From assembly GCA_020348065.1 (NCBI GenBank), contig CP070742.1:3481193-3524013 (forward strand): a stretch of 42,821 nt of DNA. Reading direction: 5' to 3'. This document shows positions 1-42,821 of this stretch, one piece after another (positions within the stretch are counted from its first letter, which is position 1; each line of letters starts with the position of its first letter). This DNA comes from Candidatus Zixiibacteriota bacterium (lineage in GTDB: Bacteria > Zixibacteria > MSB-5A5 > UBA10806). The notes beneath the pieces are model-generated. The model was not told the DNA's origin, did not search any database, and worked only from the letters and a program-made list of their open reading frames with translations. The position numbers and the translations under genes are program-made.

Positions 1-606
1 ATGAATCTGCCGAATTTTCTGACATTATCGAGAATACTCCTTTCGCCGGTATTTTTGATTTTAATGCTGTTCGACAGCTTCCTGCCGAGGCTGATCGCGC
101 TGATCGTTTTTGCGGTGGCGGCGCTGACCGACCTGGCCGACGGCTACTATGCCCGTAAGATGGGCGACGTCACCAGCTTCGGGCGGTTCATGGACCCCAT
201 CGCCGACAAGATCCTGGTCTCCATCGCCCTGTTGACCTTTATCTCCCTCGACTATATCCGCGACTGGATGGCGATAATTATAGTAATCAGGGAATTCGTC
301 ATTACCGGGCTTCGTTCCATGGCAGCCTACAAGGGGGAAGTCATAGCTTCGACCCTCCTGGCCAAGTGGAAAACCGCCACCCAGATGATCGCCATATCGG
401 TAATCATGGCTTACGCCGCTTTCGAACCTCTCATCGCCTCCCGGCTTGCGGCTGAAAAGGTTATTAACGAATGGCTGGTGCCGCTTTTCGGCCTGCACTG
501 CAACCTTTTTGACCTGATAATTCTAATTCCGCTAATCCTCACCGTTTGGACCGGAATCCATTATCTGGTCAGGTGGGGCGGCCTGTTCAAGGGGGTTCTT
601 AGATGA
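1..606 (+). CDS. pgsA: CDP-diacylglycerol--glycerol-3-phosphate 3-phosphatidyltransferase
   Basis: Makes phosphatidylglycerol phosphate from CDP-diacylglycerol and glycerol-3-phosphate in the inner membrane, the committed step to phosphatidylglycerol. The 201-residue protein starts with the typical MNLPNFLTLSRI and carries the full CDP-alcohol phosphatidyltransferase signature DGx2ARx8Gx3Dx3D (from DGYYARK to FMDPIAD, about residues 47-69). Several hydrophobic helices follow. Its ATG is the first base of the window, so promoter and ribosome binding site are not visible. Its TGA stop overlaps the pgpA ATG by 4 nt (ATGA), which implies translational coupling to the next enzyme of the same pathway. 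Confidence 0.95.
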   Translation: MNLPNFLTLSRILLSPVFLILMLFDSFLPRLIALIVFAVAALTDLADGYYARKMGDVTSFGRFMDPIADKILVSIALLTFISLDYIRDWMAIIIVIREFVITGLRSMAAYKGEVIASTLLAKWKTATQMIAISVIMAYAAFEPLIASRLAAEKVINEWLVPLFGLHCNLFDLIILIPLILTVWTGIHYLVRWGGLFKGVLR

Positions 607-1100
607 CGGATACCGAAAATCAGGTTGTCAAGGTTGGTTTCGGCATAAAACTTATAGCTACGTTTTTTTATTCGGGGTATTTGCCTGGAGCGCCCGGTAC
701 CTGGACCTCGGGATTTACCGCCATCATTCTCTTTTTCATCTGGCCGCAATTCTGGGTTTATCAGCTTATCGCCATAGCGGCAGTCTATCTATTGGGAGTT
801 TGGGTTAGCGGTAAAGCCGAGGAGCGCTTCGGCCATGACGGCCGGCCGATTGTAATCGACGAGGTCATGGGACAGATGGTTGCCCTTTTCATGGCCCCGC
901 AGAAATTTCTGCCATTTTTCCTCGCTTTTGTATTTTTCAGATTTTTCGACGTCGTAAAACCGCCACCCATTAAAGCCTGGGAATCGTATAGAAAGGGATG
1001 GGGCGTGATGGCCGACGATCTTGCCGCCGGATTCTACGCTGTCTGCCTGGTGCAGTTGGTGCTTGTTTTTCTGGAAAAGTGGAATATCGATTATATATAA
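603..1100 (+). CDS. pgpA: phosphatidylglycerophosphatase A
   Basis: Removes the phosphate from phosphatidylglycerol phosphate to give phosphatidylglycerol, directly after PgsA. The 165-residue length and the PgpA hallmarks are present: GYLPGAPGTWTSG near the N-terminus, IVIDEVMGQMVALF in the middle, FFRFFDVVKPPPI, and a C-terminal GVMADDLAAG. Hydrophobic segments agree with an inner-membrane enzyme. The start is fixed by the 4-nt overlap with the end of pgsA. The TAA stop at 1098-1100 is followed closely by cinA, so the three genes probably share a transcript. Confidence 0.95.
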   Translation: MTDTENQVVKVGFGIKLIATFFYSGYLPGAPGTWTSGFTAIILFFIWPQFWVYQLIAIAAVYLLGVWVSGKAEERFGHDGRPIVIDEVMGQMVALFMAPQKFLPFFLAFVFFRFFDVVKPPPIKAWESYRKGWGVMADDLAAGFYAVCLVQLVLVFLEKWNIDYI

Positions 1101-1122
1101 TGATGCATACGGATATAATTCC

Positions 1123-1136
1123 GGGAGGTTATTACG
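1123..1136 (+). promoter_or_regulatory. cinA ribosome binding site and non-canonical start region
   Basis: GGGAGG at 1123-1128 is a strong Shine-Dalgarno. In the cinA frame the next codons are ATT (1131) and ACG (1134), then AAA GCT GAG, giving the family's conserved KAEIITIGDE. An in-frame TAA at 1116-1118 closes the frame upstream, and no ATG, GTG or TTG occurs before GTG 1239. ACG lies 5 nt from the Shine-Dalgarno, exactly where other CinA proteins have their initiator Met; ATT is only 2 nt away. Confidence 0.7.
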
Positions 1137-2390
1137 AAAGCTGAGATAATCACCATAGGCGACGAGCTTTTATACGGGCATACTATCGATACCAACGCTC
1201 CTTTTATATCCGAAAAGATTACGGCGGCGGGCGCGCAGGTGAAATGGCGAACCACCGTGGGCGACGAGCAGGAGATTCTTACCGAGGCGATTGCTAAAGC
1301 GATGCAGAGAGCGGATATGGTTATCGCCACCGGCGGCCTGGGACCGACCAACGACGATATCACCAAAAAGGCGATATGCCGCTATTTCAAGCGTCCGTTG
1401 ATTTTATATGATAACATTCTGAAAAAAATAGAGAAGCGGTTCAAACAGCGCGGCATCGAGATGCCCGCCATAAACCAGAACCAGGCGCTCCTGCCCCAGG
1501 GGGCGACATTTATTGATAACGAGATCGGCTCCGCCGTAGGGATTTCTATAGAAGAAGACGGTAAATTGTTTGTCGCGATCCCCGGCGTCCCGTCGGAGAT
1601 GAAGCCGATGATCGAGGGCTGGGTAACGGATGAAATCAAGAAAAGATCCGGAGGAGTGGTAACAATTCACAGGAAATTGAGGACCGTCGGGATTATCGAA
1701 TCGGCGCTTTATGAAAAGGTCGCCGACCTGATCGATCCCAAAAAGCAGAAGCGGGAGGCCAAAATTTCGGTGGCGTTTCTGCCCTCGTGGCGCGGCGTAG
1801 ATTTAAGGCTGACCGTTACAACTAATAACGAGGAACTCGGAAAGAAAAATATCGAAGTCCTGGAGGGAAAAGTTATCGAGCGGATCGGTAAATATCTTTA
1901 CGGCCGCGGCGAGGTGAATCTCCCGGATGTGGTCGGCGAGCTTCTGAAATCGGAACGGATGACCCTGGCGGTCGCGGAATCGTGCACCGGCGGGCTGCTG
2001 GGCAAGATGATTACCGACGTTTCCGGCTCGTCGGATTATTTTCTGGGCGGCGTGATAGCGTATTCCAACGAGCTGAAGATGAAGCTTTTATCGGTTCCGC
2101 AGATCATCCTGGAAAAATACGGCGCGGTCAGCAAGGAATGCGCATCATATATGGCGGAGGGGGTTATCCAGGCCCTCGGGGCCAATATCGGAGTCTCGAT
2201 TACCGGCATAGCAGGGCCGACCGGCGGCACCGAGGAAAAACCGGTGGGGCTGGTTTACGTGGGGCTCGCGGTTCCCGGAGATACCAAGGTAAAAGAATGC
2301 CGGTTCGGTGACCACCGGGAAAACAACCGCGACCGAAGCGCCGTCACCGCGCTGGATATGGTCAGGCGGTATCTGGCCGGGATTGAATAA
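1134..2390 (+). CDS. cinA: CinA family protein (NMN amidohydrolase / competence-damage inducible)
   Basis: Two-domain CinA of about 418 residues, the usual family length. The N-terminal molybdopterin-binding-like (COG1058) domain begins KAEIITIGDELLYG and includes ATGGLGPTNDD and VAIPGVPSEMKPMI. The C-terminal domain has VAESCTGG, GGVIAYSNELK and SITGIAGPTGG, typical of nicotinamide-mononucleotide amidase, which recycles NMN to nicotinic acid mononucleotide. The first canonical in-frame start, GTG 1239, would remove about 35 conserved residues. Homology and the ribosome binding site instead place the start at ACG 1134 or ATT 1131, or at an ATG changed to ACG by mutation or sequencing error. 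It follows pgpA by 33 nt. Confidence 0.9.
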   Translation, partial: TKAEIITIGDELLYGHTIDTNAPFISEKITAAGAQVKWRTTVGDEQEILTEAIAKAMQRADMVIATGGLGPTNDDITKKAICRYFKRPLILYDNILKKIEKRFKQRGIEMPAINQNQALLPQGATFIDNEIGSAVGISIEEDGKLFVAIPGVPSEMKPMIEGWVTDEIKKRSGGVVTIHRKLRTVGIIESALYEKVADLIDPKKQKREAKISVAFLPSWRGVDLRLTVTTNNEELGKKNIEVLEGKVIERIGKYLYGRGEVNLPDVVGELLKSERMTLAVAESCTGGLLGKMITDVSGSSDYFLGGVIAYSNELKMKLLSVPQIILEKYGAVSKECASYMAEGVIQALGANIGVSITGIAGPTGGTEEKPVGLVYVGLAVPGDTKVKECRFGDHRENNRDRSAVTALDMVRRYLAGIE

Positions 2391-2458
2391 AACTGATATA
2401 TCTTGATTTACCGGGAGCGCGGGGCTGCCGACCCGCACGCTGGCGTCGAATATAACAA

Positions 2459-3067
2459 ATGGACAGGATTTTAAAAATTATAATCGGACTGGTGACAATT
2501 TGGCCCTTATTAAATCTGGTAATATTCGGTTTAATTTATTTTGTTGTATTAGATTTAATCACCTATTTAAGCATTCATTTTTATTTCCCCCCGCCGGATA
2601 TAATAGGGATTATATTATTTTTATCCACATTTACCAAGATATGTATCATAGGATTATTAATATTTTATTTTGTGCATCTAATTAGAAATAACTATATAAA
2701 GTGGATGATGAAAATCCTGTGGATTGTCACCTTCATTTTTATCTTTGCGATATCAATGCCTATTTACTGGTATCTATATATATGGAAAGAATCATCAGTC
2801 TCCATAAAAAAAACGCGGAATAATTTTATCTTTCAGAATTTTGTCGGGTTTCTCTCCCCGACTAAAAGTCGGGGATTCGGAACCCGACCTACTATTGTAA
2901 CAATATTGATTCTAACATATCCGGGGCAGCTGTTCGCCCACCGGCATATCGACAATCCGCCAGCCGCCGATGCCTGTCTGCATCGATACCATGCCGGGAT
3001 TTTCCGATACAACCTCGCCGATTATCGCGGCATCTTTACCGAGAGGGTGAGCGCGCATAGCGTTTAG
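2459..3067 (+). CDS. small multi-pass membrane protein, C-terminal end doubtful
   Basis: The first ~120 residues form three or four hydrophobic segments (for example LLNLVIFGLIYFVV, ICIIGLLIFYFVHL, WIVTFIFIFA) and end in MPIYWYLYIWKE. From memory that ending resembles small PLDc_N-like membrane proteins, which stop near this point. Here no stop follows. The frame continues through the inverted repeat at 2843-2888 and 156 nt antisense to hypE before TAG at 3065-3067. The region is more AT-rich than its neighbours and the ATG has no clear Shine-Dalgarno. I read it as a real or decaying small membrane gene whose natural C-terminus was lost when the repeat arose. The last ~80 residues are probably not native. 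Confidence 0.4.
   Translation: MDRILKIIIGLVTIWPLLNLVIFGLIYFVVLDLITYLSIHFYFPPPDIIGIILFLSTFTKICIIGLLIFYFVHLIRNNYIKWMMKILWIVTFIFIFAISMPIYWYLYIWKESSVSIKKTRNNFIFQNFVGFLSPTKSRGFGTRPTIVTILILTYPGQLFAHRHIDNPPAADACLHRYHAGIFRYNLADYRGIFTERVSAHSV
2843..2888. repeat. long inverted repeat between convergent genes
   Basis: Arms GTCGGGTT-TCTC-TCCCCGAC and GTCGGGGA-TTCGG-AACCCGAC flank a TAAAA loop. The outer 8 bp and inner 8 bp pair perfectly around a 4/5-nt internal bubble. No U-run follows on either strand, so it is not a standard intrinsic terminator. It looks like a dispersed palindromic element lying between the membrane ORF and hypE. Confidence 0.8.
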
Positions 3068-3976
3068 AGTCGCACCCGCTTTTTCTTTGCCGATTACAAC
3101 AACAAGCTTGCCCTCATTGGCGACATATAATGGATCAAATCCCAGGATCTCGCAGGCGCCGCGCACCGGTTCTTTTATCGGTATCTGATTTTCCTGAATT
3201 CTAATACCGACATTCGAACTGGCAGCGAATTCGTTCAACGTCGCAGCCACTCCCCCGCGGGTAGGATCGCGCATGGCGTGAACAGAATCTCCGCCGGTTT
3301 CGATTATTTTTGCAATAAGATCGTTTAAAGGCGCCGTGTCGCTGGTAATGGAGGTTTCGAATGACAGCCCTTCACGCTTTGACAATACGGCAATTCCATG
3401 TTCGGCAATAGCCCCGTTTATGATTATCATATCGCTCGGCTTGATATATTCAGGTCCAATTTTATAATTATGTTTTATAACGCCTATCCCTGAGGTATTA
3501 ATGAATATCTTATCGCCCTTGCCTTTGTTTACGACCTTCGTATCGCCTGTTACAACCGAGACATCCGCTTTTTCCGCGGCGTTTTTGATAGAGACGACGA
3601 TTTTGCGCAAATCCTCCAGGGGAAACCCCTCCTCGATAATCAGACCTACGCTTAAATATAGAGGAACCGCTCCGCCGATGGAAATATCATTTATGGTGCC
3701 GTTAACGGCCAGCTCCCCGATATCGCTTTGCGGAAAAAATATGGGGTCGACCACGAAGGAATCGGTGGTGAAAGTGAAACGGTTTCCGTCAATCTCTATT
3801 ACGGCATTATCGTCCTGTCTGTTTAATTCGCTATTATCGAAAGCCCATAGAAATAGCTTTTGAACTAAATCGTTCATCATCCTGCCCCCGCTGCCGTGGG
3901 CAAGCTGGATAGTATCATGGGAGCTTATGGGAAGCGGGCAACTCGCGAAATCTTCGGGGTTTATCTCTTTTTTCAT
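2912..3976 (-). CDS. hypE: hydrogenase maturation protein HypE (carbamoyl dehydratase)
   Basis: Dehydrates the S-carbamoyl group placed on its C-terminal cysteine to thiocyanate, the source of cyanide for the NiFe-hydrogenase iron. The 354-residue protein has the AIRS/PurM-type fold signatures [14 protein letters not shown], a TTDSFVVDP metal/ATP motif and [15 protein letters not shown], and ends in the diagnostic tetrapeptide PRIC. It overlaps the end of hypD by 4 nt (ATGA) and is the last gene of the hyp operon. Cytoplasmic; works with HypF, HypC and HypD. Confidence 0.97.
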
Positions 3977-5076
3977 TTTGCTGCCCCATCATTATATCTA
4001 CCGTACGCGTAATACGCGGCGCAGGCGCCCTCGGCCGATACCATGGTGGCGCCCAGGGGAGTCTGAGGCGTGCATTTTAATCCGAACGCCTTGCATTCGT
4101 AGGGTTTTTTCAAGCCCTGTAATACCAGGCCGCTGATACATTCAGTCGGTTCTTCTATAGATAAATCATTTATGCCGAAGGCGGATTCAGCGTCATAAGC
4201 GGCATATTCGGGCCTCAGGACCAGACCGCTTCGGGGAATTGTGCCTATCCCGCGCCATTTGCGATCCGATATCATAAAAACCTTATTAATCAGTTCTTGT
4301 GCCGGACGGTTTCCCTCACGTTTTACGACGCGGGCATATTGATTTTCGACCTCATGTCTGCCCGATTCGAGTTGCCTGACGACCATTAATATGCCTTCAA
4401 GAAGATCGACGGGTTCGAAACCGGTGACGACTATAGGCACCTTATATTTTTCCGAAATGGGGATATACTGCTCCCACCCCATCACGGTGCAGACATGCCC
4501 CGCGGCGAGATACGCCTGTACTCTGTTATTTGGCGATCCCAGCAACGCCATTATAGCGGGGGGAACAAGAACGTGAGATGCCAGAAGGTAAAAATTCTTC
4601 AAACCTTCAATCCGGGCCTGATGAACTGCCATGGCCGTTAATGGAGCGGTGGTCTCTAATCCCACTCCGAAGAAGACGACTTTTTTATCCAGATTTTCGC
4701 GGGCCAGTCTGACAGCGTCAAGCGGAGAATATACGATTCTAACGTCGCCACCCTCCGATTTTATAATAAACAGATCTTTTTTCGATCCCGGTACCCTGAG
4801 CATATCACCGAACGAGGTAAAGATCACGTCGGGTATTGACGCAATCTGCAGTGCCTTATCAATCAATTCCAATGGTGTAACACAAACCGGGCAGCCCGGG
4901 CCATGAACGAGCTCGATTTTATCCGGCAACAATTGATCGATACCGTTTTTAATCAAGGCATGGGTCTGACCGCCGCAGACCTCCATGATTACCCAGTTTC
5001 CGGTTGTAACAGATTTTATCTCAGAGAATATTTTCCCGGCCAGAACGGGATCTCGAAATTCATCGATATATTTCAT
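3973..5076 (-). CDS. hypD: hydrogenase maturation protein HypD
   Basis: Iron-sulfur scaffold which, with HypC, assembles the Fe(CN)2CO unit of NiFe hydrogenases. The 367-residue protein shows the family motifs [37 protein letters not shown], and the C-terminal cysteine-rich stretch ([12 protein letters not shown], then [12 protein letters not shown] and [14 protein letters not shown]) that holds the 4Fe-4S cluster and the catalytic thiols. It overlaps hypC at its start and hypE at its end by 4 nt each, so the three are translationally coupled. Confidence 0.97.
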
Positions 5077-5363
5077 TTTTCTTTATCTCGATTTTCACCA
5101 AGCGACATACCGAATATATCGAGGCCTTTCCCGGCTGCTTTCTCAGCCATCTCGTCCCAGAGTTCCAGCGTTTTTTTCGCTTCCTCCTCGTCTATTATGC
5201 TGATAGCGAATCCGGCATGGACAATTACGTATTCGCCCACTTTAGCCTCAGGCACGTATTCCAGGCAGGCAGTGTTCACGGTGCCGGAATAGTCGATCTT
5301 TCCCATCTTCAGACCGCTTTCACCGAATATCTCTATAACCTTTCCGGGAATCGCCAGACACAT
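5073..5363 (-). CDS. hypC: hydrogenase maturation chaperone HypC
   Basis: Small chaperone (96 residues) that carries the iron-cyanide intermediate from HypD to the large-subunit precursor. It begins [12 protein letters not shown], with the essential Cys at position 2, and has the typical [15 protein letters not shown] block. The C-terminal ~25 residues are charged. The end overlaps hypD by 4 nt and the start lies 2 nt after the hypF stop, so it is in the same operon. Confidence 0.97.
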
Positions 5364-5365
5364 AT

Positions 5366-7705
5366 TTACTTCTTGCTAACTTGATTGTTCATCCGATACA
5401 AATTATCCGCTATCACAATCTGACCCAGCGAGAGCCCGCCGTCGTTGGTCGGGACTTTACTATGCGTGATAACATTAAATCCTTCCGAATTCAGTCGTTC
5501 ATAAAGGTGGTTGAAAAAATAACCGTTTTGAAATACGCCGCCGCTCAAACCGACAGTATTTATTTTGTATCTTTCTCGAATCCGTTTCACGGCCTTTACC
5601 GAAATCTCGGCCAGCGTTCTATGGAATTTCGCCGATATTACCCCGACATCTTCACCTTTCAGTATATCGTTAACTACTGCTTTTATAAGCGGCGTCGTAT
5701 TTATGGAAACTCCGGATAACAAATCGGAAACGGCGTCTTCATAATAATCGCTACAATTTTCATCTATTGCCATTTCCAGTTCCATCGCGGCCTGGGCTTC
5801 AAAATTAATCGTATTTCTAATTCCCAGGATCGCGGAGACGGCGTCAAATAATCGTCCGCAGCTCGACGTTAAGGGGGAGTTTATGTTTTTTCGTATCATT
5901 TGGACTATTAATCCTACATCAGCCATACCTATAACCCTCAAAATAGGGAGGTCGAGCTTGAATAAATCGTCTCCGTAGCTTTTATAGAGATGGCTGACAG
6001 CCATCCGCCAGGGATTTTGAATCGCCGCCGTCCCTCCGGGCATGGGAACGGGCTCCAGGTGGAAAGGCCTCTCATATCCCGCGGCATCGCCGATAAGAAT
6101 CTCTCCGCCCCAGATGCTGCCGTCAGTACCGTAGCCAGTACCGTCGTAAATGATACCCATAGTTTTATCCGTTATACCATTTTCGGACATTACAGAAACC
6201 AGGTGCGCGTGATGATGCTGAATCTCAATGACCGGGAGTTTGTTTTGCTTTTTGGCCCATTTAGTCGAAAGATATTCCGGATGAAGGTCGCAGGCAATCA
6301 GCTCAGGCTCGATCTCCAGAATAGCCTTCAAATGATCAATTGAATTTTCAAAGAACGAATAAGCGGAAGGATTATCAAGATCCCCGATATGCTGACTTAA
6401 AAATACCGTATTACCCCGTGACAGAGCGATTGTGTTTTTAAGTTCGCCCCCCACAGCCAGAATTCTTTTATAGAGCGGTTTTGGAAGAAATACGGGACGC
6501 GGCACATATCCCCGTGAACGTCTAATCATTCTCGCTGTTCCGCTTTTGATCCTGGCAATAGAATCGTCGCATCTTTGCAGGATCTCCCTGTCGTGCAGAA
6601 GGAAATAGTCGGACAGAGGTTTTATTCTCTGTAAGGCTTCATCATTGAATATGGCTATGGGCTCCTCGGAGTAATTGCCGCTGGTCATCACCAGCGCGTC
6701 GAAATTATCTCTCAATAGTAAATGATGCAGCGGACTGTAGGCCAGCATAAATCCCAGATAAATGTTATTGGGCGCGATAGATTCGGCAAGATCGCATACA
6801 GGCTTTTTGCGTAATAATACGATTGGCCGCGTATAATCTGTTAACAGCTTGTTTTCATCTTTCGATACAAAACAGAATTTCTTTATTGATACAATATCGG
6901 GCGCCATCAGGGCGAACGGTTTTTCGGCTCTTCCTTTGCGCTTTCTTAATTCCAGTATGGCATCGTTGTTATACCCATCCACCGCCAGGTGAAAACCGCC
7001 TATTCCCCGTACGGCAATTATATTACCATTTCTTAATAAATTGACAACTTCCCGTAATGGATCTTCAACGTCGATTTGGCCTTTGCGATCATATAACATG
7101 AGTTGCGGTCCGCAAACGGGACAGGCGTTAGGCTGCGCGTGGAAACGTCTGTTCGCGGGGTCGTTATATTCTTTCAGACAATCCGCGCACATGGGGAATA
7201 CCTTCATGGATGTTTTCGCCCGATCATACGGTATGCTTTCAACTATGGTATAACGCGGGCCGCAATTGGTGCAGTTTGTGAACGGATAACGGTACCGCCT
7301 GTCGGCAGGATCGAAAAGCTCCCGGAGGCAATCATCACAGGTGGCGATATCCGGAGAGATCAAGGTTGCGGACAGCCTGTCTTTTTTGCTCGCCTTGATG
7401 ACGAAGTCATTTTCGCCTACGGCGTCTATCTCGGCGATATCGCTTTCGGTGATTTGCGAAAGTGCCGGAGATTCGGTCATGAGCCTGGAATAGAATTCGT
7501 CGATTATCGTTTTCGGTCCCTCGATTTCGATAACCACCCCGTCAGAACTGTTTATAACAAATCCAGCGAGATTGAGTTCATTTGCCAGCCTGTATGCAAA
7601 AGGCCGGAAACCGACGCCCTGGACGATACCGTTTACCCGGATCTTAAACCGGGCTCGGCTTGATGACGTTATTAAATCTTTGGATTTTTTACCCACGAGT
7701 ACCAT
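5366..7705 (-). CDS. hypF: carbamoyltransferase HypF
   Basis: Makes carbamoyl-adenylate from carbamoyl phosphate and ATP and moves the carbamoyl group to HypE. The 779-residue protein has the full order: acylphosphatase domain (residues ~18-105, GVGFRPF), two zinc fingers (Cys123/126/145/148 and Cys173/176/195/198), a YrdC-like domain (~210-390, with KRKGRAEKPFALM), and a Kae1-like carbamoyltransferase domain (~410-770, with HHHAH, GIIYDGTGYGTDG and GLSGGVFQNG). The ATG at 7705 overlaps hypB by 34 nt and has only a weak GGA upstream. A GTG 12 nt further in is the alternative; neither affects a domain. Confidence 0.96.
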   Translation of the reverse strand: MVLVGKKSKDLITSSSRARFKIRVNGIVQGVGFRPFAYRLANELNLAGFVINSSDGVVIEIEGPKTIIDEFYSRLMTESPALSQITESDIAEIDAVGENDFVIKASKKDRLSATLISPDIATCDDCLRELFDPADRRYRYPFTNCTNCGPRYTIVESIPYDRAKTSMKVFPMCADCLKEYNDPANRRFHAQPNACPVCGPQLMLYDRKGQIDVEDPLREVVNLLRNGNIIAVRGIGGFHLAVDGYNNDAILELRKRKGRAEKPFALMAPDIVSIKKFCFVSKDENKLLTDYTRPIVLLRKKPVCDLAESIAPNNIYLGFMLAYSPLHHLLLRDNFDALVMTSGNYSEEPIAIFNDEALQRIKPLSDYFLLHDREILQRCDDSIARIKSGTARMIRRSRGYVPRPVFLPKPLYKRILAVGGELKNTIALSRGNTVFLSQHIGDLDNPSAYSFFENSIDHLKAILEIEPELIACDLHPEYLSTKWAKKQNKLPVIEIQHHHAHLVSVMSENGITDKTMGIIYDGTGYGTDGSIWGGEILIGDAAGYERPFHLEPVPMPGGTAAIQNPWRMAVSHLYKSYGDDLFKLDLPILRVIGMADVGLIVQMIRKNINSPLTSSCGRLFDAVSAILGIRNTINFEAQAAMELEMAIDENCSDYYEDAVSDLLSGVSINTTPLIKAVVNDILKGEDVGVISAKFHRTLAEISVKAVKRIRERYKINTVGLSGGVFQNGYFFNHLYERLNSEGFNVITHSKVPTNDGGLSLGQIVIADNLYRMNNQVSKK

Positions 7706-8325
7706 TCGTCCAAACCGTCACCTGTGCGGCACGACATCTCGAAAATTTTGAATTTACCGTTTATTTTCAACGCGTTTTGTCTTGCAGTTTCCATGTTGAA
7801 ATCACAATGCGGCAGTAAATCCAGTTTATTGATTATCATCACCGACGAACGCCTGAACATGGCGGGATATTTCAACGGTTTATCATCGCCTTCCGTTACA
7901 CTCATCAGGACGACTTTCATATCTTCGCCAAGATCGTAGCTCGAGGGGCATACCAGGTTGCCGACGTTCTCAATGAAAAGCATCTGAATCTTTTCAAGAT
8001 CCAGATTCTCGAGCGCTTTTGATATCATCCTGGCGTCGAGGTGACACGCTCCGCCGGTTACCACAGGTCGAACAATTTCTCCGCCTGCAGCTTTCAAACG
8101 ATTGGCATCGTTTTCCGTCTGAACATCACCGGCAATCAGGCCAATTTTTATATCTTTTCCCAGATAACCGATAGTCTTCTCAAGAAGGCTGGTCTTGCCG
8201 GAACCGGGAGAGCTAACGAAATTTAAAGATACAATATTGTTTTGATGAAGCCGTTCCCTGATCGCCGCGGCGATTTTGTCATTTTCGGAGAGGATCTTTT
8301 TTTCTATTTTTATTTTTGCCGCCAT
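7672..8325 (-). CDS. hypB: hydrogenase nickel incorporation GTPase HypB
   Basis: GTPase that works with HypA to insert nickel into the NiFe-hydrogenase large subunit. The 217-residue protein has P-loop SPGSGKTS (residues 39-46), GLIAGDVQTENDANR, the metal-binding TGGACHLDA, FIENVGNLVCP and the guanine motif NKLD. There is no His-rich N-terminus, so nickel storage is not indicated. It lies 24 nt after hypA and its end overlaps hypF. Confidence 0.96.
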   Translation of the reverse strand: MAAKIKIEKKILSENDKIAAAIRERLHQNNIVSLNFVSSPGSGKTSLLEKTIGYLGKDIKIGLIAGDVQTENDANRLKAAGGEIVRPVVTGGACHLDARMISKALENLDLEKIQMLFIENVGNLVCPSSYDLGEDMKVVLMSVTEGDDKPLKYPAMFRRSSVMIINKLDLLPHCDFNMETARQNALKINGKFKIFEMSCRTGDGLDEWYSWVKNPKI

Positions 8326-8349
8326 GCCTTTTCCTTGATAAAATAACGA

Positions 8350-8703
8350 CTAAATAGACCTATCATCCGCTTCAATATATTCGATATCGAGCTCGCCGCC
8401 GGTGGTCATCTCGATATCGAACGACTCGCAGACGGGACATATGAAAATATGCTCCTCAACATTAAATCCTTTGCCGCAATTTCTGCATTTACCCACAACC
8501 GGAATCGTTTTTATTTCAAGTTTCGTTCCCTCAAGTTCGGTATCGGCCGATGCGGCCTCGAAGCCGAACCGGAGCGCGTCGGGCACAACATCGGTCAACG
8601 CTCCCACCCGCACCGCTATCTTCTTTACGGGTCCAAGATTCCTCCTTTCGGCCTCATCAAGGACGGTTTTAATTATCGATTCCGCAATCGCCAGTTCGTG
8701 CAT
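8350..8703 (-). CDS. hypA: hydrogenase nickel incorporation protein HypA
   Basis: Nickel metallochaperone of 117 residues. I chose ATG 8703 because it gives MHELAIAES, where His2 is the conserved nickel ligand, and has GAGG 6 nt upstream; a TTG four codons earlier would bury the N-terminal nickel site. The zinc site is formed by Cys73, Cys76, Cys89 and Cys92 (CRNC, CPVC). It is the first gene of the hypABFCDE operon, about 55 nt after a strong predicted promoter. Confidence 0.96.
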   Translation of the reverse strand: MHELAIAESIIKTVLDEAERRNLGPVKKIAVRVGALTDVVPDALRFGFEAASADTELEGTKLEIKTIPVVGKCRNCGKGFNVEEHIFICPVCESFDIEMTTGGELDIEYIEADDRSI

Positions 8704-8756
8704 CGTCTGCCTCAACAGGTGTCAAGATAGAAACAGGATGATGATTAATCAATAGA

Positions 8757-8785
8757 ATTATAAAAGGTGTTAAGGTAAGTGTCAG
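8757..8785 (-). promoter_or_regulatory. sigma70-type promoter of the hyp operon
   Basis: On the minus strand CTGACA (8785-8780), a 17-nt spacer and a perfect TATAAT (8762-8757) precede hypA. The predicted start near 8750 leaves a ~47-nt leader. No palindromic activator site is evident in the ~30 nt between this promoter and the end of lpdA. Confidence 0.7.
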
Positions 8786-8814
8786 AACAGGACTTTATAA
8801 TAAATCAGTAATGT

Positions 8815-10233
8815 TTACTTTCTCTTCGGCCTGTAAATGTGGGTACTGGTTCCGAAAAAGACGTCGGCGCTTTCCATGATGGTTTCGGATAAAGTGGGGT
8901 GAGGATGAATGGTAAGACTCAGATCCTCCACTTTCGCCGCCATCTCGATGGCCAGCACTCCCTCGGCTATGAGCTCCCCCGCGCCCGGCCCGGCTATCCC
9001 GACACCCAGTATCCTTTCGGTCTTCGGATCTATCAGTAGTTTGGTCACGCCGTCGTTTCTGCCCAGAGTGGCGGCGCGCCCCGACGCTCCCCAGGGGAAT
9101 TTTGCGACTTGATAATCGACACCTTTTTCCTTCGCCTCGGACTCGGTCAAGCCGCACCAGGCGATCTCGGGATCGGTGAACACCACCGCCGGAATGGCCC
9201 CGGGATCGAAGGCGGCCTTCTGACCGTTTATCGCTTCGACTGCCACTCTCCCCTCGTGGGATGCCTTATGCGCCAGCATCGGCTCCCCGGCCACGTCCCC
9301 GATGGCATAGATCGCAGGATCGTCGGTCTGGCGTTTATCATCGATCTTTATAAAACCTTTATGATTAATCTGGACCTTTGTGTTTTCCAGACCAAAATTC
9401 TTCGAATTCGGCTGTCGTCCCACCGCCATCAGCACCTTCTCGAATTCCTGCTCCCGCTCTTTTATATCTTTTCCTTCAAATGTAACTTTCAAGCCGTTTT
9501 TGGTTTCCACGATACCTTCGGCGGTGGTATTCAGGTAAATTGATTCAAACATCTTATTTGCGCGTTTGGCCAGTACTGCCACCAGGTCGCGATCCGCCCC
9601 CGGTAGAAGCCCGGGCATCATTTCCACCACGGAAACCTTACTTCCCAGCGCGGCATAAACCGTTCCCAGCTCCAGGCCGATATACCCGCCGCCTATTACC
9701 AGCATGGTTCTGGGGATATCTTTTAAATCCAGCGCCCCGGAGGAATAGATGAATCGGTCCGAATCAATCGACAACGAGGAGATTTTCGTCGGATGAGAGC
9801 CGGTGGCGATAATTATATTCTCAAACGATAACATTTCGGTGGAGCCGTCAGCCTTTTCAACTTTCAATTTATCCGAGCTTTCAAAACTCCCCCGGCCCTG
9901 AATATAATTTATCTTCCTCTGTTTTGAGAGATGGCCCAGCCCGCCGGTCAGCTTTGATACAACGCTCCCTTTCCATTCTCGGATCTTATCGATATTGATT
10001 TCACGCTTGGAGAATTTCACGCCCCATTCCGCCGCCTTTTCGGATTCATTGATGACTTTCGCGATATGCAATAGCGTTTTCGACGGTATGCATCCCCGGT
10101 AAAGACATACGCCCCCAGGATTGATTTCGGGATCGATTAATGTTACATCCATGCCGATATCGGCGGCATAAAAGGCGGCGGCGTACCCGCCCGGTCCCGC
10201 GCCGAGAATTATCAACTGTTTTTTGTCAGCCAT
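8815..10233 (-). CDS. lpdA: dihydrolipoyl dehydrogenase (E3 of pyruvate dehydrogenase)
   Basis: FAD enzyme that reoxidises the dihydrolipoyl groups of E2 with NAD+. The 472-residue protein has the FAD-binding GAGPGGYAAA (11-20), the redox disulfide CLYRGC (Cys43/Cys48), the NAD-binding VIGGGYIGLELGTVYAALGS, the second FAD motif IYAIGDVAGEPMLAHKA, and the C-terminal active-site block TIHPHPTLSE. It follows aceF by 12 nt as the last gene of the pyruvate dehydrogenase operon. No terminator is visible before the hyp promoter. Confidence 0.97.
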   Translation of the reverse strand: MADKKQLIILGAGPGGYAAAFYAADIGMDVTLIDPEINPGGVCLYRGCIPSKTLLHIAKVINESEKAAEWGVKFSKREINIDKIREWKGSVVSKLTGGLGHLSKQRKINYIQGRGSFESSDKLKVEKADGSTEMLSFENIIIATGSHPTKISSLSIDSDRFIYSSGALDLKDIPRTMLVIGGGYIGLELGTVYAALGSKVSVVEMMPGLLPGADRDLVAVLAKRANKMFESIYLNTTAEGIVETKNGLKVTFEGKDIKEREQEFEKVLMAVGRQPNSKNFGLENTKVQINHKGFIKIDDKRQTDDPAIYAIGDVAGEPMLAHKASHEGRVAVEAINGQKAAFDPGAIPAVVFTDPEIAWCGLTESEAKEKGVDYQVAKFPWGASGRAATLGRNDGVTKLLIDPKTERILGVGIAGPGAGELIAEGVLAIEMAAKVEDLSLTIHPHPTLSETIMESADVFFGTSTHIYRPKRK

Positions 10234-10245
10234 CGGATTTCCCCG

Positions 10246-11538
10246 TCAATCTTCCAGCGCCAGCAGGAACGGATCCTCCAGCGCGTCCACAACCCATTTT
10301 ATAAACCTGGCGCCGTCGGCGCCGTCTATTATCCTGTGATCGTACGATAATCCCAGCGGCATCATCAATCGAGGCTTGAACCGGCCGTCGATATAAACCG
10401 GCTCCAGGGTGGATCTCCCCACACCCAGTATGGCGACCTGCGGCCAGTATACGATGGGGGTGAAATTGGCGCCGGCGATTCCGCCCAGGTTGGATACCGT
10501 GAAATTGCCGCCCTGCAGTTCATCGGGCATGATTTTCTTATCCCGCGCTTTTTTTGATATCTCGGTGAGTTCCACAGCGAGCCGGGCAACGCTTTTCTTG
10601 TCCACGTCCCGAATTACCGGAACCAGTAGACCGCGGTCGGTATCCACAGCCACGCCGATATGGTAATATTTCTTATAAATAATCTCGCCCCTGGCCATAT
10701 CGACGCTGGCGTTAAACTGGGGATGAACCTTCAACGCCGTAGCGGCCACCTTTATGAGAAACGCAGTCAGGGTTAATTTCCCGCCCGCTTCTTCGATTTT
10801 GCCTTTGTGTTTCTGCCGAAACTCCTCGAGCTCGGTGATATCGGCCTTGTCGAATTGCGTTACATGGGGCACCGTATTCCAGGCGTAGCTTAGAGTCTCG
10901 GCAGTGATCCTGCGAACCTTGCTGAAGGGTTTTATTTCAACCTCGCCATATGCGGAAAAATCGGGCATCTTTTGTTGTGTGATTAATGCCGCCCCGGCGG
11001 TTTGTTTTGATATGATAATACCTTTGGCGTACGCTTTTACGTCCTCGTCGGTAATTCTGTCTCCCGAACCCGTTCCTGTTACATTTTGAAGATCGACTCC
11101 CAGTTCTCTCGCCAGCCTGCGGACCGATGGTGAAGCGGGCGCTATTTGTTCCGGTATTCGGTCTTCGGTTTTATCCTGTTTCTCGGATTCCGGTTGCTTC
11201 TCAGCTTTTTCCATTTTATCGGCTTCAGAAGTTTCCTCCGGTTTGGTCTTTTCCTTAGCTTCGGGCTTCGCCGGTTCAGGTTTTTCCTCGATTTTAGATT
11301 CCGCGGTCTCGACTTTTATGATCACGCCGTTTACTTTTATCTCTTCGCCTTCCTTGATCAGAATCTCCTTTACGATTCCCGCCTCGGTCGACGGCACCTC
11401 GAAGATCGCCTTGTCGGTTTCCACCTCCACCACAGGCTGTTCCAGCTTTATCTCTTCGCCGATTGAAACCAGTACTTTCACCACTTCGCCGGATTCTATA
11501 TTTTCGCCGACTTCAGGAAGACGAACCTCTTTTATCAT
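10246..11538 (-). CDS. aceF: dihydrolipoamide acetyltransferase (E2 of pyruvate dehydrogenase)
   Basis: Core of the pyruvate dehydrogenase complex; moves the acetyl group from lipoate to CoA. In its 430 residues it has a single lipoyl domain (1-80, lipoylated Lys43 in VETDKAIFEV), a charged Glu/Lys/Pro linker (~85-130), a peripheral-subunit-binding domain (~136-172, SPSVRRLARELGVDLQNVTGTG) and the catalytic domain, with the active-site DHRIIDGADGARF near residue 400. Only one lipoyl domain is present, where gammaproteobacterial AceF usually has two or three. It lies 13 nt after aceE. Confidence 0.96.
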   Translation of the reverse strand: MIKEVRLPEVGENIESGEVVKVLVSIGEEIKLEQPVVEVETDKAIFEVPSTEAGIVKEILIKEGEEIKVNGVIIKVETAESKIEEKPEPAKPEAKEKTKPEETSEADKMEKAEKQPESEKQDKTEDRIPEQIAPASPSVRRLARELGVDLQNVTGTGSGDRITDEDVKAYAKGIIISKQTAGAALITQQKMPDFSAYGEVEIKPFSKVRRITAETLSYAWNTVPHVTQFDKADITELEEFRQKHKGKIEEAGGKLTLTAFLIKVAATALKVHPQFNASVDMARGEIIYKKYYHIGVAVDTDRGLLVPVIRDVDKKSVARLAVELTEISKKARDKKIMPDELQGGNFTVSNLGGIAGANFTPIVYWPQVAILGVGRSTLEPVYIDGRFKPRLMMPLGLSYDHRIIDGADGARFIKWVVDALEDPFLLALED

Positions 11539-11551
11539 AATTGCAGCCCTT

Positions 11552-14230
<2,679 letters not shown>

Positions 14231-14296
14231 TCAGGATCCTAAAATTGAACGATAAAACAATCGGGTTTGTTCCGCATCATTTCTTATTAACATGTT

Positions 14297-14325
14297 ATTG
14301 TAAAAGACGTTAATAAAATTCTCAA
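14297..14325 (-). promoter_or_regulatory. predicted promoter of aceE-aceF-lpdA
   Basis: Minus strand TTGAGA (14325-14320), 17-nt spacer, TACAAT (14302-14297); leader of about 60 nt to the aceE ATG. The rest of the 214-nt gap up to rfbD holds no ORF with a ribosome binding site and no clear terminator. Confidence 0.6.
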
Positions 14326-14444
14326 GCCAAATTATGAATGTGAGTCGGTTTTTCGGTCTTTTATCCGGTTCGATGTTGAAATAGCTTTTCAGCCGTTTCA
14401 GGACTAAATGGTCTCAATAATCGGGGAATTTGGGATTATGAGCA

Positions 14445-15317
14445 TTATGTTCTTATCAACCCCAATCCCTCTTCGAAACCCAGCAATCGCTTTTTTAGCA
14501 GGTTTTTTGCCAGATCGATTTTCAATCCCCCCCGCATAGGCCTTCTGGCGGTCTGTCCCAATTCCGGAGTTGTTACCGGCGAAATCAGATTTTTGTCAAA
14601 TCCAAAATGCTCGGCCGTTTTGACGGCGATTTCAAAACGCGATAAGTAGCTGTCTCCGCCAAGATGTATAATGCCGGTAATACCTTTTTCCTCGGCTTCA
14701 ATAGAGGTTTCGGCGAGGTTATCGGCATGAATGGGATTGTTATATTGATCCGTAACGATTTTCAATTGCCTGCCGTTATTCAGATTATCGATAAGCCAGG
14801 TGATGAAGTTCGGCCGAACATTTGTGCCGCTTCCGAAAAGTACGTTTGTACGGACTATCAGGTGATCCCCATCCGAATCGAATATAAGACGCTCTGATTG
14901 TAATTTTGTCTCTCCATAATAACCTATGGGTTCGGTTTCGTCCTTCTCGTCATAGGGCCCCCGCTCGCCGTTAAAGACGTAGTCGGTAGAATACTGAATC
15001 AACCTTTCAGCGCCGGTATCAAGCAAATTTTCCACGAGTTTCACATTAAGTTTGTACGCTAATTCCCGATTTTTTTCGCATCCGTCAACGTCGGTGTAGG
15101 CCGCGCAATTATAGATAATATCGGGTTTGTTTTCGGATAGAACTTTGGCAGGCGCGCCGGAGTCGGTCAGATCGCAATTTATAAATATTAGGTTTTGGTG
15201 TTTTTCAAATATGTTGGGGGCGATATCAACGGCGACGACTTTATATTTTGATTTTAGACGATTGACGAGGTATTGCCCGAGAAGTCCGCACGCGCCGGTC
15301 ACCAGCACAGTCTTCAA
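14445..15317 (-). CDS. rfbD: dTDP-4-dehydrorhamnose reductase
   Basis: Last step of dTDP-L-rhamnose synthesis: NAD(P)H reduction of dTDP-4-keto-L-rhamnose. It is a 290-residue extended short-chain dehydrogenase with nucleotide-binding TGACGLLGQYLV at the N-terminus, the YSTDYVFNGERGPYDE block and the catalytic YGETK. The RmlD-type C-terminal substrate region (ARRPMRGGL) is present. Its start overlaps the end of rfbB by 4 nt; it is the last gene of the dTDP-sugar operon. Confidence 0.93.
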   Translation of the reverse strand: MKTVLVTGACGLLGQYLVNRLKSKYKVVAVDIAPNIFEKHQNLIFINCDLTDSGAPAKVLSENKPDIIYNCAAYTDVDGCEKNRELAYKLNVKLVENLLDTGAERLIQYSTDYVFNGERGPYDEKDETEPIGYYGETKLQSERLIFDSDGDHLIVRTNVLFGSGTNVRPNFITWLIDNLNNGRQLKIVTDQYNNPIHADNLAETSIEAEEKGITGIIHLGGDSYLSRFEIAVKTAEHFGFDKNLISPVTTPELGQTARRPMRGGLKIDLAKNLLKKRLLGFEEGLGLIRT

Positions 15318-16324
15318 GAGCGCTCCTTATAGTGAAGTTCGTAAAATCTCGTATATTCGCCGCTTAAAATATCCTCCCACCATTTTTGGTTTTCGAGGTA
15401 CCATCCAACCGTTTTTTGAATCCCGGTTTCAAAGTCCATTTTTGGTGACCAATCGAGTTCGCTATTGATTTTATTTATATCAAGAGCGTAACGCCTGTCA
15501 TGCCCCGGCCTGTCCTTAACATATTTTATGAGACTTTCGGGTTTGTTTAACGTCTCCAGCACAAGCCTGGTAATTTCAAGATTTGTTTTTTCGTTACCGC
15601 CTCCGATGTTGTAGATCTCGCCGAAATTTCCCTTTTCGAGCACCGTGAATATGGCGTCACAGTGATCCTCGACATATAGCCAGTCGCGGACGTTCAGCCC
15701 GTCGCCATAAAGGGGCAGAGGTTCGTTTTTCAGCGCCCTGGTTATGAAAAACGGTATCAGTTTTTCAGGAAACTGATAAGGCCCGTAATTATTTCCGGCT
15801 CGCGTTATAATAACCGGCATATCGAAAGTCTTATAATATGATCTGCAAATCATGTCTGCCGAAGCTTTGCTGGCGGCGTAGGGAGAATTGGGGGCCAGGG
15901 GAGACGATTCGCCAAAATAACCATCCGGTCCCAGTGATCCGTAGACCTCGTCGGTCGATACGTGTAAGAACCGTTTAATCCCTTTTTCGAGCGCGTAGTT
16001 TAGTAGCAGCTGGGTTCCCAGTATGTTGGTTTTTAAAAACAGTCCGGGATTATATAAAGACCTGTCGACATGAGATTCGGCGGCGAAGTTGATAAGAAAA
16101 TCGTATTCCGAGGAGAAAAGCCTTTCGACATCGTCAGGATCGCTGATATCACCTTTTACAAATTTGTAATTGGGATTGTTTTCCACATCCTTCAGGTTGG
16201 CGAGATTTCCGGCATAGGTTAGGGAGTCGAAATTTGTAACCTCCCAATCCGGCCTTTTTTTTAAAATATAGTGGATAAAATTCGAACCGATAAACCCGGC
16301 CCCGCCGGTCACCATGATTTTCAT
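15314..16324 (-). CDS. rfbB: dTDP-glucose 4,6-dehydratase
   Basis: Converts dTDP-glucose to dTDP-4-keto-6-deoxyglucose with tightly bound NAD+. The 336 residues carry GGAGFIGSNFIHYIL, the active-site STDEVYGSLG, and the catalytic YAASK within APNSPYAASKASAD. The RmlB-type FPEKLIPFFITRAL and GHDRRYALD blocks are present. It lies 6 nt after the upstream cupin epimerase gene and is coupled to rfbD by a 4-nt overlap. Confidence 0.96.
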   Translation of the reverse strand: MKIMVTGGAGFIGSNFIHYILKKRPDWEVTNFDSLTYAGNLANLKDVENNPNYKFVKGDISDPDDVERLFSSEYDFLINFAAESHVDRSLYNPGLFLKTNILGTQLLLNYALEKGIKRFLHVSTDEVYGSLGPDGYFGESSPLAPNSPYAASKASADMICRSYYKTFDMPVIITRAGNNYGPYQFPEKLIPFFITRALKNEPLPLYGDGLNVRDWLYVEDHCDAIFTVLEKGNFGEIYNIGGGNEKTNLEITRLVLETLNKPESLIKYVKDRPGHDRRYALDINKINSELDWSPKMDFETGIQKTVGWYLENQKWWEDILSGEYTRFYELHYKERS

Positions 16325-16330
16325 GTGAAG

Positions 16331-16792
16331 TTACCCGTCCTTGCGCGACCAATCGTAGGGAATCTCTCCCGAATGTGGATCGACGCGATACTCATCCGGA
16401 TTGTCGTAATTATATAATTCCGTGGGAATATTGATCATTATGGATTCCTGGTCGGAAATCGCCTTGAAACCATGATACACGAGTTTCGGAATAACTACCA
16501 GAAGAGGGTTATGGTCGCCCACGAAAAACTCATTTATCATCCCCTTGGTGGGAGAGTCATCCCGGGGATCGTATAACACCAGCTTGGTCATGCCTTTCAG
16601 GCAGAAAAAGTGATCGGTCTGGATCTTATGGTAATGCCAGGCCTTAACGACGCCGGGGTAGGCGGTGGTGTAATAGACCTGGCCGAATTTTTGATAGATT
16701 TCACTGTCGGATCGGAGAATTTCGGCGAGTTTACCCCTCTCATCGGCTATTACCTTTACCAATTTGGTTTTTACGCCCTCTATCAGTTTCAT
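16331..16792 (-). CDS. RmlC-like cupin, dTDP-4-dehydrorhamnose 3,5-epimerase family
   Basis: A 153-residue cupin lying where rfbC would be expected between rfbA and rfbB. It has the RmlC-like DERGKLAEI start, a His-rich metal/substrate strand (KAWHYHKIQTDHFFCLKG), LVLYDPRDDSPTKG and PKLVYHGFKAI. It is shorter than canonical RmlC (~180 residues) and its catalytic region differs from the usual GVLRGLH. It is probably the 3,5-epimerase of this pathway. A related dTDP-keto-sugar isomerase or epimerase making a different 6-deoxysugar is the main alternative. Confidence 0.8.
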   Translation of the reverse strand: MKLIEGVKTKLVKVIADERGKLAEILRSDSEIYQKFGQVYYTTAYPGVVKAWHYHKIQTDHFFCLKGMTKLVLYDPRDDSPTKGMINEFFVGDHNPLLVVIPKLVYHGFKAISDQESIMINIPTELYNYDNPDEYRVDPHSGEIPYDWSRKDG

Positions 16793-16822
16793 TAATACCG
16801 TCCGGATTGAAATTGATTTTAT

Positions 16823-17554
16823 CTATTTTTTATAGGCGCCGCGCCTGCGAACAAAGTTAATAGTATCATTATAGGCGTCAATGGATTCGCCCGCGTCGGC
16901 CCATCCGCCACTCAACATCTCGTAAGTCATTAATCCCTCTTTAATGTAGGCATTATTTACATCCGTTATTTCGAGTTCGCCCCTCCCCGACGGTTTCAGG
17001 GTTTTTACTATATCAAATACCCTGTTATCGTACATATATACGCCGATTACCGCAAGATCGCTTCTGGGTCTTCTGGGTTTTTCAACAATGTTTTTCACTT
17101 TACGGCCTATGACCTCGGCTACCCCGTACTCTCGGGGGTTCCTGACCTTTTTAAGAAAAATCATCGCCCCTTCTTTTTGCTTTTTAAACCGGGATACCGC
17201 TTTTTTTACGCTTCTCTCAATTATATTATCGCCGAGAATGATGACCACCTTTTGCCCCTCGGCGAAATATTCACACAATCCCACCGCTTCCGCGATTCCG
17301 CCTTCCCTGGCCTGGTAGGTGAAATTCAGATGCTTCAAACCGAAATCCGAACCGTTTCCCAGCAACTTTAAAAAATCTCCGGCGTTATTGCCCCCGGTTA
17401 CAATCATAATCTCCCTGATACCGGCGTCGACGAGCGTTTGAATGGGATAATAAATCATGGGTTTATTATAGATCGGAAGCAGGTGTTTGTTGGTGATTTT
17501 CGTCAATGGGTAAAGACGTGTGCCCAATCCGCCGGCAAGCACAATACCTTTCAT
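16823..17554 (-). CDS. rfbA: glucose-1-phosphate thymidylyltransferase
   Basis: Activates glucose-1-phosphate with dTTP to dTDP-glucose, the entry step of the operon. The N-terminus has GLGTRLYPLTKITNKHLLPI, followed by IMIVTGGNNAGDF, a VVIILGDNI metal-binding strand and EKPRRPRSDLAVIGVYMYD. At 243 residues it is the short RmlA form that lacks the C-terminal allosteric extension of ~290-residue enzymes, so feedback control by dTDP-rhamnose may differ. A very strong Shine-Dalgarno (GGGAGGAGAG) precedes the ATG. Confidence 0.95.
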   Translation of the reverse strand: MKGIVLAGGLGTRLYPLTKITNKHLLPIYNKPMIYYPIQTLVDAGIREIMIVTGGNNAGDFLKLLGNGSDFGLKHLNFTYQAREGGIAEAVGLCEYFAEGQKVVIILGDNIIERSVKKAVSRFKKQKEGAMIFLKKVRNPREYGVAEVIGRKVKNIVEKPRRPRSDLAVIGVYMYDNRVFDIVKTLKPSGRGELEITDVNNAYIKEGLMTYEMLSGGWADAGESIDAYNDTINFVRRRGAYKK

Positions 17555-17574
17555 TCTCTCCTCCCTTTTCCTGT

Positions 17575-17610
17575 AGTATAGCTCAGCATAAATCCCAACT
17601 CAAGGGATTT
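17575..17610 (-). promoter_or_regulatory. promoter of the dTDP-sugar operon with inverted repeat over the -35
   Basis: Minus strand TTGAGT (17603-17598), 17-nt spacer, TATACT (17580-17575), about 20 nt before rfbA. The -35 box sits in the 7-nt centre of an inverted repeat, AAATCCC...GGGATTT (17610-17590). That is the geometry of a repressor operator, though it could also be a transcript-independent coincidence. Confidence 0.65.
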
Positions 17611-17676
17611 CTTTGTTTACAGATGATGGCGGGCTGGCATTTGAAGAAACGATAAAAATCGGGCGTACCGGAAAGA

Positions 17677-19632
17677 CTATGATCCGTTTTTAGGACCGTT
17701 TGTTGTGTGTGTTGAAAGCCTGGTCTCTGCGAACTGCAAAATCAAATCGATCATTTTTTCGTATGATAATCCTTCGATATCCGCCATTTTCGCGAGATGG
17801 CCGTCCCAACACCAGCCGGGATTAGGATTTACCTCCAGCAGTCTGGGATTGCCGGCGGCATCCAGTCTCCAGTCGAATCTGCAGTAATCCCTGCATTCCA
17901 GCCTCTCGGATAAATTTAGACAGCATTCCACAATCACCTTTTCCAGGCTATCCGTAAGATCCGCCGGAACCGATTTTATTTTCCAGTAAGGAGAATCGGG
18001 CATCCATTTGGCCTCGTACCCGCATATTTTAGGGAGATCATCCGGGAGGGCGGAATAATCCTCCTCGATTATCGGAAGAACCTTATACGATTCGGGCGGA
18101 TTTCCTATTATTCCGACGCTTAAATCTTTGCCGGTGAGGAACTCTTCCACCAGGATCGGTTTTTCATAACCGAATTTATCCCTGATTCCGGAAATAGCGT
18201 TGATCAAATCTTCAATATTGTTCGCAACGCTGTTTTGCGTTATGCCAAAGCTGGAATCGCCGAAATTCGGTTTGACAATTACCGGAAAACCGAAAGGGAG
18301 CTCGAAAGTAGTGTCCTCCGGCTTGATAAAGAAAGCCTCTGGAATCGGTATATTCATCTCCTTGGCAATTCCCCTGACCAGAGATTTGTCATAGCAATAG
18401 GCCAGACACTGCGGTCCCGATCCCGTATACGGCATGCCGATCATTTCCAACAGTGATGGTACATGAAGCTCTTTCCTGGAATCGTTATTAAAACCCTCGT
18501 CGCACAGGTTGAAAATATAGTCTATTTTACCCTTTAATCCGCTCAATTCCTGAATAAATGTATCATGATTATTCAGGTAGATAAATTTATAATCCTTTTT
18601 CTCATGGAGGGCTGCTTTCAGCCTGTCGATGGTGTAAAGGTCGTCCTCGTCAAAACGCGATTGAGGTTTTATAGGATCGGGCTTGGCGGGATCGCCGAGA
18701 AGAACGGCTATCGTCTTGACGATCTCTCTGGGTTTTCTTTTTACCGGGGTCCACTCTTTTTTGGCTACCGCCGTGGCCAGCAGCCGAATTTTCATCATTC
18801 CCAGATCCTGGTCTCTCTTGGAATCGGGAATAAGTTCCCCGTGAAATTTGATATTGCTGAATCCGGACTGGTCAATGAGCTTATTGAGACTGTCTTTTGT
18901 ATATAGCCTTTCGGCGTAAAATTGGTCGGCCAGAACCCCTTTTTCGACATGGGTTATTACTTCGCGCGATATCAATCGATTTCTATCGGCGGCAAGAGAA
19001 CGTTCCCTGCATACGAAATACTTCTTATCAACCCATTCCCATGATCTCGGCTCGAAATGCTCGCGCAGATATTCTCCGTCGGCGACGTCTATAAGCAGCT
19101 GCCCCCAGGGTTTTAATACCCTGAAAACCTCTTCGAGGACTCGGCGGTCTTCGTGCGGAGTTTCAAAATAACCAAAACTATTCCCCAGAATCAGAACGTA
19201 ATCAAAAGAATCCGGGGAACTGGGGATTTTCCTGGCGTCACCCTCCCGCAGCTTGACATTCAAAGATTCCTTTTTCGCCCGGGATTTGGCTTTCTGTATC
19301 AAATAATGGGATCGATCGAGACCCTCGACATTCTCAAATCCTCGCCTGGCCAGTTCGAGTGTATGGCGTCCCTGCCCGCAGGCCAGATCCAGTATACGGT
19401 GTTGAGGTGAGAGATTAAGAATGCTGATTATTAGATCGATTTCCCGGTATGTTATGTCCTGATCATCCACCACGTCAGCATCGGTTTTGAGATAGAGATA
19501 ATTGAAAATATTCCTCCACCAATCCGATCGAACATACCGTTCCAGATCGGAAACCGGCCCCAGTATCTTCGTCGTTGATTTTCCTTTTTTGGCGAAAACC
19601 ATGGTTTTCTTCTTGGATGGGTCGTTTTTCAT
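17677..19632 (-). CDS. fusion of SAM-dependent methyltransferase and D-Ala-D-Ala-ligase-like ATP-grasp enzyme
   Basis: 651 residues from ATG 19632, chosen because GGGGAG lies upstream and a predicted promoter sits inside the longer reading frame. Residues ~65-290 are a class I methyltransferase: LDLACGQGRH (81-90), acidic EGLD, and DYVLILGNSFGYF. Residues ~305-640 are an ATP-grasp domain like D-Ala-D-Ala ligase: MPYTGSG (400-406), VIVKPNFGDSSFG (451-463), ILVEEFLTGKDLSVG, and the metal-binding RLLEVNPNPGW (597-607). Both active sites look intact. The product is unknown. ATP-grasp enzymes of this type join a carboxylate to an amine, so a methylated amide or dipeptide is plausible. The gene lies after the ABC exporter genes but has its own promoter. 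Confidence 0.85.
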   Translation of the reverse strand: MKNDPSKKKTMVFAKKGKSTTKILGPVSDLERYVRSDWWRNIFNYLYLKTDADVVDDQDITYREIDLIISILNLSPQHRILDLACGQGRHTLELARRGFENVEGLDRSHYLIQKAKSRAKKESLNVKLREGDARKIPSSPDSFDYVLILGNSFGYFETPHEDRRVLEEVFRVLKPWGQLLIDVADGEYLREHFEPRSWEWVDKKYFVCRERSLAADRNRLISREVITHVEKGVLADQFYAERLYTKDSLNKLIDQSGFSNIKFHGELIPDSKRDQDLGMMKIRLLATAVAKKEWTPVKRKPREIVKTIAVLLGDPAKPDPIKPQSRFDEDDLYTIDRLKAALHEKKDYKFIYLNNHDTFIQELSGLKGKIDYIFNLCDEGFNNDSRKELHVPSLLEMIGMPYTGSGPQCLAYCYDKSLVRGIAKEMNIPIPEAFFIKPEDTTFELPFGFPVIVKPNFGDSSFGITQNSVANNIEDLINAISGIRDKFGYEKPILVEEFLTGKDLSVGIIGNPPESYKVLPIIEEDYSALPDDLPKICGYEAKWMPDSPYWKIKSVPADLTDSLEKVIVECCLNLSERLECRDYCRFDWRLDAAGNPRLLEVNPNPGWCWDGHLAKMADIEGLSYEKMIDLILQFAETRLSTHTTNGPKNGS

Positions 19633-19689
19633 GTTTCCGTTCTCCCCGCGATGCAGGCCTGAAAGGATTTTCCTAATTATAACCGCCCG

Positions 19690-19717
19690 ATTATAACTCC
19701 GAAAATCAAAAAAGCAA
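19690..19717 (-). promoter_or_regulatory. predicted promoter of the methyltransferase/ATP-grasp gene
   Basis: Minus strand TTGCTT (19717-19712), 16-nt spacer, TATAAT (19695-19690), with a second TATAAT-like box ~12 nt further on. The -35 lies just after a CCCAAA...TTTGGG hairpin bounded by T-runs on both strands, which may be a second, bidirectional terminator. The leader is about 50 nt. Confidence 0.55.
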
Positions 19718-19786
19718 CCCAAATATTCATATTTTGGGGACTTTTTTTGATCATCCGGGAAGTTCGGATTTTTCAGCGTTTGACAG

Positions 19787-19817
19787 AAAAAAAGCGGCCG
19801 GAAATGATCCGCCCGCT
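19787..19817 (-). terminator. intrinsic terminator after the ABC exporter genes
   Basis: On the minus strand the arms AGCGGGCGGA (19817-19808) and TCCGGCCGCT (19802-19793) pair at nine of ten positions around a 5-nt loop, followed by seven T. It lies 26 nt after the stop of the second ABC gene and separates the exporter transcript from the methyltransferase/ATP-grasp gene. Confidence 0.85.
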
Positions 19818-19842
19818 TCATATTCATGCCGCCTGACTTTTC

Positions 19843-21645
19843 TCAGGTAACAGATTCCACTTGTCTCTGAAGGCTGTACCGCCTGTAAAGTTTCGCATAA
19901 TGACCGTCATTCCCCATCAGCTCAAAATGTGTACCGGATTCTATTTTCTTTCCGCCTTCCAGAACGATGATATTATGGGCGGATTCCAGCACATCAGGCC
20001 TGTGAGTAATCAGAATAATGTCCATCCCTGGCATAACCTCGGCAAGCTTCTCCCAGAGCGCGTTTTCGGTATTGGAATCGAGCGCCGAGGTGCAATCGTC
20101 CAGAATCAGGATCTTCGGCTTTTCAACCAGCGCGCGGGCAAGCGCCAATCTCTGTTTTTGACCGCCGGAAATCGACACCCCCCTGGTACCTATTCTGGTA
20201 TAGATACCGTCGGGAAATGTCTCTATTTCATCTTTCAGCTGCGACACCTCGATCGCCCAATCGACATCATATCGGGAAATTCCGGAACGCCCGAAGAGAA
20301 TGTTGTTTTCGACCGTGTCCGAAAACAGGGTAGGTTCCTGGGGCACATACCCGATGATTTTCCTCAATTCCTTAAGTTTATATCGACGGATGTCGTTTCC
20401 ATCGAGCAGAATGCCGCCCTCGGTCGGATCGACATATCTCGGAACCATTGCCGCGATCCAGCTTTTGCCGGCCCCAACCCTGCCCACCAGCGCGACCGTC
20501 TGGCCGGATTTGACCTCGAAGCTAATGTCATCCAACACTTTTCTGCCACCTTCTGAAAATCTCAGGCTCACATTGGAGAAAACAAGGTGCCCGCCTTTAT
20601 CGGCATTATATTTCAGCCTGCCGTTGTCTATCACCATAGGCGGAACCTTCTCGAGCTCGAGTAAACGATTGATCGATACCGCCGATTGCCGTGATTTCAC
20701 CAGGAATCTCCCGATATCGAACATAGGGAATATCAGATAGATTACATAGAATACAAACGCCACCAGCTTTCCCAGTGAGAGATCGGATTTTATAACCATA
20801 AAACCGCCCGCCAGAAGAACAATAATAATCCCGAACTGCCAGATATACATATAGAGCGAATCAATAAATGTGGTTGCTTTTATGGCGGATATCTCGGCAT
20901 CGCGACGGTCTTTTACGGCGCTGTCGAATTTACCTTTCTGGGCTTTCTCCTGAATGTATGCCTTAACCACCCGGATTCCTGAAAAACAAGCCTCCATAAT
21001 ATCGTACAATATCGATATTCTGGTTTGCAGGTAGTCATACCTCCTGTCCAGAATGGTCGCGCTTTTGAAGAATATGAAAATCAGGATCGGAAGTGGCCCG
21101 GCGGTTAAAAGAGTTAGAAGAGGATCTATGGTTAACATCATGGCCAGGGTAAAGCCAATAAATATCAACGCGTCATAGAATCGGAATATGCCGGAACAGG
21201 CAAACCATGAGAGTTTCTCCGCGACATCGTCGGTCATCCTGGTGACCAGATCGCCGATCCTGAATCTGTTAAAAAAATCGGGCCCTTTACAGGTTATATT
21301 GTCGAATGCGGTTTGACGGAAAAGCCACTCCAGCCTCATGTTCATCCAGGCCCGATGCCCCTGTACGAAAGCGTAAATCAGCGACGCGTCAAGCCCCAGA
21401 ATAACGATTAGAATCGCGAATAGCGATGTTGTCGACACGCCTATGCTACTGGCAAAACTATCCAGCCATTTGAATACCGAATATGATGGCAGAACTCCGG
21501 TTTTGGCGTAATCGATGGTAAATTCGATTAATCTGGGTATGGCCACATGAAACGCCGTCTGAATCGGTGTCAGTAACAGAAGAACGGCCAGAACATATTT
21601 GTAGTTACGGTAATATTTCCAGAACCATTTGATCTTATCCCACAT
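19843..21645 (-). CDS. ABC exporter half-transporter with degenerate Walker B (YheI/BmrC-like)
   Basis: 600-residue half-transporter: six membrane helices (1-~310), then a nucleotide-binding domain. Walker A is VGRVGAGKSW, the signature is the canonical ISGGQKQRLALARAL, and Walker B is ILILDDCTSALD (~512-523). The catalytic Glu is replaced by Asp (DD instead of DE), as in the degenerate site of heterodimeric exporters such as TM287/288 and BmrC. The H-loop His (ITHR) is kept. Its start overlaps the partner gene by 11 nt. The substrate is not predictable; drugs, peptides and lipids are all known for this class. Confidence 0.93.
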   Translation of the reverse strand: MWDKIKWFWKYYRNYKYVLAVLLLLTPIQTAFHVAIPRLIEFTIDYAKTGVLPSYSVFKWLDSFASSIGVSTTSLFAILIVILGLDASLIYAFVQGHRAWMNMRLEWLFRQTAFDNITCKGPDFFNRFRIGDLVTRMTDDVAEKLSWFACSGIFRFYDALIFIGFTLAMMLTIDPLLTLLTAGPLPILIFIFFKSATILDRRYDYLQTRISILYDIMEACFSGIRVVKAYIQEKAQKGKFDSAVKDRRDAEISAIKATTFIDSLYMYIWQFGIIIVLLAGGFMVIKSDLSLGKLVAFVFYVIYLIFPMFDIGRFLVKSRQSAVSINRLLELEKVPPMVIDNGRLKYNADKGGHLVFSNVSLRFSEGGRKVLDDISFEVKSGQTVALVGRVGAGKSWIAAMVPRYVDPTEGGILLDGNDIRRYKLKELRKIIGYVPQEPTLFSDTVENNILFGRSGISRYDVDWAIEVSQLKDEIETFPDGIYTRIGTRGVSISGGQKQRLALARALVEKPKILILDDCTSALDSNTENALWEKLAEVMPGMDIILITHRPDVLESAHNIIVLEGGKKIESGTHFELMGNDGHYAKLYRRYSLQRQVESVT

Positions 21646-23440
21646 TTGCCATCACCCCGTTTTTGAATTGCAGGTGGAAAAGCTTGGAATAATACCCGTT
21701 TTTCAGTATCAATTCCGTATGCGTGCCCCTTTCAATTATCTCTCCCCTTCGGACCACCAGAATCTGGTCTGCCTCCAGAATCGTCGACAGCCGGTGAGCT
21801 ATAATTATCGAGGTTCGCCCGGCCATGAGCTTTTTCATGGAGGCCTGTATTGTCCGTTCGGTTTCCGGGTCAACCGAGCTGGTCGCCTCATCAAGAATTA
21901 GAACGTCAGGGTCGGTTACCAGAGCGCGAGCGAAAGAAAGCAGTTGCCTCTCGCCCCGGCTGAAATTGGCCCCTTTCTCGGAAACTTCCATTTTGTAGCC
22001 GTCGGGCAGTCTTCGGATGAATCTATCGGCGTCTACTATCCTGGCGGCCGAGATGATCTTATCTTCGGAAATATTATTGGCCTCGAGGGAGATGTTGAAT
22101 GCCACGTCCCCCGGAAATAGAAATATATCCTGAAGCACCAGCGAGAATCTTTTTCGCAAATCCTCTTTGGTGATATCCCGGATATCGATACCGTCGACCG
22201 TTATCTTTCCTCTTTGCGGATCATAAAGCCGGAGCAGGAGCGATATTATGGTTGACTTACCTCCGCCGGTCACGCCTGCCAAAGCCACCTGGCTTCCGAC
22301 CGGGACTTCGAAGCTGGCATTTTTCAGCGCGTAATCATCATCGTTGGCGTATGAAAACCATACGTTCTCAAACCTGATACCCTCTTTTAATCCTCTCCAC
22401 TCAACCGGATGTATCGGGTCGGGCAGGCTGCGGTCGCTTGAAAGAAGCGCGAAAATCCGTTTCCCTCCGGCAACCGCCTTCTGGATATGGGATAACTGGC
22501 CCGAGGCGGTGTAGATCGGTTCGAACGATCTCCAGATCAAAACAACGAACATACTGAACGTCCCGACCGTTATATCCCCGGATCTCATCCATTTCATTCC
22601 GAAAAAGAGCACCAGCGCGATCATCAGGTATTCCAGGAAATGGATGGAATTGAAAAACGCCACCACGATAAGTTCCGCCCGCGATTCGGCTTTGAACTTC
22701 AGCCTGTTGACCTCGCTCATCCCTTTTTTTACATGGTCTCCACGATGAAAAATCTGAATGATCGACATTCCATGCAGATACTCGGTCAGCGTAGCCGTAA
22801 CTTCGGCCATTCTCCTTCGTACCGCCAGGAATCGGGGAGAGGTGGTTTTTTCGAATATATATATCAAAACTGCGAAAACAGGAATGAGCGTTGTCAGAAT
22901 GAGGGTCAATTTCCAGCTGTAGTAGAGCATCACGAAAAAGATACCGATGATGAGTATCAGATCGCCCATTAGCATGACTACGGTATTGGTAAACATCATC
23001 CTCAGAGACTCGGTATCCGATTCTATCCGGGCCATGAGCCGTCCAATAGGATTTTTGTCGAAAAAGGAGATGTTGGACATGAGTATATGATCGAAAAGCC
23101 TCTTTTTCAGTTTTACCATGACGTCCTGCCCGATTATCTCCAGCCTGACGGTCTGGATATATCGCAGTATCAACGTAACCGCCTGAATAACGCCGATAAA
23201 AGCCACGGTGAATATAAGCCCCTTGAGATCACCGTTTTTAATATCAACATCCATGGCCTTTTTCATGAGAATCGGCCAGTACAGCGAAAGCAGGGTGGAG
23301 CCGGAAAGAAGCAGCAAGCAGAAGATCAACGGTTTTTTATGCTCTTTGAGCAGGGGAAGCAGTTTGCCGAAAGCCTCTTTCGAGCTCAGATCCCGTTCCC
23401 GGGATGTCATTTTTTCGTCTTCGTAAAATTCGCTTGTCAT
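21635..23440 (-). CDS. ABC exporter half-transporter, partner subunit (YheH/BmrD-like)
   Basis: 601-residue half-transporter with six membrane helices and a nucleotide-binding domain: Walker A AGVTGGGKSTII, non-canonical signature FSRGERQLLSFARAL, intact Walker B VLILDEATSSVD and H-loop IAHRLS. Its altered signature would face the degenerate Walker B of the partner, and its intact Walker B would pair with the partner's normal SGGQ. The dimer would therefore have one active and one degenerate ATP site. First structural gene after the attenuator-like leader; GGAAAT provides a modest Shine-Dalgarno 6 nt before the ATG. Confidence 0.93.
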   Translation of the reverse strand: MTSEFYEDEKMTSRERDLSSKEAFGKLLPLLKEHKKPLIFCLLLLSGSTLLSLYWPILMKKAMDVDIKNGDLKGLIFTVAFIGVIQAVTLILRYIQTVRLEIIGQDVMVKLKKRLFDHILMSNISFFDKNPIGRLMARIESDTESLRMMFTNTVVMLMGDLILIIGIFFVMLYYSWKLTLILTTLIPVFAVLIYIFEKTTSPRFLAVRRRMAEVTATLTEYLHGMSIIQIFHRGDHVKKGMSEVNRLKFKAESRAELIVVAFFNSIHFLEYLMIALVLFFGMKWMRSGDITVGTFSMFVVLIWRSFEPIYTASGQLSHIQKAVAGGKRIFALLSSDRSLPDPIHPVEWRGLKEGIRFENVWFSYANDDDYALKNASFEVPVGSQVALAGVTGGGKSTIISLLLRLYDPQRGKITVDGIDIRDITKEDLRKRFSLVLQDIFLFPGDVAFNISLEANNISEDKIISAARIVDADRFIRRLPDGYKMEVSEKGANFSRGERQLLSFARALVTDPDVLILDEATSSVDPETERTIQASMKKLMAGRTSIIIAHRLSTILEADQILVVRRGEIIERGTHTELILKNGYYSKLFHLQFKNGVMANVG

Positions 23441-23481
23441 TTTTATTTCCGTTATTCGGTTTTTCCTGTTTAACGGGCATT

Positions 23482-23516
23482 AAAAAACCCGCCGTGACCA
23501 TCGGTCGCGGCGGGTT
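23482..23516 (-). terminator. strong intrinsic terminator between leader ORF and ABC exporter genes
   Basis: Minus strand: 5' arm AACCCGCCGCGACC (23516-23503), 3-nt loop GAT, 3' arm GGTCACGGCGGGTT (23499-23486); 13 of 14 positions pair and a run of six T follows (23487-23482). It lies 22 nt after the leader ORF stop and 42 nt before the first ABC gene. No other promoter is apparent between, so exporter expression should need readthrough. Confidence 0.9.
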
Positions 23517-23567
23517 GAGTTGCCAGATACAAAAAGTCTACGTAACAAAGACACCTCTCCCGCCGCG
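23506..23567 (-). promoter_or_regulatory. candidate antiterminator pairing
   Basis: CGCGGCGGG at 23567-23559, which is exactly codons 17-19 of the leader ORF, is a perfect 9-nt complement of CCCGCCGCG at 23514-23506, the core of the terminator's 5' arm. Pairing of these two would prevent the terminator from forming. A ribosome reading codons 17-19 would block the pairing, while one paused further upstream would allow it. Confidence 0.7.
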
Positions 23568-23615
23568 GAATACGCAAATCGGCACCAGCTGTGTATTTGA
23601 TAAGGTAATGCTCAT
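23538..23615 (-). CDS. 25-residue leader peptide of the ABC exporter operon
   Basis: ATG at 23615, stop TAG at 23540-23538, 25 residues. It begins MSITLSNTQLVPICVF and continues with RGGRG and VFVT. GGAGG lies 10 nt upstream of the ATG in a ~70-nt leader after a strong promoter. It is followed by an intrinsic terminator and then the exporter genes. The closest known arrangement is Bacillus subtilis bmrB-bmrC-bmrD, where translation of a small leader ORF controls transcription of a heterodimeric exporter. I infer a regulatory leader peptide. A secreted or modified peptide product is a less likely alternative, since there is no obvious leader/core division or repeated core residues. Confidence 0.7.
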   Translation of the reverse strand: MSITLSNTQLVPICVFRGGRGVFVT

Positions 23616-23691
23616 TAAGATGCTTCCTCCGTGCGGTTTAAGTTATCTCATTACGCTTCATTACGGCAGAACTCGCCGAAAAGTTTCGATA

Positions 23692-23719
23692 AATATATCC
23701 ATAATTTCGGCCCCGTCAA
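23692..23719 (-). promoter_or_regulatory. promoter of leader peptide and ABC exporter operon
   Basis: Minus strand TTGACG (23719-23714), 16-nt spacer, TATATT (23697-23692). The transcription start is predicted near 23685, about 70 nt before the leader ORF. It is the only good promoter seen between the outer-membrane protein gene and the exporter genes. Confidence 0.75.
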
Positions 23720-23758
23720 GAAAAAAATTGCGGAAATTATATTTTTTTTCGATGCTGA

Positions 23759-24943
23759 TTATAATGAAAAACAGATCTTAAAATAATCGGAGTCCTCGTA
23801 TTCGGATTCATCATCGCATCTTTCCATGGCGAAATCGGCGGAGATGCTGATGTTTTTCAATATATATTGGGCGATGGGATTGACGGTTCTGATTTTGCCG
23901 GTGGCGTATAATATATTTGCGAGACCACCTATATTAAGGCCTAATCCGTATGTCCAGATTTTTCCATCAAAAGCTTCGGTGTTCCAAAAACCGGCTCGCA
24001 TGTAAAACGTTCCACCGGCGCCGATTTCAATACCTGCTCGACTAAAATCGATACCCACTCTTCCATGAGTCATATTGAATTCTCGTATCATCCTGAAAGA
24101 AAATATTTCAGCATTTTTATAACCTGAAATAAATGAAATCGATAGTCCGAGCTTGTCAATTTGGGCCAATGCCCGATTTTCAAAAAGTGAATACGGGTTT
24201 AGAAACTTGCTGCCTATATTTGACCGAACGAAAGCTATCGACGGAATTATGTCGTGTTTGATATTGCCCTTATCGATTTTCCGCAGAATATATTTTAAAT
24301 TCTCCGATTCGCTTATGGGAAAATCGAAGTAAAATCCTATGTCATGCACTTTATATTTATCCCTTTTGTATTTCTCGTCGGGTAGCCATTGGCGGTAGAA
24401 CCATGAATCAAGCTGCTTTAAGGTATAGCCGAATCCTATTCTCGCGTTTTGAATAAACGAAATGCCCACGCTATAACATTCGGCTCTTTCGATATACGTA
24501 GTCGAATACGAGATTGGAAATGCAATGGAAAAAACGTTAAAGGATTTTGAATTTTTTCTTGAATAGGCGATTCCCAGACCGAATTTCATTTCTTCAACAG
24601 TTAAGGGAAAACCGATACTTACCGAATGTGATTTCAGCTCCATATCAGTAGAATTCTCCGATCCCAGCTGATAATTATTTGGAAAGGAAACCGATATTCT
24701 CCTTTTTAGATGAGATATTCCCAGCATCGCGGGATTTGTGAGAGAGGCGTACCTGTCGGTTAGGTTTATTTCACATCCCCCCAAACCTTTCGCGACGGGG
24801 GAATCTGACCATTTCAGCTGGCCATGATAATAATACTCAAAGGCAAAAACCTGATTTTTTTGAAAACAAGTAGCAGCCAGTAGGGGAAAAGTTAATATTA
24901 GGATTATTATCTTTAAAATATGTATATAACCCCTCTTCTTCAA
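23759..24943 (-). CDS. predicted outer-membrane beta-barrel protein, unclassified
   Basis: 394 residues with a signal sequence (basic MKKRGYIHILK, then a long hydrophobic stretch, likely cleavage after VFA). The mature part alternates short polar and aromatic/glycine strands (for example FGLGIAYSR, ARIGFGYTLKQL, GIEIGAGGTFYMRAGFW, YGLGLNIGG) and ends in Phe-Ser-Leu, as expected for a barrel. The early motif DSPVAKGLGGCEINLTDRYASLTNPAMLG resembles the start of PorV/FadL-like proteins of FCB bacteria. The start is TTG, with GGAGG exactly 6 nt upstream. Function unknown; it ends just before the exporter leader promoter. Confidence 0.75.
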   Translation of the reverse strand: MKKRGYIHILKIIILILTFPLLAATCFQKNQVFAFEYYYHGQLKWSDSPVAKGLGGCEINLTDRYASLTNPAMLGISHLKRRISVSFPNNYQLGSENSTDMELKSHSVSIGFPLTVEEMKFGLGIAYSRKNSKSFNVFSIAFPISYSTTYIERAECYSVGISFIQNARIGFGYTLKQLDSWFYRQWLPDEKYKRDKYKVHDIGFYFDFPISESENLKYILRKIDKGNIKHDIIPSIAFVRSNIGSKFLNPYSLFENRALAQIDKLGLSISFISGYKNAEIFSFRMIREFNMTHGRVGIDFSRAGIEIGAGGTFYMRAGFWNTEAFDGKIWTYGLGLNIGGLANILYATGKIRTVNPIAQYILKNISISADFAMERCDDESEYEDSDYFKICFSL

Positions 24944-25054
24944 ATCATCCTCCGGGCTTTGTTAATTATCGCGATATTATATCTAATTGTAAAATATAGC
25001 AATATTACGCTGACGACAAGAAATATCGCCATTATATTTATTTTATATTAAAGC

Positions 25055-26449
25055 CTATAAATCAAGCTCGAAACTCTGCCCAAACTCCGGGATCGTGACA
25101 TCCCAGCCGAGATTACTTTTGATATGATCCGCCATGGCCTGAGATGACTCCGGCTCGCCGTGTACCACGAACGTCTTCTCCGGCGCTTTATTGAATCCGG
25201 TCAGCCAGGCCAGGATCTCGTTATAGTCGGCATGCCCCGAAAATCCCTGAATCGATTCTATTTTGGCTTTTATGGGAATCTGCCTGCCATGGATCTTCAC
25301 GGTTTCCGCCTTCTCCACGATGGTTCGGCCGCGGGTTCCCTGGGCCTGGTATCCTATAAAAAGCACCGTATTTTTCTCGTCCGGTAATCTGTGGATCATA
25401 TGATGAAGTATCCGCCCGCCGGTGACCATGCCGCTGGATGCGATTATAATAGCATCTTTTTTGATATCATTGATCGCTTTCGACGCCTCCGTGGAGGTGC
25501 AGATATTCAGATTTTTGGGCCTGAATATGTCGACCCCGTTAATCCTGGATACGCGGCTGGCTATGTTCATATCCGATATACGTTTCTCGAAAACCTCGGT
25601 GGCGTCGATGGCCATGGGCGAGTCTATGTAAACCGGAAGTGCAGGTATCCTCCCTGATTCCTCCAGCTCCCTTATTACGTAAAGCAGATTCTGCGTTCGA
25701 CCGATTGCGAATGACGGTATAACCAGAACCCCGCCGCGCGCGACGCTTTCTTTAATTACCCTGACCAGCTTCTCCACCGGGTTTTTATTATCATGAAGAC
25801 GATTGCCGTAGGTTGACTCTATGACCAGGTAATCGACATTGAAAACCTGGGTGGGGTCGCGCAGAAACCGTTTTGACGGTCTCCCCAGGTCGCCGCTGAA
25901 GACGATCTTTTTGGATTCCTTGCCGGTATGAGCTTTTATATCCACCAGCCCCGAACCGAGAATATGCCCCGCGTCCTTTAGCTTAATCCTGATATCTCCA
26001 TCAAGATAAAGATCCTCGCCATACTGCAAGGGCGAAAGGTGATTTAAGGATTTTTCGGCGTCGGCGGTAGTATATAACGGTTTTGCGGGTTTGTGCCTGG
26101 TGAATCCCTTCTTGTTGGCCCAGCGGGCATCCTCCTCCTGCAGATGGGCGCTGTCCAGGAAAAGGAGTTTACAAAACTCCTGTGTGGCATAGGTACAATG
26201 CGCTTTTCCCTTAAATCCCTCTTTACAGAATTTGGGAAAATAGCCGGTATGATCGAAATGAGCATGGGTGAAAATCACGCGATCTATGGTCGCCGGTTTA
26301 ACCGGAAACCTGTCCCAGTTCCTCATGCGGTTTTCCTTGGGGCCCTGAAACATGCCGCACTCGATCAGAAATCTCTGATCGTAGAGTTCCAGCAGAAATC
26401 TCGACCCGGTGGTGGTGCCGGTGGCGCCCCAGAACGTTAGCGTAGTCAT
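25055..26449 (-). CDS. MBL-fold beta-CASP RNA-specificity ribonuclease
   Basis: 464-residue metallo-beta-lactamase/beta-CASP protein. It has the metal-binding HAHFDHTGYFP, GSGLVDI, FSGDLG, then the beta-CASP and RNA-specificity blocks VLVIPSFAIGRTQNLLYVI, IASSGMVTGGRILHHM, GFSGHADYNEILAWL and VVHGEPESSQAMADHI. The family includes CPSF73-like and YSH1-like ribonucleases; processing or degradation of RNA in the cytoplasm is the likely role. No KH domains are present. It is divergent from the UbiA-family gene and probably monocistronic. Confidence 0.92.
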   Translation of the reverse strand: MTTLTFWGATGTTTGSRFLLELYDQRFLIECGMFQGPKENRMRNWDRFPVKPATIDRVIFTHAHFDHTGYFPKFCKEGFKGKAHCTYATQEFCKLLFLDSAHLQEEDARWANKKGFTRHKPAKPLYTTADAEKSLNHLSPLQYGEDLYLDGDIRIKLKDAGHILGSGLVDIKAHTGKESKKIVFSGDLGRPSKRFLRDPTQVFNVDYLVIESTYGNRLHDNKNPVEKLVRVIKESVARGGVLVIPSFAIGRTQNLLYVIRELEESGRIPALPVYIDSPMAIDATEVFEKRISDMNIASRVSRINGVDIFRPKNLNICTSTEASKAINDIKKDAIIIASSGMVTGGRILHHMIHRLPDEKNTVLFIGYQAQGTRGRTIVEKAETVKIHGRQIPIKAKIESIQGFSGHADYNEILAWLTGFNKAPEKTFVVHGEPESSQAMADHIKSNLGWDVTIPEFGQSFELDL

Positions 26450-26521
26450 AATACCTCATATTCTCTTATATATCAACTTATGTCAATGTCTTTGTTTTTT
26501 CAAAATGTATAAAATTTGTTT

Positions 26522-26549
26522 TTGACATTTGCGGCTATATTGTTAATAA
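26522..26549 (+). promoter_or_regulatory. promoter of the UbiA-family gene
   Basis: TTGACA (26522-26527), perfect consensus, a 16-nt spacer and TAATAA (26544-26549). The predicted start near 26556 falls on the first base of the operator-like sequence that precedes the ribosome binding site. Confidence 0.65.
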
Positions 26550-26555
26550 TTGCCA

Positions 26556-26570
26556 GTCAAATCTATAGAT
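26556..26570 (+). promoter_or_regulatory. operator-like element at the UbiA-gene transcription start
   Basis: GTCAAATCTATAGAT contains the palindrome ATCTATAGAT. Its first 13 bases recur exactly at 29252-29264, inside the larger palindrome at the start of the HI0933/BaiN-type gene. Both copies lie directly downstream of the -10 box. Confidence 0.5.
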
Positions 26571-26580
26571 GGAGGATATT

Positions 26581-27477
26581 ATGAGCGTAAAAAAAATGTT
26601 TCTTGAAACCAGGCCCCAATTTCTTCTGCTTTCGCCGATTCTCTCGTTTCTGGGTATGGCAATAGCATTATATAACGGCAGTTTCAACACTCTCTATTTT
26701 ATTCTCGCCGGGGTGGGACTTTTGTTGCTTCACGCCAGCGTGAACACCTTAAACGATTACAGCGATTATAGAACCGGAGTCGATCTTAGAACCAGGAGGA
26801 CTCCCTTTTCGGGCGGTTCCGGCTTTCTGCCGTCGGGGCTATTAAAACCCTCCACCGTTTTGACAATCGGACTGGGTTCTATAATACTGGCCACGCCGAT
26901 AGGCATTTACTTCCTGGCGAAGCGGGGATTGCAGCTTTTGCCGCTGTTTGTTATCGGCGCTATATTCGTGCTTTTCTATACCAGCCATATCGCCCGCGTC
27001 GGTCTCGGCCTCAGCGAGATTTCGGCGGGACTCGGCCTGGGGGTCCTGCCCGTTATCGGCACGTTTATCATTATTCACGGAGATTTTTCGTATTCCGCCC
27101 TGTACGCCTCCATGCCCTCGTTTTTCCTGGTCTTTAACCTGCTGTTGCTGAATGAGATCCCCGATACCGAGGCAGATAAATCGGGCAGGCGCAGAACGCT
27201 TCCGATTCAATTCGGCGTTAAAGCCGCCGCCACCATATATTCGGCTCTGATTATCATAACTTACCTCTGGATCTTATTCGGCGCGCTGGCGAAGCTGATG
27301 CCCTACTGGTCGCTTCTGGCCCTTTTGACATTGCCGCTGGGATTGAAAGCGATCAAGGGCGCCATGACCTTCAAAGCCATCGAGGAGCTTATCCCTGCCC
27401 AGGGCGCCAACGTCATGACCGTGCTGTTGACCCAGCTCTTTCTGGGTATAGGTTATATGCTGGCCTGGGGATTGTAG
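26581..27477 (+). CDS. UbiA-family prenyltransferase (possibly MenA)
   Basis: 298-residue polytopic membrane protein. It has the two Asp-rich motifs of the UbiA superfamily: NTLNDYSDYRTGVD, and NEIPDTEADKSGRRRTLP in the second loop. These bind the prenyl diphosphate through magnesium. The N-terminal FLETRPQFLLLSPILSFLG is typical. Menaquinone synthesis (MenA) fits best, but no other men genes are nearby, so another acceptor is possible. ATG 26581 was chosen because GGAGG sits 5 nt before it; an upstream in-frame ATG would overlap that ribosome binding site. Confidence 0.88.
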   Translation: MSVKKMFLETRPQFLLLSPILSFLGMAIALYNGSFNTLYFILAGVGLLLLHASVNTLNDYSDYRTGVDLRTRRTPFSGGSGFLPSGLLKPSTVLTIGLGSIILATPIGIYFLAKRGLQLLPLFVIGAIFVLFYTSHIARVGLGLSEISAGLGLGVLPVIGTFIIIHGDFSYSALYASMPSFFLVFNLLLLNEIPDTEADKSGRRRTLPIQFGVKAAATIYSALIIITYLWILFGALAKLMPYWSLLALLTLPLGLKAIKGAMTFKAIEELIPAQGANVMTVLLTQLFLGIGYMLAWGL

Positions 27478-27485
27478 CCTGCACC

Positions 27486-27559
27486 GCGTGTCACCACGCC
27501 TTCGGCGTGGTTCTGACCGCGAACATCCGAGGCTGCGGTCGCAATAAATTGCGACACGC
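27486..27559. repeat. compound intergenic element of three hairpins
   Basis: Outer GCGTGTC (27486-27492) and GACACGC (27553-27559) enclose ACCACGCC-ttc-GGCGTGGT (27493-27511), ACCGC...GCGGT, and GTCGCAAT-aa-ATTGCGAC (27538-27555). It lies between the convergent UbiA and flavoprotein genes. It is not followed by a T-run, so it looks like a dispersed palindromic repeat, though the first hairpin may help stop UbiA transcription. Confidence 0.75.
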
Positions 27560-27570
27560 AGGAAAAAGGT

Positions 27571-27613
27571 TGTAGGTCAAATCCCCCCGGGATTTGACGC
27601 TTTAAAGTCTACA
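27571..27613. repeat. second palindromic intergenic element
   Basis: GTCAAATCCC (27576-27585) and GGGATTTGAC (27589-27598) form a perfect 10-bp stem with a CCC loop. Flanking TGTAG (27571-27575) and CTACA (27609-27613) form an outer stem. It lies 12 nt after the three-hairpin element. Confidence 0.75.
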
Positions 27614-27676
27614 ATAAGTCTTGTCATTGCAAGGCTCACGTATCACTGTGGTGCCGGGTAAGCCTTTATGTACTAT

Positions 27677-27875
27677 GACATAGGCAACAGGCATTCCGGG
27701 ACATCGGTAACAGTATTTTGGCCTATATGAAACTTCATAGAATGGGCGATGGAGGAAGTAAATGCCCTGGAGCATACAGAGTGTGATTGAGCAGAGACAG
27801 CAGTCTTATAAGCGGAATTATCATCTGCCTTATGACGATGCGAATGTTGCGATAACCTGTTGCGTCACCCAATAA
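27677..27875 (+). mobile_element. remnant of an IS481-like insertion sequence
   Basis: Two direct repeats, GACATAGGCAACAG (27677-27690) and GACATCGGTAACAG (27700-27713), match at 12 of 14 positions with a 23-nt period. They resemble the repeated transposase-binding sites at IS481-type ends. A truncated transposase start follows. No intact element, right end or target duplication could be recognised. The rest of the 459-nt gap (27478-27936) shows nothing beyond this and the two hairpin repeats. Confidence 0.5.
27762..27875 (+). pseudogene. truncated N-terminus of an IS transposase/integrase
   Basis: ATG 27762 follows GGAGGAAGTAA and opens a 37-codon frame beginning MPWSIQSVIEQRQQ, like the MPWxxxSVMEQRxEF start of IS481-family transposases from memory. 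Similarity ends after about 15 residues and the frame stops at 27875, so the catalytic DDE region is missing. Confidence 0.5.
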
Positions 27876-27936
27876 TTATATTCAATATGCCGTGTTTTAT
27901 ACGAATGAGATAATTTATTATTCCGGGTCGGGCTGT

Positions 27937-29217
27937 TTATTTCTTCTTCCCGGCACCGTCATCGGCAGCGGCGGAAAGCCCGGCCAGACGGCCGGTGGAA
28001 AACGCCATCTCGAAATTATAGCCGCCCCAGGGTCCCAGCAGGTCGAGCACCTCGCCCGCGAAATAGAGGTTCTTGATTTTATTGGACCGCATGGTTTCCG
28101 GGTCGATATCATCGAGGGCCACGCCGCCCAGCACGCCGCGGGTCTCATTGAACGGCCTTGGCCCTTTAATGGTAAACGGAAAATCCTTCAGCCAGAGCAT
28201 AATATGCTTTTTCTCCAGGCTCGAAAGAAACGCCACCGGCCTGCTGGAATGAACCCGGACGATCTTATCCATCATTTCCAACAGGCCATCGGGAAGGTAC
28301 GGATTTAGATGCTCGAATAAAGTGGTTCTATCAGTATGCGGGAATTCCTGGTTGAGGAATTTGTTGATCTCGAATTTCGAAAGGTCGGGCACCTGGTCCA
28401 TATGAATTTTAACCTCGCCCCGTTCCAGAAGCTCGATAATTTTAGCGGAGTTATCTAGAATTATTTTGCCGGAAAGACCGTAGCTGGTGAATTTAAGCTT
28501 GCCGCGGTCCACGAATTGAAGTTCATCATCAAGAGAAACTCTGATCAGGCAATCGCGCACCTCGACGCCGTTAAGAATCTTGCCGTATCTTTCTTTAGTT
28601 TCCAATCCCACGAAGGCAGGTTTAATCTTCACGATTTCATGGCCCGCTTTTTCCGCGAAAGCATAACCGTCTTTGGTGGAGCCGGATTTGGGCGATGAAT
28701 AAGATCCGCACGCCACAATGACCGCCGAAACAGGACGAGTGATACCGTTAACGACCACGCTCTTTACTTTTCCACGGGAAATTTCCAGGTCTGTAACGCG
28801 GGACGATTTTTTATAAACGATCCCCTCAGACTCGGCGGATTTTATGAAGAGATGTCCGAGCTTCTTCAGATATTTTGACTCAATGGAAAGATTCTTTTTT
28901 CCATTGGGGCTTACTTTTATTCCCATCTCCTTTAGCTGCGCGGTGATCTCTTTCCAGCCGTAGGATTTCAACGCCGGTGCAATAAAGCTGTATTTATCTC
29001 CGTAAATCTCCTCAAATCCCTCGGGTTCGAGTTTCTCCGCCACCATAAGCGGTCCATTGGTAATAGCGCTTATCTTTTTGGCCGGTTGGGGATTCTTATC
29101 GTAAATAACTACATTCTTATATTTTTTGACCGCCGCCATGGCCGCAGACAATCCCGCCGGGCCACCGCCTATTATCGCAATGGGTAAATCTTTTTCGGTT
29201 TTTCCGGACTTAGCCAT
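27937..29217 (-). CDS. HI0933/BaiN-type FAD flavoprotein
   Basis: 426-residue NAD(P)/FAD-dependent oxidoreductase-like protein. It has the FAD-binding AIIGGGPAGLSAAMAA at the N-terminus, ACGSYSSPKSGSTKDGYAFAEKAGHEI, and the C-terminal TRGVLGGVALDDIDPETM plus LYFAGEVLDLLGPWGGYNFEMAFSTG typical of the family. The usual GKKLLITGGGRCN segment is replaced by AKKISAITNGPLMVAEK, so the flavin-site loop has diverged. Substrate unknown. Single-gene unit with a strong promoter and a palindromic operator candidate. Confidence 0.85.
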   Translation of the reverse strand: MAKSGKTEKDLPIAIIGGGPAGLSAAMAAVKKYKNVVIYDKNPQPAKKISAITNGPLMVAEKLEPEGFEEIYGDKYSFIAPALKSYGWKEITAQLKEMGIKVSPNGKKNLSIESKYLKKLGHLFIKSAESEGIVYKKSSRVTDLEISRGKVKSVVVNGITRPVSAVIVACGSYSSPKSGSTKDGYAFAEKAGHEIVKIKPAFVGLETKERYGKILNGVEVRDCLIRVSLDDELQFVDRGKLKFTSYGLSGKIILDNSAKIIELLERGEVKIHMDQVPDLSKFEINKFLNQEFPHTDRTTLFEHLNPYLPDGLLEMMDKIVRVHSSRPVAFLSSLEKKHIMLWLKDFPFTIKGPRPFNETRGVLGGVALDDIDPETMRSNKIKNLYFAGEVLDLLGPWGGYNFEMAFSTGRLAGLSAAADDGAGKKK

Positions 29218-29254
29218 ACTCGCCTTATAATCTCGACTTTTAAGTTCCTACGTC

Positions 29255-29276
29255 AAATCTATAGTTCTATAGATTT
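29255..29276. promoter_or_regulatory. perfect palindromic operator candidate
   Basis: AAATCTATAG and CTATAGATTT (29255-29264, 29267-29276) form a perfect palindrome with a 2-nt centre. In the minus-strand transcript it spans about +2 to +24 after the predicted start of the flavoprotein gene. Position and symmetry fit a repressor site. It shares GTCAAATCTATAG with the UbiA-gene leader. Confidence 0.6.
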
Positions 29277-29284
29277 ATGCCATA

Positions 29285-29312
29285 AATATAATGCTAAATC
29301 CCGGCATGTCAA
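29285..29312 (-). promoter_or_regulatory. promoter of the HI0933/BaiN-type gene
   Basis: Minus strand perfect TTGACA (29312-29307), 16-nt spacer, TATATT (29290-29285); predicted start near 29278. It begins about 20 nt after the pyrF stop and gives a ~60-nt leader that includes the palindrome. Confidence 0.75.
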
Positions 29313-29331
29313 GAAAAATAGGAAAAAATTT

Positions 29332-30264
29332 TCAGGTATTTTCAAGTAATTTTTTTTGAGCTCGCTTCTTTTTCGAAACGGCCATAATGGCGTCCCTATA
29401 ATGTGCTGCCTTCCGTCGAACCGACTCCTGAAAAGAAGATCCATTATTAGAATAAATTATCCCTCGCGAGACATTAATTATGGCCATATCTCCATTTGAA
29501 TTGGAACCGCCTTTGACGGCGCTCTCGAGGTCTCCGCCCTGCGCGCCTACCCCGGGTATGAGTACGGGCATCTCTTCGCCGACTTTTTTGCGTATCTTTT
29601 CCAGTTCGCTCGGTGAGGTCGCGCCAACAACAAGCCCGACGTTGGCGTTATTATTCCATTCCATCGCCAGCGCGGCTATATGCATATAGACGGTCGATGT
29701 GGAACACCTGAAAAATTCCGCCAGCGTTTTCGCCTTCGCCAGGGGAGATATACCTTCTACGGGAGGAGGCTCGTCGTGAATCATCAACCGTTTCTGGATT
29801 TCATTTGAGGATCGGTTTGACGTCACGCAGAGCACAAACACGCCCTTATCCTTATAATTAATAAAGGGCTCGATGGAGTCGTGCCCCAGGTATGGATTTA
29901 CGGTCACGGCATCCGCCCCGTAATACTCAAAAGCCGATCTGGCATACATGGCGGCAGTGTTGCCGATATCGCCTCTCTTAAAGTCCAGAATTACGGGAAT
30001 GTCGTCGGGAATTGCCCCGATAGTATCCTTTAAAATTCGCATACCGTCGGGCCCCAGCGATTCATAAAACGCGGAGTTGGGTTTGTAGGCGCAAACCAGA
30101 TCGGATGTTGATTCTATAACCGATCGGTTGAATTTGAGTATGGCTTCGGGATCGGTTCCAAGATGCCGGGGTATTTTTTTCAAATCGGAATCCAGACCAA
30201 CACAAAGCCAGCTTTTATTCATATCAGCGGCTTTTAATAATTTCTCATTAAAGGTTATCATCAA
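29332..30264 (-). CDS. pyrF: orotidine 5'-phosphate decarboxylase (type 2)
   Basis: Last step of UMP synthesis. The 310-residue protein is of the longer type 2 (mycobacterial-like) class: LCVGLDSDLKKIP at the N-terminus, the catalytic Asp/Lys block DFKRGDIGNTA, ADAVTVNPYLGHDSI, and VLIPGVGAQGGDLE near the phosphate site. The C-terminus is Lys-rich. Its start overlaps pyrD by 4 nt. No terminator is evident before the next promoter. Confidence 0.95.
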   Translation of the reverse strand: MMITFNEKLLKAADMNKSWLCVGLDSDLKKIPRHLGTDPEAILKFNRSVIESTSDLVCAYKPNSAFYESLGPDGMRILKDTIGAIPDDIPVILDFKRGDIGNTAAMYARSAFEYYGADAVTVNPYLGHDSIEPFINYKDKGVFVLCVTSNRSSNEIQKRLMIHDEPPPVEGISPLAKAKTLAEFFRCSTSTVYMHIAALAMEWNNNANVGLVVGATSPSELEKIRKKVGEEMPVLIPGVGAQGGDLESAVKGGSNSNGDMAIINVSRGIIYSNNGSSFQESVRRKAAHYRDAIMAVSKKKRAQKKLLENT

Positions 30265-31172
30265 TCGACTATACCTATAATTTCATTAACATCTTTAAAA
30301 TTATTTTGCTTCAGATAGTCACTAATACCATCAATAATTCTAACCGGCGCCAGCGGGTCGAAGAAACATGCCGTGCCTACCTGGACGGCTCTGGCTCCCG
30401 CAAGCAGAAACTCTATGGCGTCCGAGGCGGTGGTTATCCCGCCCAGGCCGATCACCGGGACATCAACCGCATTCGCCACCTTATAGACCATTGCCAGCGC
30501 GACCGGCTTGATGGCCGGACCGGATAATCCCCCGAACCCGTTCGAGAGATTGAAAGATCTGGTCTTTATATCAATCGCGGTACCGACAAGGGTGTTGATA
30601 AGCGATATGGATTCGGCGCCGCTATCAACGACGCTGCGGGCAATACCTACTATATCCGTTACGTTGGGTGATAACTTCGCTATTACCGGCCGGGAAAATT
30701 TATTTTTAACAGCTACTATTACTTTTCCCGCAGGCTTCGGATATGCACCGAATTCCAGCCCGCCTTCATCGACGTTGGGGCAGGAGATATTGACCTCTAA
30801 GGCGTCGACATCGCCCTCTTCGGCGAGCCTTTCGGCGAGGCGGGCGTACTCGTCGATTTTCGATCCCGCTATGCTGACCACGCAAGTGGTATCGTATTTT
30901 GCCAGGAACGGAAGCTTCTCGCTTAGAAAAAGGTCTATTCCCACGTTTGAAAGCCCGATGGCGTTAAGCATGCCGCAGGCCGTCTCGTGGACTTTCGGAG
31001 GGGGATGACCTTCGCGGGGCAAATAGGTGAGGGATTTCGTAACCACTCCCCCCAGCAACGATAGATCGAAAACTTCAGAGGCTTCCTCCCCGTAGGCGAA
31101 ACATCCCGATGCAGTTAAAACCGGGTTTTTAAATTTGAGCCCGTTTATATCGATGGAGAGATTTACGCTCAT
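30261..31172 (-). CDS. pyrD: dihydroorotate dehydrogenase B, catalytic subunit
   Basis: Oxidises dihydroorotate to orotate with FMN; the PyrK subunit passes electrons to NAD+. The 303 residues carry KNPVLTASGCFAYG, VNISCPNVDEGG with the class 1B catalytic Cys, VIAKLSPNVTDI, and GLGGITTASDAIEFLLAGARAVQVGTA (FMN phosphate). ATG 31172 overlaps the pyrK stop (ATGA); a GTG two codons upstream is less likely. Confidence 0.95.
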   Translation of the reverse strand: MSVNLSIDINGLKFKNPVLTASGCFAYGEEASEVFDLSLLGGVVTKSLTYLPREGHPPPKVHETACGMLNAIGLSNVGIDLFLSEKLPFLAKYDTTCVVSIAGSKIDEYARLAERLAEEGDVDALEVNISCPNVDEGGLEFGAYPKPAGKVIVAVKNKFSRPVIAKLSPNVTDIVGIARSVVDSGAESISLINTLVGTAIDIKTRSFNLSNGFGGLSGPAIKPVALAMVYKVANAVDVPVIGLGGITTASDAIEFLLAGARAVQVGTACFFDPLAPVRIIDGISDYLKQNNFKDVNEIIGIVD

Positions 31173-31996
31173 TCCCACATAACCTCACCCGATTCAAATA
31201 CCGGCCCTTCGACACATACCCTTTTAAGATGATAATCACGGTTGTCGTCGGTTTCGCCGCGATCCGGAGAAGGCAAAACCTTTACCGCGCAACCGCTGCA
31301 GATGCCGTAACCACAGGGCATCAACTCCTCCAGCGAGAGAAAGCCGGGGATATTTTTTTCCAGGAGCAGCCGATCGATTTTTTTAAGCATCCCGACCGGC
31401 CCGCAGGCATAAATCGTAAAACCGCTTTTATTCTCAAGGATTTTCTCGAGCATATCGACGACGGTGCCTTTTTCGCCGGCTGATCCGTCATCGGTACATA
31501 CGTTTAGATCGGTCTCTAATTCGGTCAATTCAACAGGTTCGAAAAGCTCGGTTCTGGTTCTGGCCCCTGAGATAAAGGTTATCGAGCTAGATGGAACTCC
31601 GTTCTCGATCGCGAATTTCGAGAGTAAAAACAGGGGCGGCATCCCTGTGCCGCCTGCGGCCATGACCATTCCTCCGTCATTCGATGGTATGGGAAATCCG
31701 TTGCCCAGCGGTCCTAATATCTGAATTGTGTCGCCTTCTTTTTTCCCGGCGAGAAGACCGGTACCATAACCCGCCACTTTGAAAATTATCGAAATCTCGC
31801 CTTTTCGAGTATCCACATCATATATGGAAAAGGGACGCGGCCACAGCGGGATGAAATTATCGGAAACCCTGATCTGAATAAACTGCCCGGGAACGGTCGA
31901 TCTTGATATATCATCCGCCTTAAATGTTAATTGAATGATTGAATCGGATATGATTATATTTCGGGTAACAGGATAATGACCGCAGGACTTCCTCAC
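31169..31996 (-). CDS. pyrK: dihydroorotate dehydrogenase B, electron transfer subunit
   Basis: FAD/2Fe-2S protein joining PyrD to NAD+. The 275 residues have an FAD domain (GQFIQIRV, RPFSIYDVD), a NAD domain (GPLGNGFPI, MAAGGTGMPPLFLL, IYACGPVGMLK) and a C-terminal cluster site with four Cys (MPCGYGICSGCAVKV and RVCVEGP). The start codon is GTG, overlapping the upstream TPR gene by 4 nt, with GGAGG 8 nt before it. The pyrK-pyrD-pyrF order is conserved, which supports the class 1B enzyme. Confidence 0.95.
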   Translation of the reverse strand: MRKSCGHYPVTRNIIISDSIIQLTFKADDISRSTVPGQFIQIRVSDNFIPLWPRPFSIYDVDTRKGEISIIFKVAGYGTGLLAGKKEGDTIQILGPLGNGFPIPSNDGGMVMAAGGTGMPPLFLLSKFAIENGVPSSSITFISGARTRTELFEPVELTELETDLNVCTDDGSAGEKGTVVDMLEKILENKSGFTIYACGPVGMLKKIDRLLLEKNIPGFLSLEELMPCGYGICSGCAVKVLPSPDRGETDDNRDYHLKRVCVEGPVFESGEVMWE

Positions 31997-34572
31997 TGTT
32001 GTTCCTCCTCCCTCTTGTCTCTGTAGGGGTCGTTAAAAATATCGATTTCCGGCCGTTCGAAAAGAATGCTGTATATGAAGAACGAATCGAGCCGGGTGAA
32101 ATCGAGATCGGAGGTATCGAACTCGGTTTCCAGCAGGGCCGCGGTGGCGACAGAATCAATTGCCCTTTCCCCGGAGGGTCCTATTATTTCATAATCCTGT
32201 ACCCTGCCGGTTATATCGAGTTTAATCTTGAAAATAACCTGTCCTTTCAGGTCTTTGTCCAGAAGCTCCTCGGGATATAAAAATTCTCCGAGAGTCATAA
32301 CGCGCGGGGCACGGGGCAGTTCCATGGCCATCCTTCGTAGAGAATCCGGATCCACCTCCGGCTGTTCCGGCTCTTCGCGGGTCTCCTCTTCGCGTTCCTG
32401 TCGGGGTTGACGGTTCGCAGTTGTTCTGGATACCATACCGAGTTTTACCTTGGCAGCCTCGGCGTATTCTGTTTGAGGGTATTGATTGTTTACGGAGGTG
32501 TACGCGTGGTATGCCGAACTGTCGGTAACATTTAAAATATTATCCAGGGTCCAGGCCACGGCGAAGGAGGCTTTGGCCGATAGATCCGGGAAATTATCCG
32601 CTATATAGCGAAAGATCGCTATGGCGGAATCGGGATCGTTATCGTAATAAATCAGGCTCTCCGCCCTGGCGTACAATCCCACGGCGTTTTTCGAAAGATC
32701 CAGGGGATATTCGAGAATCTCCGACGCCTGAACCGCCTGGGGCGATCGGGGATACTCGTCTATTATTCTACGCAAAAGCAAATTGCCTCTCGCGGTGTCT
32801 TGTCTGTTGAATTCGATATTCGCCGCCGCCAGCAACGCTCTTATCGCAAATGGTGAGTCGGGATGTTCTTTAACCAGCAAAAGATATTCAGCCAACGCCG
32901 AATCCGGGCGGTTGAGCTCATAGGCATAAAGTTCCGCCAGCAAGAATCTCGTCTCGATACCCGATCTTATGATCTCCTGCCTGACGCTGTCCCTCCGCGC
33001 CGCTTCAACCGCCATAACGGAATCTTCGTTAATCTGCACCGAATCTAAGCCCGCCTCTATCAGCAAACTTTCGGGAAACGCGTATTGACCTGATGAATCC
33101 TCAACAGCCATGATGCTGTCCTCTACCTGAACAGGACCGATAAAGTCACCCGAACTGTCGTCCACAGATTCGGGCATGGGACCTATCACGATCTCCGTTG
33201 TATCCACCGATTTCAGGGTGTCGATCTCGACCGTTGCCGCTTTTAATGTATCAATCGCACTGCGTTCCGCCAGAAGGCTGTCGGGAGGAAGAATCACCGC
33301 CGCGGAATCGGGGGAGGAGGAAGTATCGGCCGAAATTGAATCCGGCTCCACGCCCTGCTCCGCCATTAACATTGAGTCCGCCCTTAGAAGCTCCATCTGG
33401 TACGATTCCAGCTTCGCTATCTGAGCGGATTTGCTCAGCGCCAGGTTTCTATATTCCGAAGTGTTGCTTTCGCTTTGCGCTTTTGTGAAGGCTTCCTTGG
33501 CTTTAGCGATATCAAACAAATCGTTTTGATATATTAAGCCGAGACGGTAATAGGCCTCTGCCGATTCATCCGTCCTGGGGGTTTGAACGGTAACATTGGT
33601 GTATTCTTCGGTCGCTTTCTCGATCTCTTCCTGAAGGTAATAGCCTTCCGCGATTTTCAACCTGATCCTGGAAGAATATTCGAAATATCTTTCATTTTTG
33701 GCGAGATCATCGAGAATCTTCATGCCCATATGCAAAGAATCCGTTTTTAAAACCGCCACCGCCGACGCCAGGGCGGCGTGAAAATAAAGCTCCCGGTCCG
33801 GATTATAATCCTTAACCCGGGAATAGGTCAGGTAGGCGTCATAATAATCTTCCGTCTCCTCTTTGCATTGTCCAATTAGAAACGTGGCTTTTGCCGACGA
33901 GTCCCCTTTGGGGAATTTTTCAAGATAAAGGTTAAACTGATCTATGGCGGCGGTGCAGTTTTTCTCATTTTTATCAATTTTACCTTTGGCGAAATAGATA
34001 TCGTCAATGTAAATGCTTTTGGGAAACATGCTTTCGACCTTGGCGAAAGCCTTATTGGCGAGTTCCTCGTTGCCGAGTTCGACCTGGCACAGGCCGGAGT
34101 AAAAATAGGAGTCATCGGCATACTTGGAATTCGGGTGATTGATAACCAGTTCCTGGAATTTCCTGTCCCCCAGAAGATAATCGCCCATATTGAAATAGGA
34201 CTTGCCGATAAGCCACAGAGCGTCATCGACATACTTGGATTCGGGATGGAATTTCAGGACCTTGCTGGCCTTTTTTATGGCGTCCTCGTAAAGTAGTTTA
34301 ACCTGCGGCGTAACAAGCGATTGCGACTGAGTCCCCCGATTTCCGCCGATATCCTTACGCCCCGTCTGGTAACGACTCCCGGCGCCCCCACCACCCCGTT
34401 GGTTTTGCCTGCCTACATTCTGCTGACTCTTGCGATTCTTTTTCTGAATATCCTCGGCCTCATTGAATTTCTTCTTGGCGTTGAAAAAGGTGTTGTAGTA
34501 AACGCATCCCGAGCCGAGAAAAACGGCGATAACCGTAACCGTTAACCATCGAATAATTCTAAATTTGGTCAT
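31993..34572 (-). CDS. TPR lipoprotein with TonB-like C-terminal domain
   Basis: 859 residues from ATG 34572. A signal sequence ends in LGSGC, giving a lipidated Cys23 followed by VYYNTFFNAKKKFNEAE. Many TPR-like helical repeats follow (for example PESKYVDDALWLIGKSYFNMGDY, PNSKYADDSYFYSGLCQVELG), as in BamD/YbgF-like envelope proteins. An Asp/Ser-rich linker and a second repeat block come next. The last ~100 residues (LLDKDLKGQVIFKIKLDITGRVQDYEII) resemble a TonB C-terminal domain. A periplasm-facing scaffold is likely. A more upstream ATG adds 13 residues before the signal peptide; neither start has a good ribosome binding site. The gene is coupled to pyrK by a 4-nt overlap, an unexpected partner. 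Confidence 0.8.
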   Translation of the reverse strand: MTKFRIIRWLTVTVIAVFLGSGCVYYNTFFNAKKKFNEAEDIQKKNRKSQQNVGRQNQRGGGGAGSRYQTGRKDIGGNRGTQSQSLVTPQVKLLYEDAIKKASKVLKFHPESKYVDDALWLIGKSYFNMGDYLLGDRKFQELVINHPNSKYADDSYFYSGLCQVELGNEELANKAFAKVESMFPKSIYIDDIYFAKGKIDKNEKNCTAAIDQFNLYLEKFPKGDSSAKATFLIGQCKEETEDYYDAYLTYSRVKDYNPDRELYFHAALASAVAVLKTDSLHMGMKILDDLAKNERYFEYSSRIRLKIAEGYYLQEEIEKATEEYTNVTVQTPRTDESAEAYYRLGLIYQNDLFDIAKAKEAFTKAQSESNTSEYRNLALSKSAQIAKLESYQMELLRADSMLMAEQGVEPDSISADTSSSPDSAAVILPPDSLLAERSAIDTLKAATVEIDTLKSVDTTEIVIGPMPESVDDSSGDFIGPVQVEDSIMAVEDSSGQYAFPESLLIEAGLDSVQINEDSVMAVEAARRDSVRQEIIRSGIETRFLLAELYAYELNRPDSALAEYLLLVKEHPDSPFAIRALLAAANIEFNRQDTARGNLLLRRIIDEYPRSPQAVQASEILEYPLDLSKNAVGLYARAESLIYYDNDPDSAIAIFRYIADNFPDLSAKASFAVAWTLDNILNVTDSSAYHAYTSVNNQYPQTEYAEAAKVKLGMVSRTTANRQPRQEREEETREEPEQPEVDPDSLRRMAMELPRAPRVMTLGEFLYPEELLDKDLKGQVIFKIKLDITGRVQDYEIIGPSGERAIDSVATAALLETEFDTSDLDFTRLDSFFIYSILFERPEIDIFNDPYRDKREEEQQ

Positions 34573-34680
34573 GCTATACATATATATATATTTTCGGACG
34601 ATCTGTTCCAAACAATATTTTGATTTTAAAACTTTTTGATTACGATACCGCTTTGAAAGGCGGAAACTTACAGAGACAGA

Positions 34681-34711
34681 AAAGCGCCCCGAAGACCGGT
34701 CCGGAGCGCTT
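34681..34711 (-). terminator. terminator after the four-gene membrane cluster
   Basis: Minus strand hairpin with outer arms AGCGCTCCGG and TTCGGGGCGCT (34711-34684), about 11 pairs including G-U, then TTTT. It lies 27 nt after the stop of the last gene of the cluster and just before the TPR gene's leader. Confidence 0.75.
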
Positions 34712-34737
34712 CGCTGCTCGCTTGATTCAGGCCAAGA

Positions 34738-35355
34738 TCAACCGCCGATAAATGCGGCTACTTCTCTTACATAATCCTTAAGGAATAAAATTCGTTGCAC
34801 CAATAGCGCCACGCGGCCCATAACCGTAAGGCCGAAACCGGCGCCAAATCCGATCATGAGCGTGTAAATGCCGATTTTCGATACAATATTGAAAGCTCCG
34901 GTGTGCGCCTTGGAAAAGAAGAAGTAAAACAGGGCACAGAGAACAAAAATCACCACCAGAACATTGCTGATCGAGGTGAAAGGTATTATCGTTGCTGAAA
35001 TTTGCCTGAATATATAGGTATACATGTAAACCGGTATCGAAACTCCCGTTGAAATTCCGATATAGAAAGCGATTGAATAGCGCGATATCCATGAATGCTT
35101 CTTTGAGAACCTGGTCCACATACCTATTCCAAGCAAAATCGGGATGATATAAGCATATTGGCCGGTTGCCATAGTATGGTAGACTTTATCAACAAATAGC
35201 TTATGAAATACGAGCATGGTCCAGTACCCTGCCGCAACTCCTGCCACAAGCCGCTCGGCGAATTTATAGAACGGATTGTCTTTGTAAAGGAAGGTAAAAA
35301 TACAGAGAGTCAGGAAGGCCGCAAGTCCATGCCAGATAATAGTTTCAAATTCCAT
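34738..35355 (-). CDS. polytopic membrane protein of unknown function (cluster gene 4)
   Basis: 205 residues with five or six membrane helices (for example GLAAFLTLCIFTFLY, YAYIIPILLGIGMW, VLVVIFVLCALFYFFFS, IYTLMIGFGAGFGLTVMG). I do not recognise the family. GGAGG lies 5 nt before the ATG. It follows the preceding gene by 9 nt and ends the cluster before a terminator. Charged residues are few and mostly in short loops; there is no enzyme motif, so a structural or transport-complex subunit is plausible. Confidence 0.8.
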   Translation of the reverse strand: MEFETIIWHGLAAFLTLCIFTFLYKDNPFYKFAERLVAGVAAGYWTMLVFHKLFVDKVYHTMATGQYAYIIPILLGIGMWTRFSKKHSWISRYSIAFYIGISTGVSIPVYMYTYIFRQISATIIPFTSISNVLVVIFVLCALFYFFFSKAHTGAFNIVSKIGIYTLMIGFGAGFGLTVMGRVALLVQRILFLKDYVREVAAFIGG

Positions 35356-35364
35356 TGCGTCCTC

Positions 35365-36189
35365 CTAAGTCCTCTTTTTTCTTTTCGATGCGAAGTAACC
35401 GATATTTGAAATAATTATGAATAAAAGTATTACGCCGTGCGAAAGTGTCTGGTACGGAATTGACCTGAGACCGGTAGTCTCAAAGCCGGAGAGAACTTCG
35501 TATTCAGCGGCGCCTTTTATTCCCGGTATCAGGCCGAATATTTGCCCGGATTGTAAATACTGGTAATAATCGGCTCCCATAACCCCGGTAACTCCCAAAG
35601 CTAGCGGGAAACCGAATCGGCCGTTTCCGTATGTGATCCAGAAATCAGCAACATTCCCCGCAGTCAACGATATTACACCCTTTACGTCCTGAAGATTTCT
35701 AATACCTTGCATAATTTCTAGCGAATCAACCGGCACGCCGTAATAATCCAGGGGAAAAGTTACTTGGAAATCAAGACCCATAGAAAGGATTGTAATTGCC
35801 GGATAAGGCCGATAACCTAGAAAACAGTAATCTTTGCCGGATTCTTTCCCATATTGCTGTGCAACCTCTGTTAACCTCAACTCGGCCATGGCCGGTCCGA
35901 ACTGCGAAAGGCACGCGGTAATTACATTAACATCTTTTGAGAATGCGTGATTCAATATTGCGTATGTCATCGGATCGAGTTCCGCCAAGGTGGACGGGTC
36001 GTAATCGATCCCGAGGTAAATATAGTCTCCGGCTTCGCACGACTCCACGAAATCATAAATTCTTTCCACTTCGAGAGTCGTTGAAACAGGCACTTTGAAG
36101 GGTATTATGGCCGGAATTATAACCACTATACCGATGCAGAGGTAGACCCAGCGCCTGTCTATATTCATCAGTTTATCCCAGAATGTCAT
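35365..36189 (-). CDS. membrane-anchored protein of unknown function (cluster gene 3)
   Basis: 274 residues with one N-terminal helix (~17-35, LCIGIVVIIPAIIPF), a ~205-residue soluble domain, and a C-terminal helix (~245-265, GVILLFIIISNIGYF) with a basic tail KRKKRT. The tail implies that the soluble domain is outside the cytoplasm. That domain opens with EVERIYDFVESCEAGDYI and has QFGPAMAELRLTEVAQQYG and VMGADYYQYLQSGQ. By eye it shares an order of motifs with the C-terminal domain of the first cluster gene. A strong Shine-Dalgarno (GAGGAGG, 6 nt spacing) precedes the ATG. No known function. Confidence 0.8.
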   Translation of the reverse strand: MTFWDKLMNIDRRWVYLCIGIVVIIPAIIPFKVPVSTTLEVERIYDFVESCEAGDYIYLGIDYDPSTLAELDPMTYAILNHAFSKDVNVITACLSQFGPAMAELRLTEVAQQYGKESGKDYCFLGYRPYPAITILSMGLDFQVTFPLDYYGVPVDSLEIMQGIRNLQDVKGVISLTAGNVADFWITYGNGRFGFPLALGVTGVMGADYYQYLQSGQIFGLIPGIKGAAEYEVLSGFETTGLRSIPYQTLSHGVILLFIIISNIGYFASKRKKRT

Positions 36190-36201
36190 TTGCGGCCTCC
36201 T

Positions 36202-36819
36202 CTAATCATGTCCAAGATAGGTACGTTCAATTCCCAGTATTATCTTTATACAGGTCGCGATGGCGCCCAGGCCGACACCCATGGTTATGGCCCGTTTGGC
36301 CGCCATATTTGGTATGGCTAGAATCCAGGCCACTCCATATTGGTTAACCTCCGAAATGGGACCCAGGGGAAGGAGTCTTGCCATGATTATAAAGGCTGTT
36401 AAAAGCAGTATTGTCGCGAGCACCGTCCTGGCCCTGAACGCCCTGTAAGCAGCGCTGGCAACATAAAAAGCAAGCAAGGAAAAGATTGTGGCCTGAATAG
36501 GTATCAGAACATTCTCGAATATATCGAACATAAGACTGCCGGCCTCGAGGTTCTCCGCTTTCAGGCCTGTAAAAATCATTATGAAAAAACCGAATAGGAG
36601 AACAGCCGCGTAAAATCTTTCCTTGGGGTCTTTTAATTTTCTGAACTCCGATCTGAGAAGGGACCAGATACCTAAGGCCAACGCGAAGATCCCCACAACG
36701 ATAACCCAGTCATTGGCGTAGGTGAACAGCCAATCGGATTCTTCCGAAGGGATAAAATACTGGACTATCATTATGATACCGGAGCCGAAAACGAAATATA
36801 TCGGTATTTGTTTTCTCAT
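36202..36819 (-). CDS. polytopic membrane protein of unknown function (cluster gene 2)
   Basis: 205 residues with about six membrane helices (for example YFVFGSGIIMIVQYF, VIVVGIFALALGIW, FYAAVLLFGFFIMIF, ILLLTAFIIMARLLP). A cytoplasm-type basic loop (RSEFRKLKDPKERF) separates helices 2 and 3. I do not recognise the family. It lies 15 nt after the first cluster gene and 12 nt before the third, and has the same length as cluster gene 4, but no clear sequence match to it. Confidence 0.8.
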   Translation of the reverse strand: MRKQIPIYFVFGSGIIMIVQYFIPSEESDWLFTYANDWVIVVGIFALALGIWSLLRSEFRKLKDPKERFYAAVLLFGFFIMIFTGLKAENLEAGSLMFDIFENVLIPIQATIFSLLAFYVASAAYRAFRARTVLATILLLTAFIIMARLLPLGPISEVNQYGVAWILAIPNMAAKRAITMGVGLGAIATCIKIILGIERTYLGHD

Positions 36820-36834
36820 TTTCTGTCTTTACCT

Positions 36835-38067
36835 CTAAATATTAACTGTTACCATGTCTCTAATAAAAGATAAGTTAGCTGAAATCAATATGGCTCCTAT
36901 TAAAAGTAATAGCATCAGGATCGCCTTGCCCCAGTCCTGCGCTTTTAAAGTCCCTACGAGAATGGGTTCCTTGGAAAGATAGGCGCTGGCTGCGTATAGC
37001 TCCTCTCCAATTAAAGTATAGTCAGTTGCTGCTATAAAGAAAGGAAGCTGCGATATCTGGTCGGTACCGGAAATCTGTATCGAACCTGCGATATTACCGG
37101 TTTCAGCGAGAATAAGCGATTCGGCATGAAATACCCCCATATAGAAATTGGTAGCGGTGCGCTCTCTTAGCATTATTCCATTAACCGCTGCCACATACGG
37201 GAACTGCATGGCGGTTTCGTAAGAGATCAGTTCCGGTTTATAAATATCGGGACGTCCGGCTTCAAGATACGCCGTACGAACTGTTTCCTGTGCGACCGCC
37301 ATCATAACCGGTTCGTTGACCGGCACCAGGATCTTGGTCTGGTATTCAGCGGTTAATTTCGCCACCCTCGAGAGAATCGTAAAGCCCGCTATTGTAGCTA
37401 TATCTCCGGCGGTACCGGTGCCGAGAACGAATAGAATTGGACGGCCCATCTCGGTTGCGCGGCCGATAGCGTCATCTACAGCATTAATTCCCGCAAGCGG
37501 ACGCACATAGAAATCTTTTCCACCACGGGCCTTAAAAATGAAGTAGACTACAAACGACCAGAATATCAGTACGCCCACAAGAATTCCTATTTTACCGCTG
37601 TGGAACCAGTTCTCTATGGCTTGCCCGGATGCGATCTCTGAATGTTCCGAAAAAATCCCTCCGGCGGCCATAGAACGTACTTTGTAATAATAGGTTTTTT
37701 CGGTTTCAATGAAGTCCGGATTGGGAACGCCGTTTTTGATAGGAGAATCGTCTTGATCCTCGTATTCATCGCTACCTTTGATGGCCATCCCCACATATGA
37801 ATACTCGCCGTCAGGCGAGTCAGAACGATAGACTTCGTATCCGAGCACATTATCCATACCGGCGCCGTCATCTGGAGACAAATCCCATCTAACTATTACA
37901 CCGTGACCATCATCGTCTGGTTTATCTTCAACATAGACGTTGGATGGCGATGTCGGAACGGGGGGGCCGGTTGTGTCTGTCAATACCTCCTCTAAGGGCG
38001 TCTGCGCGTTTCCAACGGCAAATAACAAAAGAGAAAGCAACAACATGAAAAGCATTTTTTTCCCCAT
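36835..38067 (-). CDS. secreted fibronectin type III / DUF6754-like membrane protein (cluster gene 1)
   Basis: 410 residues. A signal peptide (MGKKMLFMLLLSLLLFAVGNAQ) is followed by a fibronectin type III-like domain (~35-150: GVIVRWDLSPDDGA, LGYEVYRSDSPDGEYSYVG, YYYKVRSMAAGG). A membrane helix (~158-178, IGILVGVLIFWSFVVYFIF), a conserved domain (~190-375: GRPILFVLGTGTAGDIATIAGF, VPVNEPVMMAVAQETV, GNIAGSIQISGTDQ) and a last helix complete it. The conserved domain resembles what I remember as DUF6754; no function is known. GAAGGAG precedes the ATG. Confidence 0.8.
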   Translation of the reverse strand: MGKKMLFMLLLSLLLFAVGNAQTPLEEVLTDTTGPPVPTSPSNVYVEDKPDDDGHGVIVRWDLSPDDGAGMDNVLGYEVYRSDSPDGEYSYVGMAIKGSDEYEDQDDSPIKNGVPNPDFIETEKTYYYKVRSMAAGGIFSEHSEIASGQAIENWFHSGKIGILVGVLIFWSFVVYFIFKARGGKDFYVRPLAGINAVDDAIGRATEMGRPILFVLGTGTAGDIATIAGFTILSRVAKLTAEYQTKILVPVNEPVMMAVAQETVRTAYLEAGRPDIYKPELISYETAMQFPYVAAVNGIMLRERTATNFYMGVFHAESLILAETGNIAGSIQISGTDQISQLPFFIAATDYTLIGEELYAASAYLSKEPILVGTLKAQDWGKAILMLLLLIGAILISANLSFIRDMVTVNI

Positions 38068-38125
38068 AGAAACTCCTTCGAAAAATTAAAATATTTCTAT
38101 ATGATTGTCTCTGTAATAAGCAACC

Positions 38126-38148
38126 AAAAAAGGAGCATTAAAAGCTCC
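38126..38148 (-). terminator. terminator-like hairpin in the leader of the four-gene membrane cluster
   Basis: Minus strand GGAGC-7 nt-GCTCC (38148-38132) followed by six T (38131-38126), about 60 nt before the first cluster gene. The stem is only 5 bp, so it may be a weak attenuator, the end of a short upstream transcript, or chance. The rest of the 290-nt divergent gap (38068-38357) is AT-rich, with candidate promoters too weak to call. Confidence 0.35.
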
Positions 38149-38357
38149 ATATGAAAAAAATCGAAAACCAGGGTAAAAACACATGCCGCTATAATATGTA
38201 ATTTAATATGAAATTGAAATAAAAATATTCCCCATACATTGCCCTGGATTATTTCATTGCCTTAATGGATCTACATTTAATAAGATCTTTTTTTGTTGCT
38301 CTACGGGATTAATTTTCTATTATCTATCCGTCAATAACCGTATTGGAGGATAATGAG

Positions 38358-39767
38358 ATGACGGCAGATGATTTTTTGAAAAAGGTTAAGGACGAAAAAT
38401 ACGAGTTTGTAGATTTTAAATTCACGGATATGAAAGGCGGATGGAGACATATTACCATTCCCGCTGAAAACTTCACGGAGAAAACATATACAGACGGCAT
38501 CGGCGTTGACGGCTCATCTATCGGATTTTTATCTGTAAAAGCAGGCGATATGATAATCATTCCGGATCCCTCGTTTAATTTTATCGATCCTTTCTGGGAC
38601 TCGCCCACAATTTCCGTTATAGCGAACATATGCGAAGTCAATCCGACCGAACCCCATCCGCGCGATCCGCGGTTTACGGCAACAAAGGCGGTGAAACGTC
38701 TGAAAAAGCTATTTCCCAACCTGGAATCCTACATGGGACCGGAGTTCGAGTTTTACCTTTTTGACGAGGTCCGCTACGCTCAATCCCCCAATCACGGGTT
38801 TTACTATCTTGATGCCGAGGAGGCCGAATGGAACTCCGGGGACGATTCCGATCTTAACCTGGGTCACAAAATCAGGTATAAGGACGGTTATCACGCCGCC
38901 CCGCCGCAGGATAAAACATATGAAATCAGGGCCCATATCTCCAGACTTTTTTCCGAGGCCGGTATTCATGTAAAATATCATCATCACGAAGTGGGCGGAG
39001 CGTCCCAGCAGGAGATCGAGACCGCCTTTTCGCCTCTGCTGGAAATGGCGGACAAATCGCAGTTGGCCAAGTATATCATTAAAAATTCCGCATCTCGATT
39101 TGGTAAATCGGCCAGTTTCATGCCCAAACCGCTTTTTATGGAGCCGGGTTCCGGGCTTCACGTTCATCAATTTCTGGCCAAGGAGGGCAAATCAGTTTTC
39201 TACAATGAGAATATGCCGCTTCATCTTTCCGAGGTCGCCAGATTTTATCTCGGGGGTTTGCTGAAACATGCCCCGGCGTTGTTGGCTTTCACAAATCCCT
39301 CCACAAACTCCTTCAAACGTCTGGTGCCCGGTTTCGAGGCGCCGGTATGGGTCAATTATTCCGTAGGCAGCCGCACCGCCGCCGTAAGGATTCCGGGCTA
39401 TATAAAAGATCCCGCCATGATGCGGATGGAGTTTCGGTCCTCGGACGCTACCGCCAATATCTACCTGGCTTTCGCCGCCATGCTCATGGCTGGTCTGGAC
39501 GGTATCGAAAATAAGATCGATCCCGGCGAACCGCTGGATGATGATACAGCCAAAATGAGCGGGCAGATGTCGTCTAAATACCCCACCCTTCCGGAATCCC
39601 TTCACCTGGCCATTGAAGCGCTCGATAAAGATTGCGAGTTTTTACTTAAAGACAACGTGTTCGCCCCGGAACTGATAGATACCTGGAAGAAATTAAAATA
39701 CAACGAGATCGAGCAGATCCGTCAGCGCCCGCACCCCTGGGAGTTCAGGCTGTATTACGACGCGTAA
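38358..39767 (+). CDS. glnA: glutamine synthetase type I
   Basis: ATP-dependent amidation of glutamate. 469 residues from ATG 38358, which has GGAGG 8 nt upstream; a TTG five codons earlier would lie over that site. Motifs: YTDGIGVDGSSIGF, MGPEFEFYLFD, HHHEVGGASQQEIE, GSGLHVHQFL, and the ATP/glutamate region NSFKRLVPGFEAPVWVNYS with RTAAVRIP. The segment that in GSI-beta enzymes carries the adenylylated Tyr (DLYDLPPEE) is here DDDTAKMSGQMSS, with no Tyr, so control by adenylylation is not expected. Monocistronic, divergent from the membrane cluster. Confidence 0.95.
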   Translation: MTADDFLKKVKDEKYEFVDFKFTDMKGGWRHITIPAENFTEKTYTDGIGVDGSSIGFLSVKAGDMIIIPDPSFNFIDPFWDSPTISVIANICEVNPTEPHPRDPRFTATKAVKRLKKLFPNLESYMGPEFEFYLFDEVRYAQSPNHGFYYLDAEEAEWNSGDDSDLNLGHKIRYKDGYHAAPPQDKTYEIRAHISRLFSEAGIHVKYHHHEVGGASQQEIETAFSPLLEMADKSQLAKYIIKNSASRFGKSASFMPKPLFMEPGSGLHVHQFLAKEGKSVFYNENMPLHLSEVARFYLGGLLKHAPALLAFTNPSTNSFKRLVPGFEAPVWVNYSVGSRTAAVRIPGYIKDPAMMRMEFRSSDATANIYLAFAAMLMAGLDGIENKIDPGEPLDDDTAKMSGQMSSKYPTLPESLHLAIEALDKDCEFLLKDNVFAPELIDTWKKLKYNEIEQIRQRPHPWEFRLYYDA

Positions 39768-39802
39768 CCGGGATAAATCGGCGAAAATATAAATATTGTA
39801 TC

Positions 39803-39842
39803 AAAAAAAAGCCCCGACAACGCCAGCCCCGTGACCGGGACT
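39803..39842 (-). terminator. terminator of the secreted-protein operon, with two possible folds
   Basis: Minus strand 5' arm AGTCCCG (39842-39836) can pair with CGGGGCT next to an eight-T run (39816-39803), or with a nearer CGGGGCT just 4 nt downstream. Only the first fold would act as an intrinsic terminator. It lies ~160 nt after the upstream stop in the 237-nt convergent gap 39768-40004, where I see no gene. Confidence 0.5.
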
Positions 39843-40004
39843 CTCTCTTATGTGATATTTACTTCTTACTACTTGTTGATTATCCTGACAGAAGCAGAAT
39901 TTTTGATCGCGCTTCCGAAGACTGGTCGCTCGGATGGTTGAGGACAATACGACGGTCGATATTTGTTTTTGTATTATAATAGATATGTTTCAGTAAATAG
40001 GGAA

Positions 40005-42026
40005 TTAATGGGTTCCCACTATCTTAAACAGCCGGCCTTCGCCGGGGCCGAGGACGGTGGTGAACGGTATAGTGCCGTCGGGCATCTTGGCGGAGTAGGT
40101 GGTGTCGGGGATGGCTACCCAGCCTGTATCACCGCCCGCAAGGCGTAACGAATCCGCGAGGTCGATGATATATACATAATTGCCGAGGCCAAGGTCGGTG
40201 GGGTCAAATTTGACGGTGGCTGTTATTGAAGGCGCGGCCGTAGAATCGTTCTCCCCCTGAGAGCAGGCGCGGTTGACCAATAGAATATACTTGTCACTGC
40301 CCGATATAAACTCGCCTGCCTGAAACCAACCGAGGTCGGGATTGGGAAGGGTATCATTGGAAACGGCATATATCGTATCTATAAAGGCAGTATCAGGAGG
40401 ATTGAGTCCCAAACCAGCACTGTCAGAGACAACATAGCTCCCCTTCCAAGTAAGCGAAAGAAATGTCGAATCAATGGCCTTGATGTAAGGATTGATGTCG
40501 TCTTTAACGACATCATACATATAGTGATGGGAACCATCGTCGTTTACCAGACCCCGCGAGCCGCTATTCTTCGCATAATACCAATTTTGATCGTATTTCC
40601 AGAACATGATCCCCATCGGCCGATAGCACAAACCGATAAAAGTCTCGCAGATCATCTCGGATCGCGTGGGGAACCGCCATATCCAGGTAGTATCTCCAGG
40701 GCCAGTGCTGTCTCTTCCGGCAAAATACTGGGGAGTAAACATCCACGATGAATCTTCAATTTCAGATCTTGCCAGGGATGCCATGAGGGAATCACACTGC
40801 TCTGCTAAAGATTCATTAAATTCAAACTGCAGGCCTCTTTCGTGAGGAGTCCCCTGACGATGGAAATAACCGGTATATTTAGTAGTGCGCGCTCCACCGA
40901 AACCCCCAAAGAAACAATAGGGATTGGCCCATATTCTATTAGGATTGCCATCCCTGATAAAATCATTTAGCCCCTTATATGCCTGACCGCCGCATCCCAG
41001 GCAGAAATTCGTCGTGGCTCTTACAGGCTCAGTCCAGCTCGACTCGGCCATGGCCACCTGAATCAGGCTGTCGATGTATCCGTAGGGCCTGTAGTTCCCG
41101 GGGCGCGGCTCATCCTTCAGATACCAGCCCAATACCTTGCCGTCAAAATCGGCCTTGCGACCAACATAGGCTTTTATCTGATTAGCTATCGTAGAGTCTG
41201 AATTATCCCCCATTAGATCATAACCGAACTGGCAATGAACCTTGAAATAATCTATGAATACCGTGCAGTTGCCGGCGGTCTTAAACCGGAATTTAATTTT
41301 CGGGGAATCAACCGAATTTTCGTTGTCCAGAACATAGTAATAATCGAGAGAATAAGTTATCGATGAATCCCAATCGTTGGTTAACGATAAAAGGACAAGA
41401 GTATCTTCGTCGGCCGGTAGATCCCTGACGAAAAGAGTGTCGGCGAATCGCATAGAGTCGGCGGTACTGTCTTCCATATTTAAAACGTAGAAGATGCCCA
41501 CTACGGTGCTGCTGTCTGTCTGAGACGTGTCTCGCTCAATCATCATCTTTAGATACGGATAGTATCTAATCTGGGCATCTCCCATCATCCACTGCCTGTT
41601 CTCCTGCCGGAAATAAAGCCCGTCCAGCATGAAATCGTCACCGTCGTAAACCAGAACAGTATCTCCCTGCACGGTGCCGTTTCTGGTCTCGAATTTGAAA
41701 TCCGAGTAGTCGTCTTCAGCGTCACAAATATAATAGGTCGAGTGCGCGTATTTCTGTTGCGGTCTCATTATCGGCGCGGTCCCCCAGGGATAAACATATA
41801 TCCCCTTAGAGGCGAACCTGTCGGCATGATAGCCGGTAAACCCGCCGCCCATAAACTGGTTTATGCCCAGCTCATCATGCATAACCTCCAAACAGGAATC
41901 GCTAAAAAATATATCCGTATATGCAGGGTGAGATGAATAACCGCCGAAAGGCATTACATACTCATCTATTAGCTGGGCAAAGCATAATGCCGGTAAGATC
42001 AAAATGACCAAAAGAGTTCTTATCAT
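40005..42026 (-). CDS. secreted protein with glycoside-hydrolase-like TIM-barrel features
   Basis: 673 residues with a clear signal peptide (MIRTLLVILILPALCFAQ). The acidic, Asp/Ser-rich middle contains beta-sandwich-like strands (~190-260), followed by GKVLGWYLKDEPRPGNY, a motif seen in TIM-barrel glycosidase-like domains where the Glu could be an acid/base. The C-terminal ~100 residues look like a beta-sandwich (YILLVNRACSQGE, GPGEGRLFKIVG). No sorting domain or anchor is present. Substrate and family are not recognised. It lies 9 nt after the partial gene upstream. Confidence 0.65.
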   Translation of the reverse strand: MIRTLLVILILPALCFAQLIDEYVMPFGGYSSHPAYTDIFFSDSCLEVMHDELGINQFMGGGFTGYHADRFASKGIYVYPWGTAPIMRPQQKYAHSTYYICDAEDDYSDFKFETRNGTVQGDTVLVYDGDDFMLDGLYFRQENRQWMMGDAQIRYYPYLKMMIERDTSQTDSSTVVGIFYVLNMEDSTADSMRFADTLFVRDLPADEDTLVLLSLTNDWDSSITYSLDYYYVLDNENSVDSPKIKFRFKTAGNCTVFIDYFKVHCQFGYDLMGDNSDSTIANQIKAYVGRKADFDGKVLGWYLKDEPRPGNYRPYGYIDSLIQVAMAESSWTEPVRATTNFCLGCGGQAYKGLNDFIRDGNPNRIWANPYCFFGGFGGARTTKYTGYFHRQGTPHERGLQFEFNESLAEQCDSLMASLARSEIEDSSWMFTPQYFAGRDSTGPGDTTWIWRFPTRSEMICETFIGLCYRPMGIMFWKYDQNWYYAKNSGSRGLVNDDGSHHYMYDVVKDDINPYIKAIDSTFLSLTWKGSYVVSDSAGLGLNPPDTAFIDTIYAVSNDTLPNPDLGWFQAGEFISGSDKYILLVNRACSQGENDSTAAPSITATVKFDPTDLGLGNYVYIIDLADSLRLAGGDTGWVAIPDTTYSAKMPDGTIPFTTVLGPGEGRLFKIVGTH

Positions 42027-42035
42027 TATATCTCC

Positions 42036-42821
42036 CTACCTTAACAATATCAATTTTCGATGTCGCGCCATGAAGTCCAGATCCCATTGAGTTATCTTCG
42101 CAAAATACACACCGGAGGGACATTCGGAGCCCTCATCGTTCCGGCCCTCCCAGGTTATTCTATATACCCCCACCTCCTTCCTTTCATCAACCAGTCTTCT
42201 CACCAAACGCCCCATGATGTCGTATATATTTATGTTAATCTGGGCCGGAATCGGGCCCAGATTGGCAACTGAATAAACTATCGTCGTTTGCGAATTGAAC
42301 GGATTCGGATAGCTGGATTGAATGGCAGTTATTGTCGGAGTTTCCGCTCCCCAGCCGCCGCCGATGCCGGTCGTGATCACCGCCAGCTCCTCCGAATAGT
42401 CCGAAACATTCCCCTGGTTGTCGAGCGATGCAATACGATAATAATAGTTTTGTCCGGGCAGAATATCCGAGTCCTCGTAGTAGGAGCTTTCCGGTTCGGC
42501 GATAAGGTTAAAAATCGAGGGCTCGAAACCGGATAGCGTATCTCTATGCAAAAGGTAGCTGCCGAAATCGGCCTCGGTATTATAACGCCAGTTCAATATT
42601 ATCGAATCGCCTACCAGTTCTCCGGAGAGGCTGTCGGGTATGGCCGGGGGTAAGTCTTGATATACATAGGCCTCACCGTGCGGCCCGCCGTAAGCCCCGA
42701 TGTCCGATCTCGAACCGTCAATGTCCAGATAACCCGGATGGCCGGCGTCGATTAGCGGCGAAAATGCCTGCAGATGCATATCGGTCTCCGACATGAACAT
42801 GGGGTCAGCCGATATATTTCC
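42036..42821 (-). CDS. secreted protein with C-terminal FlgD-like/type IX-style sorting domain (5' end beyond window)
   Basis: The last 261 residues of a larger protein; the frame stays open to the window edge, so the start is not seen. It begins with the end of a parallel beta-helix (SADPMF..., FSPLIDAGHPGYLDIDGSRSDIGAYGG). A fibronectin-like domain (~65-140, GSYLLHRDTLSGFEP, YYYRIASLDNQGNVSDYSE) and a C-terminal module follow: SSYPNPFNSQTTIVYSV, YDIMGRLVRRLVD, GVYFAKI and a final KLILLR. That module is the FlgD-Ig/type IX sorting type common in FCB phyla, so the protein is probably exported and cell-attached. It is co-transcribed with the glycosidase-like gene. Confidence 0.8.
   Translation of the reverse strand, partial: GNISADPMFMSETDMHLQAFSPLIDAGHPGYLDIDGSRSDIGAYGGPHGEAYVYQDLPPAIPDSLSGELVGDSIILNWRYNTEADFGSYLLHRDTLSGFEPSIFNLIAEPESSYYEDSDILPGQNYYYRIASLDNQGNVSDYSEELAVITTGIGGGWGAETPTITAIQSSYPNPFNSQTTIVYSVANLGPIPAQININIYDIMGRLVRRLVDERKEVGVYRITWEGRNDEGSECPSGVYFAKITQWDLDFMARHRKLILLR

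Follow-up and report, generated by a model that had tools for sequence, protein, structure and literature searches.

What decides whether an RNA polymerase that sets out ahead of a short open reading frame (ORF), and then arrives at an intrinsic terminator, will reach the ABC exporter genes lying beyond? The question is raised by a locus in a complete genome (3.74 Mb) of Candidatus Zixiibacteriota, within a stretch of 42,821 nucleotides that was analysed as a whole and that we call the window. A first-pass annotation, made from the letters of this stretch, had ascribed it to an FCB-type candidate phylum, which is correct, Candidatus Zixiibacteriota being a member of the FCB group. It had also suggested that translation of the short ORF chooses between a terminator and an antiterminator. 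On the minus strand the elements follow one another in the order promoter, Shine-Dalgarno (SD) sequence, upstream ORF (uORF) with the first of three RNA arms in it, stop codon, terminator made of arms 2 and 3, and two-gene ABC exporter (Table 1). The promoter, the SD, the 25-codon ORF and the 13/14-bp terminator had all been listed at the places where we find them. For the reasons set out below, we think that the leader is very probably a ribosome-mediated transcription attenuator, in which stalling of a ribosome would turn the pump on.

Table 1. Features of the leader and of the exporter genes, in positions of the window
Feature	Positions	Strand	Remarks
-35 element TTGACG	23714..23719	-	promoter-like match
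-10 element TATATT	23692..23697	-	16-nt spacer from -35; promoter span 23719-23692
CCGC of conserved AACCGY motif	23633..23636	-	5' of SD; weak candidate for an anti-antiterminator strand pairing with arm 1
Shine-Dalgarno GGAGG	23626..23630	-	10 nt 5' of uORF ATG
Leader uORF	23538..23615	-	25 codons + TAG; peptide MSITLSNTQLVPICVFRGGRGVFVT
Pro12 codon CCG	23580..23582	-	recurrent P-x-G motif; computed switching threshold
Arm 1, predicted antiterminator 5' strand, CGCGGCGGG	23559..23567	-	uORF codons 17-19; covaries with arm 2
uORF stop TAG	23538..23540	-	18 nt 3' of arm 1
Arm 2 CCCGCCGCG	23506..23514	-	predicted to pair with arm 1 or arm 3
Intrinsic terminator	23482..23516	-	stem 23516-23503 / 23499-23486; six T 23487-23482
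Exporter subunit 1 (ABC_membrane + ABC_tran)	21635..23440	-	LDEATSS intact, signature FSRGE degenerate
Exporter subunit 2	19843..21645	-	overlaps subunit 1; LDDCTS (LDD for LDE), canonical SGGQ

Arm 2 is part of the 5' strand of the terminator stem and arm 3 is the 3' strand of the same stem, which has 13/14 pairs, a folding energy of -24.2 kcal/mol and a z-score of -5.2. The nine nucleotides of codons 17-19 (CGCGGCGGG) had been described as a perfect complement of CCCGCCGCG (23514-23506), and so they are. The duplex between uORF and arm 2 has p = 0.003 against dinucleotide shuffles in the window, the floor of 300 shuffles, and by the same kind of test p < 0.05 in 34 of 45 leaders of orthologs.

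What would be gained if the terminator were passed? Judged by its sequence, the exporter is of the heterodimeric type, as the first-pass annotation had it: two adjacent half-transporters with one ATP site degenerate, the marks being FSRGE in subunit 1 and LDD in subunit 2. Its solved relatives, which match the subunits with E-values from 1e-73 to 1e-113, include TmrAB, TM287/288 and BmrCD in the PDB; they are likewise heterodimers among the type IV ABC exporters, and one of their two ATP sites is degenerate. For subunit 1, TmrA and TM288 rank above the BmrCD chain; for subunit 2, TmrB comes first among heterodimers and YheI second. The two-part pump is probably a multidrug exporter. It is 88% identical to that of its nearest named relative, Candidatus Zixiibacteriota bin119 (CP070813.1), and the pair is kept in orthologous loci. 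Sixteen nucleotides past the pair lies a gene (17677-19827) for a methyltransferase domain fused to an ATP-grasp domain of the D-Ala-D-Ala-ligase type. It was considered as a conserved member of the operon and ruled out; a genome of the same genus lacks it there and has rmlA instead.

If the uORF matters, relatives should keep it. Orthologous exporters were gathered by protein homology alone, which gave 49 distinct leaders with a parsed terminator; a uORF was accepted when it ended 15-34 nt before arm 2. Such an ORF, ending in fact 19-32 nt 5' of the terminator, is present in 45 of the 49. With the start codon fixed, dinucleotide shuffles yield 4.4 of 45, a figure to be taken as a guide and not as a probability, since the leaders are related and one fixed start was assumed where several are possible. 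The four exceptions comprise a masked stretch, a uORF with a poor SD, an SD too far upstream for the search and a miscalled terminator. A second set of leaders, found by a covariance model blind to reading frame, has the uORF in 39 of 43 new members. Nearly all orthologous leaders carry an SD-like motif 5' of the uORF, and in-frame stops are absent from its frame while the other two frames contain them at the expected rate. The uORF measures 22-33 codons in most leaders, and the distance from arm 1 to the stop is 18 nt in 45 of the 76 that have a recognisable core. The first-pass annotation had named conservation of the ORF as something to look for in relatives; what relatives keep is the architecture, and mostly not the peptide.

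Both alternative helices covary. Among 34 leaders, arm 1 and arm 2 are paired at 91.2% of cells (shuffles: 83.9%), and the double-changed cells number 26 where shuffles give 9.9 (0/500 shuffles). When the arms are slid relative to each other only 37-52% of cells pair; these slid controls remove the effect of relatedness among the leaders, which the shuffles do not. The terminator stem (arms 2 and 3) is 95.8% paired in the same leaders, its double changes numbering 20 against 5.7 (0/500). Extension to 69 leaders gives 91.4% paired cells and 40 double changes against 15.7 (0/500) for arms 1 and 2, and 98.4% and 32 against 7.4 (0/500) for the terminator stem. The smaller set is the cleaner test because the larger was chosen by a model that itself contains the pairs of arm 1 with arm 2. 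The compensatory changes in the 9-bp pairing for which the first-pass annotation had proposed to search are thus present in both sets. Cases where three strands change together illustrate this: TGCGACGGG/CCCGTCGCA/CGACGGG, TTAAGCGGG/CCCGCTTAT/AAGCGGG and CGCAATGGG/CCCGTTGCA/CAACGGG. We regard the antiterminator and terminator helices, as predicted from these alignments, as covarying and mutually exclusive structures. The AACCGY motif, which RNAalifold pairs with arm 1 and which is a weak candidate at best, gives 87.5% paired cells against 84.3% in shuffles and 7 double changes against 3.4; its slid version also gives 76.5%.

How widespread is this arrangement? Of 132 genomes sampled from the phylum, 81 have a match to the covariance model at E <= 1e-4, nearly always a single one. 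The genome of the window contains one strong match (68.4 bits), the next scoring 25.5 bits; two further candidate copies in it (L113, L114) were rejected, being without the three-arm layout. The exporter follows directly in 49 of the 56 places fetched from this search, and in two more of them (L192, L194) its N-terminus is visible at a contig end. The candidates L144, L145, L146, L150, L201 and L207 turned out to be ordinary terminators or chance matches. For 38 distant exporters (31-40% identity) from other lineages, the 260 nt before the start contain no strong terminator in any case.

Several variants deserve mention in their own right. One genome (G069) has two copies of the exporter, each with its own, differing leader (L166 and L176). 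In three leaders of family f5 orthologs (L026, L028, L031) a uORF of 26-29 codons is readable with no terminator after it; control may have moved there to translation or to Rho. A number of leaders belong to entries named Candidatus Eisenbacteria or just 'bacterium', and their arms are more divergent. Six of the Eisenbacteria type (L052, L053, L058-L061) show a conserved GYGG-like end of the peptide; their 5' regions are longer and may hold a second small ORF.

The first-pass annotation had seen no second promoter before the exporter, and indeed no promoter-like site is present at 23482-23440. Across 45 leaders, a promoter match of at least 10/12 was found between terminator and exporter in none; ahead of the uORF such a match occurs in 27 of them, mostly 70-90 nt before its start. 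This bears on the simplest alternative, namely that a short ORF happens to precede the ordinary terminator of an upstream transcript and that the exporter has a promoter of its own. Given how frequent short ORFs are and how rich in G+C the arms, some resemblance might arise by chance, but the occurrence in 81 of 132 genomes, the covariation, the constant arrangement and the missing promoter 3' of the terminator make this explanation hardly credible. Conversely, the conserved uORF, the covariation of both helices and the lack of a second promoter all support what the first-pass annotation had proposed, ribosome-mediated attenuation through exclusive helices.

A terminator could also be governed by a protein or a ligand, for instance through a CRP-type palindromic operator or a riboswitch, with the uORF incidental. 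Many leaders (L013, L022 and L023 are examples) do have the palindrome TTGTGA-N6-TCACAA around the stop codon of the uORF. It is, however, absent from the leader of the window, and others, L007 and L016 among them, have a different hairpin in its place. A search of the window against Rfam returned no family at gathering score, the best match below it being Trp_leader with 18.5 bits where 41 are needed, and neither the open frame nor the constant place of the stop would be maintained in an incidental uORF. Hence we rate control by a protein or ligand as very improbable. As for a stop-codon hairpin formed by TTGTGA-N6-TCACAA, it was tried as a general element of these leaders and rejected: it is not universal, and its covariation does not rise above that of shuffles except in paired cells (11/500).

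If the leader is an attenuator, there should be a point on the uORF at which a ribosome flips it. Exporter leaders were folded with a ribosome mask that hides the P-site codon together with 14 nt to either side. The mean probability of the antiterminator is 0.8-0.97 when the ribosome stands at least 13 codons before the last codon, and it falls below 0.1 at 2-8 codons before it. In the leader of the window the probability drops through 0.77, 0.43 and 0.01 at codons 12-14, that is, from Pro12 to Cys14. The first-pass annotation had expected the switch before codon ~15; a threshold does exist, although the footprint mask puts it slightly earlier, at codons 12-14. Once the ribosome has the stop codon in its A site and the last sense codon in its P site, the mask becomes permissive again (mean 0.57), and it is equally so in trp leaders with a ribosome at the stop. 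A ribosome at this position presumably blocks arm 1 sterically or kinetically; a steric block is suggested because the helix would need to close around the ribosome. With no ribosome at all the mean is 0.76, varying between leaders, and two set-ups of the model give 0.21 and 0.91 for the window.

Put together, the attenuator would most likely work in the following manner. The operon would be transcribed from the promoter 5' of the uORF. During unhindered translation the ribosome would be on arm 1, or at the stop 18 nt past it, while arm 2 emerges from the polymerase; with arm 1 barred from arm 2, arm 2 would pair with arm 3 and transcription would end before the exporter genes. If a ribosome were halted no later than about codon 12 (Pro12, in the P-x-G motif), arm 1 would be free, so that the 1:2 antiterminator could form before arm 3 exists and the polymerase would read into the exporter. 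That translation of the uORF, its coupling to transcription, termination and antitermination take place in this way in the cell is what we infer from the sequences.

The direction of the switch can be checked against leaders with a different purpose. Although built from exporter leaders only, the covariance model also retrieved two leaders of trpE (anthranilate synthase) and one aro leader. The trpE leaders, L196 (G104:C126) and L197 (G105:C114), have uORFs with WWWW, MNFSVSHNNIPGSARNWWWWSIPDTGSG and MKFSVSQNCLPVSESAQYWWWWPMSYIGSG. The aro leader (L143/L208, G055:C8:2238-2321) has the uORF MNRFATTADVYYYQYFGLFTQPRAGVNPPH with YYYQYF and precedes a fused or adjacent gene for chorismate mutase, prephenate dehydratase and DAHP synthase. 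The three-arm layout is the same, and the regulatory codons adjoin arm 1 on its 5' side. In amino-acid attenuators, stalling at the cognate codons turns the genes on. In L196 the mask leaves the antiterminator free while the ribosome stands on its cognate codons, in L208 while it stands on most of these, and in both the antiterminator is lost directly afterwards; for L197 the mask model does not yield a free antiterminator on these codons. Sharing the same arms, the trp and aro leaders support the view that a stall before arm 1 would mean ON in the exporter leaders as well.

What, then, would make the ribosome stall? The leader peptide changes quickly in evolution, with a pooled pN/pS of 0.74 in the part before arm 1, and the frame in which arm 1 itself is read differs between leaders (64, 8 and 4 of 76). 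Nevertheless, of 62 non-redundant peptides 24 have a proline six residues before the arm-1 GG, where 4.0 would be expected (p 0.0005), and all four proline codons are used. Glycine occupies position -4 in 19 of the 62 against 4.5 expected, and a depletion of Asp, Glu and His is confined to the coding frame. Counted from the first codon of arm 1, this proline has an offset of -5, which is that of the last Trp in L196, a trp leader. Its counterpart in the window is codon 12, the threshold codon, with Cys instead of Gly two residues on. We propose, as a hypothesis, that P-x-G is a preferred pause site.

Such a proline could also be read as a cognate codon. The leader would then sense shortage of a charged tRNA, e.g. 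that for proline, and the exporter would serve metabolism instead of drug defence. This has some appeal, with real amino-acid attenuators of the same layout in the phylum and a proline that recurs near the threshold, well above expectation, at the offset of the last regulatory codon of L196. Yet the aligned peptides of the exporter leaders contain no run of cognate codons for any single amino acid, where the trp and aro leaders have at least four; proline stands at -6 in only a minority, and no more than 37 of 62 non-redundant leaders contain one anywhere from -9 to -3. What is regulated, moreover, is an exporter, and multidrug transporters are among its closest solved relatives. We consider a sensor of tRNA shortage improbable.

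A broader possibility is that any slowing of elongation would suffice, in which case the leader would report translation speed, growth state or stress in general without being tuned to antibiotics. The mostly unconserved peptides would fit this, the uORF, the position of its stop and the arms being what is kept. A P-x-G at a fixed position and the in-frame depletion of Asp, Glu and His, on the other hand, suggest tuning by the nascent peptide, and an element that controls almost only one exporter fits a specific purpose. A general sensor is in our opinion rather unlikely, if worth keeping in mind. We lean slightly towards a natural inducer that is a ribosome-targeting compound which the pump removes. 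More tentatively, and with the odds somewhat against it, one can imagine that an attenuator of the amino-acid type was turned into a sensor of drugs or translation stress, its cognate run replaced by a P-x-G pause at the codon where the structure flips, with the result that ribosomes stalled by a drug would switch on the exporter.

The nearest precedent is bmrB-bmrCD of B. subtilis, to which the first-pass annotation had pointed. Without drug, transcription there stops at a terminator; lincomycin, erythromycin and chloramphenicol induce, and translation of the leader is required (PMC4191407). It, too, serves a heterodimeric ABC exporter, and there, too, translation of a leader ORF chooses between terminator and antiterminator. 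However, bmrB has 53 codons, contains the terminator within its coding sequence and is also under AbrB (PMC4191407), whereas the uORF of Zixiibacteriota is shorter and its stop lies 19-32 nt before the terminator, which is thus outside the uORF. Nor are the exporter subunits orthologous to BmrC and BmrD, which are not even their closest solved relatives. Because length, terminator position and exporter all differ, we place the Zixiibacteriota leader, predicted to work like bmrB, outside the bmrB family.

Other systems share parts of the design. With trp-type attenuators, including L196, L197 and L143/L208, the exporter leaders have in common a short leader peptide, exclusive helices and a predicted ON state upon stalling before arm 1; they differ in having no cognate run, with the threshold proline in a minority only. 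In E. coli, stalling on the uORF toiL serves to sense ribosome-targeting antibiotics of several classes (PMC12121999), but toiL-topAI acts on translation initiation and Rho-dependent termination, where the Zixiibacteriota leader would act on an intrinsic terminator, and the target gene is different. Attenuators of ABC transporters have been predicted in Firmicutes, one of them, in lactobacilli, ahead of a multidrug export operon (PMC2965389). They come from comparative analysis of terminators and likewise concern a multidrug exporter, but they belong to Firmicutes, with no indication of a relation to the Zixiibacteriota sequences. A literature search outside subscription journals found no report joining Zixibacteria with leader peptides or riboswitches, and the RNA family of exporter leaders appears to be unreported. 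The proposed mechanism is one already known from bmrB-bmrCD; what is new is the P-x-G at the modelled switching threshold.

Whatever the inducer is, some 90 natural variants are at hand for comparing arms, spacing and pause codon. If the leaders do work as proposed, transcription and translation in this phylum would have to be coupled closely enough for attenuation, which is a prediction about its cell biology. Control of drug exporters by the ribosome is best documented in Firmicutes (PMC4191407). The same logic in an uncultured phylum of the FCB group, beside trp and aro attenuators, suggests that sensing by coupled transcription and translation either arose independently or has a wide ancestry.

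Follow-up and report, generated by a model that had tools for sequence, protein, structure and literature searches.

Four adjacent genes, designated D, M1, E and M2, lie on the minus strand of the window, the term used here for the whole 42,821-nucleotide stretch of DNA that was analysed. The genes are arranged tail to head, and the list of open reading frames contained each of them at the position assigned by the first-pass annotation (Table 1). This four-gene block, D-M1-E-M2, is referred to as a D1E2 unit. Spacings of 15, 12 and 9 nt separate consecutive genes, confirming the tight packing (gaps of 9 to 15 nt) described in that annotation. Strong ribosome binding sites had been claimed for three of the genes; purine-rich Shine-Dalgarno-like stretches were read from the sequence before all four starts, with AAGGAG preceding D, AGAGG preceding M1, GGAGG preceding E and AGGAGG preceding M2. 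The proposal of one terminator common to the cluster was supported by a terminator-like hairpin, including a run of T, directly 3' of M2, which had a folding energy of -30.7 kcal/mol (z of -2.48, with 5 of 200 shuffles being as good); a simple pattern scan for terminators did not list this hairpin. Topology deduced from hydropathy and charge bias agreed with the claim that the cluster encodes only membrane or secreted proteins. No defence family was matched by any of the four proteins in a PADLOC analysis, and no relative indicative of a virus or plasmid origin was found in the viral contigs or plasmids searched.

Table 1. Coordinates in the window of the D1E2 genes, their domains and the adjacent hairpin
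Feature	Positions	Strand	Description
Gene D	36835..38067	-	410 aa; signal peptide/anchor, exterior FN3, TM helix, cytoplasmic DUF6754 (predicted), TM helix
FN3 domain of D (residues 35-153)	37609..37965	-	Exterior by charge bias; fold and sequence matches
DUF6754 region of D (residues 152-404) with two flanking TM helices	36856..37614	-	PF20539; DSSP order
Gene M1	36202..36819	-	205 aa; polytopic with six TM helices, both termini inside by positive-inside bias; no family assigned
Gene E	35365..36189	-	274 aa; TM helix, large exterior domain, TM helix; basic C-terminus inside; no family
Exterior domain of E, predicted Rossmann-like (residues 34-238)	35476..36090	-	AF2 model and fold matches
Gene M2	34738..35355	-	205 aa; polytopic with six TM helices, N-terminus probably outside; no family assigned
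Terminator-like hairpin after M2	34671..34737	-	Folding energy

Protein D had been described as a fibronectin/DUF6754-like protein, and both parts of this description held. A match to PF20539 (DUF6754) was obtained with an E value of 3.9e-110 and a score of 367.4 bits (curated cut-off, 27), spanning model positions 3 to 255 of 257. The AF2 model of D had a mean pLDDT of 92.7. The FN3 domain matched 3p4l in a VIA comparison (Z of 14.0, rmsd of 1.8, 98 aligned) and 3mpc in a sequence search of the PDB (E value of 0.0023); FN3 matches were the only PDB sequence relatives of D, and FN3 structures filled the match list of a fold search. The order of elements assigned by DSSP predicted a Rossmann-like fold for the soluble part of the DUF6754 region. 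The flank after the first TM helix of this region had a net charge of +4.05 over 82 sequences, a bias that predicts a cytoplasmic location for the DUF6754 domain. Residues R189, R203, E206, Q288, R301, E316, E322, Q331, Q340, D349, E356, Y363, D378 and K381 were each kept in at least 99% of 122 sequences. The exterior FN3 part varied in size; it was missing from one unit in the genome of the window, and in most Armatimonadota the D frame is too short to accommodate it.

The AF2 model of E (pLDDT of 96.4, pTM of 0.90) predicted a Rossmann-like exterior domain with the same element order as that of D but on the opposite face of the membrane. The best VIA match to this domain was 1kjn (Z of 9.9, rmsd of 3.5, 138 aligned). 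CODH epsilon had a Z of 9.7, and the RCK domains of TrkA (Z of 9.2, rmsd of 3.6, 135 aligned) and MthK (Z of 9.0, rmsd of 2.7, 116 aligned) also matched. As CODH epsilon and the UbiX and dehydrogenase Rossmann folds scored as well against E as the RCK domains, the likeness to RCK appears to be generic. Foldseek returned no match to E below 1e-3. Residues E70, Q216 and E231 were kept in at least 99% of 122 sequences, and D120 and D148 in 95 to 99%.

Hydropathy and charge bias indicated a total of twelve TM helices in M1 and M2, with charge bias suggesting that the orientation of M2 is probably opposite to that of M1. Neither E, M1 nor M2 had a significant Pfam or NCBIfam match or a convincing PDB relative by sequence, and Pfam scans covering every member of the E, M1 and M2 sets (A6, A7 and A8) yielded no more than sporadic low-scoring hits to unrelated families. 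Clear homology to a described complex, one of the two refutations named in the first-pass annotation, was thus not found in these sequence comparisons. A weak match of M1 to MamI spanned 16 residues and was dropped. There were no conserved Cys residues in the alignment columns of M1 or M2. Comparisons by hhalign, both local and global and with a reversed-profile control, detected no sequence relation of D with E or of M1 with M2. An inverted gene duplication giving rise to the D/E and M1/M2 pairs was therefore unsupported and is not claimed, and the mirrored design of these pairs is deduced solely from element order and charge bias.

The genome of the window contained five paralogous D-M1-E-M2 clusters, whose five DUF6754 copies all exceeded the PF20539 cut-off, and up to seven D1E2 copies per genome were detected, showing that the block has been duplicated repeatedly. 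With these paralogues and the order kept in other genomes, the arrangement goes well beyond chance; neither the paralogues nor the co-inherited partners elsewhere in the genome had been noted in the first-pass annotation. Of 134 D genes, 16 were truncated at the end of a contig or locus and were set aside; among the 118 evaluable D genes, whose loci represent about a dozen phylum-level groups, 112 were followed by M1-E-M2. Thus, the four genes almost always stay together across phyla, and the lack of synteny that the first-pass annotation had named as a refutation was not seen. Small gaps or overlaps separated the genes of D1E2 units elsewhere. DUF6754 was found in all 132 genomes of the window's own phylum, all 39 of the poribacterial phylum, 107 of 121 Armatimonadota and 24/24 named representatives. 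Among Armatimonadota, E was present in 7/7 genomes with D and 1/14 without D; this sole D-less genome with E (G233) had an M2-E-M1 arrangement on a contig ending inside M1. The nearest unit was shared in 366 of 624 gene pairs, compared to a mean of 214 and a maximum of 252 in a within-locus shuffle null. The four genes of one unit co-evolve beyond the level of this shuffle.

The neighbourhoods of D1E2 units differed between phyla. Frequent neighbours, named partly from sequence reading, were PPDK and acetyl-CoA synthetase in Zixibacteria, aroK/aroB in Poribacteria and ExbB/ExbD in WOR-3; they were not used for assigning function because they disagree across phyla. NfeD and SPFH genes were located between two D1E2 units in the genome of the window.

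Co-inheritance extended to the genes c7, c4, c0 and MutL, which occurred with D1E2 in operons of the form c7-c4-MutL-c0-D1E2 or c7-c4-D1E2. Gene c4 was detected in 34/34 genomes with D and 0/14 without D, while MutL was detected in 33/34 and 4/14, respectively, and exceeded its cut-off in 3 of 13 Armatimonadota that appear to be truly D-less. Gene c0 was found in 120/129 genomes, and in 77/78 good genomes of the window's own phylum. One genome encoded a MutL-c0 fusion of 947 aa. The partner MutL matched PF13941 with an E value of 1e-124 and 417.2 bits (gathering score, 27) and fell below the NCBIfam cut-offs for the GlmL equivalog (223.6 versus 475 bits) and glmL_fam (171.3 versus 204 bits). 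No Pfam match over cut-off was obtained for c0, c4 or c7; RnfC_N matched c0 at 21.2 bits (cut-off, 25.6), and the NQRA_N barrel-sandwich match of c0/the MutL-c0 fusion reached 23.9 bits (cut-off, 25). MutL was not found in the genome of the window, with its five D1E2 units, and was present in a congener; hence, MutL is either dispensable or missing from this 95%-complete assembly. In the same genome, c0 and c7-c4 were far from every D1E2 unit. In loci L131 and L133, MutL/c0 adjoined a Tol-Pal-like operon. Overall, the association of c4, c0 and MutL with D1E2 is somewhat more probably functional than incidental.

We consider it highly probable that D, M1, E and M2 together make up one inner-membrane complex, with each being an obligate subunit; this complex would be physical and stoichiometric. 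As gene order is kept across groups, multiple copies are present and the same partners recur, D1E2 is very probably an undescribed membrane machine. The best explanation overall, and one with about an even chance of being correct, is that D1E2 forms an inner-membrane complex and that an ATPase-adaptor module in the cytosol serves it. M1 and M2, most likely opposite in orientation, would form the membrane core; D is predicted to extend a Rossmann-like domain on the cytoplasmic side and to expose FN3 modules on the exterior, where E would place a domain of the same element order. A mostly single-copy cytosolic module, comprising c4 as a small cytosolic protein, c0 as a putative barrel-sandwich protein and MutL as a putative relative of ASKHA-type ATPases, may serve the cytoplasmic face. 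ATP-dependent changes in this module could pass via D and M1/M2 to E, and the complex may move or assemble something across or in the envelope; this ATP-driven mechanism is a tentative and rather doubtful suggestion. Paralogous units, differing in the FN3 parts that they expose on the exterior, might act on different substrates or at different sites with one common cytosolic module.

A ligand-gated channel or transporter would require no ATPase, with M1 and M2 as the pore and D (inside) and E (outside) as RCK-like, Rossmann-like gates. The D1E2 units found without MutL in the genome of the window, the twelve TM helices of M1 and M2 and the presence of TrkA and MthK RCK domains among the best matches to E are consistent with this arrangement. 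However, other Rossmann folds tie with these matches and Foldseek gave nothing below its threshold, the E domain is exterior whereas RCK domains are cytoplasmic, and neither M1 nor M2 matched a Pfam channel family, so that a channel appears unlikely. The polar residues that are highly conserved in D and E, including D120 and D148 of E, could alternatively be active sites on the two faces of a membrane enzyme of cofactor or lipid chemistry, with M1/M2 holding or passing the substrate. Rossmann-like folds, predicted by the models of both D and E, often bind cofactors. Against this, no catalytic or cofactor family was recognised in Pfam or NCBIfam, and small residues, which would also suit assembly interfaces, occupy many of the conserved positions; an enzyme is a distinctly improbable reading.

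The variable and sometimes missing FN3 part, the NfeD and SPFH genes between two units and the Tol-Pal-like operon beside MutL/c0 would suit a structural or sensing envelope scaffold, either raft-like or wall-contacting, in which exterior FN3 modules give paralogue specificity. Such a scaffold leaves the co-inherited MutL and c0 unexplained and is at odds with neighbourhoods that differ between phyla, and its probability is likewise low. Least probable is that the four proteins are merely co-transcribed members of one pathway that form no single complex, given that gene order is almost never broken, that gaps are small or replaced by overlaps, that co-evolution is unit-wise and that all four are membrane proteins.

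For the D1E2 complex with its cytosolic module, the fullest description would be an undescribed core envelope machine that nearly all genomes of several phyla possess. It would consist of D-M1-E-M2 plus c7, c4, c0 and MutL, would have Rossmann-like domains mirrored on the two membrane faces and a common ATPase module, and would exist in duplicated variants differing in their exterior parts; we hold this description to be as probable as its negation. Core membrane complexes that occur in practically every member of entire phyla have normally long been known, and D1E2 seems to have been overlooked because most carriers are uncultured. By sequence comparison, DUF6754 appears to be the only part of the four-gene unit that is already catalogued. 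PF20539 is a Pfam family without a function, and a literature search found no paper naming it or DUF6754; it covers D only, with M1, E, M2, c0, c4 and c7 matching no Pfam family over cut-off.

Several known systems resemble parts of this assembly. In Na+-NQR, NqrD and NqrE are two six-TM subunits of ~200 aa with opposite sense, and subunits of this type carry conserved cysteines, which are absent among the conserved columns of M1 and M2; a tentative link to Rnf and Na+-NQR otherwise lay in the RnfC_N/NQRA_N barrel-sandwich matches of c0 and the MutL-c0 fusion, all below curated cut-offs. The RCK potassium channels (TrkA/TrkH and MthK) likewise combine a membrane core with Rossmann-like domains, and E resembles them in fold with a Z of about 9, a likeness common to unrelated Rossmann folds and found without any sequence relation; they differ from D1E2, whose Rossmann-like domains are predicted to sit on both faces. 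GlmL, of the MutL/GlmL family (PF13941; TIGR01319), is a methylaspartate mutase accessory protein, and the MutL family is known for its accessory role to a B12-dependent enzyme. The partner MutL belongs to this family by its PF13941 match but is ~600 aa long, compared to a model of 450 positions, and is linked to a membrane complex, and the family thereby gains a probable second role.

The first-pass annotation had proposed a four-gene envelope complex, and its four open reading frames were found where it had placed them, encoding D (an FN3 and DUF6754 protein), M1 and M2 (six-TM proteins) and E (a doubly anchored protein with an exterior domain). Gaps of 15, 12 and 9 nt separated D, M1, E and M2, in agreement with the close packing claimed (9 to 15 nt). 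Ribosome binding sites and a common terminator had also been described; a Shine-Dalgarno-like stretch was read from the sequence at all four starts, and a terminator-like hairpin (z -2.48) was located 3' of M2. The DUF6754-like character of D was upheld by a match to PF20539 (DUF6754) at 3.9e-110, while M1, E and M2 had a significant match in neither Pfam nor NCBIfam. The unit was flanked upstream by a glutamine synthetase gene on the opposite strand and downstream by a gene for a TPR/TonB_C protein (872 aa, with a C-terminal TonB_C-like domain), neither of which was among the recurrent neighbours when the neighbours of the unit were clustered. Also in the window was a gene for a probably secreted protein of 673 aa, for which a Pfam search yielded no match below an E value of 0.05.

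Locations of the four-gene units, their neighbours and partner genes
Feature	Location	Strand
D (ORF)	window 36835-38067	-
M1 (ORF)	window 36202-36819	-
E (ORF)	window 35365-36189	-
M2 (ORF)	window 34738-35355	-
TPR/TonB_C protein	window 31993-34611	
673-aa protein	window 40005-42026	
Other units, own genome	~916 kb; 1,258 kb; 1,264 kb; 1,605 kb	
NfeD, SPFH, CBS-domain genes	L013:11322-13192	as adjacent units
MutL fused to c0-like protein	L130:3465-6308	
MutL, c0 and Tol-Pal-like operon	L131:6263-14098	
MutL, c0 and Tol-Pal-like operon	L133:11125-19251	

The four membrane-protein genes were almost inseparable and had been duplicated as a block. Among 134 D genes (from the window and loci L012 to L014 and L015 to L093), 112 were followed by M1, E and M2 in this order, bearing out the togetherness of the genes across phyla; the loci were gathered through D, and this count describes D-bearing loci and is silent on M1, E or M2 genes lacking a D. 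The remainder comprised 16 D genes truncated by an end and 6 deviating ones: a D without the other three (L039), units that ended one or two recognised genes early (L067 and L023), a tandem pair of D (L069) and a split or doubled gene (L049 and L030). Units were single or in tandem blocks of two or three. The same order was present in poribacterial and armatimonadote loci, and at L112, L113 and L119 one gene was either unrecognised or had merged with a longer frame. Distance matrices of the four genes correlated at 0.71 to 0.83 (104 complete units). Gene pairs of a unit agreed on the nearest foreign unit in 366 of 624 cases; when genes were swapped among units within one locus (60 shuffles), the count averaged 214 and never exceeded 252. 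These results indicated that the genes of a unit stay together, even among paralogues.

A search of genome contigs with D detected at least 581 matching stretches, 575 of which were confirmed relatives. The best 79 of these at least 575 relatives were kept as loci, and came from Zixibacteria, GN15, Eisenbacteria, WOR-3/Stahlbacteria, Latescibacterota, CSSED10-310, Edwardsbacteria, TA06, Coatesbacteria, Poribacteria, Fermentibacteria, UBP2 and Armatimonadota. DUF6754 was present in 132/132 whole genomes of the own phylum (1 to 6 matches each), 24/24 named representatives (1 to 7 matches each), 39/39 poribacterial genomes (mostly as a single copy) and 107/121 armatimonadote genomes; it was detected in none of 14 well-known control genomes, and the viral contigs and plasmids searched held no relative. 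A search of the open-access literature found no publication naming DUF6754 or PF20539. The literature found on GlmL with MutL and glutamate mutase concerned mesaconase, and the passages retrieved from a survey of uncharacterised genes in uncultivated taxa (PMC10849945) made no mention of Zixibacteria, WOR-3, Poribacteria or Armatimonadota.

The own genome (3.74 Mb, a single contig) carried five DUF6754 genes, every one of which headed a D-M1-E-M2 unit. Between those at 1,258 and 1,264 kb stood NfeD, SPFH (Band 7) and CBS-domain genes. Identity to the window copy was 43 to 52% for D, 38 to 48% for M1, 31 to 46% for E and 40 to 45% for M2. Alignment of the D paralogues indicated that their exterior part differs, the FN3-like stretch being absent from the 1,605-kb unit and long in the 1,264-kb unit.

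Clustering of neighbours gave c0 (a putative barrel-sandwich protein) in 13 loci, MutL in 11, c4 (a small cytosolic protein) in 8 and c7 in 5. The operon arrangement was c7-c4-MutL-c0-unit, and c7-c4-unit in Armatimonadota. MutL matched PF13941 at 1e-124, the barrel-sandwich matches of c0 were all sub-threshold, and a family search matched neither c4 nor c7. In one genome MutL was fused to a c0-like protein (947 aa), and comparable long frames, weakly matching c0, were present in another six own-phylum genomes. At two loci MutL and c0 preceded an operon resembling Tol-Pal (at L131 MotA/TolQ/ExbB, ExbD/TolR, a TolB-like propeller and an OmpA-like protein; at L133 assigned by resemblance).

c4, MutL and c0 formed a co-inherited set. 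Across 48 genomes, c4 was present in 34/34 with D and 0/14 without, and MutL exceeded the cut-off in 33/34 and 4/14, respectively. c0 was detected in 120/129 genomes of the own phylum and 77/78 good ones. Among 21 armatimonadote genomes, E was present in 7/7 with D and in 1/14 without. In this one exception, which is also among the 14 genomes without D in the comparison of c4 and MutL, the contig carrying M2, E and M1 ends inside M1, and hence the lack of D is probably an assembly gap. The three partners were mostly single-copy and the units often multiple. In the own genome, c0 and the c7-c4 pair were both located away from the units and a PF13941 search detected no MutL, which was present in a congener.

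Topology was assigned by charge bias over 63 to 95 sequences, which placed the D domain inside, the E domain outside and both termini of M1 inside; M2 is most likely N-out. We infer that the unit forms a single membrane complex, both faces of which bear sensor- or effector-like domains. As the cytosolic partners include MutL, a relative of ASKHA ATPases, ATP-dependent work could be handed across the membrane; the MutL-less own genome counts against such a mechanism. The complex may otherwise be a ligand-gated channel, a membrane enzyme or a scaffold.

Alignment-based AlphaFold2 models had a mean pLDDT of 96.4 and pTM of 0.90 for E, and 92.7 and 0.77 for D. Each modelled soluble domain was flanked by two TM helices and, on manual reading of DSSP, appeared to share an order of one helix followed by six strand-helix steps, with a short third strand predicted in D and two helices past the third strand in E. 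Residues were scored as conserved at a threshold of at least 99% in 120 to 122 sequences. hhalign detected a sequence link neither between D and E nor between M1 and M2. Structure searches with D returned almost exclusively FN3 matches, and Foldseek gave no match below 1e-3 for E. The modelled E domain is Rossmann-like, a fold class and not a family, as its best Z of 9.9 compares with the 7 to 8 typical of models lacking a clear match; this best match was 1kjn (rmsd 3.5, 138 aligned), and other high scores were those of CODH epsilon (Z 9.7) and the RCK domains of TrkA (9.2) and MthK (9.0).
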